Shown here: in pieces, positions 1 through 64,000 of the stretch
Position numbering within the stretch: the first letter of the stretch is position 1
Layout: the number at the start of each line of letters is the position of its first letter
Assembly (NCBI GenBank): GCA_963971285.1
Contig: OZ020247.1
Span: 7,646,614-7,710,613 of the forward strand
DNA length: 64,000 nt
Source: Astropecten irregularis
Taxonomy: Eukaryota; Echinodermata; Asteroidea; Paxillosida; Astropectinidae
Reading direction: 5' to 3'
Translations under genes and position numbers: made by a program
The notes under the pieces: generated by a model
What the model was told of the DNA's origin: nothing
What the model saw: only the letters and a program-made list of their open reading frames with translations
Databases searched by the model: none

Positions 1-3000
1 GGCAAAATGTTGGCCCGGATTCAATTAAAACCTATTGTTTGTTGTAAATAGAAATATTTGAAATTTATGTAATAGCAGCTGATATGAAAACATGTAAAAG
101 CAGCTGAATATGAAAACGGCGATTTTTTGTGGTTTTCTGGACCTACTTTTGCAAGTACCGCACACATCGCTCATCGTGGAGCGCACGCCCTCACACCAGA
201 ATGGCGCCCATGGCAATTACAGGTTTCAGGGAGAGTTCCCCATCTTGCGCGTAGCGCTATATAATCTTTGATTTTTAGTATGTCAAGGCATCTTCATTGA
301 AACAATATTTATAATTATGGATTTCTTCCCATGCAAGGGTGAATATACTAAAAGTCTATCCCGATTTGCACTTGATGGGATTACTGTTCTCACAGAAAAA
401 TGGTATATTCAGGCTTTCACTATGCCCTATTATGAGCCTTTATTACGTAATGGCGCTTTAGTCTATAGGGGTTTACGAAACGGAGGCTCAGGCTCAGGCT
501 CCGGCTTTGCCATCAATATGCTGAAAATATAATTATATTTTAAAACTGAAGCTCTGTTTTCTACTTCCAAACCGCAGCCAAAAGCCTTTATTTTGACAAA
601 TGAATTCACGAAATGGAGCAGGAGTCTGAGCCTCTGTTTCGTAGACCCCTCTATGGGATTTATTTCGCTACCGCCATTTTGTGTCCTAAATGAGAATAAT
701 GAAGGGCTTGATGGGGAACCTGTAGCTTCGCCATGTGGACCAATCCCTTCATTTCGTTTTGTGGACATCAAATGGCAGCAGAGAAATAAGTCCCAACTTT
801 CAAATGGACTCCAGCTCCATTTCATGAATCCATTCTAAATTAATGGGTATCAAAATAGAGGCATTTGGCTGCGGTTCGGAAGTAGATTCTCTGGTTTGAA
901 AAGGAAAACAGAGCTTCGGCTTCAATGATGGAAAACCACAAAATGTATAGTTTCAGCATATGAATAACAGAGACGAAGCCGGAACCAGAGCCGGAGGCCG
1001 GGTTTGGAAAAGGGCCCTAGTCTCGAGCCTGGTTTCGCAAAGGCCCATAGAAACGTGCTATAAGCCGCAACTTACTTGCCGACGAGTGTGATGTCTGGCT
1101 GCCAGATGCTACCTGTTGGCACAAAAATTTCATTTACGCCTCCGTATTCACTAGGATCCCACTGAAGAAATTCATCTACCCAACTCTTTAGAAAGAACAA
1201 AATCATGATTTGAAAATGAAAGAAAACGAAAAGGGAAAAGTCAATGAAAAGTTTATGTGTAATATCCAAACCAGAGTACCCGTGCGTTAAACGAAAAATG
1301 AAAACCCAAAATGGCGAAAATTGAAAAAAAAAAATCGGACATGCGTATGTGCTAGCCGTGTTTTTGTCATTTTGTTTTTCTTTGTTCACATTTCAAGGAC
1401 TTAAAGGTAGTATTATATTTTGGTATAACAAACCAAAACAGTAATGTTTACAGACTTACGTATGACTTTCAGGGTATGAAGATGGTGCTAGTAGAAACCT
1501 ACCGTTAAATTGTTTCCGCCTGAAATGGTGTATTTATCCAGAAATTAGTAAAGCAACGACCGAAAATCTTTTTGATCTTTTAAAAGATTTTTTTTTGATA
1601 GCATTGCTGAATGAAATAACAACCACTACACTGCGACTACGAAAATCATTTTAAAGGTTATTTCACACTTGGTTGAAATGCAGATTTATGTGCACAAATA
1701 TCAAGAAAGATATACAATAACAGTCATCAGCCTTCTGTGACATTTCCAGTCCTATGCGGTGTCCACTTTTTAAGAAAACACAGCAAAACGCTCACAGTAT
1801 TTTCGAATCTATTCACAGGAGTTTTGATCTCCCTCAAAACAGTTTTTTGGGGTCTTTGGTCGTACTCTCTTCTGGATAAATGCAACATATCAGGCAGAAT
1901 AAATTAACGGTATGTTTCTACCATCACCTAAACCCAGTAAGTTATAGGTAAATTAGTGAAGATATCTGTTCTGGTACGCTACGAAAGTATGATACTACCT
2001 TTAAACAAAATCGTAGAGGATACATAATTCTAATAAACACTCATGTCTTGTTTGGCTCGAAAAGGAACTATAATAAATAATAATAATGCACAGTTGAACG
2101 CATACAAATGCGTTTTTTCTCTGTCCAACAGCATGGATGCCTTAATCAAATCTGTGACCAGAAACTGACTTCAATAAGTGGATGATTAAAACAAAGAAAG
2201 ATTGTTGCCCGACACTTACCATTCTCAAGAAGGCATTTATGGAAATCTGTTGACCTACTGCACTCTGCAAAGGAAAAGACACACAATACATCTGTGAACT
2301 GTTCGGTGCCCTCAGAAATTTGACTACCCTTTTAAATTTGTTTCAGCTACGAGGCCACAGTTTATAGATCCGACTCTGAGTCATCTACATGTATAATAAT
2401 CGGGGGCATGGACATGGGGTGACTTTGTGTTACCTGTTTTGTTTTAAGAAAAAGTTGGTGTAACGTTCAAGTCCCCAATAAACAATCGTAAAACAATACA
2501 TGCCCCGATCACGCCCGTATCATTGAAGTTCTATACACTATATCTATTTCAACAACGGCTTGTGATTGGACAAAACCAAAAGGGGCGGGGCTTGATGGAT
2601 CTGACAGGCAGGCGACGAGATGCAGACAAACTAATGGCAAAAAAAAATTATCAATGGCAACAAGAAAAAATAACCAACAAAGAACGTCTTCTGATTTTTT
2701 TTTTACCAAGTCAATCAGTTCGTGTATTTTCAATCTGTATTCCACTCTGGTTACATCTGTGTGGATTCGAGTTGGTCTGACGTAGCCTGGTCCATACACT
2801 TCAAACAGATCATTCACCAATCGACCAACGTCTGAGCCACCAGCTCCTTTGAAGCAGACATCCTCTATTCAATGAAAAATAAATGTCATCTTTAAATATC
2901 TTCTTTATTTTTCATTGGACAGCTGATTTTGAATTCATCAATCTCCAAATTGAACACAACAGGAACATGTATGAAATTAAACTACAAGAAGACCGTCGTG

Positions 3001-4165
3001 ATTAATACTCATTTGGTACTAGGAGTCAGTCACAAAATAGTTTATTACAAGGAATTGTTCTTGACGGTTTCTAGTCTCCCAGAAGTTCAAGAAACGTCGC
3101 ATGCCTTACAGACCTTTCTTTTATTTACAAACACTGGTTGGCAGGGCATGGGCGGCCAAATGTTGCAAATCATTTCGTCTTCTTGACAGACGGCATGATC
3201 ATGACTTCAACTTTTGTGTAAACTTTCCATTACCTGTACAAAATACATACCAGCATTTCTTGTGTTGTTTCCATTACATTCAGCAATATCTTATGAAACG
3301 TTGCGTACAAATTGGGTAAAATATATGGTTATTTTGTATGCCTGGCTTTGACGGCTAGCCATAGTTTCCGCCATGCTTGTTGGCAAAAACTCGGTCTGTG
3401 ACGTTGCAAAAGAAAGGTCTATTAAGGATAGTCTGCCTCCCATCGGCTAATTCACAGAGGGCCCCATTCCACCTAATCCTCGGCGTAGGCCCTGGCTCAA
3501 GCTTCGGCTGCATCAATTTGTTTTCTTCAACGGAATAATACGGCAACCTGTTTCAGTTCTCACTTTAAAGGTATAATACGTAATTGGTAAAGGTCATAGA
3601 ACAGCACTCACACTTTGTCTTATCTAGCATGTCCATGAAATAAAACCTGTGGAAATTTGAGCTCAATCGGACATCTGAGTCTCGAGAAAATAGCGAAAAC
3701 CCAACTCAACATTTCTTATAAAACATAAAAAATGTTTTTTATCTTAATACCCCGAGATCAAAACTGTTTTCGTTTTTTTTTAAAAATAATTTCTGGATAA
3801 ATACACCATTTTAGGCGGAAATATTTCCAACGGTATGTTTCTACCAGCACCATCTTCATACCCTGAAAGTCACTTATTAATCTGTGAACATTTCTGTTTG
3901 GGTATGTTACCAATCCTGTACTGTAACCTTTAAGTTGACAGAAATGAAGTTATGGAGTCGGATTCTTCGCAGAGGTTTCGGGGAGGCCCTTACTTTCATT
4001 TCGATTGTACGATAAGAAGGTTAGGGAATAAGCATAAGGTTTTTTTTTATTACCGTTCGTTCCATTGCATCGAACTGACTCGGCAGACTTGGTCATCAGC
4101 ACAATGAACAGACCCACCAACAGAGTGGCCCTGCAATCAAGATTGATATGACAAATACTTCGCAT
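1..4165 (-). CDS. Nicotinic acetylcholine receptor-like subunit, 5' part (gene continues past left edge)
   Basis: This is a Cys-loop ligand-gated ion channel subunit, predicted to sit in the plasma membrane as part of a pentamer. Four coding exons are seen, read leftwards: 4165-4054, 2864-2707, 2264-2220 and 1185-1076. All junctions are GT-AG and the phases join without a break. Exon 1 encodes a signal peptide with hydrophobic core ATLLVGLFIVLM. Exon 2 carries the N-terminal helix and the family motif YGPGYVRPTRIHTDV. Exon 3 is 45 nt and exon 4 is 110 nt, the sizes usual for these exons in nicotinic receptor genes. Exon 4 reads SWVDEFLQWDPSEYGGV and later IWQPDITL, closely resembling the alpha7-type loop D to loop A region. 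The Cys-loop and the membrane segments lie beyond the window, so subunit class and function cannot be fixed. The loop D tryptophan is replaced by phenylalanine. A MITE ends directly at the start codon. Confidence 0.9.
461..1056. mobile_element. Inverted-repeat element with GGCTC-rich ends
   Basis: The left end has repeated GGCTCAGGCTC and CCGGCTT, mirrored on the right by AAGCCGG and GAGCCGG, with CTATRGRC-like outer ends. Inner copies of the same motif occur near 625 and 860. The reading frames here follow the repeat and are not taken as genes. It lies in the receptor intron downstream of exon 4. Confidence 0.4.
1076..1185 (-). CDS. nAChR-like exon 4: 110-nt exon with WxPD motif
   Basis: It encodes SWVDEFLQWDPSEYGGV and IWQPDITLVG, the family signature leading into loop A. 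The exon is exactly 110 nt and ends AA|GTAAGT in phase 2, as is usual for the family. Confidence 0.93.
1398..2008. mobile_element. Two TTAA-type MITE-A copies, head to head
   Basis: A truncated copy starting TTAAAGGTAGTATTATATTTTG is followed near 1653 by a second copy in the opposite orientation, ending AAAGTATGATACTACCTTTAA. Both carry the family core (ATTTCTGGATAAATACACCAT or its complement). They sit in the receptor intron between exons 3 and 4. Confidence 0.75.
2220..2264 (-). CDS. nAChR-like exon 3: 45-nt loop D exon
   Basis: Fifteen codons, SAVGQQISINAFLRM, lie between a strong acceptor (CTTTGCAG) and the donor GTAAGTG. Length and position equal the conserved small third exon of nicotinic receptor genes. 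The usual Trp of the TTNxWL motif is Phe here. Confidence 0.9.
2707..2864 (-). CDS. nAChR-like exon 2: N-terminal extracellular domain
   Basis: Acceptor AATAG|AG completes a Glu codon with exon 1. The residues LVNDLFEVYGPGYVRPTR followed by HTDV and HELIDL match the start of the ligand-binding domain in nicotinic receptor subunits. The exon ends in phase 0 at GTAAAA. Confidence 0.92.
3561..3936. mobile_element. TTAA-type MITE-B copy
   Basis: It begins TTTAAAGGTATAATACGTAA and ends CCTGTACTGTAACCTTTAA. The interior shares the MITE-A core (TTCTGGATAAATACACCATT, GTTTCTACCAGCACCATC), but both ends differ from MITE-A. It lies in the receptor intron between exons 1 and 2. Confidence 0.75.
4054..4165 (-). 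CDS. nAChR-like exon 1: start codon and signal peptide
   Basis: The ATG is preceded immediately by an in-frame TAA, so this is the first usable start. It encodes a positively charged N-terminus, a hydrophobic stretch and a likely cleavage site near residue 31, then RCNGTN with an N-glycosylation-type NGT. The donor is G|GTAATA, phase 1. Confidence 0.85.
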
Positions 4166-4512
4166 TTAAAGGTTATATACTTTGTTTTTTTATCAAAGAA
4201 ATACATATTCATGGGCACAAATATCAAGACAGATACAGTAAACAGTCATCTGTGAAAATTTCAGTCCAACACTGTGGACACTTTTTGAGAAAACGGTGAA
4301 AAACAGCCACAGTATTTCTTTAGTCTTTTTTCTTTTATTTTTGATCTTTTAAAAGATGAAACAGATTTTTGGTCGTTGTTTTACTAATTTCTGGATAAAT
4401 ACACCATTTCAGGCGGAAAAATCTTAACGGTATGTAATTTCTACCACCACCATGCATCTTCATACCCTGTAAGTTATACGTAAATCTGTGAACATTTCTG
4501 TTTTACAGTTTA
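4166..4512. mobile_element. MITE-A copy abutting the receptor start codon
   Basis: TTAAAGGTTATATACTTTG begins at the base next to the receptor ATG, which lies on the other strand. The family core follows (ATTCATGGGCACAAATATCAAG, TTCTGGATAAATACACC). The far end is lost after ATTTCTGTTTTACA, where a different element end (GACACCCTGTAAT) follows. Confidence 0.75.
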
Positions 4513-5024
4513 ATTTTTATATCATAGTTCTCGACACAAGTGTTGCGGTTTTTTTTGGGGGGGGACACCCTGTAATGTTCATTATGGATTCAGCACCGTA
4601 ATTCGATGCATGGATGAGCTGCATGTACATTGTATTTTTGCACATTGTTTTCATACTTTGAAGTATACATGTAGTCTAAAATAATACGATTTTGCCAAAG
4701 CAGATGTTTTAGTCCACCAAACGTCGAAAATAACTCCATGTAAATATATAATTGTGCATTGGCAGTCACTGGAATTGGAATCATTTTCAGACTGTCAGTC
4801 AGTTAATTTATCCAGTATTCATTTTTGTTCTGCTTCTTTTTGGGAGTGGTTCTTGTTTGAACACAGTCAGCAATGTCTCTCCTATAAACCTTAATCCTTA
4901 ATGAACAAACTATAAATTAGGATTTGGGATTTCTTGGAGATTACCAGTGGAAGTACTACGGTGGAATAGTCAAGTGTGTGGGTGGAAAGAGTCGAAGGCA
5001 TTGTTACGTGCTGCAACTGCAGCC

Positions 5025-5399
5025 CAGCAGCCGATTTCACGAAACTTGGCGTAGCTTGCGCCATGGCGTAAAGTTACGCCACAAAAATCTATGATCGCAT
5101 ACGAATCTCGTAATCTTCGAGGCTATCTAGAGGATTGGTCCGGTCGCGAAACAAACGTTCACGACGGATCGCTCTGCGATGCTCTCGTTCTGCTAGCAAC
5201 AGTAACGCCATTTTTTTTTTACTTACGCCACCTCAAGACATGGCGCAGCTTACGCAATAAAATGTGACGTAAGTAGAGGGCTTGCGCCATGGCGTAACTT
5301 TCGTGAAATGGGCGTAAGTTTGTTGCGCACACTGCGCCATAAAATGTGGCGCAAGCAGACTTACCGCAATTGCGCAAGGTTTCGCGAAATCGGCTGCTG
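5025..5399. mobile_element. MITE with CAGCAGCCGATTTC terminal inverted repeats
   Basis: CAGCAGCCGATTTCACGAAAC at the left is mirrored by TTTCGCGAAATCGGCTGCTG at the right. The interior repeats GCGCCATGGCGTAA and TTACGCCA in both directions, so a single strand could fold on itself extensively. No coding frame is supported. Confidence 0.7.
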
Positions 5400-6035
5400 T
5401 TGTTATTATTAAGAGGGACTGGGCAAGTGGACGATGGGCAATGAATAGGCCTATCATTCACCGTATGAGTTGATTATCTTCCTTCAGTCTGGCTTTTCAT
5501 TGAAAAAGGGTAAATAATACAGAGCCTGTGTCGTCAAAGGTGCACCCCGCCTCGCCCCCTTTTTATCACGGCATAAATAGGCTGCGTGGGATGGAGTTGG
5601 ACTATAGCAAAGCCGGTTGCACTAAAGGTTCTTTTTCAGACTCAAAAATATCAATGCGCCCAGATTCGGCCGCGGAAGTGCATTGACTTTTACGGGGGTG
5701 AGTAGGCCCGGACGGCTGTGCATGGTAATGGTATGAGCACAGAGTGCCTATAATTATGATTTTTGGTTATAGTTTTACGACCCAAAGCGGGGGTCTATCT
5801 TATCTTTATCATCATTTAACGTGTGAGGCCCTCCTAACCTCGAAGCATTTTATAAATTTCAGGTCATCATTTTGGCTGATGAGCAATTTGCAGTAGTGTA
5901 GGTATGGGCCCTACTGCTTGTATCTTTAATCATCTTTGAAATAAAATAATTTGGCACTGATCAGGCCATGATCATCAGTGTAAAATAATTATCCTATAGG
6001 CCTACCTGAACAATAGACTCAGTCCTTATGAGGGT

Positions 6036-6155
6036 TAAAGGTAGTATCATACTTTGATAACTGAAACCGAAACAGAAATCTTCACAGATTTACTTTTAAC
6101 TTATTTTGCAGGGTATGAAGATGGTGCTGGTAGAAACATACATATGAATTTGTGG
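6036..6155. mobile_element. Truncated MITE-A fragment
   Basis: GGTTAAAGGTAGTATCATAC followed by the terminal 110 bases of the family, breaking off after GTAGAAACATAC. Confidence 0.65.
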
Positions 6156-7929
6156 TGTTCACATAAGCGTATCTTGCTGCGAGCGCCCGTTTCCTGAACG
6201 AAAACAATTGTCAAACTGCCATTTTTCACCTGTTTTTCACTCATAGTTTGAGAACCGCGCGGGCAATTTTCCGGGGGCAAACTGTTTCGGAAAGGGCATT
6301 TCCTTGCCCAGAAAATGATGTCAGTTATATTTTTCTATCAATTAAAAATCCACCGTCATTTTGAGTTTCAAAATTCGAAGTATTGCTGGTTTTCCTATGC
6401 GAGCGCGCAGTTTTCGACACCCCAGACATTTTAGATCAAGTGCCGATTCTTACTGGAGTATCGAATTCTTCCGGGGCAAACAGAATCGAATAGAAGAGAT
6501 CCTCGCCTTTCTTGTGATATAAAAAGCTTTTTGATTGGTTGAAAAAACCCACCGTCCTTTCTAAGATGAAAAAAAGGACCAATGACAACCATCGATCGAT
6601 CTCCCATTGTTCAGCCAACTCCGACCAAGTCCCATTGCTTTACACGTGTTTCCTAATCGCTTGCTCATTTTCGTCATCTGATTTCGAGGACAGATTTCAT
6701 ACATTTACAGGACGTGTAAGTATTTGAAAATCTACTCAGTCTTTAAGGAAGATGTCAACGAAATATCTGTTAACTTTTTATTTCGAAAATCGATCTCTAA
6801 CTAGTGGAAATTTGGATCCTAAAACACTTACGTTTTGGGCTACAAAGCCATCGGTCATGTTCATGACATTGTATGTGAGAATGGGGTCATACCATTTTAA
6901 CCAGGGGGTGGGATGTGTTACATGTACTTGTTTATTGTAATTAATGATGGGCTTGGGAAACGATTGATTCTATAGTTCCTACATCATGGTTTGATCATTA
7001 ATTGGTGTGGGGTTTTTTTGGTTATTAGTTTTATGTCTATGTTCAACTTAAAGAACTGTTCCCATTTTAAATCGATTATTCCTTTTCGTTTGTGTAGGTT
7101 TTCTGAGGCAGAAGCCGGCCAAAGGTGGACTATACCGTGCCATATGCCATCCACAACTGACCAGAGCTTGACGTCTGAAAATGGACATGAACGAAGGACT
7201 CAAACATACACTTTGGAACTAAAACAGTAATACATGTACATGGATAGATAAAGTTACCACAGAGTACAGAACGTCCCATGATTTGACTCTATATTATGTA
7301 CGTCTTTCTTAACATATTACAATCTCCATCAAGCTAAATTTGTGGTAATCTGAGCAGATTTCAGTTCACAACAAACGTTGGAGAATATGAATGACATTGA
7401 CAGAATAACAAAATGGTACTTTCAAGCCACAAATCATAGAAACCTGGAAGTATTAATTCAACTTGCAAAGAAATGAAATAGGATTGATTATCTTGCAATA
7501 CCTTTTATGAAAGTAACATACCGTATTGAAGATTCTTTTTTTTTTACATTTTGCATTTTTAGGCCTACATGATTGTATACTGAGATGGATGTTGTTGAGA
7601 AGAAATAAAAGATTGAACTTTATTTGGAAACCAACATCTCTCTGATTGAAATACATGTATTTTGTTTTTAAGATGTGTGTAAATTTAATGAATGATATGC
7701 AATGACTTGTATAGTCGCTGCTTCTTATTACCCCTCGTGGTTACATAATGCTTATTGATCCCCTTGCGTGTAAATGGAACCAGCCACGTCCTATTTCATG
7801 GTCAAACGCACAGCTACACAGGGTTTGGGTTAATCCGATTAAGCCACCCTGACTCTCCACTGAAGACTGCCCATGCCAGAATTAAACCCCGATCTTAAGT
7901 GAACAAAAGTGGGGGTAACAAATTCATAT

Positions 7930-8195
7930 GAGAGTTGAAATTATTCCGCCTGATATGGTGTATTCATCCAGAAATTAGTAAAACAACGACCGCAAATCTT
8001 TTTGCTCCTTTAAAAGATCAACAATAAAAGAGAAAAGACTTAAGAAATACTGCGGCCGTTTTTAATTGTGTTCTCAAAAAGTGGGTACAGTATGGGACTT
8101 AAATTTTCACAAATGACTGTAACTGTACGTCTTGATATTTTTTGCCCATGAATCTGTATTTCGTTGACAAAAACCAAAGTATGATATTACCTTTA
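7930..8195. mobile_element. Truncated MITE-A copy
   Basis: Family interior in reverse orientation (GGTGTATTCATCCAGAAATT) running to AAAGTATGATATTACCTTTAA. The left end is lost. Confidence 0.65.
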
Positions 8196-8314
8196 ACTTT
8201 GGGTCACAAACATTGGTCGTGGTATGGGGGAATCAAGCTGCAATCTTTGCCTATTCATACGTTGGATCCCCTTTGAATCACTGTCTCAAAAGGGGCACCA
8301 ATAAGCCGCTTATA

Positions 8315-8944
8315 CCTCGGTCACATTTGCTATACGGCTAGCGTACGGCGGCCGTTTGTACCCAAAATCGAGAGAAACGTGCGGCGGCCGCCGAAAATCT
8401 GCGGCGGCCTCATGGTTGCCTTACGGCACATCCCTATTTTTTACAGACCGTAGGGGTGGCCGTAGAGTTATAGCGCGGAGTTATAACTCTTTTCATTTAT
8501 ACGTTCGCCGTGGCAATTCGACCCGCCGTAGCCATCCCGTAGAACGGTTTTTCGGTTCCCGTACGCTCGACCCAAACTATCCGTAACACTTTGGAAACTT
8601 TGCAATGAAATGACCATCGTGAAAAATCTTGATGTGTATGGCAAACCCCTCATTATCATTAGTATGCTGCGGGCGCTTTGCAGCAAGCTTGCGTCTTCCA
8701 TTTTGTCAACGGCCGCCGCATGGTCACCCTAAGGCGACCGTGCGTCATCACTTCAAAGGACATACGGCAGCCACAGGTTTCTTCTCCCCATAAATTAAAA
8801 ATACGCCATGCGGCAACCCTAACAATGTGACTGCTACAGTGTGTTACCGTGGAAATACTGCGGCGACCCTATAATTGTTACTGGCCGTATAGATATTTTA
8901 GAATCCACGGCGGCCGCGGCAAATGTGAGCAAATGTGACCTAGG
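8315..8944. mobile_element. GC-rich inverted-repeat element (CGGCCGCC motif)
   Basis: CCTCGGTCACATTTGC at the left mirrors GCAAATGTGACCTAGG at the right. The interior repeats CGGCGGCCG and CCGTA motifs in both directions. It is much more GC-rich than its surroundings, which creates spurious open frames. Confidence 0.6.
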
Positions 8945-8949
8945 CATTA

Positions 8950-10000
8950 CTCTATTGCATAACTGCTTTCTCGGGCGTGGCGCTTTTCAAACACATGCAC
9001 AATGGAGGCAAAGTTGTTCTTCGGGGTTAGCTCATTGCCTTGGTTTGTGTTGCATTCACGATGGTTAAAAAATGAAACATCTCAAGAATACGTGCACTGA
9101 GGATTTAGAAAAAATGCTTTTGAAATGTCATCGTGAAATTAATGTGAAAGCTGTCAGGTACAGCAACTCGGTGTTCAAATAATGACGTTCAATATTGTGG
9201 GTGTATAAACTTATTGTAAGCACTCTAGCCATAAAACCAAAGTAAATCACCGTGAGCGAGACAAGATGATTTAATGGAACGTCATTTTCCAGATGGGGGG
9301 GGGGGGGACCGAGGAGCGTAAATCTAAAAAAAAAAACAATTGACAAGTCAAAGAAATTGGCCACAATTATGTCTACATCATATCGGATCGACCTAGCGTG
9401 AAAAGCATACCACCAAGCCAACCTATATCCCATAATTTATCTTTACGCCGAAACGTTTTTTCGAGGGTACATGTATCTCCATAATTCTTGTCAGTTATAA
9501 TTGTGTATACAAAAAACCTGGTAATTGTGGACAAGTGGTTCCTAAATCTATAGCAAAACAAGCATTTTTCACTGAAATACTTGAAAATTTCTTCAATTTT
9601 AAGGGCATTAATGTCTTGTACGCTACCCATATTATTTTTAGTATTTATTTGGGTAAGAAACTGGGGTTTTGTTTCACTGAAATATTGCCGAAATATGTTA
9701 ATTTTAGGGTTTACAGGACCCATGCATTCATTAAGTAACAAATCTCATTCTTGAAAAGAAGAAGCTAAATAAATACTGAAAATAATATTGGTGGCGTAAA
9801 AGAACCTAACCCCGTGTTGAGGACTGTTGGAACATTTGCTGGAAGTCAAACATATCGGTTGGGAGCACTAGAAGCTATAAAAGTTGCTTTCCTTTCCTAC
9901 AACTTAATAGTTTTAGAAATCACTTGCCCTTTCCTTCATAGTTATGAGAAGCACTTGTCCACAATATTATTATTAATAATAATACATGAAATAATAACAA
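8950..10000. other. Intergenic stretch, nothing recognised
   Basis: AT-rich sequence with a G-run near 9296-9308. Overlapping open frames on both strands near 9.4-9.7 kb have no domain, splice logic or composition supporting a gene. Confidence 0.4.
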
Positions 10001-10008
10001 AGGCCTAC

Positions 10009-10148
10009 CTTTTGAGACCGATGTGACAAGCCATTTCTAAATCGCAAGCCGAGCACTCTCCTGGATACCACGGACTGCAGACCGATTCCCAAAAGCTTGT
10101 TGGTGAGTAGCTGGACCGCTGACACCCCTTTCCCGTTATCTCACAAGG
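10009..10148 (-). CDS. Orphan cysteine-rich exon candidate
   Basis: This 140-nt open segment on the minus strand lies between a good acceptor (TGTCTGCGTGCCAG) and the donor AAAG|GTAGGC. It reads PCEITGKGCQRSS, then CSPWYPGECSACDLEMAC and HIGLKR. The dense cysteines suggest part of a secreted or extracellular disulfide-rich domain. I do not recognise the family. No partner exon is identified nearby, so it may be an exon of an undetected gene between the receptor and BRAP, or a relic. Confidence 0.33.
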
Positions 10149-10684
10149 CTGGCACGCAGACAGCACCGAAGAGGTTTCACGAAATTAAAAATGGACGTTC
10201 AAGACATTATACTTTGCCCACCAATGTGGCCAAATTTGCATGCACTTAGCATATGAATGATTTTGCCATAAATGTTATACCAAGGGAATATAATGGTCAA
10301 TTTTTTTACACACTCAACTTGATTTGCACGTCTGTTTTCTTTGTATCGCATGTAGAAACAAAATGTTTTTAATAATAAGGAAATATTCTTCAGAAAATGA
10401 AGTGGGCCTGACAATCCTCCAAAATTTTGTACTTTTTAAGCACCCCTCGCTCAGCTTAAATGGCATCGCCCTCTTATTTCGACGTAGATGATTGGCTGGA
10501 GATTTCATGCTACGGCAACCACGATTTGCATATTCATTTTCTGAACGTCTTCCGGGGATACAAACAAATCACACGCACTGTCTGTCGTCTGTCCTTGTAG
10601 GGGTGGGGGCTTTGTGGGGAATTATCTAATGCCTTTCATAGGATCTTTGCTTTCAACCTTGAGTGAACAATTCCTCCAAAATAT

Positions 10685-11066
10685 AACCCAGGAATTAAAA
10701 GGGGAAGGCGCGAAAACAGTTTTGATCTCGTGGTAAGATCAAAACCATTCTTTAAGTTTCGGGATCAATTCGCGAATTTCTCATGACTCAGTCCGATTGA
10801 GCTCAAATTTACTCAGGGTCATTACTCTCACGATTACTCTTTACTCTTCATTCCTGAAGATGTTCTGAATAAAGAACGAAATACCTATAATGTATATGAT
10901 CAAAAATGGCTCCCCTTAGTCTTTTTGGAGTATGTATAATATTGAGTCATTACTCTCAGCATGGAGGAAGTTTTATTCCTCCATGCTCTCAGGTATAATT
11001 ATAATGGATCAGACAAAGTGCGAGTTCTGCTCTATGACCTTTATCGATCAAGTATTATACCTTAAA
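10685..11066. mobile_element. MITE-B copy with an internal insertion
   Basis: Reverse-oriented MITE-B sequence (CAAAACAGTTTTGATCTCG, then ACTCAGTCCGATTGAGCTCAAA) resumes at GATCAGACAAAGTGCGAGTT and ends AAGTATTATACCTTAAA. About 170 unrelated bases interrupt it near 10825-10995. Confidence 0.5.
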
Positions 11067-12096
11067 GTATATGTGAGGTGGACCCTAGCAGGAACCTAGC
11101 CTAAACTTCCTAAACAAGTTACAAGAAAATTGTGGGTAGCCGTGTCAGTTTATCGAAATGATAAAGAAAAATAGGGTAGCACTTAATAAGAGAAAAACTA
11201 TATAAGCATTCGTAGTAACAACTATACTTCATCAGACGTAAACGAATTACGTAAGACTGTCTGGGAGCGTGTCAGCCTCAGTGACCTTGCTTAGGCATAG
11301 GGGTATATAGTGATATAATTGTTAAACCACCAATACGTCTTCAAATCCTTGGGTCTGTACTCTATGCTCTATGCTAGAAGCTAGGAGTCTTCGTAAACAA
11401 TCCTCTGGGGTAAAAAGGGGGAGTTATCCATCCAGCGCACACAATGTACACCCCTAGCCTTAAAGGTTACCTGTAATCGGGATGAAAGTGCTTTCTGATT
11501 ATTGCTTGCGTGCAACAGCATATTTGAGTCCTTGAGCCAGGGGCTGAAATCAGTGAAATTTCACATAAACTGGTATCATCTGGATAGAATAATTCTAATA
11601 CGAGTTTTATGATGTAAACAAATTATAAAAAAGGACCAAATAATACGATGGACGGTATTAAACGGTAGTTTATGACTAGTTTTTGAAAGATTTTAAGGCG
11701 AGTTTTCAAAGATTTTTTTTTTCAAAGTTCTGATGAGAGCCTATTCCCATATGCAACAAACCAAAACATGTTTCTCACGAACGAATTCGTGTTATTTAGG
11801 GTTTTATCTGGTTATTTTCATTTACACTGTCAAACGAGCAAGCAAGTCACTAATATACTGTAAATTTGAATCAAGGTATCGACTGGCGACGTAATAAAAC
11901 AATAATGAGGTAATGTACATGTATAAGAGAATGGGAAACAGTCCATGCCTCACAAAACACAAAACCAGGGTTTTCCACCACGTGTCTGCTGCCCTCTGTT
12001 GCCGATTCGGGGTACAGCACGCTAGACTGCAAATCAGTGATTATTATTAACTTTTCAGCATTTAGCAAAACCAGGGAGGAATAAAATAAAAGATTA

Positions 12097-12411
12097 GGCC
12101 TAAAAAAAAAATTGTTGTGTTGCCCTCAAGTGGAAAAATTTATATTTTGGGTCGGTCGGTCGATTTTTTTTTTTTTTTTGGCCGACTTTCAAACATTTAA
12201 GAATAAATACAGGGTGTATGGTCACCAGGGCTTATAAATCAACGGTCTTGGGTCGTTTTGAGGAGACACTGCTAAATCTTACATTTTCTGTCAAAAATGG
12301 TGAAGTTTTTTTCCTTTAGGACTCTGAGAAAAAAAAAAAAAATCCCGACCCAAAGTTTTGGCATTTTACGGTCGGTCGGTGAGGGCAAAAAAAATAAAAA
12401 AATTTCGGCCT
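12097..12411. mobile_element. Inverted-repeat element GGCCTAAAAAAA...TTTCGGCC
   Basis: GGCC plus an A-run and TTGCCCTCA at the left mirror TGAGGGCAAAAAAA and GGCC at the right. GGTCGGTCGGT occurs near both ends. Confidence 0.5.
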
Positions 12412-13016
12412 TATAATAATGGACTAAACCCGGTGTGGCTGTCTCAGCTGTCTCCAGGTCTCAGCGGTCCCCCGGTCTCAGCGGTCCACCTTACCAAATT
12501 ATGGTAAAATATGTCATGCCATCTCTGTGCATAGTGCGCACAACAACGGGAAAGTCGTCCGTTTTAAAGTGCCTGTTATGACCAGCTACATAAGGGGGGA
12601 CAGCTGAGACCAGGAGACAGCGGAGAATTCATTTGAATTCAGAAAACAGATACAAAATGGTTTTGCAAATCATGATGGCATGAAGCCGAGCATTTGTAAC
12701 CCACAAAGTTACAGCTACTTACATAGTGGAAGATCCCATTGGTGGATTATGACTGAGGCGATCACACAATTATGTAATGAGCATTTCACTTCGTGTTATA
12801 ATATACGCTCTTGCTTTTATTATTTTTGTAAGACTTTTTAAATATCTTTACACTGTTACATTCCTTTTATGATCAATATTTTCATAGTTACATCATAATT
12901 ATAATTACAGCATCCAAAGGCTAAGAAGGGCTAGTCATATAGCAAAGAAAAAATTAACAGGAAAAAAATCAGTGAAGTGCAGCTTAACATTGCAAGCTGG
13001 TATAAAGAAACTGGCC

Positions 13017-13357
13017 TTTAAAGGTAATATCATACTTTGATTTTTGTCAAAGAAACACAGATTCATAGGCAAAATTATCAAGGTAGATACAGTAACACTA
13101 ATCTGCGAAGTTTTCAGTCCCATACAGTGTCCCTCGACCACAGTATTTCTTAAGTCTTTCCACCTTTATTCTTTATCTTTAAAAGATCACAAATGTTTTG
13201 GTTTGACCCTTTTCTGGATAAATACAGCATTTCAGGCAGAACAATTTTAATGATATGTTTCTACCATCACCATCTTTATACCATGAAAGTTATAGGTAAA
13301 TCTGTGAAGATTTCTGTTTCGGTATGCTACCAAAGTATGATACCTACCTTTATAAAG
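13017..13357. mobile_element. MITE-A copy
   Basis: TTTAAAGGTAATATCATACTT at the left and AAAGTATGATACCTACCTTTA at the right, with the family core between. It lies just beyond the BRAP 3' end. Confidence 0.8.
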
Positions 13358-13582
13358 ATGCACCCTTTTAAAAAAAGCGCATAAATACACTGTATGTAAA
13401 ATACCGTCAGGGCATGGGGTTCGGTGCCCACTTAAGCTCTTTCAATTCTAGATGATTGACTTTCCGATACAAGTTTGGAGGTCACTCTGCCATATGTTTT
13501 TCATACGTTTTGCTTTGTGTATACGACTAGAAAAGGCTTTGAACATTCACGCCGCATTATTTACGATAATAATGTTCAGACT

Positions 13583-13933
13583 TGAAGGTAATATCATACT
13601 TTTGTCAAAGAAATACAGATTCATGGGCAACAATATCAAGACAGATACAGTAACAGTTATCTGTGAAAATTTCAGTCCCATCCGTGCCCGCTATTTAAGA
13701 AATCAGTGAAAACACGCCCACGGTATTTTCAAATCTTTTCGGCACAGGAGTTATGAGATCAAAACTGTTTTGAGGGTAACTGATTTGACTCTTTTCTGGA
13801 TAAATACAGCATTTCAGGCAGAGACACGTTAACAGCATCTTTCTACTATCACCATCTTTACACCCTGCAAGTAATAGGTAAATCTGTGAAGATTTTGGTT
13901 TGGTTTCCTACCAAAGTATGATACTACATTTAT
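13583..13933. mobile_element. MITE-A copy next to the BRAP 3' end
   Basis: GAAGGTAATATCATACTT at the left and AAAGTATGATACTACATTTA at the right. It sits within about 60 bases of the more distal candidate BRAP polyadenylation signal. Confidence 0.8.
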
Positions 13934-13987
13934 TAATCTCGATAGAATCTTTTATTTTGGAGTTCTTCATGTAATTCTCTCCTTTGC

Positions 13988-14019
13988 TTTATTTACTCGT
14001 TTGTTTTTGCTTCTTTATT
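13988..14019 (-). terminator. Candidate BRAP polyadenylation signals
   Basis: Two AATAAA hexamers read on the minus strand, about 85 and 110 nt after the BRAP stop codon. They imply a short 3' UTR. Which one is used cannot be told from sequence. Confidence 0.5.
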
Positions 14020-14103
14020 CATGCATGGCTGATTGCAGAGAGACGATTAACTCGAGTTGTGAATACGGAACACACACCTGGAATCGGGAATTGGAATCTG
14101 CAA

Positions 14104-14304
14104 TCATCTGCCTTTCTTACGTCCTTTCCTCTGGAAGGAAGATGAGGAGGAGCCAGACGCCCCTGCCCCTGCAGCTGCCTCGCCGATCACGATCTGCCCA
14201 TCCTGGATCTCCTGTCTGGTGTCCTCCGGCGTGCTGCCGATCTTCTGCTGGGCGTCCAGGAAGAACATCAGGTCCCGCAGCTGGTCCCTCAGCTCATCAA
14301 TTTC
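14104..14304 (-). CDS. BRAP: BRAP last exon: C-terminus and stop
   Basis: Reads [20 protein letters not shown], then [13 protein letters not shown]-type sequence (TRQEIQDGQ), a Ser/Ala/Gly run and a basic tail RKGRKKGR before TGA, as in vertebrate BRAP. Confidence 0.95.
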   Translation of the reverse strand, partial: EIDELRDQLRDLMFFLDAQQKIGSTPEDTRQEIQDGQIVIGEAAAGAGASGSSSSSFQRKGRKKGR

Positions 14305-17300
14305 CTGGTTTTTGTTAAAAAACAAATGACGTCATCACGTAAATAAAAAAACCTTTGTCCAACCTGCAAAGTTGCAGAAACCACTACAAGAATATAGTGC
14401 ACATCATTTTGACATTTGGAGCGTAGCTCGATGCTTAGCAAACTGCCAAAGATGGTCTCAGTAGAAGAACGCACTCACTGAAAAAAATTACAGAACCGAG
14501 CCCAGTCTACTATGGAATCCTTACTTAAATTAGCACCTAACCAGTGTACCAGGGCGCTGTATTGTACACCATCTTAGGTGCTGCCATCAGAAAAAAAAGT
14601 CCCCACATACAACCTGGGCATAAAGTTAATTTACAAGTTCAGTAAATCAAAATCAATTCAATTTGTATTCAACTACAAGAATGTCATGCCTTAATGTAAC
14701 ATTTTGGACATAGCTAAAAGGTATTATCATACTTTGGTTTTTTTACAGAAATGCAGATTCATGGGCAAAAATATCAAGGAAGATACAGTAACATACGATG
14801 CCCACTTTTTGAGAAAACAGTAAAAAATTGCCACAGTATTTCTTATGTTTTTTCTCTTTAATTTGTTATCTTTAAAAGATCAACAATTTAGTTTTGTTCA
14901 ATGGTTTTACTTTTTTCTGGATAAATACAGCATTTCAGACAGAAAAATGTTTATGGTATGTTTCCGCCAGCATCATCTTTATACCCTGTTAGTTATAGGT
15001 AAATCTGTGAAGATTTCTGTTTCGGTATGCTAACAAAGTATGATACTACCTTTAATGCTTTGCAATTTGCATTAGCAGACCGTTCTCAAAGAAGTCTCAT
15101 TGAATAACATTGGGTACAGTGACTTCCCATTTAGATCGTAGAAACATGTCCATCAGAGGGTAAGGAGCCAACACCTTCCCGATTGTACATACCCCTTGCT
15201 TCTTCTTGCTGTCCTCCACGTATTTCGTCTCCAGCTCGGTCACTTTGGTCTGCCATAGTTGCTGGTTGTCACGCAGACATCGGTTCATCTGGAAGTAACA
15301 AGTTTCAAGTCATTGTTTGTGTGCGTTAAAGACACTAGCTACCCAACAGGCTTATCAACTGGCAAATTAACTGTTTTAGTCAACTAAATAGTCTACAAGC
15401 TAGTCAATTTGCAAGTCAACACGCTAGTCAACTTGCTACTTAATTAATGGGAGACTTTGGAGAACCGGTCTTCAAGTCAACAGTGTACGCTGTTGCACAT
15501 GCTCACAATGCTCACAATTGCGTACGCTTTTCATGACTTGAAGACCGGTTCTCCAAAGTCTCCAATTGATTAGTAAACTCCCTAGTCAACATGTTGGTCA
15601 GGGAGCTAGCTATCATTTTACCAGTAATCTTGCTAGTAAACTTTAACAAGCTAGTCAACTGACTTGTTACTTGAAACATCAACTAGCTTTTCAACTAACT
15701 AGTTTGAACTGGCTAATCAACTGTCTAGTCAACAAATTAATCAACATAGTTGATACTAGTCAACTGGCAAGTAAAACAAGCAGGCCTACAAATAAGGTGA
15801 TCCACCAGAGGCCACTTTGCTTTCAGTGCCATGGCCTGGGAAAAAAAGAGAGCATTACAGCATCGTATGCTTTTCATCAACATCGTCGTCTGTTGAGGTA
15901 GTTGGGAAGGATTTGGATTCTGACCTCTTTCTCTTCCTTGAGCTCCGTGCTGATCTTGTTGAGCCGTCCGCTCAGCTGGGCACACTTCCTCTCCAGTCCA
16001 GCCTTCTCCTTGAGGGCGGTCTGCAAACACTGCTCCATCTTGTCCCTCTCTTCCACCGTTTTGCGGGAACGCGTCTCAACCTCCGACATCTGGCAAAATC
16101 CAAGCCCAGCAAAATGTTTACAATTTTGTTTTTACTTTTAGAGTATATTGAGTGCCATAGAACTGTGCATACCACATGATTTTACACTTAAACTTAGGCC
16201 GTATCCTAATTCTCTGGCTACGACCACAAATAACACATAAGTCTATGGAAATGGCTGAAGTCAGTGGCTAGTGGCTGTCATAGGTGCGTGTGTAATTTGC
16301 GGTCGCAGCCAGAGAATTGGGGCACGGTCATTATCTGTGTTGAATCACTGAAAGCAGCACAAAGAACTTTGACTAGAGTGGGATTCGAACCTGCGACCAC
16401 TGGAATACCGCACCAGTGCTCTACCAATTACTGAGCTAGCCAGCCCTGTGCTGGCAGTGTCCCTGATTGGTCAATTATCTTGGTTGCCAGACCTACAAGA
16501 GTTTTAAGAAACTCTTACATTTAAAACAGATTTACAACATGAGACGTAAAGCCCTGAAATAAATTAGTTAAGATGATGAAGAACAATAACTGTGTGTGAG
16601 TTTATATCTCAAATACTGACGACTGAAATTTTTTTAGTTATACTTTTTATGCTTTGCCTATCCCACCTGCATAATCACAGTTCACCATACATGGTTTTAC
16701 CTGTGGTAAGCGAAGTGTGGTATCCTGAATACGACATACCACAGTGTGGTTTTCATAGTAATGTGTGGATCATAATATGATCCAGTTTCCCCGTTGTGGA
16801 GACTGTGGTAATGTGTGGCAAACAGCTCTTGTCTTGTGTGGTAGGAGGTAGTTAGGTAGTTAGAGTGATGATTACGTAGGTAGGACTAGAGGCGTCTGTC
16901 CCCGGAAAAAATCAAGACATTACCGATGTCGACGGGTTTTAGGCCTAATTAATTAGTTACTTCTTGACGGGACAGACGTATCCCCATACTGCGGTTTGGA
17001 CCTATCTTTCTAACTTTCTTTTAAATACTGTCTTCTTCTGTTTTTTTATTTTTTATTGTTTAACTTTCATTGATTTACTTTGTTTGTTTTTTGTAATACG
17101 CCTTTGATCACTTTTGTGGAAAAGGCGCACTATCCATATTATTATTAATATGATTATTATTATTAGGAGCAGAGAGGTAGGTATAGATATATGGGTTGCT
17201 TTACGGTAAATCCCTGACAATGAGGCTAAATATAATGTCCTATAAGCAGCCTCTGGAGATGTTTTGATTATTTGTTGGATGAAAGAAATGATACAAACAT

Positions 17301-20300
17301 TACCCCCTCGTATAGGATAACAGGGAAGAGCCACCAACATTAACCATAGCAAATATGGCCATTGAAACTTTTCCAGTAACCAATTTGGTTATCAAAACCC
17401 ACAGGTGGTTAAGGCACTATAAAAACAGCCTGCGAATAACGTACGTTCAACAGTTTCTACCACGGACAGCCTGACAAAGCCTACGAGTGGTGGCGTCTGA
17501 CAAAACTTACCCGGTTGAGGGCGTCCTGCTCTATGCGCGCCATCTGCTCCTCAAAGTAGATCCGCTGCGATTCCAGCTGGCTGGTCAACAGATACGAATA
17601 CTGCAAAAAACCAATACGCACATTACATCATTCAAGTGCTGTGTGAGCAACTGCTAGAGGGCGCCTTTCAAGTAATTTGCATTTTGTTTTTATTCTTCAA
17701 CAATTTTCCTCAAAATCAAAAAAGAGTCAATGCAATTTGCAATCACTACATGAAGATCAAAATAGCAAATAACAAAAAATTTGAAACTTTCATTTCAACC
17801 TGACTGTCTGGGTAAAGGTAGTATCATACTTTGGTTTATATCAAAGAAATACAGATCCATGGACAAAAATACCAAGACAGATACAGTAACAGTCATCTGT
17901 GAAAATTTCAGTCCCATGACGTTTCCCACTTTTTCCACGTAAATCTATGAACATTTCTGTTTTGGTCTCTTACCAAAGTATGATACTACCTTTAAAGTTG
18001 GAGGTGATTTTGAGGGGTGGGGAGGGGTGAGGGTGGGGATGTAAAAAGATCAAGGAAAAATTAACCTCTAGTTCTCTGACCTAATTTTTATCACGCACTT
18101 CGAAAAAAGTCGCAGATTCTCAACAAACAACACAGTTAGTTGCACAAGGGGGGGCATAGGTGGCAAAGTGCGTTAGGCACTCGCCTCTCACCAATGTGGC
18201 CCAGGTTCGATCCCGGCTTGGGTCATATGTGAGTAGAGTTGTAATTGTGCGTTTGATCTCTCCTATGCTTCAAGGGTTTTCTCAAGGTTCTCCGGTTTTC
18301 CTCCCTCCACAAACACCAAGCACTTTCGATCTCAGGCTGTACTCCGTGATCATATATGGGTTGATGTGGCTGGCTGCCAAAGGGCGCCCATGAAAGCCTG
18401 CTACTCGGTCGAGTGTAGCACCATCCTTCATAATTCATAATTGCTGGGAACCTCTGGAAAACAGTGTGTGTTTCACTGAGCAGGTAGACCCAGGGTAGAC
18501 AAGAAATAAATAAGGTCCAAGGTGAAATTACCCATTCTGACGATTGAAACATCTTGAACAACCCGGCACAAACAAAGCCAAGAGATTCCCAAACTGAATT
18601 ACCAGCAGATTCACAACTCCTCTCCTGCACACACTCTCCTGAGGACGGCCAGAGTACACTGATGACCAGAGTGTTAAGATCCAACTTCTCACCCAGTTCT
18701 TTTCAGAAACACACATCTATAAAAGAGTTTATACATGGTGTCTCCGCAAACCTTCTTCTGTATAACGTTACTTCCACCATGCAAATCTTCAAATCCTACT
18801 TAGATTAACAACTTCTTTAAATGTACCTCGAGCTGTAGAGAGTCCAACTTTTCGGAGTGAGCTGTTTCCGTGTCCTGCCGGTCCCACTCAATAGGCTTGC
18901 CATCTCCTTTACTCTGCACCAACCGATGCACATAATTATCTGCTGTCAAACAAGAAAACAAGATCAGTGCCAAATTCATTTCTTATTCTGTATGGGACAG
19001 AAAAACACTAATTACATGGGCACTTCAAGTTGTCTTGAGTACAAGACAGAGATTATATCTGATACTTGGTAAGGGTTACTTTTACAGTACGATACCTATA
19101 AAGGGAATAAAAATAGCTTAATAGCTTTTACGTTCTGTTCCAAAATTATACTTAGGACTTTCTTCAAATGTTCCAGAGTCCTTAAAACCCCGATAAAAAA
19201 AATGTGTGCAACATTTCAGAATAGAAATACAATTTTCTTATGCGCTTGTTGTGACCTTGAAAACAGCTTCTTATGCGCTTGTTGTGACCTTGAAAACAGC
19301 CCGTCTACCATTTTGTCTGGTCTGGCTAGTCTAGTTTAGTCTGGTACCTACATCCAACGTATCCAAAGTCCACACAATGAGAGCAGAAACTAGACTATAT
19401 TCTCGTCTGAGGTCATCCGTGGGTCCATGAAAGGTGCCATCTTTGTTACCGTTTTTACCCAGTAATTTCCCTCAAAAATCAAAGCCCTGCCCTCTTTCCA
19501 CAAAATTCAACCTTGCTCATGATATTGAAGAGGACACCACAAATGTATATTTAGGTAAAGTCTCTATACAAAAAGTTGTTTTATTCCCTTTATAGGTATC
19601 ATACCCTAAAGGTAACCCTTATCTGAAACCTTTAATACGAGTGAGCAAGTCTGAGAACAGTATGAGTGCAAATATGGGTATGAGAATAAGTACATGGGCA
19701 AAATTTGAGTACAAAGATTTAAATACAGAGACAGGACTCAATTGATGACCCTGATGAACTAGGATCAGGAAGGTGTGAGGATGAGAACGAGGATACGGAC
19801 AAGTGCACAGAGAATATGAATAAGAGGAAGAGAATGAGTGAGAGTTTAAGACAAATATGAGTTTAAAGGGTGGCTGCAATGGGTGTTTTTGCTTATATAT
19901 TGATGGAATAAAGCCTTTTAAACACAGTTGGTGTTGGTGTTAAGATCATTTTATTAACTGGGAGGGGGAACGCCCCGCCCACAAATGGCCATCCCATCGT
20001 GACGTCATCTCGGGAACCCGGTAGCTGGTTCACAATCGAATAATGCTAAGCTGGTTCCCGCGTCACTGACGGCAATCAAAATCCCGTACTAGGGGGTAGG
20101 GGCGTGGACACAAAATGCTAATGGGGTGCGGTTTATTTAAAAAAATTAAAACCAGATGCGGGGGAAAACAAAAACCAAACTGAAATCAAATTTAATATAT
20201 TTCTAAAAAAGTTAATTCAACTATTTCATTGGATTTTATTAAATATCATTGCAGCCACCCTTTAAGGACAACAATGTATACAAAGATGAGCATCAGAATT

Positions 20301-23300
20301 GATGAATATGAGGACAAGAATGAGTACAGAAGGACAGAAGAATTCAAAGATGAGTACGAGGGATGAAGACAGGGATGAGGATGAGTACATGTAGTTTATG
20401 AGATGAAGACTCCTACCTCCTGCATAATCCCACACCCTCTGATTGCCCAGCTGCATGGCATACGTGTGTTGAGTCTCCTCAAAATGACGGTATGAATGAC
20501 GGTTGGAGTATCGACCACACCCAACATGGCCGCAAATCAGACATATCCACAGGCTCTGTCAACGTATAAAGGTCATGTAAGTCAGTTTAACTCGTACGGA
20601 ACTCCAAGGGTGCCAGTCCACTTTATAAATCCAGGGCCCAATTTCATAGACCTGCTTTTGAAAGCACAAAATTTGCCTAAGCATGAAAAGTCTTCCTTGA
20701 TCAAACAGGATTACCAACCAAATTTTCATGTGATGTTAACTGTTTTTAACTTGTATTCAGCCATTGTTTGCCGAGCATAGAAAAAGGAGTTTTTGCTGGC
20801 ATACTGATTTTATTTACCAAGGTTTGTGGTGCTTAAGCCAATTTTGGTGCTTAAGCAGCTCTATGAAATTGGCCAAGTCAACTTATTCCATGGTAAAGTC
20901 GTCTTGTTTGGATCACTTTGTTGACAATACAACTTAGTAAATGTGAAAAAGTCAACTTATCTGGGGAAGTTTCTTACCCTGATGACAGACTGATACTAAG
21001 ATGTTGATAAGATCTGGGGCCAAATTCATAGAGCTGGTTAAGCACTTAACTTTGCTCAAGCACCAAAACCCTCGGTAAATAGAATCAGTAGGCCAGCCAA
21101 AACTCCTTGTGAATGTTATGCTCAGCAAACAATGGCTAAATACAAGTCAAAAGCAGTAAACATCACATGAAAATTTGGTTGCTAATCCTGTTTGATCGAG
21201 GAAGACTTTTCATGCTTAAGCAAATTTTGTACTTAAGCAGCTCTATGAAATTGGGCCGAGATCATCTATCTATCAAGAAGACTTAAGGAGTCGACTTATA
21301 CAGTCGATAATCCTGATAAACTAGTATCACTACGTCATCATGGCAAGCTAAACTCTATACACTTAGCTTCCTGAACTCTTTTTATTTTATTTTATGGATA
21401 AATTAATGGGATAGGAAGATTTTGCGTGATAAATGATGTAGCTATCTGGATAAGTGGTTTGGCACTCGTGGAGCTCTGACACTAGGAATGGTAGTGCCAC
21501 TTAAGGCCTTTTCACACTATGAACATCCGACCCGTGTTGAAATCTACACGGGTCCGATCCGTGTTGAAATCTTAAAATTTCAATACAGGTCACTTTCGTT
21601 CTGTTTTCACACTACTCAGAGCAACACTGGCATTTGCTCGACACGTGTAATGGTTTGACCCGTGTATTGCGCGATCGTTTCATACTACACATGGGATCAC
21701 ACTTTCAACACGGATACAATTACAAACAGACATTTTCCCATACAGTATTGCTGCACGCTAGGCCTTCACTCTCCAATATGGCGGCGCCCAGTAATTTTCA
21801 GACGATGTTCAGACGATGTTCGTGTTGTTAATGTATTCCAAATTGTAGCAAGCCTGAGATATAATATTGAAATGAACAAACAAAAATTTGCGAGGAATTT
21901 TTTGACAAGGATCGCTTAATTACAGCAGGCCGGTCAAAGTTCGTTGCATACAAATCATTACCAAAGATGAGCGCCGCGAAGCTCTATCTTTGATGCTACT
22001 ACAGTACTGCCACATAAAATGTGCACTCGGCTGCTACGAATACACGGATTCAACTCAACCCACAGACGTTCACACTACAGGTTTCAACACGTGTCGGACT
22101 TCTCAACACGGGTCGAGAGCTCTCAACCCACCTCCCGAGCAGGGTTGGTTTCAACACGTGTCGAGCGCTCAACACGGGTCGACGCCGTGTTGAAATCTTG
22201 CAGTGTGAAATGGTCAGTCATTTCTACACGTGTCGGACCCGTGTAGAACCCGGAGATTTTTCGTAGTGTGAAAAGGCCTTTATGCTAGGAGTCCACTGGG
22301 CCGGCGCCAGTTGGTGCCAGTTTGTGCCAAAGATTATGTGATTGGCGCGTAGTGGCGCAACTTGTCGCGCACCATTACATTAAAGTGGGTTCCAATAGGC
22401 GGATTGTTTGCGCCATTTGGTGCCACTTGGTGGATACTTCGCTGGTTGCTCGATGCAAGTGGTGCGACGAAAATTTCAAACATTTTGAAATTTTCTTGCC
22501 GCCAAATTCAATTTTTGGCGCCGTTACGGGCCACCACGAGCCAGTTGGGCAGTTTGAGCCACTGCACGCCACTAGGCACCTTATTGGCGACACTAGGCAT
22601 CACAGCAAATTGCATTGGCGCGAACTGGCACCAACTGGCGCCGGCCCAGTGGACTCCTAGCATTACAGACTCTCCCTGCAGTTTCTGGAAACTCATGACA
22701 TTCTGTTGGCTCAATCTTGTGAGCCTCTCCTTTTGGTAATGTAGAGGGATGGTGCACATTCGCTATATCTCAGCAGCATGGATGGTAATGGTTTGAGTCA
22801 GTATCCTGACAGGACAACAAGTCTTGAAGGTCAAAGAGTGTCATGGACACCCCTAGTATTTGGAAGAACTCCTAATTTTCTTACGCGCTTCAATGACATT
22901 CTAAAATTTGATGTGTTAAAGGTATAATACATGATTGGTAAAGGTCCCAGAACAGCACTCACACTTCTGTCTGATCCAGCATGTGTATAAAATAACAATC
23001 CTGTGAAAACTTGAGCTCCATCGGACAACTGAGTCATGAGAAAATTGCAGAAATCCGACTCAATTTTTCTTATAAAACATAAAAAAATGGTTTTGATCTT
23101 GCCCCTAGATCAAAACTGTTTTCGGTCTTTGTTTGACTAATTTCTGGATAAATACACCATTTCAGGTGGAAATATTTTAACGGTATGTTTCTACCAGCAC
23201 CATCTTCATATCCTGAATGTTGGTACATAAATCTGTGAGCATTTCCGTTTGGGTATGTTACCAATCCTGTACTGTACTTTAACGAGAATCAATGTTGGAT

Positions 23301-26300
23301 ATTCACCTCCTGGGCTCCGCACGTGAAGCATCGATGGTCCTCCACTGCTTCTGGTGTCTGACAGTAACGACAAACAGGACAACTGCGGAGAGAACACGGA
23401 TTCATTGATTCAACCTCTGACCGTGAAAAAGATCCCCTAATTCATTCAATAGGGGCCGATTTCATGGAGGTGTTAAGCACAAAATGTCTTGCTCAGTAAA
23501 ACAAACCACCATTAAAAATTCCATTTGATATTCATGGTCAGCCAAAGAACAATCGCAAGTGGTACACAACACAAGGAATCCTGCTTTAATTAGGAAAGAA
23601 ATTTTATGTTTAGCAAATTTTTGTGCTAACAGCGCCGTGAAATCGGCCCCCGAAACAGTCAGAAGTCATACAACAAAGATATTATTACCACCGAGGGATT
23701 CCCTGTGGTATGTATTTGGGGGGCATAGGTGGCAAAGTGCGTTGGCACTCGTCTCTCATCAATGTGGCCCGGGTTCGATCCCGACTTGGGTCAAATGTGA
23801 GTAGAGTTGTGCATTGGTTCTCTCCTATGCTATGAGGGTTTTTCTCCGGGTTCTCCGGTTTTCCTCCCTCCACAAAAAACACTTTCGATCTCAGGCTGTG
23901 CTCCGTGATCATATATGGGTTGAATTGTGCTGGCGCCGCTGTCAACTCAATCACGTTGTAGCCGCATCCTTTGCAATTCAGCACCCCAGCTGCGAGTAAG
24001 GATGATTAGCCTCCCAAATTATCATTATTATGAGGGTCAGGATGCCAGTCTTCCCTCTGCCAATATTTTCAGGGTGAATATTCTACCAGGTCTGCCCACC
24101 TTGGTACCTTGGTAATATCAGTGAAAAGAGAGCACTATGTCTGGACTGGATACAACAGCCATAGATGACATGATTCCTCAAAGACTGACCGATGAAGGAA
24201 GACACTTAAAGGTAGTATCATACTGGTGTTTGTCAAAGAAATGCAGATTCATGGGCAAAAATATCGAGGAAGATACAGTAACAGTCATCTGTGAAAATTT
24301 CAGTCCCATACGGTGCCCACTTTTTGAGAAAACAGTGAAAAACGGCCGCAGTATTTCTCAAGTCTTTTCACCGTTATTTTTTATCTTTAAAAGATCCAAA
24401 TTGCTTCCGGTCATTGGTTTTACTCTTTTCTGGATAAATACAGCATTTCAGACAGAACAAATTTAACGGTATGTTTTTACCATCACCATCTTTATACCCT
24501 GTAAGCTATACATGTAGGTAAATCTGTGAAGATTTCTGTTTTGGTATGCTACCAAAGTATGATACTACCTTTAAGCCCTCAGCGGGGCCCTAAGCATTGT
24601 TCAGGGGCAAATTTACAAAAAATCAGAAGAACCGCCCTCACTGTCTGTCCGTTCCTACCTTGTGTCACCCCATTTGTTGAGGCAGTTCCCATGGAAGGAG
24701 TGATTGCACAATATCGTCAGGATCCCATCCACGGACTCGTCCATACGCTCCAGGCATATGTGACAGGTCGGGAGCTCGGTCAACCCGGACACTTGGAGAG
24801 TGGCACCCTGACAACAGAAAGTCATTTAGGAACCATCGTGATAGAAACTAGGAAGACCAGTGATATTAAGGTGATTAAAAACAAACGAGGAGTGTTACCA
24901 GACTTGCAAATGGAATGCCACTGTAACGGACATGCTGGGATGCACAGAAATTGTTTGTTTTAGTGGTCGTTCGTTATAGTGAACAATGTTCAGCATGCCT
25001 ATACATTGTCCATAAAAATTGGGGGCCAAGGATGATGTTCGGCATAGCAAAATGTTTGGTATAGCGGTGTTCGTTATAGTGGCATTCCACTGTAGCATTT
25101 TATGCTTTTTATCGTACTTGAATACAGTGCAAAACTGACTTCAACTGCCCGACCCAGGGCAACAGACCGATCCATTAAAGAACCGGTTCATTTGTTTCTA
25201 ACCAATCACAGCCATCCGACATGCGTTCATTAAAGTCCAACAAAATGTACCCGCGCGTATGGTGCATGCGACTGGAACGTGCATGTTTATTGCTCACATA
25301 CGTGTGCAGTGGGAGGGATTACTGGATCAGTCTATAGACCGAACCAACAACACAATATACTGTCCGCCATTAATGCAGTGTCCCCACCTTCCTTTTGTCC
25401 GGCAACAAAAGAATTTACACTCTGCCGCACTCTATACTGCAGGGCGAACGCCATATGATTAGGAGACGTACACCCTGCAATATAGAGTGTGGAGAAGCGT
25501 AAAAAAAGGAGGGCGGGGACACCGCAGTAATAACGGATAGTACATCGTGCCGTCGGATCGGTGTATAGGACACCTGGGTCCAATTTCATGGAATCCGTTA
25601 CGGCCTATTTTTGTGCTAACGGGCACTGCTACGTGTGAAATTTATTTAATAGAATCCGTAAGCAAGACTCTCGGTTAGCGAAGAATTGCTAAGGTAACCG
25701 TGATCATTTTCTGCTAACGGGCTGTCGTATGCATTCTGTACAAATTATTTGCTTACCATTACCGTGAAGGAAACCCTTACATGAAATACGCTAACAGTAA
25801 CCAACAAACTTCTGCTACCGTAAGCGAAGAATTTTTGCTAACGGTAACGGATTCCATGAAATTGGGCCCTGGCTAACAGAGACTATTGTCTTTCCCATAC
25901 ATCCTGGGGCTATTAGGGGGACAGCGATAGATATCTAGATGAGAATGACCAAGCCAGGCTCGATACTGACAGGGTTGGATAGAGAAACCTTGTGGAGGCC
26001 AGCTTCACAGCCCGATTGATGGTGATAATTTCTGGGAGAGGGGGATGTTTTGAGAGGACATTTGGGGAGGATTACATGTACGTCAAACATAAATATGTTA
26101 TTACCTCAGAAGACTTCATACATTCTACCCTGGACACATAGACCAGATAGCACACACTGCTCTCTATGGAGTTGAAGGGTTTGCCATTGAACTCCGAGTA
26201 GAATTCATCGGCATCTTTCTGTAGACATGAACACGACGAGACAATGGCAGAGTTATTACTAGGCTGTGTCTGAATTAAACGGCTTATGACTTTTTTGTGG

Positions 26301-29300
26301 CGAGAAGACTCGTTTTTTTTCTGTGAGGACCCATTTTGTGATGCCATTTCTGTGTTGTGAAGACTATACCGGTATCACAACTATGTTATTACTCGAACGT
26401 ACGAACCGATTACCTGCACTTATGACCTGCACGCACTTCATGTACGTAAAGGCCTCTCTGAAACATAGTCTTGGGAATCCTGTATTGTAAGGAACACGAG
26501 TTGCGTGTGCACCTCGTTATGTAGCGCACTACGTCATCTCCATGACACACTGTTGAATATGTATGATTACCTGCACTGGCCTGCATGTACGGACATGTAC
26601 GTGTATGTTAATAGGCTACGCCTGATTCAAAAGTAATGCATGCGCAGTGTGTTTCCCCCCGTTTTCGGGCGAAAATTTTACAGGATTCCCAAGACTGTTT
26701 CAGAGAGGCTTTTACGTACATGGACATGAACGTACGTGCAGGTTAGTGCGGGTAATCATTTTGTACGTTTGAGTAATAACATAGTTTGAACCAGACTAGT
26801 AAGTTAATTGCACAGACTGTGCTATTACGACCCATTTTGCAATGTGAGCCAATACCAAGTACTGCAGACCAATTTGGTTGTGTGAAGACACTCTTTGTAG
26901 TGCGAGGTCCAGTTTGTGCTGTGAGGATACATGTGATATGTGGACCAAGACTGTGGCATGAGGACACTCTTTGAGATGTGAGGACCCATTTTGTGCTGTG
27001 AGGACCCATTTTGTGCTGTGAGAACCCTTTTGATGTGAGGACCTATTTTTATTGTGAGGGCACTTATTGTGGTGTGAGGACTCATTTTGGGCTGTGAGGA
27101 CACTGTGGTATGAGGACCCATTTTGTGACGTGATGACACATTAAGTGGTGTGAGGACCCATTCAGTGGTGTGAGATGACCAATACACCGACCTGCTGTTT
27201 GAACTTGATGAGCACCATGTACTGGTTGGGGTTGGCATCACGGATTATCCTCATCAACTGGATCCCCTGGCTGAGGGGTGCGGCCATCTGTAAAAGGTCG
27301 TGGCAGGTCATCACCGCGGGAACAGCCAGCATGCACAGCATCTCGCTACGAGTAATACCTTCATCCAAAGGGGTCATCTCGCTGTAAATTAAAAAAAATC
27401 TCACAATTCTTAAAATATGAAAATATTTCAAACCATTTCAAATCTTAATGATCAAAATGATCAAGTTCAAAATTTTCAAAATTGAAAATTATTAATCATC
27501 AACAAGAGTCGAGAGGTATCACAAAAATGAACAGAAAATTGATCAAAACTTGGAGAATGTTGACATTTAGGCTGCGTTCGAGCGAGCTACTCGTGTTAAC
27601 ACGAGTATACTCCTGAGCGCTCGAACGGCCGGAGTACGACACTCGGGTCAGCGAGAGTATACTCTCCAGCGTTGGGGAGTATACTCCTGCACCAAAGAGT
27701 ATTGCGCGCGCATCACACTCGTGTTACCGGGAGTAACCGCTCGAACGCAGCCTTTAAAAAACAAACAAATTGAGAATGTTAATTAAATATATGTCAAATT
27801 TAAACTTTCTAAAAATGATTTCAATTTTTTATAAATTTTTGCTCAATTTGAATGATTTTTTTAAAGCAAAAATTTTAAGTAGGTCACATTTAAAATAAAA
27901 AGAAAATCACTTTCAATCACTTGAAATGAAAACTTGAAATAAATCTGTGGTCATACCAGACTTGTCAAACTATTAAGAAGGTTCCTTGACTTCTACTTAC
28001 TTCTCCTTGAACAGATGAAGGATTCCTTTTGTAATCTCAACACTCGGGTTTCCCGAAAAGAAAGGGATGACACTCTGATGTTTGGACAGCGGGCTTTTGG
28101 ACACGTGCTTGCCATCGAGGGTCCCACCTCCGACCAAGATGCCACTGTCCACGGATGACACGTTCTGGTCATCTTTGGTCTCTAACTGGACCATGTGAGG
28201 AACGGGGTTGCCCGATACTACGGAAGCATAGCTTGTGGTGGCAGTGGTGGCAGCGGTGGGATCAGCCGACGGAGCGGCTGGTGGCTTCTCCTCCTTTGGA
28301 ATGCTCTGCTCTGGTTCTCCTGACCCGGGGAGACTCCCACCAGGTTTGTCTCTACCGGCAGGACTTGGAGAGGCCACGGTCTCTGTCTTGGATTCCCTCT
28401 TCGCTGCAGCATCCATCTTCCCTGGCATCTTTTTGGACTTCTTGTTTCTGTTTCCCGATGGCTTGCCACTCTGGGATCCTCCAGCCGAGTTGCTCTGTTG
28501 CTGGTCTTTAGGCTGACTCGGTTGCCTGATGTTCAGGGTGCCATCTTGGACAGGATCCAGAGGCTTGTCATGAGTGGGTTCCTCCTTCGTTCCTGTTCCT
28601 AGATTGGTCGCTTCCTTGTCCAAATGTGAACCTATTTCAAAGTAATTCAACAACACATCTTCATAGCCCAGGACCAAAGGTACTCAGAATTAAAGTTTCT
28701 GTAGGGAGTTCATATAAGAATACAAGGCAGGTGGGCTTCCCTCCCCTGAAAAAAACAAACATCCCCACGCCAAACATGAATGTCAATGGAAAGTGGACGG
28801 CTTTGTTTTGAGTAACATCTGAGGTGTCACCTAATGGTGTCTTTACATCTTTTGAATAACCTGTCTGTTGTTTGTACACCCTCTTTCATACATAGGAGCA
28901 GGCGGAGCAAGGTAAATTAAATAAAATATGCCAGTGGTTTCATGGTTGCAGATAACAAAACAAACAAAGATAATTGACAGAGATGCAACTGACCTATGCC
29001 AAAAAAATCGGAAATGACCGCGAGTATGAATATTTTGTGCGCTGCGCCGCGGCGCGCATGTAGACATACGGCACAACCCAATGGAGTGAATGTACACGCT
29101 GTGCAGTCGGCTAGGATATGGAGACGAAAGTTTATCGATATTCACTGGTCTTTCACAATTATGATGTCAGTTGCAGCATGAGTTACATTTTACTCAAGAA
29201 TTATGAACGTACGTGACAAACTTTTCAGCCCTAGAACTAAGGCAGCGTCCTACCTGGCATGCCTGGCAAACGAAGTTTTTCTTTACGTGGTAGGCCCATA

Positions 29301-30534
29301 ATGGAGGAAGGAAGGCCTGACGTTGCGTTAGGCCTAAAACTTAACTTAACTTCCTTTTCTTCAAGCCGTATCTTCATTGTAATTTGCCTTTGACATCGTT
29401 TTCGATATCACAAAGATCATTTCTTTCTGTCGACAATTAGATGTTGCATGCTGTAATTCTGTAGTGTAGGCCTGTTGGTTTGATGCGAACGAAAAGTGAC
29501 AGCGCGAATGAATCAGCAGTATAAATCCCACGTGCACGAAACAACATACAGCTGTAGGCCTACATGTAAACATGTGCTGTTTTGTGCATGCATTCGTTGT
29601 GTGCATCGCATCGAGTGAGCCCATGAGATCACCCGCTATTGGTCATTTACTTGTGTCAAAGGTCAATATATAAACGTATTTCCAGTCACTGATGGCTCCA
29701 CACAACACCGGCCTTCGTATTTCATACCGCATTTACCCTGTATGACTGACTTTAACACTGTAATGGCGACTACGCGCGAGATTATATACTCATTCGCGTG
29801 GTGTAGATCGTGCAAGCATGATAATTTGGTTCCGATCTTTAGTTTTTTCAAAATAAATTATACAATTCAAAGCATTTTACGAGAGTAGCCTGATGCTGAA
29901 CAAAATCGGAAATGGTGTGAAAAATATAAAAAAGTCGGATTTCCGATTAAAATCGGAAAAGTTGCATCTCTGAATTGAGTATTTAGGCCATTAGGGACAC
30001 ACACCACCAACGTAGGGCTGAACAGCTCAGTTGGTAGAGCACCTGTACGGTATTCAGATGGTCTCAAGTTCGATTCCCGCTTCAATCAATTTATCTTTGT
30101 TCACCTTTCATTAAATAAATATCAAGCAACTCATTTACAATTCAAGAAGCATTCTTGCATAAAAGCAAAAAAAAAGTAATGCAAATAGAGAAGAAAAAAA
30201 AATATTTCTAAAAAAAGGCCACAAGGAAACTATACCAGTTTATTCCTATTAAAAAAAAAAAAGAATCAGATATGTAACTTACTGGTAAAAACCATGGTTT
30301 CTATGGTGATGTCTTTCATTTCTCTCGAGCCCCTGTGCTGCTCCATCAGCTTCCGTTCAGCGAGTGCATCGCGGGCCGAGCCCTTCTGCTGTCCTCTGTT
30401 GCTAGGGGCAACCGGTCTCATCTTCTCCTTCTTCTTCTCTTCCTCCTGTCCTTTCTCTTGGGGTGGTGATGCGGTGTGATCAGTAGCAGAGTCTTGGGAG
30501 TGAACAGGTGTTCCCTCCTCCTGCATTTTGTTTT
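14104..30534 (-). CDS. BRAP: BRAP (BRCA1-associated protein; RING/UBP zinc-finger E3 ubiquitin ligase)
   Basis: BRAP is a cytoplasmic E3 ligase of the Ras/MAPK pathway (IMP) that also binds nuclear localisation signals. Twelve coding exons join with consistent phase into about 737 residues: 30534-30283, 28631-28001, 27381-27192, 26218-26105, 24807-24659, 23382-23307, 20555-20417, 18939-18827, 17600-17511, 16089-15925, 15288-15193 and 14304-14104. Order: [11 protein letters not shown] near residue 75; a long low-complexity linker; the BRAP2 domain from [10 protein letters not shown] (about 280) to [10 protein letters not shown] (about 390); RING-H2 (CHIC, CNHSFH, CPVC; about 410-452); UBP finger ([34 protein letters not shown]; about 462-520); coiled coil (about 540-700); basic tail RKGRKKGR. 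Human BRAP has about 592 residues; the excess is mainly the linker. The counterpart of the human first exon was not found, so the true start lies above 30.5 kb. Confidence 0.96.
14714..15056. mobile_element. MITE-A copy in the last BRAP intron
   Basis: AAAAGGTATTATCATACTTTG at the left and AAAGTATGATACTACCTTTAA at the right, with the complete core. Confidence 0.8.
15193..15288 (-). CDS. BRAP: BRAP exon K: coiled coil
   Basis: Thirty-two codons beginning [20 protein letters not shown]. The vertebrate counterpart is MNKCLRANQ. Confidence 0.93.
15340..15775. repeat. Degenerate TAGTCAACT-type tandem repeat interrupted by a MITE
   Basis: Short, irregular repeats of (C)TAGTCAACT, GCTAGTCAA and AACTAGT fill both sides of the inverted-repeat element at 15450-15563. 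It lies in the BRAP intron between exons J and K. Confidence 0.6.
15450..15563. mobile_element. Short palindromic MITE (GGAGACTTTGGAGAACCGG)
   Basis: GGAGACTTTGGAGAACCGGT is mirrored exactly by ACCGGTTCTCCAAAGTCTCC, with GTACGC/GCACA-rich interior. Related copies are at 32852-32994 and 40659-40790. Confidence 0.75.
15925..16089 (-). CDS. BRAP: BRAP exon J: coiled coil
   Basis: Fifty-five codons, including [20 protein letters not shown] and [10 protein letters not shown]. The heptad-like pattern matches vertebrate BRAP. The donor is GTCAGA, weaker than its neighbours. Confidence 0.92.
16194..16330. mobile_element. Short inverted-repeat element
   Basis: GCCGTATCCTAATTCTCTGG at the left mirrors CCAGAGAATTGGGGCACGG at the right, with GACCACAAAT against TTTGCGGTCG inside. 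Confidence 0.6.
16342..16505 (-). repeat. tRNA-like repeat arm (same family as the 31-kb array)
   Basis: On the minus strand it reads AGGGCTGGCTAGCTCAG with B-box GGTTCGAATCCCACTC, then the family flank of CTTTG-type sequence. An anticodon-arm insertion and mismatches make it a tRNA-derived relic, not a functional tRNA. Confidence 0.6.
17096..17166 (+). mobile_element. 3' tail of a non-LTR retrotransposon
   Basis: CGCCTTTGATCACTTTTGTGGAAAAGGCGCACTAT is followed by imperfect ATT repeats, a small stem-loop plus microsatellite tail typical of RTE/CR1-like LINE or SINE 3' ends. (The hairpin arms are GCGCC/GGCGC-like.) No reverse transcriptase is adjacent. Confidence 0.4.
17511..17600 (-). CDS. 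BRAP: BRAP exon I: coiled coil
   Basis: Thirty codons, starting [20 protein letters not shown], matching the vertebrate coiled coil. It is symmetrical in phase 0. Confidence 0.94.
17811..17996. mobile_element. MITE-A copy with internal deletion
   Basis: AAAGGTAGTATCATACTTTGG and CCAAAGTATGATACTACCTTTAA ends are intact, but about half of the core is missing. Confidence 0.8.
18148..18440 (+). mobile_element. tRNA-derived SINE, copy 1
   Basis: GGCATAGGTGGCAAAGTGCG (A-box region) and GGTTCGATCCCGGC (B box) head the element, followed by the body motif TCTCCGGTTTTCCTCCCTCC and CACTTTCGATCTCAGGCTGT. A second copy is at 23718. It lies in the BRAP intron between exons H and I. Confidence 0.75.
18827..18939 (-). 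CDS. BRAP: BRAP exon H
   Basis: Completes the UBP finger ([19 protein letters not shown]) and continues to [11 protein letters not shown], where the coiled coil begins. Confidence 0.94.
19071..19620. mobile_element. Inverted-repeat element AAGGGTTAC...GTAACCCTT
   Basis: About 40 bases at each end mirror each other (GATACCTATAAAGGGAATAA against its complement). The middle contains a direct duplication of CTTATGCGCTTGTTGTGACC near 19238 and 19269. Confidence 0.7.
19625..20400. repeat. GAGTAT/GATGAG minisatellite split by a TTAA MITE
   Basis: Degenerate purine-rich units such as GATGAGTAC and GAGTATGAG occupy 19625-19862 and resume at 20266-20400. The interruption is a TTAA-flanked element. 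It lies in the BRAP intron between exons G and H. Confidence 0.6.
19863..20265. mobile_element. TTAA-flanked MITE (AGGGTGGCTGCAAT ends)
   Basis: TTAAAGGGTGGCTGCAAT mirrors ATTGCAGCCACCCTTTAA exactly, with TTAA at both outer ends as expected for a piggyBac- or Kolobok-type target duplication. It differs in sequence from MITE-A and MITE-B. Confidence 0.8.
20417..20555 (-). CDS. BRAP: BRAP exon G: UBP zinc finger
   Basis: Encodes [15 protein letters not shown] and [20 protein letters not shown], the zinc-binding core of the UBP finger. The acceptor is TTGACAG|AGC and the donor G|GTAGGA is phase 1. Confidence 0.96.
20634..20874. mobile_element. MITE of the CCAATTTCAT family, copy 1
   Basis: GGGCCCAATTTCATAGACCTG at the left mirrors AGCTCTATGAAATTGGCC at the right. 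GCTTAAGC motifs lie inside. It is an inverted relative of the next copy. Confidence 0.65.
21017..21257. mobile_element. MITE of the CCAATTTCAT family, copy 2 (opposite orientation)
   Basis: GGGCCAAATTCATAGAGCTGG and GCAGCTCTATGAAATTGGGCC form the ends. The interior is the reverse complement of copy 1, including CAAACAGGATT against AATCCTGTTTG. Confidence 0.65.
21503..22281. mobile_element. 779-bp inverted-repeat element (AAGGCCTTTTCACACTA)
   Basis: AAGGCCTTTTCACACTA mirrors TAGTGTGAAAAGGCCTT exactly. The interior is full of CCGTGTTGAAATC, TCAACACGTGTCG and GACCCGTGTAGA in both directions. Open frames here follow the repeats and are not called as genes. Confidence 0.8.
22282..22663. mobile_element. 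Inverted-repeat element (ATGCTAGGAGTCCACTGGGC)
   Basis: ATGCTAGGAGTCCACTGGGC and GCCCAGTGGACTCCTAGCAT are perfect mirrors, extended by CGGCGCCAGTTGG. It abuts the preceding element with no spacer. GGTGCCA/TGGCGC motifs fill the interior. Confidence 0.8.
22914..23285. mobile_element. MITE-B copy next to BRAP exon F
   Basis: TTAAAGGTATAATACATGATTGG at the left and CCAATCCTGTACTGTACTTTAA at the right. It ends about 22 bases from the donor of BRAP exon F. Confidence 0.8.
23307..23382 (-). CDS. BRAP: BRAP exon F: RING end and start of UBP finger
   Basis: A 76-nt exon encoding [15 protein letters not shown] and CFTCGAQE. The last RING cysteines and the first UBP-finger cysteines are both here. 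Confidence 0.95.
23450..23652. mobile_element. CCAATTTCAT-family MITE, diverged
   Basis: GGGGCCGATTTCATGGAGGTG mirrors CGCCGTGAAATCGGCCCCC. A close relative with the same interior (AAACAAACCACCATTAAAAA) is near 57.2-57.4 kb. Confidence 0.6.
23718..23995 (+). mobile_element. tRNA-derived SINE, copy 2
   Basis: Same head (GGCATAGGTGGCAAAGTGCG, GGTTCGATCCCGACTTGGGT) and body (TTCTCCGGTTTTCCTCCCTCC) as the copy at 18148, with small internal deletions. Confidence 0.75.
24206..24575. mobile_element. MITE-A copy with TTAA at both ends
   Basis: TTAAAGGTAGTATCATACTGG to CCAAAGTATGATACTACCTTTAA. The right end is about 85 bases from BRAP exon E. Confidence 0.85.
24659..24807 (-). CDS. BRAP: BRAP exon E: RING-H2 finger, first part
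   Basis: Reads [20 protein letters not shown], then [14 protein letters not shown], giving the first Cys pair and the C-x-H-x2-H-x2-C block of the RING-H2. Phase 2 out at AG|GTAGGA. Confidence 0.96.
24911..25089. mobile_element. Short MITE (TGGAATGCCACTGTAACG)
   Basis: TGGAATGCCACTGTAACGGA at the left mirrors TTCGTTATAGTGGCATTCCA at the right, with GTTCGTTATAGTG repeated inside. Confidence 0.6.
25576..25869. mobile_element. CCAATTTCAT-family element with TAACGG motifs
   Basis: GGGTCCAATTTCATGGAATC mirrors GATTCCATGAAATTGGGCCC. The interior repeats GCTAACGG and CCGTTA. Confidence 0.65.
26105..26218 (-). CDS. BRAP: BRAP exon D: end of BRAP2 domain
   Basis: Thirty-eight codons, including [18 protein letters not shown] and [10 protein letters not shown]. 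Phase 0 at both ends. Confidence 0.95.
26300..27185. repeat. ~20-bp GTGAGGACCCATTTTGTGCT minisatellite, split by a MITE
   Basis: Degenerate units such as TGTGAGGACCCATTTTGTGC run from about 26830 up to within a few bases of the BRAP exon C donor, with a remnant at 26300-26378 on the other side of an inserted element. Frames with repeated SQxG/HTT residues here are repeat artefacts. Confidence 0.7.
26379..26786. mobile_element. 408-bp inverted-repeat element (AACTATGTTATTACTCGAACG)
   Basis: AACTATGTTATTACTCGAACG mirrors CGTTTGAGTAATAACATAGTT, with a second mirrored block TCTCTGAAACATAGTCTTGG/CCAAGACTGTTTCAGAGA inside. A lone related end is near 51290-51380. Confidence 0.75.
27192..27381 (-). 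CDS. BRAP: BRAP exon C: BRAP2 domain core
   Basis: Encodes [19 protein letters not shown] and [18 protein letters not shown], near-identical to the vertebrate RRM-like BRAP2 core. The donor CAG|GTCGGT runs straight into a minisatellite. Confidence 0.96.
27570..27752. mobile_element. Short MITE (GGCTGCGTTCGAGCG)
   Basis: GGCTGCGTTCGAGCG mirrors CGCTCGAACGCAGCC exactly, with ACTCGTGTTAACACGAGTAT-type sequence inside. Confidence 0.75.
28001..28631 (-). CDS. BRAP: BRAP exon B: expanded low-complexity linker and start of BRAP2 domain
   Basis: About 210 residues rich in Ser, Pro, Lys, Gly and Thr, including the basic cluster KKSKKMPGK, ending in [20 protein letters not shown]. The last part is the conserved entry to the BRAP2 domain. 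Phase 1 in, phase 2 out (AA|GTAAGT). Confidence 0.93.
28977..29977. mobile_element. Candidate ~1-kb element bounded by CAGAGATGCAACT
   Basis: CAGAGATGCAACT at the left and AGTTGCATCTCTGA at the right, each accompanied by AATCGGAAAT/ATTTCCGATT. The interior shows no convincing protein. It lies in the BRAP intron between exons A and B. Confidence 0.4.
29994..30115 (+). repeat. tRNA-like repeat arm
   Basis: AGGGCTGAACAGCTCAGTTGG with B box AAGTTCGATTCCCGCTTC and flank TTTGTTCACCTTTCATTAAA. It is a diverged plus-strand copy of the arm in the 31-kb array. Confidence 0.6.
30283..30534 (-). CDS. BRAP: BRAP exon A (most 5' exon found)
   Basis: Open after the acceptor TTCTCGTCAAG. It contains a Met 8 bases in, and a Glu/Lys-rich stretch followed by [13 protein letters not shown], matching the REMTDVIIETM element of vertebrate BRAP. 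The donor A|GTAAGT is phase 1. Translation could begin at this Met, or an upstream exon may supply the usual N-terminus. Confidence 0.85.
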
Positions 30535-31239
30535 CTTGACGAGAACAAAAATAAATTAACAATTAATTTGCATATAATAAACATCAACAACATTTCACAA
30601 TAAGATCTTAGACAAGATCTGAACATGCCAGCTTGAATTGAAAATATGGGTGTCCAAACTTTTATTATGATTTGGCCTCGAGTCCTATTAAGAAGGCCAG
30701 ACATTTGATTCTTGCGGGATCTTTCTCAAAGAACAACATAATTAATTGCAGTAGAAAATTCATTTAACCTAGAAAGAAAGTGATTTTTACTCTTGAAATG
30801 CAGATTAAACATCTAAAATAGCAAAGGTTGGCCAAAGACTTGTCAGTTTGGCCAACCAATGTACATGTATGTCCTAATCCTTGCGAATACCAGTACTTAA
30901 AATAATACAACTTTTCAAATGTTCAGCAATTTTATAATAATTTGCTCCATATTAATTAAAATCATGTTTATATATAGGCCTAGTCAATATAGATGTTACC
31001 ACAAATGAAAAATGGCTCACAGGGCTCAAAATACCCACTAGACCGTGGACCGAGTCTCGTGATTTCAGAGTCGGTACTGCACTAGTCCGGCAGTCTAGTG
31101 ATTTTTGTTTTCCTTGCACAATTTAAATGGTGACTCAATTGATGATTTTTGACACAATATTGCATCCAATACTGTTTTTTCTATGTACATGAATGCCACA
31201 GGTCTAGTGAAAAAAGTTCAAGTCTAGTAAAAAATGCTT

Positions 31240-32366
31240 CATATTCGTGAAATAACCACAAGGGAAACTGACTGAGTTATTTTAAGTCATTGAAAAGTGA
31301 ACAAAGAAAAATTGACTGGAGCGGGATTCGAACCGGCGACCTCCTGAATACCGTACAGGCGCTCTACCAACTGAGCCATCCAGCCCTATGTTGGTGGTGA
31401 CCCCAATAGTCAACTATCCTTGTTCGTTTGGCAGTGTATCCTCTTTGAGTGATCCCCCATGTACCGTTCCCAGGTTGCAGCATTGTTGCGTGTATCATTG
31501 AAACGATCCCTGGGGTGTGGCGGTGTGTGCGTGGTTTCATGGCTTCATGGCTTCTGACTGCCAAACGAACAAGGATAGTTGACTATTGGGGTCACCACCA
31601 ACATAGGGCTGGATGGCTCAGTTGGTAGAGCGCCTGTACGGTATTCAGGAGGTTGCCGGTTCGAATCCCGCTCCAGTCAATTTTTCTTTGTTCACTTTTC
31701 AATGACTTAAAATAACTCAGTCAGTTTCCCTTGTGGTTATTTCTCGAATATAATAATTAAAAAGCCGTATCCTCTTTGAGTGATCCCCCATGTACCATTC
31801 CCAGGTTGCAGCATTGTTGCGTGTATCATTGAAACGATCCCTGGGGTGTGGCGGTGTGTGCGTGGTTTCATGGCTTCATGGCTTCTGACTGCCAAACGAA
31901 CAAGGATAGTTGACTATTGGGGTCACCACCAACATAGGGCTGGATGGCTCAGTTGGTAGAGCGCCTGTACGGTATTCAGGAGGTCGCCGGTTCGAATCCC
32001 GCTCCAGTCAATTTTTCTTTGTTCACTTTTCAATGACTTAAAATAACTCAGTCAGTTTCCCTTGTGGTTATTTCACGAATATAATAATTAAAAAGCCGTA
32101 TCCTCTTTGAGTGATCCCCCATGTACCGTTCCCAGGTTGCAGCATTGTTGCGTGTATCATTGAAACGATCCCTGGGGTGTGGCGGTGTGTGCGTGGTTTT
32201 ATGGCTTCTGACTGCCAAACGAACAAGGATAGTTGACTATTGGGGTCACCACCAACATAGGGCTGGATGGCTCAGTTGGTAGAGCGCCTGTACGGTATTC
32301 AGGAGGTCGCCGGTTCGAATCCTACTCCAGTCAATTTTTCTTTGTTCACTTTTCAATGACTTAAAA
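31240..32366 (+). repeat. Tandem array of tRNA-bearing repeats with an inverted first arm
   Basis: A roughly 190-bp arm contains GGCTGGATGGCTCAGTTGGT, ACGGTATTCAGGAGG and GGTTCGAATCCCGCTCCAGT, and ends CTTGTGGTTATTTC. It occurs once inverted (31240-31435) and three times direct (about 31560, 31890 and 32210). Between arms is a conserved core (GTATCCTCTTTGAGTGATCC to GGCTTCTGACTGCCAAACG). Core starts at 31436, 31767 and 32098 give a 331-bp period. The tRNA-like part can form acceptor and D arms, but has a T-T mismatch in the anticodon stem, C at position 33 and a mismatch in the T arm. I therefore read it as tRNA-derived and not as three tRNA genes. Confidence 0.8.
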
Positions 32367-32586
32367 AATGCTTCAATTACTAAACCTGCTATTCAGCTTT
32401 TTTTCTTTTTACAAAATTCAAGACCTTGCTAAAAAAAAAAAGACCGATTATCATTTTGGTGTTATTATAATAAATGCATTGCAGTGTAGACTACGATTAT
32501 TAGTTTTCAAATATTTCTTTTGTTTAGGCAATGCTAGGGATTTCCGCATAATTTAAACAATACTCCAACAATATAAAATATAAATT

Positions 32587-32717
32587 TAGGATTACCTCAG
32601 TTTAGTACACTTAGGGTAGCTGGTACCCAGCTAGTAGGGTAAACTAACTTACCTAAATATAACCGAGTCTCGGTACCAGCTAACCTGAGTGTACTAAACT
32701 GAGGTAACACCTAAATT
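32587..32717. mobile_element. Palindromic element (CCTCAGTTTAGTACACT)
   Basis: AAATTTAGGATTACCTCAGT mirrors ACTGAGGTAACACCTAAATTT, with TAGCTGGTACC and GGTACCAGCTA inside. Confidence 0.65.
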
Positions 32718-32851
32718 TAAGGCTACGTATAATTATTTTACTTTAACTGGCACCGGCGCTCTTCCTTTCCTGCAAACACTATTTGGCCAATTAGAACGTA
32801 CATGTACCTCCAGCAAACAAATTATAGTAAGAAGGCCAGCATGACATGAGA

Positions 32852-32994
32852 ATGGGAGACTTTTGGAGAACCGGTCTTGAGTCGACAGCGCACGCGCAAA
32901 CCATGCTTGCGCAATTGTGAGCATGCGCGCGTTGTTTTGCGCGTGCGTGCGCGTGCACTGTTGACTAGAAGACCAGTTCCCAAAAGTCTCCCAT
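32852..32994. mobile_element. Short palindromic MITE, GGGAGACTTTTGG family
   Basis: ATGGGAGACTTTTGGAGAACC mirrors CCAGTTCCCAAAAGTCTCCCAT. The GC-rich GCGCGTGCGTGC interior resembles the copy at 40659. Confidence 0.7.
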
Positions 32995-33047
32995 TGGCCA
33001 ATCGGAAGAATGCCGATCCTGGCAAAATATAGTAGGCCTAGGCCTAA

Positions 33048-33642
33048 GGCCACATAAAAAAAAAAAATAGTTTAGCGTCCACCTCTTCCAAATTTTCTAG
33101 GTAGGGAGGGAGGTTTTTATTTTTATTTTTTATTTTAAGGATAGAATGGCAACATGCCTGTGGAAGAAAAGATACATGGTATTCATGGTCGGAAAACATG
33201 TTAGGAAGATACTGAAGACCATAGAAGCTTTCAAGCTAGATATCTGACCATTGGAAATTTCAGTAGACTAGAGAAACCTAAGTAAAAGTGTGGACTTGAC
33301 TCAAGTCGGGTTACGGTAGTTCTAGTCATGCGCTCGGCTGATATTCCTTCAGTCCGCCACATCGGTACAAATTTCCGGAACGTTGATTATCAAATGTCCC
33401 TTCCGCTTAAATTTGTACATTTTTCGCATGCTGCGGCTTCTACCCCAGGTGGCCTTCATGATGTTTAGTCCGAAAATTACTGTAGATATATTAGCGCACA
33501 CTGCTTTTACATACAAGAAATAATTGTTTTCCCCAATATTTATTTTTTTTGAGACAAATAAAAAATAAAAAAATAATGCAGGTCGGGCCCATATCGGAGG
33601 TCGGGCGGGGACGCTAAACAAGTAATTTTTTTTATGTGGCCT
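33048..33642. mobile_element. 595-bp inverted-repeat element, copy 1
   Basis: GGCCACATAAAAAAAA at the left mirrors TTTTTTTTATGTGGCC at the right, with TTTAGCGTCC against GGACGCTAAA just inside. A near-identical copy is at 49479-50072. Confidence 0.8.
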
Positions 33643-34410
33643 AATATACACTTTCTTAAAATTATACAAAAATCAACGTTAACAATTGTTTCTTTTCTAC
33701 ATGTTATAGGGATGTTACAAAAAAATTAGATATCATAGATATGCCCTTCAATGTATATCATCTGAAAGAGCATGATAATACATTTCATTTGATACCTCAC
33801 TCACTTCCATACCATTAGTTTGAAGGAAGTTACAGCCATTTTTATGATAAAAATTTGCATATTTGGTCCCTATAGTTTTGCATTACGTTGAAAAAAAAGT
33901 TGTGATCGAGGAGGGCTAATTTTGTACACAAATTTCCATAAATCTCTTTGGGATTGAGATAAATGCATGAAATCTTTTCCAACATTAGATTGAAGTATTC
34001 TGGTTGAAATACACGATTTAAATTGATATTAATTATCCAAGTTGAATCAGATCTTTCATAATTAGTGGTTAATTATATAATTTAATTTTAAAAAAAAAAT
34101 TGTGAGGGGCATGCTTTTTGGCGTCCAGTATGCCATGAACTCTGACAATAGCTTTACAAAAAATTAAGATTAACCAATTTCACAGTTGCTTATATCTTTT
34201 TATGAAGGAAAAGCAAGAAAGAAGAAGGAACAAGATGAAGGAATGGACAATTTTACCTTACATAATTGGGCAAGATTGGGGCTGGAGAGAAGATGGACGG
34301 AAGATGAAAGTGGAGATAACGGCCAACGTGATGTCTTTCAGCTTTCAAGAGTTTTTCACCAAACAATACTCATTCCCGGTGACTGTTGAAAGATATAATT
34401 ATGAGGACAG
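33643..34410. other. AT-rich stretch without a recognised feature
   Basis: No splice-consistent or domain-bearing frame is seen. Open frames on the plus strand near 34.2-34.4 kb are Lys/Glu-rich, and their last part is antisense to the end of the broken gene next to it. Confidence 0.4.
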
Positions 34411-34413
34411 CTC

Positions 34414-35385
34414 CTAGCAAAATACCAAATCTCCAAACAGGACGTCTGCAGCTATCTGGAACATAGAAATGTCGTAGTCTGTGGCATCGTCATACTTCTC
34501 GGACTCCAACCAATACGCCACCCTGTACATCTTGTCTTTTAATTTTTCGAATTTTGCACTGTACACAACTCCTTAATGCTTGGTTTATCACACGTGGAGG
34601 TGTTTTCAGGTTTTTCCTAAGTTCCCGGATCTTCGTCTGGTATTTATGCACAAGATTGGCTTTTGAAGTAGAAACAAACTCCAATCGTTTCTTGAGTTGC
34701 CGCTTTCTAGGTGTAAGGACTTCAGTACTTGTTCTTGTTGATAGACCAGACGTTGATGGAGTAGGATTGGGAATGGCAGCCGCTGATGTTGCTGCATTTA
34801 GATCAGGGTCATCATCACTGCAGGCTGCTTTCTCTGCAAGTTTGTCACTACTTCTCTCTTCCCTTCCATCAGGTATCGAGGGCTCAGACTGTGAAAGAGG
34901 CAGACTGTCAGTGTGACTTTCCTCAGTGTCATCAACAATCTTTCTTTTCTTCACTGGACTTGTGGTGGATGTTGGAGTTTCAAGGTCTCGATTGTCAGAT
35001 GGTGGGGTGTCAGTTGAAGAAACATGAAGATCGCCTCCTTGGAGGTAGAAGATTCTATCACAAATACTTGTAAATGCGTCCATTTCATTTGGATCGGTCA
35101 GCTTTTTATACTTTGAAAGAGTATGCCTGACAAGAGTTTGCACCATTGAGAAGACAGGAGCAGAGGAATAACCTTCTATATGAGATACTGAGAGAAATGA
35201 GATTCCAGCTGCCTCCCAGTTTGTGTCAAACTTCTGTCAAATGAATTGAACAAGTAGAGGACATGTCCATTTTTCAAATCCCCCAGCGACTCAGGCAGGA
35301 CAGAATAGAGTGAGTCCAGATGGGTTCTACCAATACCAGGCGACACATTGAAAACACGCCGTTGCTTCTTTTTTGATTTTGGCAT
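34414..35385 (-). pseudogene. Unrecognised intronless gene broken by two frame changes
   Basis: The minus strand carries three open segments that read on from each other in different frames. First is a Met-start basic segment (MPKSKKKQRRVFNVSPGIG, HLDSLYSVLPESLGD). From about 35225 comes KFDTNWEAAGISFLSVSHIE to a long acidic Ser/Thr/Pro linker with PVKKRKIVDD, then a coiled-coil-like basic segment (RKRQLKKRLEFVS, TKIRELRKNLK). From about 34568 comes YRVAYWLESEKYDDATDYD to a stop. The first change could be an acceptor (CATTTGACAG) instead of a deletion; the second has no room for an intron. The layout looks like a transposon-derived or lineage-specific DNA-binding protein, but I recognise no family. 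Confidence 0.5.
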
Positions 35386-37175
35386 CCTCAAGGGTTAAGC
35401 TAAGCCTAAGACTATAAAAATAAGTAGATTTTGATGTAGTAGAATGAAGAAAGGATAAAGAAATAAAATTCAAACTATCACTAATTACCTTACTTTGCTT
35501 AATGAATATGCTTTAATTTTATGAACAAAATTTCCCTCCAAATTTGATAAGAAACAAAACAGTAACCTTGAAAATATGGAGAAAATTCAGGTTCGATCAT
35601 AAAGAAGACAATCAATGCATAAACAAGGAATTGCCTCTACTTCCGTAGTCAAAAATAAACTTGAAAATAATCCCTTTCAGTATTAGTTAACTGCAAATAC
35701 TGATTGTCCCAAATTACTTATTTTAATCACGGAGACATCAAATCATTCTTCCCAAGTCAAACAGTTCAATGTTTACATATGCAAATGAGTAGTTTAAGCA
35801 CACTATGCCGGTGTACGTACGTCACTACGTGTGGGCTGATGGGTCAATTTCCACCGCTGATCATGTGTTTAAAATCCACAAACATCCTCCCTCTGTGTCA
35901 TTACAATTATCATTTAATGCGATATCTTTACAAAGTAATATCTCATTTATCACTTTTGTCTATTTTGTGTCGTGACAATCAATATTGTTGCCTCAAAAAT
36001 CAAACGAAAATTAGAGGTATGACAAGCTATGACGGTGTGGTTTCACATTAATTCTGTGTGTACACGTTCACGTGCACCATGCATCACACACACAACACAC
36101 GACCGGTCCGGCTCGGCAAAATCATTCAACAACGTACGTTCAGCAATCAGGCCACTGACATCCGGGACAAAAAAATCACACTTCTGATCGTCAGATTTCA
36201 CCAAAATTTCACAACAAGGTAGTTGAAATATCACTTTATCATACTGTATACCTTTTAATATTGTATGAACATCCGATCTATGAATAGGAGAGGGCTGAAT
36301 GTGACCAAACAATTCGAGTCGATCGCACGATCGCAAGGAGCTACGAATCCGATTTTTGTTTCCACAGGATTTTAGAATGAGTCTTCAACTACACAATATC
36401 GATGACGTATGAAGAAATCCCCCCCCGGCAGCCAATCAAAATGCCGCATTTGTAGGGGAGTCCCCTCAGCAGGGCTACACGGCCGCGCAAGCGCATAGGA
36501 CATTTCTGGCCAACGCACAGTGCATGGATTGTAACGTACCTACATGTTACACTTTAAGTTATAATGTTTTTCTTTCCTTTTGGCCTTTTTTAAGTCGGTA
36601 TCAATCAATGTAACACACGAGTATTCCCTTACAGGCATTTCTATAAACATTATTCATGTATTTATTAATCTATTCCTTCTGACGAAGCACATTTTGATAA
36701 TGACGCATTCAATTCACCTTTGTCTGTCATGTCTAGTTTATTGTCCCCGCAGGATTTGAAGTATATTCCCGATGATGGCAGTCCAAAATCGTCCGCTATT
36801 TCAAACCGCAAAACCACCAAAGAAACAGACATGTGGAAGTTCCAAAACGCGACTGGCTTTCGTCTAAATAGTTACATCTTTGCAAAAGGTTCCATTTATA
36901 ACACAGAAGCAGTTCAAAATGCCATGGAAAGTTGAGATAATCAGTCCGGTAGAGTTTGACAGAAATCCATGTTTTCAATCCAGGGACGACAAGGTAATCA
37001 GATGCAATTCTGCATTGTGTGCGTAACACACAAATTGCCATGCATTGAGTCTAGGTACCAGATTTCACTACGCAATAATAATAATAATCAATAGAGGGCG
37101 GGCTATAAATAAATTGACCGGGGAAAAAAAATTATATGACGAGTGACGCATGACAGATAATAACAATAATTTTTT

Positions 37176-37280
37176 ATAGGTAGTATCATCATACTTTGGT
37201 AGCATAACAAAACAGAAATGTTCACAGATTTACCTATAACTTACAGGGTATAAAGATGGAAAAGAAGTAGAAGAAAGTCT
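37176..37280. mobile_element. Truncated MITE-A fragment
   Basis: GGTAGTATCATCATACTTTGG plus the family subterminal sequence (TTCACAGATTTACCTATAAC), then broken. Confidence 0.6.
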
Positions 37281-37553
37281 TGGAAGTCTCGGAGATTTCA
37301 TTTACATAGAATTGAGACATACATGTATGTGACTTTTGTGGATGGATAATAGTGAATCATACACGGATTAGACACAAGTCTATCAATCAATTAAGACAGA
37401 AATGTCGTGATAAACAAATTGTGTGTTAAGCAGGGCTGTGAAATTTGCCCCCGATAAATTGACAATACCTGGTATTAAATAACAATTATCAATTTTGTTA
37501 CATCATAATTATTTGGTGTGAAACACGCAGCTTGCGTCTTCCACAAGAAGTAT

Positions 37554-37875
37554 TTTAAAGGTAGTATCATACTGTGGTACTGGTAGCCATACAGAAACAG
37601 AAATCTTCAGAGATTTACCTATAACTTACAGGGTATAAAGATGGTGATGGTAGAAACATACCGTTAAGATTATTCTGCCTAAAATGCTGAATTTATCCAG
37701 AAAAAAAGAGTGAAACCAATACAATGACCAAAAACAATGTTGATCTTTTAAAAATAGCGGTGAAAAGACATAAGAAAAAACGTGGGCATTTTTCATTGTG
37801 TTCGCAAATCGTAGGCACCGTATGGGACTGAACATTAATTTTCACAGGTTGACTGTTCCTGTATCTTCCATGATA
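37554..37875. mobile_element. MITE-A copy, right end lost
   Basis: TTAAAGGTAGTATCATACTGTGG through the core to TGACTGTTCCTGTATCTTCC. Confidence 0.7.
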
Positions 37876-37965
37876 TTTTAATGTAACTATAACGAAGGAA
37901 AACCTGGTGCATGCTAGCAGAAGCAATGCAAACATCCCCTCGTATGTATTATTATACAAGTATAT

Positions 37966-38315
37966 GTTAAAGGTAGTATCATACTTTGCTTTTTATCAAA
38001 GAAATACAGATTCATGGGCAAAAATACCAAGACAGCTACATGTACAGTAACAGTCATCTGTAAAAAAAAATATCAGTCCCATACGTTGCCCACCTTTTGA
38101 GAAAACAGTGAAAAACGGCCACAGTATTTCTTAAGTGTTTTCTCTTTTATTTTTGATCTTTTAAAAGATCAAAAAGATTTTCGGTCGTTGTTTTACAAAT
38201 TTCTGGATAAATACACCACTTCATCAGGCGGAAACATTTTAACAGTATGTTTCTACCGTGAACATGTGAAAATTTCCGTTTTTGTTCCTTGACAAAGTAT
38301 GATACTACCTTTAAG
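37966..38315. mobile_element. MITE-A copy, complete
   Basis: TTAAAGGTAGTATCATACTTTGC to ACAAAGTATGATACTACCTTTAA, with TTAA at both ends. Confidence 0.85.
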
Positions 38316-38319
38316 TCAC

Positions 38320-40650
38320 TCAATCACTTCACTCGATTTTTAACGAGGAAACAGCATTAGCCATGAGTCATTCAAGTTCTTGTAGAATTGTTGTGTTTTA
38401 TTGACATTTGGTTTACCATAATTACATGTCTTTTTATGTCCTTTTTCATAATTCTATATTAATTACATTTTTTGCCTTACCCAAAAAACATCAATCTTAC
38501 TTCTGTCATAATAATTATGCCAGAGCAAACTCAGAGAGATGAGAATCTGAGGAACAAAGTCAAATACACTATTGATACAGTATTGAGGGTATCTTGCATG
38601 TTAAGGAAGATGAACAATAATAGCTTGTTTGGCTAATCAAAGTCAAAAGGGCAATTCCATGAAAACAGGAACATGGTCTTCAAAATTGAAATTACATTTC
38701 TCAAGCCAAACATCAACTTTACTTGTTGTGCATAACCAAATGTGTATGGAATAGATATTCATTTATTCCCATCATAAAAAATAAATAATGAATAGGCCTA
38801 TATAGGAGTATATTGTGTTAGTAAGTAGTGCAAATGTAACAACCAGTCACTTGCTTCATTTTAAAATCAGTATTCAATGGAATTATTCACTTTTCTATCG
38901 TCAGATATATACCCTTTCATATCAAAGTACATTTTAACTATATTACATGTACTTCATCTTGCTCATAAAGTTATCAGAAAATCTTAAAGGTTTGATGTTT
39001 GATGTTTTTCTTATCACACTTTTATCTGTTGGATTTGAAATCTGGCAATTAATTTTCCTCCTTCTGGATATGACAAATAAAATAGGAACCATGGGATATA
39101 CCAAGATGCACCCACACAGGAAAACATAGTAGCTACCAAAACCTGTAACAAAAGGTACCCAAGCACATGTATAACAAAAGTTACTGTGCCAAACCTAAGC
39201 ATACGTGTTATGCCTATGACTTGCATGAAACTTAATAAATCAACATACAACTATAGAATGCAATGTTTAACGTGGATTTTCCCCTCAATGAAATTTGTTT
39301 ACTGTATTGTCTTGCAATTTGTAATATTTGTTTGGGGAATACAGCATAAAGAATAGATGTAGTTTCAGTGCCAATGTAATTTTTCAATCAGTAGATTCAG
39401 CACATCTTTCCAAACAGATTTGAAAACAAATCTTAAATTTCAAATGTCAGTCTTCTCAATTCTTTTCTTTCAAAAGAAAGTAAGCATGCTTATAAAGCAC
39501 AATAGATACAGTGCCAAAAGTATATGAAATGTCGAGCTTCACACATGTGTGTATGTCACACAGATCCATTCATTGCACACGACCATTTAAAACAACTAAG
39601 ACATTTAAACAACAACAAAAAGGTAGAATAGAAGCTCCCCATTAAAGATAATAATTTATCATACATTTAAAACTGTTTTTACCATATCAAACAACAACAC
39701 TCATTAAGGGCAATGGTTCGTCATTTTTAAAAAGTTTTGAATGTAACAAAATTAATACTTAAATTTGAAGATACAAAAAGAATAAAAAAACATTTCATGC
39801 CTGAATGGAGCAGGATAAATATTCAAACCTTTTCACGGGACACATTTTTTTATATAAACAGCCCGAGAGAAACACTGTTCAACCAATCATGCATAAATGC
39901 ACACATTCTCAGACAACAGACATTTGTAATTGTTCACATGTTTTTCACCATGGAAATATCATTTGAAAACAAAATGTTCAATGAAAATCATCTGGTTATC
40001 CTGTAATTCTACCAGAAATAACATCAGTTCTTTTGTCAGTTTGTTGTGAGAGATTTATGTTACTTCTTCCCAGACCGTACATTGCACAGCATCAAAGAAA
40101 AAAAGTCACTCACAACTATGACGTTCCATAAGCATTTTTTGCCTTGAAATCTTTAAAAACTCCTTTGGAGCATTTCCATAATAATAGCACATATTGATAT
40201 CTCTCTCTATTACATATATATATGGGCGGCAAACATGTACATGATGGTCAGGAATGTGTAGACATTGCTCTGTCTAGTAAACTTGACAATGATAATAAAA
40301 ATAATAATAACCAGCATTTAAAACAATCTTTTTTAGTAAACTAAACCACAGTGCTTACAAATGAAAATTAAATACATGCAATATTACATAAACTAAATAC
40401 ACACAAATAAATCTGTATCATTATTACTGGTGGAACAGGTAGGATTTGAGTTTTTTCTTAAATTGATCCCATGATACTGCACTTTGAATGTAAGAGGGCA
40501 GATTGTTCCACTCCTTTGCTACAGAGACTGTGAATATTCTGTCACCAGCTTGATTGTGGGTAGGTGGAAAAGTCAGTCAAAAAGGATTAGAACTTGAGCA
40601 TAGGTTTGGTCTAGAGGGAAAATACGGCAGAAACAATGCTAATGAAAGAG
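38320..40650. other. AT-rich gene-free stretch
   Basis: Long AT-rich sequence with no supported exon, inverted repeat or RNA gene. It could include 3' untranslated or intronic DNA of an unseen gene, but nothing in it shows this. Confidence 0.4.
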
Positions 40651-40658
40651 TTAAAAGT

Positions 40659-40790
40659 AATGGGAGACTTTTGGGAATCAGTCTTCGAGTCAACATCGCA
40701 CGCGCACCCAATTGTGAGCATACGCGCGCATACCGGTACTCACAATTGCGTGCGCTGTTGACTTGAAGACCGATTTTCAAGTCTTCCATT
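40659..40790. mobile_element. Short palindromic MITE, GGGAGACTTTTGG family
   Basis: AATGGGAGACTTTTGGGAATC mirrors GATTTTCAAGTCTTCCATT, with GTTGACTTGAAGAC/GTCTTCGAGTCAAC inside. Confidence 0.7.
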
Positions 40791-40807
40791 GTGCATGCAT
40801 TACAAAG

Positions 40808-41164
40808 CAGTGTTGTAGTAGAGTACTTTTTGATGAGTACGAGTATGAGTATTTTGTCATGAGTATGAGTACGAGTACGGGGATTTTTTTTCTTGTGAGT
40901 ACGAGTAGGAGTATGAGTACTTTTCCATGAGTACAAGTATGAGTACGATTACTTTCTCGTACAAAAATAAGCGTACAAAAATAAGCGTTAAAAGCAAAGT
41001 TCTTTAATTTACACATACACGTACATGTTAATTAGGTAAGAGTATGTGTACAGGGCTTTTTTCTTGTGAGTACGAATACGAGTATGAGTACATTTCCATG
41101 AGTAGGAGTACGAGTATGAGTACAAAAAAAGTACTAAAGTACAAGTACGAGTACTACAACACTG
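40808..41164. mobile_element. Inverted-repeat element filled with GAGTAC microsatellite
   Basis: CAGTGTTGTAGTAGAGTAC mirrors GAGTACTACAACACTG. Most of the interior is degenerate (GAGTAY)n. The Ser/Tyr/Thr-repeat frames here are artefacts of the repeat. Confidence 0.7.
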
Positions 41165-42091
41165 ATACAAAGTATTAGAAGCAATTATCAAAGCATTATC
41201 AGAAATATGTATTACGGAAATTATCATAACACCACACCCCATACAAACTCCTACAAGATACAGCAAGAATTGAAGGCTTCAGGGTTGCGTTGCTTCCGTC
41301 AGACTCCAATAGTCAGACTTCACAAGAGATTGTTGGATTCAATCAGGGAACAGGCCAATCTGTCAATTCTTGTTGGTGTTTCTGTGGTGATAATTGAAAG
41401 CATTCAATTTGTTAAGGATGAATCATGAAATTCTATCCACCTGAAAAACAGTCAATCATTGTATTTGATCCTGATAGCCACACTTCAAAGAACAAGGCCT
41501 CAGTGACATTAGAGCTTGATTTCATTTGAACCTTTTTATATATATATGGATGACAGTGATGAGATTGCCCTCATCACAAGAAAACTGCATCCACATCTTG
41601 TCTAAAAACATACTCTGAAAATCTCCTTTATTCCACAATCACATTATGGTGCTTCACAATACCTAAGCACCTTGACAGACTCTGAGATCTTCACATACTC
41701 TCTATGTTCCAACTGACTTTCTGAATCTTCCCCACAGTAGTGTGACTCAAGTGGGTAGAGAATACTTACCAAAAAAAAACATCTACATATGCATATTCCC
41801 CTAGTGTCGTTAGATAATAGGCTAAGTTTGATCAACTGGAGTGAGCCCTCTATTCCCACAATGCCCAGAGGTGCCGCGCACGTCGGTAATCTCCCTTCTT
41901 TTTCGAAAGCTATCTCTTGCAGGAGCCTTAATGTGGGGAGACTAGGTGCGGGCGGGAGTATTATTTGGGTAAATATTCACCAGTAGACTCAACCCACACC
42001 ATTGTGGTTCAGTTCTTCTCACCCAAATAACATCTACATATGCAGAGTAGCACCATTATGCGAAGGTGGGAAAAGGCGATAATACACAAGC

Positions 42092-42561
42092 CTAAGACCA
42101 TTGGTCACAGGAAGCAATGTCACCCACCTTAACTGATGATCCTGGCTGTATTGAGGGAGCATCCCTTAAGGTGTTATTTAGACCTCTGGAGTTTGCTGCC
42201 GTCAGCTCAGTCCTGCTTGGGATGCCCTCTGACTGCTGCACAGCCCTCAGGTAGCACGAGGAGAATTTGGCACAAGAGTTTGTCGGAAGGGACTCCAGAT
42301 TGGGATCCGATCTGGGCACGAAGATGTCTGGCGGGTCAAATGAGGACTGATTCTTAGTTATGAAACCCAACTGCTGGGACAAATCGCACCCCACTGGGTG
42401 CCAAGCAAATATGTCCCTCTGGCCTCTGCAATAGTTAACGTTAGAAGCTCACTCCCTCGGCATGATGTTGTGACTGCTAGGAGGAACGCAAGCTTTATTG
42501 TCATGTGTAGCACTGATGCCTGACCAATGGGTGTATCTGTGGATATATTAAATGAAAACAT
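42092..42561 (-). pseudogene. Decayed tyrosine recombinase (integrase) fragment
   Basis: Tyrosine recombinases cut and rejoin DNA in DIRS/Ngaro retrotransposons, Cryptons and related elements. The minus strand reads IKLAFLLAVTTSCRGSELLT, which has the box-I form LLA-(x)-R-x-SEL with the first catalytic Arg. After a frame change near 42390, FITKNQSSFDPPDIF and YLRAVQQSEG resemble the following part of the fold (FxxKTQ, then ALxxYL). The His-x-x-Arg and catalytic Tyr region is not seen. The fragment is short, frameshifted and flanked by duplicated repeats, so it is read as a relic. Confidence 0.55.
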
Positions 42562-42669
42562 GAAAGTTCTTAAAAAGATGAATCATGAAATTCCATCCAC
42601 CTGAAAAACAGTTTAAAATCATTGGAATATATGCTGATGATCTAAAAGAAAAAGAACTCAGAGACAAGG

Positions 42670-43022
42670 GAGTGTATAATACATGATTGGTAAAGGTCAC
42701 AGAACAGCTGCACCGCCTGCACTCACACTTTGTATGATCCAGCATGTGCATGAAATAAAAATTTGAGCTCAATCGGACATCTGAGTCACGAGAAAATAGC
42801 GAAAACCCGACTCAATTTTCATTATAAAACATATAAAGAGATCAAAACTGTTTTTGGTCTTTGTGGTACTACGGTAATTTAAAATACCGGTATACCATTC
42901 CAGGCGAAAATATTTTAACAGAGTGTTTCTATCATCACCATCTTTATATCCAGAAAGTTATACGTAAATATGTGAACATTTCTGTTTGGGTAGGCCTATC
43001 TTACCAATCCTGTACCTTTAAT
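42670..43022. mobile_element. MITE-B copy inside the local duplication
   Basis: GTATAATACATGATTGGTAAAG to CCAATCCTGTACCTTTAA, with the shared core TCACGAGAAAATAGCGAAAAC. Confidence 0.7.
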
Positions 43023-43343
43023 TCAATTTGACCCTCTTTACAAAAATGGATGTCAGTTAAAAGATTGCCCCAATAAAAAGAAAACTGAGTCCAAATCCTT
43101 TATAAAAACATACTACGAAAATGGTGCTTCATGATACCTAAGCACCTTGACAATTACTCTGAGATCTTCACATCCTTTCTATGTTCCAACTGACTTTCTG
43201 AATCCTCCCCCAGTAGTGTGTGTCGAGTCTACAACTAGTTAATACTTCCCCAAATAACAACCATTTGCATATTTCTTTAGTGTCATTGATCATTGGAATA
43301 TATGCTGATGATCTAAAAGAACAAGAACTCAGAGACAATGGAG

Positions 43344-43505
43344 CTTAAAGGTATAATACATGATTGGTAAAGGTCACAGAACAGCTGCACCGCCTGCACT
43401 CACACTTTGTCTGATCCAGCATGTGCAAGAAATAAAAATTTGAGCTCAAATTCACAAGAAAATAGCGAAAACCCAACCCAATTTTCATTATAAAACATGC
43501 AGAGA
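43344..43505. mobile_element. MITE-B copy, truncated
   Basis: TTAAAGGTATAATACATGATTGG and about 150 further bases, broken after TTATAAAACATGCAGAGATC. Confidence 0.65.
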
Positions 43506-43587
43506 TCGGGCAAAAATGCTGCAACCTGAGAAACAGTACATAGGAATTACTGAAAGAGGATGAGTATTTTTAATTAATATAATTACC

Positions 43588-43765
43588 AAATAATCACAAG
43601 GGAAACTGAATTTTAAGTCTTTGAAAAGCGAACAAAGAAAAATTTAGCAGAGCGGGATTCAATAAACCAGCAACCTCTGGAGTACCATACCAGCGCTCTT
43701 AACCAACTGAGCTATTAAGGAATTCACCGACATAGGACTGGGTAGCTCAATTGACCAAAAAACGG
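43588..43765 (-). repeat. Diverged tRNA-like repeat arms in inverted orientation
   Basis: CACAAGGGAAACTGA, CGAACAAAGAAAAATT and AGCGCTCTTAACCAACTGAG are the minus-strand arm of the 31-kb array. A short plus-strand remnant (ACATAGGACTGGGTAGCTCA) follows. Confidence 0.5.
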
Positions 43766-44058
43766 AAGTCAAATTTTCCTTCGATTACTTCTCAAAATGA
43801 TCACAAATTCAATAACATATGGGAAACTCGAAATATTATATGCCAGCTATCATGAATGCCAATACTTTTGTTCAGATCGATGAAATGGAAATGAAAATTC
43901 TTTGCTGAATGCTGAATGCTCCAGAAAATGTTTTGTGTGGCTCGCTGATCAAGTTCTACACCTTTTTAAACATTGCCTACAAGTATTAGCATTTAGAAGC
44001 AGCTGTGTGTGACCTAAAAACGTCCCCTTTTCAGCCATAATTATATAACACACCTTAC

Positions 44059-44134
44059 CCAAGTTCTGAGGTGAATCCAGGATGGGGAGCCAGTGATCAT
44101 CTTCAAGGGACCTGGCAGCATCTTCCTTCACATT
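44059..44134 (-). CDS. Orphan exon candidate, unrecognised protein
   Basis: A 76-nt segment between the acceptor AAAATGCATGCAG and the strong donor G|GTAAGGTG. It reads NVKEDAARSLEDDHWLPILD, then SPQNL. The composition looks protein-like and both splice sites are good, but I recognise no family and find no adjacent exon. The candidate is on the minus strand between BRAP and the right-hand gene. Confidence 0.35.
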
Positions 44135-44199
44135 CTGCATGCATTTTAAAGAAATGTAACAACATTTGGCTCACATCACACAGAGGACCAGGTCTCAAA

Positions 44200-47100
44200 G
44201 GGCAGGGTAAATTGCATGGCAATTTGAGCAAACTTTCATTTTCTCAGATTGTAACCAACATGTGTACAGTACAGAGGGAATCATGGATCACAAGCCTACA
44301 GAATTTGGACTGAAATTGTCTTGTTCAGGGCATTTCAAGACATCATAGGCAGGCACTCCTCACGTATACTATCCTCCATAAAAAAATGTCAAGCAATTCC
44401 TTTAAAAAATTTACAACAAATCAAGCACATTTGTAGCTGGCGGGTGGAGAGGGTGTATTCCTGCATGCAATTTAGACCATTTATATGTTTTGGGGAGCTA
44501 TGTGGGCATTTGTAATAATTACATTGACTTTACATGGCACAGTGTGCCCTGATTGCCAAATATGGGAATAAAATCCATATCTTGACTTAAAATGATCCCC
44601 TGAGGGTGGTTGAGGGCTCGATGGAAGCGAAATGTTATGTTCCTTAACATGAAAAAAAGAAATTTGAAATTTGAAATTTTTCATGGGTCTGGGGGTCCAT
44701 TAACCATATGGGCACATGCATTTCTAATGCATTTGTGCAACAAAATAATATGAAATGTGGAATAACTCTAGAAGGGGTAATCAAAATCCAACCAAATTTG
44801 GCCAGTTTATTGGAAACAGTGCACTTAGTAATTCTGATTGACACTTTTTTATAAATGACCTCCACTTTTTGAATTATGAGGCATTCATTTCTGATTGGCT
44901 GGTTTGGTTGCCATGGTAACGATGTGAGAAAAAAAATTACCAATCAGATTTGTTCATCTCATGCTCAACAAATGACCATAATTTGATGTAAAAATATGCG
45001 TACACATTCAAATAATAAGCATATATTTGTGTTATCCAGTAGCGTGTAAGCATGTGGTTGCCATGGTAACCATTGTGAGTTTCACGACATAAAATTATTA
45101 AATTCCAATTCTATATATCCTTACCCTCAATTTGATAAATAACTCAAGTGGTCTGGTTGTCCCATTGTGATGTGATTGCATGGTATCTGTGAATGTGGGC
45201 TTTGGTTGTGTATTGAGTACAGTGATCCCTCCCCTTTGAGACATGATTTCGTCATTTTTTCAAAGGAATTAACTCTTCACTGACATTGACCCCTTACCCC
45301 CTTTAACAAGAAATTTTTCCTACAAACCATATATAGTATGGAGATATCAAAAAAGTTGGTCCCTAGTATGTGCATGAATGTGCAATTTTTAAATTGTGAC
45401 TTTTTGGGAGGTAGTAGAATGTATCAGTGAAGTTCCTCGCCATTTTAAGGGTGTTGTCACCTGACCCAAGTCTTAACTATTTTTATGTTTTCTTTTTTCA
45501 TGAAAATGACTATGACTTATATCTAGATTGAAAGAGGACAATCATTTAGGTATACCAAATAGGTGAAAATTATATCAATTCATCAAATTTCTTAACAAAT
45601 AGGCAGTAATTTAAAAGTACCTGATTTTCACAAATATTTATCTGATGTTCACCCTGTAATTGTATAAAAACAACTTTTAGAAATTACTCCATCTTTAAAC
45701 CTTTGTAAAAAGAAAACGGTTCAATATTTTGACTTCTAGTTTTTTGCATTGTGTTCTCTTGGTATCAGAGAATTTGAATATTTTGAAGTGAAAATATAGC
45801 TTAACACTTTGAAAAACACTTTTTCTCAGTCTGGGCACACTGTGCATTGTTATTGCTATACATTGCGTTAGCACAGCGTTGGGCATAGGAGACTCGCAGA
45901 GTGGACAGACAAGATTTCCGTTGGCACGGTACAAGTGTACGAGCTGCCATAGGCGTGGGTCAGTGTGCACAGTGCACTGCTGATTCCCACCGGTGTGTCT
46001 GGCGTGCAGCATCTTTGCATGCATTGCAGCGATAGTGAACTGCTGTTATAATTATTGTACAAACGAACTCAGGTACTCCCAAACATAGACACGCCCCAGT
46101 CCAGTTATTCATAAAGTGAGTTGTGAATAAAACCCTCAGTACCCTGTTCAGACATAATTCCTGGAGTCCAAGTGTGCAATCATTTATGGTTGTCGAAGTC
46201 ACAAGTGACAGGTTAATAAACAGACTTAATAGGCCCCTCATCAGCAGGCTCAGCTACCAAATTTCCACCGAAACGAATTCACAGTCCCTGGGCCTGAAGA
46301 TCATTCGTCGACCATTCTGGGCTCGAGGCAGGGAGGTTAAGGGAGTTCCTAGCCATAGTCGGCGGGGATACCCTGACCTGCAGACTCGTCGGAAAGTTTT
46401 AAATAAAATAAACGCCACAATATTACTACTTGCATTTTAAGGCTAATGTCATTACTACTTGCATTTTAAGGCTAATGTTCAAACGTTTATAAAAGACACA
46501 ATCTGTGGTCAAATATTCCAAACTAAACTGTCGTTTGCTCTTGAAAGCAACTTTCAGTCTTCCAATGTCAGACGGCAGGTGATGTGACCCTGTTGCAATC
46601 TGGTTTTTTATGGCGTGCCAATGAGACAAAAGTGTTAAAGTCTTTCTCAAATTGGAGTGACAGTGTTTTGTTTTTCTCCTTTTAACTTTAAACTTTGATT
46701 TATAAGCTGATGCATCCATGTTATGGCCTCTCATAATGATGCCAGATATTATGAAAAATGCTGTGATATTATTTCACATCAAGATAAAAAATTTGATTTG
46801 ATTTTATTTATTTATTTTTTAATGTAAGAACATAAGACAAATACAATGAATTGCCATTAAATATGTCATGCATGATATTGTTGATAAATGATAGAATTCA
46901 CAATCTTGGAATCAAGACTGTTTTAAGACCTTTTTAAAATAAACTCAATTGACCCAGTAAGAAGAATCGAGTCAGGACAATATTCAAGCCGTTTTTGAGT
47001 GACTTGGTGCGCCATAGCTACCCCGATGTCAATGAACTTTGCCGCTGAGCCAAGGGGGTGAAAACACATGACGTCGCGTTTACATAGCGGAATTGGTGTG

Positions 47101-47425
47101 CCTGTAAATGACAGACAATATTTTCAAAGAAAAGACTTGAACTTCGAGGTTTTTTACACTACAGATAATTATCTGGAAGTGTCCAGTTGAAAGGTGTGAG
47201 GACTCCTGAGGAGTGATTTTCTGATATTCCATTTCATTTCCATTTTTGAGAAACTTTCCTGTTATCCGAGCGAAAACCGATAACTACAGGATAATGTTAT
47301 TACAGCTGCTGTTTAGGTTCTGTCAATCAGCAAAGTTGTCCTAGTTATGTGAAATATTCATTTTATACTCTAAAGCTTTATTTATCAAAATGAGGTATCC
47401 AGTCTTTCGAACTTCAGGGAGACAT
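44200..47425. other. Gene-free stretch, no supported feature
   Basis: AT-rich DNA. GGTTGCCATGGTAACSATGTGAG occurs twice (near 44909 and 45055). The direct copies AATGTCATTACTACTTGCATTTTAAGGC-like at 46420-46470 are a short tandem duplication. No exon is supported. Confidence 0.4.
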
Positions 47426-47437
47426 CCTATGTATAGG

Positions 47438-47638
47438 CAGTGGCGTCGCCAATTAAGGGGGGGCCAGGGGGGGCACGTGCCCCCCTGGAAAACCTCGTGC
47501 CCCCCCGCGTGCCCCCCCATTTGAGATTTGGGTTGGTGAAAAAAAATATAATATATATTGTAGCGGTGCCCCCCCCCCCAACAATTGCTAGTGCCCCCCT
47601 TGTGCCCCCCCAGACTCAAAAGTCTGGTGACGCCACTG
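47438..47638. mobile_element. hAT-type MITE with 8-bp target duplication
   Basis: CAGTGGCGTCGCC mirrors GGTGACGCCACTG, and TGTATAGG stands directly outside both ends as an 8-bp direct repeat. This combination is characteristic of the hAT superfamily. The interior is poly-G/poly-C rich. Confidence 0.85.
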
Positions 47639-47828
47639 TGTATAGGCCCTAATTATAAATAAATAAAGCAGTTTTGGAAAGAACAAGACTTCCACTTTAA
47701 TTTAATGTACATAACTAAAAACTGAAGAATAAAAATCACCATGTCAAGGGTTTGGAAAGAATTCCACTAACAGCAATTACGGAAAAATTGTTCTTTCCTC
47801 CAAGAATTAATTTATTGGATGAAAACAT

Positions 47829-48217
47829 GGAAAGAATTCCACTGACGGCCATCACTTGTGCACAAACCTATGGGACCAACAGAGGGCGTTTTTATAAAAA
47901 TGGCTACCGCTGCATTCGAAGTGTATAATTGTATGTAAAAAAACCCTGAAAATCTCACTTTTTAGATAAGCTACACCCTGTTTCCGTCATGGCCATCATT
48001 GGAATTCTTTCCGAAGTGGGAATTATGACTTGCAATGTTTTCGGAAAGAATTCCACTGACGGCCATGACGGAAACAGGGTGTAGCTTATCTAAAAAGTGA
48101 GATTTTCAGGGTTTTTTTAACCTACAATTATACACTTCGAATGCAGTGGTAGCCATTTTTATCAAAACGCCCATAGGTTTGTGCACAAGTGATGGCCGTC
48201 AGTGGAATTCTTTCCGT
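47829..48217. repeat. Long near-perfect inverted repeat (hairpin arms ~170 bp)
   Basis: GGAAAGAATTCCACTGACGGCC through AGCTACACCCTGTTTCCGTC to GGAATTCTTTCC is followed, after a spacer of about 30 bases, by the reverse complement of the same sequence. Both arms contain ACACTTCGAATGCAG-type and CTCACTTTTTAGATAAGC sequence. Confidence 0.8.
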
Positions 48218-48306
48218 AGGGCCTTTTGCACACTAACCTTAACAACTGAATAATGATGAAGTAAAATCACTAAAAATAAGTAACTTGTCTGCTTACATGT
48301 CATGCT

Positions 48307-48373
48307 AGTTGCGATGATCGTAACCCTAAGGTCCCAGTCCCTGGTCAGACCTAGGGTTACGATCATCGCAACT
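48307..48373. mobile_element. Tiny near-perfect palindrome with direct-repeat flanks
   Basis: AGTTGCGATGATCGTAACCC mirrors GGGTTACGATCATCGCAACT around a 16-base loop. ATGTCATGC lies on both sides, consistent with a target duplication. Confidence 0.65.
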
Positions 48374-49478
48374 AATGTCATGCGTGTTCCATTGTCATGT
48401 GAATGCCGCCTGAAGTAAACCATGTCCTAGGCTAGGCTAAACCGTCTTCGATCATGGCATCGATGCAGGTTGTCCATGAATTTAAGTCGGGCTACACCAT
48501 CCGGTCCACATCGGTCCATGAGTGACTGTATCCAAGATTGGCAAAACCTCAAAGTCTAAATGCAGCACTTAATGACATAGGCCTACACGTACTGCCTAAT
48601 GTAGCCTTGTAGGGGAGTGAGATGCCCCGGTCTCTATAGTCAGTGTCTTGTGCCTGGAGCTGAGCCGATCGAGGTCCACAGCTCAGTTCAGCATTTTCAA
48701 TCGGCGATCTGGCGCTAAATTCTCCACGGGCACCAAAATGTTTGCAGCAATGATGATGAATATCGTGTAAGGACACGAAAGAAGAAGAAGATTTTGACAG
48801 TTCATCGTGACGATCCGTGACGACATTGACAGTCCAATTTTCACGCAGGCTTTACAGTACAGACTATGCAAACGCGGGAAATCGGAGAGCTGCAGCGAAC
48901 TCTTCTTTATTCTAATGCAAATTGTCGCTGCCTTGTCCAGGATCCTCATTGTAATGTGATGAGATTTATTTCTTACGTCACGGTAAATACAAACAGCTTA
49001 TTTCACTTTGAACGAAGTTTTTGCAATATGTCCCAAACCCAGCTGACGGCTTGTGAAATGAATCTGTGCATGTGATAGCTAGCCGACCTTTTACTCACTG
49101 GTAAGTGGTATACGTCACGATTCATCACTGTCTTGATTCAAGACGGTATTGGTGTGGATACTCGGAACGCACTGACCATACATATGTACGTATAGGTAAT
49201 CCGCACACACATACGCACGGAGCTATCACTATATTAAAGGCCATACAAAAAAATTGTTGTATTGGCGTAACCCGCCCGTCCCAAAAATATGCCCCGACCG
49301 TAAACATTTTAAACCCCCCAAAAAACCCACAAAACAACAAATTTAAAAATAAGAACGGGAACCCCCCCCCCAAAAAAAACACAAAAACACCCGCCATCTA
49401 GACTATGTCACTTTTCACCATCACTATGCCAGGACCCAAGCTCTTAAATTCACACCTATAAATAATTTCCCCCGGTTA

Positions 49479-50072
49479 GGCCACATAAAAAAAAAATTGT
49501 TTAGCGTCCACCTCTTCCAAATTTTCTAGGTAGGGAGGGAGGTTTTTATTTTTATTTTTTATTTTAAGGATAGAATGGCAACATGCCTGTGGAAGAAATG
49601 ATACATGGTATTCATGGTCAGAAAACATGTTAGGAAGATACTGAAGACCATAGAAGCTTTCAAGCTAGATATCTGACCATTGGAAATTTCAGTAGACTAG
49701 AGAAACCTAAGTATGTAGACTTGACTCAAGTCGGGTTACGGTAGTTCTAGTCATGTGCTCGGCTGATATTCCTTCAGTCCGCCACATCGGTACAAATTTC
49801 CGGAACGTTGATTATCAAATGTCCCTTCCGCTTAAATTTGTACATTTTTCGCATGCTGCAGCTTCTACCACAGGTGGCCTTCATGATGTTTAGTCCGAAA
49901 ATTACGGTAGATATTAGCGCACACTGCTTTTACATACAAGAAATAATTGTTTCCCCCAATATTTATTTTTTTTGAGACAAATAAAAAATAAAAAAATAAA
50001 AAAATAATACAGGTCGGGCTCATACCGGAGGTCGGGCGGGGACGCTAAACAAGTAATTTTTTTTATGTGGCC
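49479..50072. mobile_element. 594-bp inverted-repeat element, copy 2
   Basis: Same ends (GGCCACATAAAAAAAA / TTTTTTATGTGGCC) and near-identical interior to the copy at 33048. The visible differences are a few substitutions, a short deletion near 49712 and a repeated AAAAAATAAAAA near 49985. Confidence 0.85.
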
Positions 50073-50239
50073 TTATGGAGCGATCTACCACCACACATAA
50101 AAGACTCTCTGATTTTGGATAAGTTTTAAAGTTTTTTGTAAACTCCTTTCCTCTTATTTTCACAACAAGGATTCAGTTTGTTAGCTACCTTTATTTACCT
50201 TGGTCATCTCTAGCTAGCATCCCTTTGATTGTTTTGAAC

Positions 50240-51060
50240 TCATTTACAGTATTTATTGCTTATCTATTTATTATTTACTGATTTATTTATTATTTATTGA
50301 TTTATTGGTTGATTTATTGATTTATTTCAGTTATGTGCTGTTTTCAGTATGATTGTTTTCGCCTTGTACTGCCATATTATTGTTTTGCAAAGTGAGAAAT
50401 CTTGATCAGGGAGATGGGGGAGGGGCAGTCATCAAGGTTTCACTTTGATGATTGATTTTCCCTTGTCTCCTTGTTCATGTTGTTTCCAGTGCCTCTAGTT
50501 TAATCTCAGTCCGTGATTATTTGTCATTTATTTATTTGTAGATTAAATTTATTTACATGCTTTCTCTATATCAAATTATTTATTTCATGTCTCTTGTTGT
50601 GAGTGGATCAACAGGCTCTCGAGCTACAGTGTTTAATTATACTTGTGTTGATCCTGGCCATCATTATTAGAGTTGTTCCTGTAAAAGTTGTACATGTATG
50701 TTGTTTAGTTCATGTGAACTGTACTTTCTTGCTGTCTTCTTGCTTTTATTGTCTTTTACTTGTTTGTTTCCTTTAATTTATTTATTTGTTGATTTAATTT
50801 ATTTATATGTACATGTATATATATAAAATTATTTATTTTATGTCTCTTTTGTGAGTGGATCAACAGGCTCTCGAGCTACAGTGTTTAATTATACTTGTGT
50901 TGATCCTGGCCATCACAATTAGAGTTGTTCCTGTATGTTGTTTATTTAATGTCAACTGTATTTTTTGTCTTCTTGCTTTTTTAGTCATGTACTTGTTTAC
51001 TGTATTCATTTGTTATGTGATTCTGGCCGAATAAATAATAATAATAATAATAATAAAAAA
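50240..51060 (+). repeat. Repeat-derived stretch ending in (AAT)n, possible LINE 3' region
   Basis: GTGAGTGGATCAACAGGCTC and GTGTTGATCCTGGCCATCA occur twice about 250 bases apart (50599 and 50850), within ATTTATTT-rich DNA. The block ends CTGGCCGAATAAATAATAAT with an A-rich tail, as non-LTR retrotransposon 3' ends often do. Confidence 0.4.
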
Positions 51061-51600
51061 AACACGCAAATTTTTATGCAGATTAAAAGCTTAAAAGGAG
51101 CAAAAGATGGAAACCAGACTGGTTAAAGTTGTTATGTCATTTCTTGTCTTTATTTGACTCGTCAAATACTGTGATATACAGGAAAAAAAGCATTTAATAC
51201 AGGAAAAATAAAAAAAAATTAAAAAATCCGCCCGCATTACCCTATTTTCCAACCCTCCGTTACTCCAATACAACAATGGTTTTTATGGCCTAATACATGT
51301 ACCATGTCATAGATAGGCCTTTACGTACGTGCGGGTCAATTAATCGGTTCGTACGGTCGAGTACGGTAATAACATAGTCGTGCACCAAGACTACACTGAA
51401 CACCGCCATTGTATCGAATGAAGACGAACGTATGCTTCATAACGGCAATTTTAATTGGCCAACCTATTTGCCCACATCGAATCACAAAGCGTTTAACTCT
51501 GAGCTCGGCCTTAGGTCACATGACATCATATTGTGATCACCTGATTCGTGGATGAGGGCTAGCTATACCTCACATACAAACTTAGCTGAGAATTCTTCGT

Positions 51601-51780
51601 ATGCAAATTAGGTGAACAGCGCCGCTCATTATGACGTCACGAGCAAATTTCGCTTCGCGCGCTCGCCAAGACTTCGGCCGATTTCGGCCCGACTCGCTTC
51701 GGTTTTATGAATGAAATCTTTATGCATCGGGTGTCGCACATGCGCGAAAATACATCGATGTCAAGCTAAAGATGGCTGCT
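51601..51780 (+). promoter_or_regulatory. Candidate promoter with octamer, CRE and YY1-like sites
   Basis: A perfect octamer ATGCAAAT (51601-51608), a perfect CRE TGACGTCA (51632-51639) and a YY1-like AAGATGGCTGC (51770-51780) lie in a CpG-rich patch just before a good first donor. There is no TATA box at a canonical position. Confidence 0.45.
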
Positions 51781-54661
51781 TCCTGGTGCCGAAGAAAACG
51801 TGAAAATCGGTGAGGTTTTCGGTGAGTTTTGACAGTTTGAACATTTTTTTGCCGTCTTCCTTTTCGGAGCTGAAACTTCGTTTTGTCTGAGGGGGTCCAT
51901 CTTTTTAATCCAGTTTTTCTTCCTTCTCGAAATTGGTTGGAACTAAACTGCATTAGGTCTGAATAGTGGAGGGTTTCAGCTGTCGAATAGTGTGGCACAC
52001 GTTGGTGGTCGGTCTGATACTGCGATGGTCGCGAGCGATATGCATAAAATTCATGGTCATTTTTCGATTGAACTTCCATAATTCGCGAATTATTTTCATG
52101 TGCGCAAGTGATAAACACGTGCGCGCGCAGGAACCAACTTATGTGTTATTGTTATATACGTACATGTACATGTACATGTACATGCCATGTACTGTATATG
52201 ATGTAGGGCCTACTGTACAGTACTGTACGTGATTACTGGATTAGAAAGCATCGTAATAAAAAAATTCAATTTTATTTTCTTGCTTGGAATTTTTTTATCC
52301 TACGTTTGGTATGAACATTTAAATTATTCAGGGATGTGGGACTTCAGATTTAAATCTGAATTCCGATAAAAAAAAGAAAGATTTTAACTCCAAATTAATT
52401 TCAGATCTGAAAAATAGGTAGACCTACAGGAACTTTTAAATTTTAGATTTTTCCTTGGTGTTTTTTTTACTGTTTTCAGATTTTGTGTGTGAGCCCACTC
52501 ATCTCCGAGTTATGATCGTTAAACATTTGTACAGTATATATTTCAAATTTGACCTTTATTGTTTATTTTGGTCAGTGGTTTATTTAACAAGTCATGATTA
52601 TACATTGAAGTCCTTGCCCAAATGCCAATTTAAGTCGAAGCAGGTAAACTTGTATGGCAATAAACTTATACGCTGACCAACTCGTACCCTACATTATTAC
52701 CAACTCGTACGCCGATCAACTTGTACGCCACTCAAGTAATTAATCAGGTTTTTATTCGAGGGGTTTGAGGGATCGGATATTTTCAGGACAAGTTCTTTTT
52801 TTTAGGCTTTCCATTTAAGAGGATAACAAGATTTGTTTTCAATGTATCAATGGTTTCCTTTTTCTAGTGATACATTTTTCAGGGGATTGATATTTTTAAG
52901 GGGAAGAAACTTGAAAAAAAAAAAATCCAGAATCCCTGAAATTCAGAGAAAAGTCATTTCATTGGAAATGGTGTACGAGTTGATTGGTGTATGAGTTGAT
53001 CGGCGTATGATTTGGTTGGCGAACATGTTGACCTACTTTAGTATATATCGACTCCCGACTTCATGGAAAAAAATTATAGTATTGTATAGTCATCACTCAT
53101 AGATTATGCTTTTAAATATGGTAAATAAATGAGCAGTTCAAACCTGTAGTAGTTTTCAAATTTCTACTTCAGAATGTACAGTATACGGTAATTAACTTCA
53201 AGTTTTTAGAAATTGGTTGAACAGACAATTGAATATTGATAACAACCTAACAATTGTGGAAAAGAAAGACTTCGAACTAGATTTTGTTTCAGAAATAATT
53301 CTGAAACAAAATCTAGTCCGAAGTCTTTCTTTTCATAATTCTAAAACAAAATCTAGTCCGAAGCTAGTCTAGTCCGAAATTTAGTCCGAAGTTTCAGAAA
53401 TAATTCTGAAACAAAATCTAGTCCGAAGTCTTTCTTTTCCACAATTGTAAAAAAAAAAAAAATGTGTCTTAACTACTTTAACAGTACTCTTTGATCTTGT
53501 TCTTTTCAGAACAATGGGCGAGTTAGACGGACGCAAAAACATCCTCAGCAGGTAATGCAGTAGTGCAGGATTTACAAGACCCCCTTGAGATACCTCCGTA
53601 ATATCAGTACAATCATATCAGTAAGTGAGTGATTGAGGTATTGTATAACATAGATATTACTGAAGATGATTTGAATGTGCATCCTTCTAAGATGTGTAAT
53701 GAGTGTAGAATTATGATAACTACTGGTACATGTATATCAAATCCCCTGGTGAAGAAGAATCGGTACAACGGCAACATCATGTACCTACATACACCAGCCA
53801 CAATTCCTCCTCATTCACAATATTGTGAGATATGTATCGTAAAATATGGTGCCACTACCCCCCCCCCCAAAAAAAAACAAAAAAAACAAACAATATAAAT
53901 AAATAAAACTGTATTTTATTTTAAGAAATATAAATCACAAAGAGAGTGTGATTAAGATCCACCTGTTAAGCTTAGTGGGCTGCCTTCACAATAATCTGAG
54001 ATTGTTCATCCGGGACAGAGTTTGAAGTTTTTTTTTCATCACATACAGTTTAACCATCCCAATGTTAGCATCAATAGTCTTTCTATCAGTCAATCCCACA
54101 TTTCTTTGCTTAAAAGTATATAAACACAACTAAAATGACTCTATTTATATGTCCATTGAACGGATGGTTTTGTGCTTTTGACTATTGTTTTTTCCTCTCC
54201 TGATTTGTATTTCACGGCTACATGTATGATTTGCTCTTACCTTTGCACACACATCACAGCTAGTTGGTTCTGAGGCAAGGGACATCATTGTCCAGCACTA
54301 TGACTTGAAAAAGTTCCTTGAGACATACCTCCGGCCTCCGACTAGCATCAAGGGTATCAACATTTCAGGTAATAATATTTTTAAAAGAAAAAAAATGTGT
54401 CCTAAATTTCACCCCACCTTATCACTCCTCAGTATGCTGTTAATATGCAAGACATTAATCTTAATAATTTTTTTTTTATTTCGTTTGTTTTTTGTGATTC
54501 AAGGACTACACAAACCTGGAGTTATTTTTTCCAGGAAGTCCCTGCAAGACCCTGAAACACCAATCCACCCATCACCCTCCGGCCAGCTGATCTGCCAGCC
54601 CCCAGAGAGATCCCACCACCAGGCTTGGATCCACAACGATAGTGCACTGCAGTGGTATTGA
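51772..54661 (+). CDS. Small multi-exon gene, unrecognised
   Basis: Proposed exons are 51772-51809 (MAASWCRRKREN), 53510-53551 (MGELDGRKNILS), 54260-54368 (LVGSEARDIIVQHYDLKKFL, YLRPPTSIKGINIS) and 54504-54661 (GLHKPGVIFSRKSLQDPET to QWY stop). All flanks are GT or AG. Exons 1-2 and 3-4 join in phase. Exon 2 ends in phase 2 while exon 3 begins in phase 0, so an exon is missing between them or one junction is wrong. A further open segment at 54642-54836 (KMHQFRSDQATKNTAYPLP, GPLFGTHTL) faintly recalls the tails of Pierce1/Pierce2 ciliary proteins. That resemblance is weak and from memory. No function is assigned. Confidence 0.35.
52640..53040. mobile_element. Inverted-repeat element with TGTACGCC/GGCGTATG motifs
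   Basis: Left: CAACTCGTACGCCGATCAAC and related units. Right: GTACGAGTTGATTGGTGTATG and GTTGATCGGCGTATG. The ends are made of several short copies. Confidence 0.5.
53253..53447. repeat. Cluster of interleaved palindromes upstream of the 53.5-kb exon
   Basis: GAAAAGAAAGACTTCGAACT, TTCTGAAACAAAATCTAGTC and AGTCCGAAGTCTTTCTTTTC alternate, giving nested hairpins. It ends about 60 bases before an acceptor. Confidence 0.65.
53638..53898 (+). pseudogene. RAG1-like zinc-motif (ZDD N-terminal) fragment
   Basis: The open frame reads DLNVHPSKMCNECRIMI and, about 35 residues later, IPPHSQYCEIC, then a Lys-rich tail. The pattern HP-x3-C-x2-C ... PH-x3-C-x2-C matches the motif just before the RAG1 core in jawed vertebrates (HPTxFCHxCW ... 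HPHTPSCDIC). Relatives occur in RAG1-like transposons and gene families of echinoderms, amphioxus and other invertebrates. A stop lies just upstream in frame, no acceptor of suitable phase joins it to the exon at 53510, and no RAG1 catalytic core is seen nearby. I therefore read it as a fragment inside an intron of the surrounding plus-strand gene model. It might instead be an exon of a RAG1-N-like gene. AATAAATAAA follows its stop. Confidence 0.55.
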
Positions 54662-54839
54662 GAAGATGCACCAATTTCGCAGCGATCAAGCCACCAAGAA
54701 CACCGCTTACCCTCTCCCAGCTGTCCCCAAACCAACCAATACAAATCAGGGCAAAATTTACACTAACGTCAACAGGAGCGGTCCATTATTTGGAACACAT
54801 ACACTGACTACATTCACATTCATGTACGGTACTTAAAGT

Positions 54840-57180
54840 TTGCTTCAGTTATACATGTACAGTTAGAGTCAAATGTCCCTAAAATGTACATTTTCATTCA
54901 GATGGTCTTCCTTGATAATAGGAATTGGAACAAACCAGAGATTTTCTCATTTCTCAATCATTGTTTTACAAAATGTTATTCATTAAAATATGTTATTCTT
55001 TTTGTATGAAAGAATGTATTTTTTTCACAAGAAAACGGGGAAAAAATTCCAATCCAGACCCAGTGATTTATTCAGTAGCAACACTACAATAATCCAGATA
55101 AGGGATTTCCATGAGACTTACACCATGATGCATTTTATTTTCATGGATTTTTTACACAAATGTTATTGTTTACCCAGAAAAGGAAATGGTACAATGTTAT
55201 TTGTCAACCTGCATGTTACATGGAGTTTCTTGATTAAAAATGAATGTAAGTCCAAGGGAGAACTTAGCAGAGAAATTTCCACGGCTCATTTTTGAACAAT
55301 AGTTTCAATTTCACACTTTTTGCCCTCATAACAAACGAGTTTTTAATCATCAAAACAATGTCGGATAAGAAAACTAGCTCAAGTTTTTATTAGTTGAAGG
55401 CATTAAAATACTTACAAATGTGACAGTAAACCGCAAATTGTGTTCATTGTGAGTCTTGAGTGTGTTTGTTTAGATCATATTTTGTTCTAGAATGAGATTA
55501 TTCGATTAATATAAAGATAGACAGATAGATCGAGGGATTAAATATATTTACTCGGTGTTAAAAGATAAGAGATTGATCAGGATGAAGTGAGGAGCTGCCG
55601 AGTTTACAACAGTGTTCGTTAAGTGTACGTTTGTCAAGTTGTCTCGATTCATTCTTCTTCGCTTCCTTGATGTAATTGGTAAACCCAAATTTCACAATAA
55701 GCAAACAAGTCTGGAACAAGATACAAAACTCTACAATTTCAAGGGAATACAAACTCAGGAATATATAGGTTGCTAAGCCAAATATGTAAAGAGCATAATA
55801 TGCCGTATCCATTCCAGTTGTAGCACTTTTTATCTATGTTTTGCCTGTTTAACCTTACAGACTGATCGAGAAACCAAAAAAATAATACAGAAAAAATAAT
55901 ATACTACAATAAGTCACACCATTTTTAAACCAATCTCAATTTCTGCTGCTGCTCTTTCACATGAACCCCAAAACTCAAAACAAACATTCATCTCATGAAC
56001 CCCTACAAGTGTCATTTCCTTTTATTTGCATGTCTCTTGCTTTCTTGGGAAAACTAGTAGTGAACATCGGGATTCTCCGACCATAAACTTTGATCTCGAT
56101 CACTTTTGCAGGATGTAGGCTTTGTTCTTTATCCATCCAAATAACCACGGGTACCATCCAGACTTCTTCAGATCTGAAATGTTATTAATATGAAGTTAAA
56201 TTTACTTAAAACATATACACAGAAAGTCACAGATTACTGTGTATTTCAGTGGCTAATTTACACATAATGTAGAAAACCACGTTTGCCGAATTATTGTACT
56301 TTGGAATACTAGAATTCCATTGCATTTGGTAAAAAAACATGAAGCAAGAAGTTTTAAACGTGCTATTAAAAAGTATTAAAGTATTATTTAGCCTGAGGCC
56401 TAGGCCTATAATACACACTACATGTACATGTATACACACTGTACAGTATATCATACGTACAATACTATGCATGCATTGTACAGTCTGTACGTACACTGCA
56501 TGCACACAGGCCGGGCGTGGGAAAAAATCGGCTTACACGCACACTATGCAGCGATCTTTTGTGTGTTGCCCTTTTGACCCGGCCATTGCCATGGTAGCTG
56601 ACCACAAGCCTCGAGGTTCAGATTACGCCTGAGGGGAATGACCAGCGGCAGGAAAGTCACCGACAATTTTTTTCATAAAATGATTGCAAGTGCGCAGGCG
56701 CGCAAATTCCCGCACGATGTATAGGGCAGGTTTGTATGTGTACCTGTCATGTCAATTTAATTTCTGCAGAAAACCGAGAGAAGGTATGTTAATTTTTACA
56801 ACTAGTAAAAGTAGTAACAGTTACTCATACCATGGAGGAAGGAAATAGACTTCCTCCATGCTCATACCATCGATGTATAAAAAGGATATACCTCCATGCT
56901 CATTGTCATACGACTTGTCCAACCATGGCGGAAAGAATTACATTCCATGGGCCAACTACTTTAGACCCAATTTCATTAACGTACGAATTCATCAACTAAC
57001 GTTAGTATAATATTGTACCGTAATAGAAATTTTCGTTTAAAAATAAAATAAAAGACTGAGGATTTCTGGTTTTTATTTAATTAGAACTTGAATTGTTTAC
57101 TACAGAGTTAGCTGAAGTAACTGTAGCCCAATATTACTCCTGACGTTGTTGTCGTATATAGCTAGGGCTACAGGAAGATA
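54840..57180. other. Gene-free AT-rich stretch
   Basis: No supported exon or complete transposon. GGAGGAAGGAAATAGACTTCCTCC near 56832 is a small palindrome resembling GGAGGAAGTTTTATTCCTCC near 10962. Confidence 0.4.
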
Positions 57181-57187
57181 TATATGG

Positions 57188-57418
57188 AAATCACCTTAGC
57201 ACAAAAATTTGCTATATGCACAAAAATTTGTTGCCCAATAAAACAAACCACCGTTAAAAATTTCATTTCATATTCATGGTCAGTGAACAACAATCAAAGA
57301 ACAATCACAAGCGATACACAACACATGGAAATTTGGTTGTTAACCCTGTTTTTATCAAGACAGAAATGTCATGCTAAGCAAATTTTTGTGCTAAGCAGCG
57401 CCGTGAAATTGGCCCCCG
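57188..57418. mobile_element. CCAATTTCAT-family element, one end diverged
   Basis: AACAAACCACCGTTAAAAATTTC, TTCATGGTCAGTGAACAAC and GCGCCGTGAAATTGGCCCCC match the copy at 23450-23652 over most of its length. Confidence 0.6.
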
Positions 57419-57419
57419 G

Positions 57420-58760
57420 TGAGAATTCCCCACGCCTTAAATGACTGTTATTCAGCGATCTGTGGCATAATGACTCACCCTGGTGTTCCTGATGTCGTGA
57501 AGAAGCATTCAGAAGAAACACAATTCAATTCCCATTTCGGATTTCAACAAAACGAGCAATTTTCGGCCCAAATCTCCGTACATACAAATATGACTTGGAT
57601 TCTGAGTCAAATCTCCCATAGTGCTTTGCGAAATAATATAAGGAAATACATAAGAATTTAACTCTACCCTAGTATCCTGTCCAGTCTACATTCCATTTAC
57701 GTGCAATGGAGCGAACGGCACCAGTCTACTCCCCTGATCTACACGTGCAGAATTCCATCCGTGCGCGTCGTCGATGGACTAGGACCATAGAGATACATAC
57801 ATACAAATTATGACTAGGACCGAAGAACGTCTTGTGTGTAAAATCTTTGTAGTCTTTTTTCTCTAAAAGTATTTTCCGAGTCTGAGCATAGCGGTGTTCT
57901 CTTTAACAGATCATAAGTTTGGAATGGAATAAGATATGAACATAATTTTGGTATCATTGGAAAGCCCATGGATTACTCCTTCTAGTAGTGTATATAACTC
58001 AAAAAGTCAAATCAGGGGGATTTACCTCAATTTGCTGCATTGGGTCACATTTTTGTTTTATTTCAGTGATAAAAAGTATAACAATTTGGGGTCTATTGGC
58101 AAAAAAAAGAAAAAAGAAAAGAATTTTTTTTTTTAAATAGCTACATTTTTTTTTATTCATTCTTTATGGCAAGTTTTCCAATTAAAAACATATTGCACTA
58201 CACTGTGACATAAAGACGAGATATAACATAGTACACCAAAAATAGGAACTCTAAAATATATTACACACACAACTACTAAATACGTGTTAAATTGCACTAA
58301 AATGCTGAAAAAAAGTACATCTATGTTAATAAAAGAAACTATATATTTGAAAACTATATTTTGATATTTAAACATTACAATCAGTCGGGCTTTTGATATA
58401 ATCATTAATATTTTTTTTATAAACATATACAAATTAAGTGCGGTGGATGATAAAAATGGAGGGAATTCAAAAGTAGAGATGCAGAATTTCTCAGTTAAAA
58501 ATAAAAATAACTTTAAAATCAACTACAAGGACACATTTTTTTTTGTATCAGACAGGAAACAAAATTTAGCACAAGACGAAACTCTAGGACAAAAAGAAAC
58601 TTGCCATCACCTGATCACCAAGAAGCCAACAACCTATTAAATGCTTGTACAGTATATTGTGTAAAAACGTTCTGAAAACCTTTGCCATCTAGTAGAACTC
58701 TGTTCCAGACATTTTATCATTCTTTTTCTTTTCTTGCATATGGTTCATTTTCTTGAGGAG
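57420..58760. other. AT-rich stretch, nothing recognised
   Basis: No exon is supported. TTTATT near 58151 is AATAAA on the minus strand and could end a very long 3' UTR of the smoothelin-type gene, but a much closer signal exists. Confidence 0.35.
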
Positions 58761-58769
58761 CTGCGCTCC

Positions 58770-59400
58770 ATTCTATTAACACAAAGGTGTGATCTGGTCA
58801 TGTGAATATTGAGCAGGGAGGCCATAATATGGGAAGGGCTTGAACAAAGTTCTAGCCAGTCCTGGATATTGTGATGTACAAGTTCTGGTTCTAATCAGCC
58901 CAATATCTGGTTCTGAGCCAGATTGTGATCTATATAAAACATTCTGATAATTAATGTACAGGTTGAGATTCAATACTGGTCCAATCTGGTCATCATGTAT
59001 AATTCCATATCTGAATTGGAGGCTGATAATACTTTAATACACAAGTTCCGGTTCTAACAAGTCTTATCTTGTTTCAAGTTCCGGTTCTGACCAGTCTGAT
59101 CTAGTTGCATAAAAGTTCTACGGTAGTTCTGACCACTATTTTCCGGTTATGTACAACATGCTCAAGTTCAAATCAGGCGGATCTATAGTTACGCAACAAG
59201 TTCTTGTAACAATTATGGACAAGTTGTGGCTCTAGCTGGTCCAATCTGGTTATGTACAAGTATCAACCTGTATAAACAAGTTCCGGTTCTAACCAGTTTA
59301 GTCCAGATTCAACCCAGTCTGCATCTAGTTGTAGTACACTAATTCCAGTTCTTACCGGTTGGATCTTGTTAGTGTATGTATGGACAAGAGATTTGCTGAA
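58770..59400. repeat. Degenerate ~30-bp minisatellite (ACAAGTTCCGGTTCTAACCAG)
   Basis: Units such as CAAGTTCCGGTTCTAACCAG, GGTTCTGACCAGTCTGATC and CCAATCTGGTTATGTACAAG recur irregularly. Confidence 0.65.
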
Positions 59401-60116
59401 AGGGTTCTCCTCTAGGTCTAAAGGTGAACAAAATGACAAGCCCTGCAGTGTGCAAACCACTATATCACCTATTAAATGCAATAAGCTCTGGAATTGTTAA
59501 TTAGAATGAACATGAAATTAGCATGAATATAAATTAGCATATAATGAATATTCATCAGCATGAAATATGTTCTTATTTTGCATCTACATGTACTACACCA
59601 CACTTTGTAATAGAAATAAAGAAAAATCTATATCTTTGCTTTTTTTATAAACATTTTTTAAGTTAGACCCAAGTATAAGTTAATGTACTATTTCTGGGTA
59701 CATCTTTGTTTTGTTTTTTAAAGAATTGTCAATAATTATTGAGATGTTAATATTAAACAGATATTAAAACATATCAAAACAAGCCAAGCAGTATAATTTT
59801 GTACATTTTACAGCCTTTTTCTTTATCAAAAACCTGGCCAATTTGTTTTTTTTTTACCAGAAAGCACACACACAAATAATCAAGTTAATAAGTCTGTTCT
59901 GAAATATATATTTTACTGCATGCAAAAATTTTCATATTACTCTATTTCTGATCATTAGTGCCTGTTATATCTGGTCATATGAAAGTCCACCCCTGAACAT
60001 GGGCTCATTAACTTTCGAGCCCTATAATTCTGTAGCAGATTTTTTATCAAACATAAGTACGGTCATCAATACTTGAAATGTGTAAAAACCTTAAGAAGGT
60101 TATAATAAGTTATGGC

Positions 60117-60562
60117 TATACAGGGTGTCCCAAAAAAACGCAACACTTGTGTTGAGAACTATTATATGAAAATTAAACTGTTTGTCACTTCAAGATTCAG
60201 ATATGTGATACAGCTATCTCTTGGCTACCACCATGTAGAATTTGATCAAAATTTAACAAAAATTTAGTGAAAAAACTAAGACTGAATTACCCAACCTCAA
60301 AAACCGATTTTCATCTTTCTTTCATACACATTATGTGTGTATTGACCACTATGCGCGTTATCCTTGCAAATTTGTTTTTAAGGAGTACTCTTTCAATTGG
60401 TCATATTTACGCTAATTTCCGCCCAAATATGCTTAAATTCTACATGGTGATAGCCAAGACATAGCTGTATCACATATCTGAATCTTGAAGTGATAAACTG
60501 TTAAATGTTAACATAATGGGTCCTGACACAGTGTTGCAATTTTGTCTGGGACACCCTGTATA
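60117..60562. mobile_element. MITE with TATACAGGGTGTCCCA ends
   Basis: TATACAGGGTGTCCCA mirrors TGGGACACCCTGTATA, with a second mirrored block CTTCAAGATTCAGATATGTG / CACATATCTGAATCTTGAAG. A lone related end is near 4540-4575. A TA-insertion Tc1/mariner-type origin is possible. Confidence 0.75.
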
Positions 60563-60599
60563 GATAATGATGATTTCTCTGCAGTACAAGCTTTGTGTT

Positions 60600-62860
60600 T
60601 TGTTTTGTTTTTCCACGATGGATTTTAAATGTACTCATTTGCATGATGTAAAAAGCTATGCTATTTCGTGCATATCACACTTCACTGCCGCATTTTTCTA
60701 CTCCTGTCTTTCAATCAACTTGATTTCCAGTTTTAAAAAAGTAGAAAAAAATATTTGCGTTTCCAGTGATCGGCATAAAACAGAGTTCATTTGAATTGAG
60801 GAAGTTATAATTACAAAATTCCAACAATGGACACATTTCCTTTTCTTACCACGTTCCAAGAAAGGACTCCCTATGACCAGATATCCTAATTTGCATAAAT
60901 GCATATGATTATTCACACGCCCAAACCTATCGCTTAAAAAAAAAGAATTAAATAAAGAAAAAAATGGCTGCCATATATAAATTACTCTTTTCTTTTTTAT
61001 CATCTTTCCAACATTACTATGTACAGTACATGCATGAAGAGGGTGGGCCAAACAAGCAAAAATGTTAAACTCATTTAAAAAAAAAAAAAGCCCAGAAAAT
61101 CATGATAGATAATTTTAACTTTATAAATAAAGCATAAATTCTATTTACAGTTCTCTTTCAGACTTCTTCGATAAATCTTCTGTCGTTTTTGACTTTCAAA
61201 GCCTGACAGTTTACAAAATTATGATAACATAATCCCTTTCTTTCTTTTTTTTTTTAAATTCTGCGACAAGCAAGGAAGTAAGACGACAAATTTGTGGTGG
61301 AAAAGGGCGATGGAATTTGTTGGTACCCGCCTTTCAATGTATGTCACACTGCAAAAGAAGAGACTACAGTACCAGTGCATCCACACCAATCTTCATGAAC
61401 TGTACATTATATCCATGCAAACTGTCTCATTTACAAAATGTCACACCAAAGGCTGGACATGAATAAAATGCCTTACTTTAATAGTACTTTGGATCTAGTA
61501 CTTTTATGATATTTCTAACGAGGTGGTATAGTGTTTCTTCCCAATGTTTAGTCTTTATGGTAATAAACACAGGATTCAATAAGCCATTTGCAAGATAAAT
61601 CTGAATAACAACTGGTACACGGGCTTCTTTCATTGCAAAGAAACACCCAATTTGAATGCTTAGTTTATAACGGACATCTTGCACCAATGCACTGTTCATA
61701 ATGGATAAGAATGGCACAAAGGAACTAGTCCATTCCAGAGATGGGTATCGCTATGCAAAAGCTTGCACTGCATCACGTGATATAGCAACAGAGTCTTTAG
61801 TCTGGGAAATTCAAACTGGGGAGTTTTTATGCAATGAAAGAAGTTGCGTACCAGATACTATTCAGATTTTACTCGCAAATGGCTTATTGATGCATATCCA
61901 CCAATTAATGGCCAATCCCATCCAGTGGTGTCTCCTTCAACCAATAAGAACACTATCCACCAAACAACTAATAACCAATTTGCCCTGACTTTGCTGCCGA
62001 ACTATCAGCAAAAGAAATAGTCACGGTCCGATTTTTGTAACCAGCCATCAACATAAAATAATCATTCAAAACTTCTCAAACTTCTAAAGAACAAATCTTG
62101 TGTCCCATTCGAAGCGAGTCTCCAAACAAACATCAAACAAAGCATGAGGGAGGAATATTTACGTGTACAAACATACAGCTTTTCCCAAATCTAGCCCACC
62201 AAAAATACAACAAAAATGCGATCAAACTGCAATTTTGTACAATGCTTTTTTGTCTGTTTTCAACAATTTTAGCGAGAGGTACGCTGAGGTCATTCTTGGA
62301 AAACTAAAAGCTAATAAATTGAGCAATACTGTTTTGTCAACCCACAAAAAAAAACTGAGTCAAAAAATGCATAAAAAGGGATTTCTGCCAAAGATAACAA
62401 GGTAACGAGGTAGCCTTGGTTACAGAACTGCAACCGAAGTCTAGTATAGGAAAATGGAGGAGCATCTGAACAACAATGTAAAGAATACTTTTAAAGGTGG
62501 GGATTTGTTCTGAAATATCTAGACCAATGAAATCTGGATATCTGATTCGTACATTGTTTCAGTTTGTAGAAATCCATCACTGGCTGATAGTGAACAGCGT
62601 CCAAATTTGCTTGCTCTAAAGATGAAGTTTTTACTAAAGCAAAAAACAAAAAAATGCCTTAGTTCTCTAGAAATTTGTACAAAAATTATTGCTTTATTCA
62701 AACGTCTCAGCTGAGCTGCCCCTTGAAATTAGCAACTTGACCCAAACTGATGTCAACCGCCCCAATCAAAAGACTCTCTGCCACAATTATAAAAAAAAAA
62801 AAATTAATCTCTAGTTTCTTTCCATCTATTTAAAGCCATTTTCACACCTTGTTTTTTGTT
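60600..62860. other. AT-rich gene-free stretch
   Basis: A diverged inverted duplication is seen: TTTGCAAGATAAATCTGAATA (61587) and TATTCAGATTTTACTCGCAAA (61858) with flanking sequence, spanning about 61540-61900. No exon is supported. A 28-base poly-A lies at about 62897-62923. Confidence 0.4.
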
Positions 62861-62888
62861 TGTTAAATATTTACAAAATAAATCCAAG

Positions 62889-62922
<34 letters not shown>

Positions 62923-63032
62923 GAATTTCGAGTAGTAGTACCATGATCACACGATTTGTAAAATTACACTACACACACTATAATCTTTATATGAGTCATG
63001 ATCAAACCTTGCATATTTTGTTCCTTTTTTTT

Positions 63033-63038
63033 TTTATT
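63033..63038 (-). terminator. Candidate polyadenylation signal of the smoothelin-type gene
   Basis: AATAAA on the minus strand, about 53 nt after the stop codon, followed by an A-run. It would give a very short 3' UTR. Confidence 0.4.
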
Positions 63039-63090
63039 CGGATTTTCTGGATGTCCAGAGCTTATTATTGTCTTTTCAGGAGCGTTGTCT

Positions 63091-64000
<910 letters not shown>

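Follow-up and report, generated by a model that had tools for sequence, protein, structure and literature searches.

We analysed a window of 64,000 nucleotides from the genome of Astropecten irregularis (GenBank assembly GCA_963971285.1, contig OZ020247.1), in which a short open frame on the plus strand holds a fragment related to RAG1. The first-pass annotation of this DNA had singled out two cysteine motifs, HPSKMCNEC and PHSQYCEIC. Both are indeed present in the frame at 53629-53898 of the plus strand, and a six-frame search of the whole window found the paired pattern only once. The features at the locus are the following:

53510-53551, plus strand: putative exon of 42 nt upstream of the fragment, predicted from consensus splice sites
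53552-54259, plus strand: putative intron enclosing the fragment, predicted from consensus splice sites
53564-53629, plus strand: putative degraded upstream segment, read in a different frame, CRIYKTPLRYLRNISTIISVSE (CRIYKTPL...), proposed from the X-joined profile score
53629-53898, plus strand: stop-to-stop open frame of 89 aa that holds the RAG1-related fragment
53680-53706, plus strand: HPSKMCNEC, counterpart of HPTEFCHNC/HPTEFCHDC of RAG1 (C175/C178)
53809-53835, plus strand: PHSQYCEIC, counterpart of PHTPSCDIC of RAG1 (C210/C213)
53861-53898, plus strand: poly-C/poly-A low-complexity tract and stop, encoding a PPPKKKQKKQ tail
54260-54368, plus strand: putative exon downstream of the fragment, predicted from consensus splice sites
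54504-54661, plus strand: putative last exon, ending in TGA, predicted from consensus splice sites

The putative exons at 53510-53551, 54260-54368 and 54504-54661 share one open frame, and their predicted protein, together with the consensus splice sites, makes it plausible that the fragment lies in an intron of a plus-strand gene. No Pfam or PDB match was found for this protein. A plausible first exon of the host gene, with an ATG at 51772 and a donor at 51810, was considered and rejected, as by eye it gave no single open frame with 53510-53551 and 54260-54368.

Just upstream of the putative exon at 53510-53551 lies a MITE-like palindromic repeat (53250-53448), which has two arms of 58 nt that are 95% complementary and includes partial copies nested within it; it was rejected as the carrier of the fragment because both of its arms are upstream of it. 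Inverted repeats built from ACCAACTCGTACGCC-like units occupy 52653-53016 (37 nt at 84%; 35 nt at 74%), and nested long inverted repeats at 47829-48215 (80 nt at 98%, 63 nt at 92% and 46 nt at 100%) resemble a hairpin-like element. Farther away, four copies of tRNA-Thr (GGT), one of them on the opposite strand, are found within about 1 kb (31313-32333), and among the 88 frames scanned from 272-35236 there were matches to BRAP2 (two members, best E 2.5e-18), zf-UBP (2.8e-21) and Neur_chan_LBD (7.5e-10), with no match for the 20 of these frames that were rescanned singly.

The sequence of the plus-strand frame 53629-53898 is VIEVLYNIDITEDDLNVHPSKMCNECRIMITTGTCISNPLVKKNRYNGNIMYLHTPATIPPHSQYCEICIVKYGATTPPPKKKQKKQTI. 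A TGA in the same frame (53626-53628) stands immediately before it, and its first ATG (53692) falls inside HPSKMCNEC, just before the first cysteine, so that no ATG precedes the HP in this frame. In a Pfam profile search, the frame matched PF12560 (RAG1_imp_bd; RAG1 importin binding) with 26.8 bits and an E-value of 4.6e-6, a modest margin over the curated cut-off of 23.3 bits. Frame residues 2-78 (window 53632-53862) align with profile positions 146-209 of 284, taking in both cysteine pairs and an upstream IDI/D motif. The low-complexity tract, of which a similar one is found at 49361-49387, follows directly downstream of the homology. With the same model, the corresponding stretch of human RAG1 scored 230.8 bits, and the fragment is therefore a distant or decayed member of the family. 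The profile search thus bore out the first-pass annotation as to the family, and no other zinc family was matched above its cut-off: zf-DBF, considered as the family of the fragment, was rejected as sub-threshold (E 0.058; 13.9 bits against a cut-off of 24.8). An AlphaFold2 model of the single sequence was uninformative (pLDDT 35.7).

The part of RAG1 represented here is not the one previously proposed. In mouse RAG1, the central non-core domain is described as residues 87-217, with three cysteine pairs (C110/C113, C175/C178 and C210/C213), two bound zinc ions and a preference for double-stranded DNA, and mutants in any of the three pairs were proteolysed during purification; the ZDD, residues 265-380, borders the core (PMC3124419). 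The first-pass annotation had placed the motifs just before the RAG1 core, and this placement is wrong, since they correspond to residues 175-213, in the central non-core domain and upstream of the ZDD, while it is the ZDD that adjoins the core. The alignment of the fragment with RAG1 has 15 identical columns (21%), with the two motifs on C175/C178 and C210/C213, and the spacing between them, counted by eye, is eight residues longer than in RAG1.

Only two of the three cysteine pairs are kept in the frame, as neither a motif search nor the RAG1 alignment found an equivalent of C110/C113 in the fragment frame. What lies at this locus is hence a fragment and not a whole RAG1 central non-core, or Chapa, domain. 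Stray candidates for the first pair were picked up by a motif scan of the window (CRIC at 36442 and four others), none of them convincing by eye. The upstream peptide at 53564-53629, when joined to the fragment with X, gave 26.0 bits over profile positions 131-208, while two controls of about the same length scored 24.8 and 24.5; overall, X-joined upstream frames shifted the PF12560 score by at most 1.5 bits relative to controls. Set beside the central non-core domain of RAG1 (residues 87-217; PDB 21wb_A and 6oem_A), the fragment thus aligns in two of the three cysteine pairs and their flanking motifs, but its first pair was not found, it carries an eight-residue insertion, and neither a ZDD nor a core was found in the frames scanned.

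The explanation that best accommodates these observations, and that we consider quite probable, is that a DNA transposon left the fragment behind, as a decayed piece of its zinc-binding domain of the Chapa / RAG1 central non-core type. Candidates for the source are the carriers of the Chapa domain: Chapaev, Chapaev3, N-RAG-TP or a RAGL/TransibSU element. As part of the intact protein, this domain would have held zinc and aided DNA binding and nuclear entry, as reported for residues 87-217 of mouse RAG1. We read the fragment as decayed because of the in-frame TGA at 53626-53628, the low-complexity tract after the homology and the mostly poor splice acceptors nearby. Speaking against decay, the region that matches PF12560 is wholly open in the frame, though frames this long are common locally. 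With two of three cysteine pairs, no catalytic part found and no convincing route to expression, it would now play no role at the protein level and may persist as neutral sequence flanked by the consensus splice sites of what may be a gene on the plus strand. The family match and the failure of the scans to find the other parts are observations; we infer both the transposon origin and the loss of function, and a protein-level function is most likely absent.

We looked for the rest of such an element in the window. All 285 frames of at least 60 aa and 63 local frames of 22-59 aa (52.9-55.4 kb) were scanned against Pfam, 348 in total, in batches of 61, 88, 64 and 135, reporting E-values up to 0.01 (up to 1 for 64 local frames). 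The fragment was the only one of the 348 to match a RAG family; none matched the RAG1 core, the ZDD or a RAG2-like kelch domain. Terminal inverted repeats of 10 bp with at most one mismatch and target duplications of 4, 5 or 8 bp, with ends within 52.6-55.3 kb, yielded a single candidate, with a 4-bp duplication and none with 5 bp, against a mean of 0.33 in six simulated sequences, a count that is not clearly above chance and so lends no support to mobility. The ends of RAGL transposons are described as carrying a 5-bp target duplication (PMC8355894). Two heptamer-like sites were found within 52-56 kb (CACTATG at 54296 and CATTGTG at 55445), both downstream, so that the fragment is not flanked by them.

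No second copy was found in the window. A phmmer search at full sensitivity, in which the 89-aa sequence was compared with 2905 frames of at least 15 aa, recovered only the frame itself (next E 0.46). When the segment 52.5-55.5 kb was compared with the whole window by blastn, only the low-complexity tract and the neighbouring repeats recurred, and the coding part did not. Searches of viral contigs with the fragment and with a two-sequence alignment, and of prokaryote contigs with the same alignment, gave 5, 50 and 63 pattern hits, respectively, but no confirmed relative, and none was expected there.

PMC4411706 gives the name 'Chapa' to the N-terminal zinc domain of RAG1 and reports that, of the transposable elements known, only Chapaev, Chapaev3 and TransibSU carry it. 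Since Chapaev and Chapaev3 also have it (PMC4411706), a match named after RAG1 does not demonstrate a RAGL element. The N-RAG-TP of Aplysia californica (Panchin and Moroz 2008) is described as a mobile element of wholly RAG1 N-terminal-like sequence (PMC8355894, PMC2996935). By these descriptions, the fragment is like Chapaev and Chapaev3 in bearing the Chapa domain of invertebrate DNA transposons (PMC4411706), but neither a transposase nor a RING nor clear terminal repeats turned up here; it is like N-RAG-TP in being RAG1 N-terminal-like and free of a core (PMC8355894, PMC2996935), but its domain is incomplete and its terminal repeats are not clearly above chance.

A remnant of a RAG1-like (RAGL, ProtoRAG-type) transposon is a narrower version of the same explanation, and taken specifically we regard it as unlikely, although it is the best of the alternatives. 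In its favour, a single curated family is matched above its cut-off, and it bears the name of RAG1; RAG1 is also the only relative of solved structure. RAGL elements, in part fossilised, are reported from molluscs, nemerteans and many invertebrate deuterostomes, and most RAGL/ProtoRAG elements are described as having N-terminal zinc motifs (PMC7204232); a RAGL locus within an intron is reported in Lytechinus variegatus (PMC4411706). The missing ZDD is no argument against such an origin, because the RAG1L of echinoderms and of N. geniculatus is also described as having none (PMC7204232). Nevertheless, a match named after RAG1 cannot tell the Chapa carriers apart, no core or kelch match was obtained in the frames scanned, no convincing ends were found, and the two heptamer-like sites lie on the same side of the fragment. 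Moreover, the partial copies of echinoid type II RAG1L are described as mostly having lost the non-core region, rather than having kept it alone (PMC9885083). In our judgement, a Chapaev or N-RAG-TP source is at least as likely as a RAGL one. The first-pass annotation had suggested a remnant of a RAG1-like element; the mobile-element part of that suggestion holds as the best reading, whereas its assignment to a RAG1-like element in particular does not follow, given a domain common to Chapaev and Chapaev3 and frames devoid of core or kelch matches.

We also considered that an unrelated stretch resembles the PF12560 profile merely by coincidence, which appears very improbable. Such a coincidence would fit the small margin over the cut-off, which shrinks in shortened fragments (25.3 and 24.9 bits, both for 77 aa) and is gone for a 67-aa core (22.4 bits, slightly under 23.3). 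It would also fit the few identical columns, the eight-residue insertion and the weak result of phmmer against solved structures, in which a single chain, RAG1 21wb_A, was retrieved at E 0.068. The length of the frame, likewise, is not unusual: in 300 simulations of random local sequence, 1.3 open frames of at least 89 aa are expected per 4 kb, and four are seen in 52-56 kb. On the other hand, multiplying the E-value by the 348 frames scanned still leaves about 0.0016, and both cysteine pairs, the IDI motif and the HP and PH motifs occur in the proper order. None of nine shuffles of the fragment that held every cysteine and histidine in place matched PF12560, while other weak Pfam matches, all below their cut-offs, arose in five of the nine (best E 0.0086). 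The profile and these shuffles support a true match of the fragment to the RAG1-related family.

The candidate splice acceptors near the fragment look mostly poor. Of nine AG sites within 53562-53637, only that at 53636 (exon start 53638) leads stop-free into the fragment frame in a phase compatible with the exons on either side. This site is a GAG, preceded by 38% pyrimidines, and 84% of the AGs in the window are equal or better. The AAG at 53690 (exon start 53692), in the middle of the first motif, is also in phase and has 62% pyrimidines upstream, as has the putative acceptor of 54260; 23% of AGs attain this class. With the candidate donor GTAAAA at 53839, these sites delimit two symmetric candidate exons, 53638-53838 and 53692-53838, of 67 or 49 codons, both in phase with 53510-53551 and 54260-54368.

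Least probable, and very improbable in our view, is that one of the two serves as an exapted cassette exon (phase 0-0) inserting a transposon-derived partial Chapa domain with both cysteine pairs into an unrelated host protein: both acceptors and the GT at 53839 are in phase with the putative neighbouring exons, and the pyrimidines at 53690 equal those at 54260, but the tract at 53636 is poor, use of the site at 53690 would cost the insert its first HP, GTAAAA would have to serve as donor, the insert would have no C110/C113 pair, and no relative of the predicted host protein was found in Pfam or the PDB. Exaptation had been raised in the first-pass annotation as well; we found no positive evidence for it, only two in-phase candidate exons on weak or moderate sites.

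Most likely, the fragment is the dead scrap of a transposon, a relic and not a surprise. As a lone partial copy with no core, partner or ends, it is one data point and puts no account of the assembly of RAG1 to the test. The N-terminal zinc domain of RAG1 is thought to be transposon-derived, and relics of this domain in animal genomes mark the past movement of such elements.
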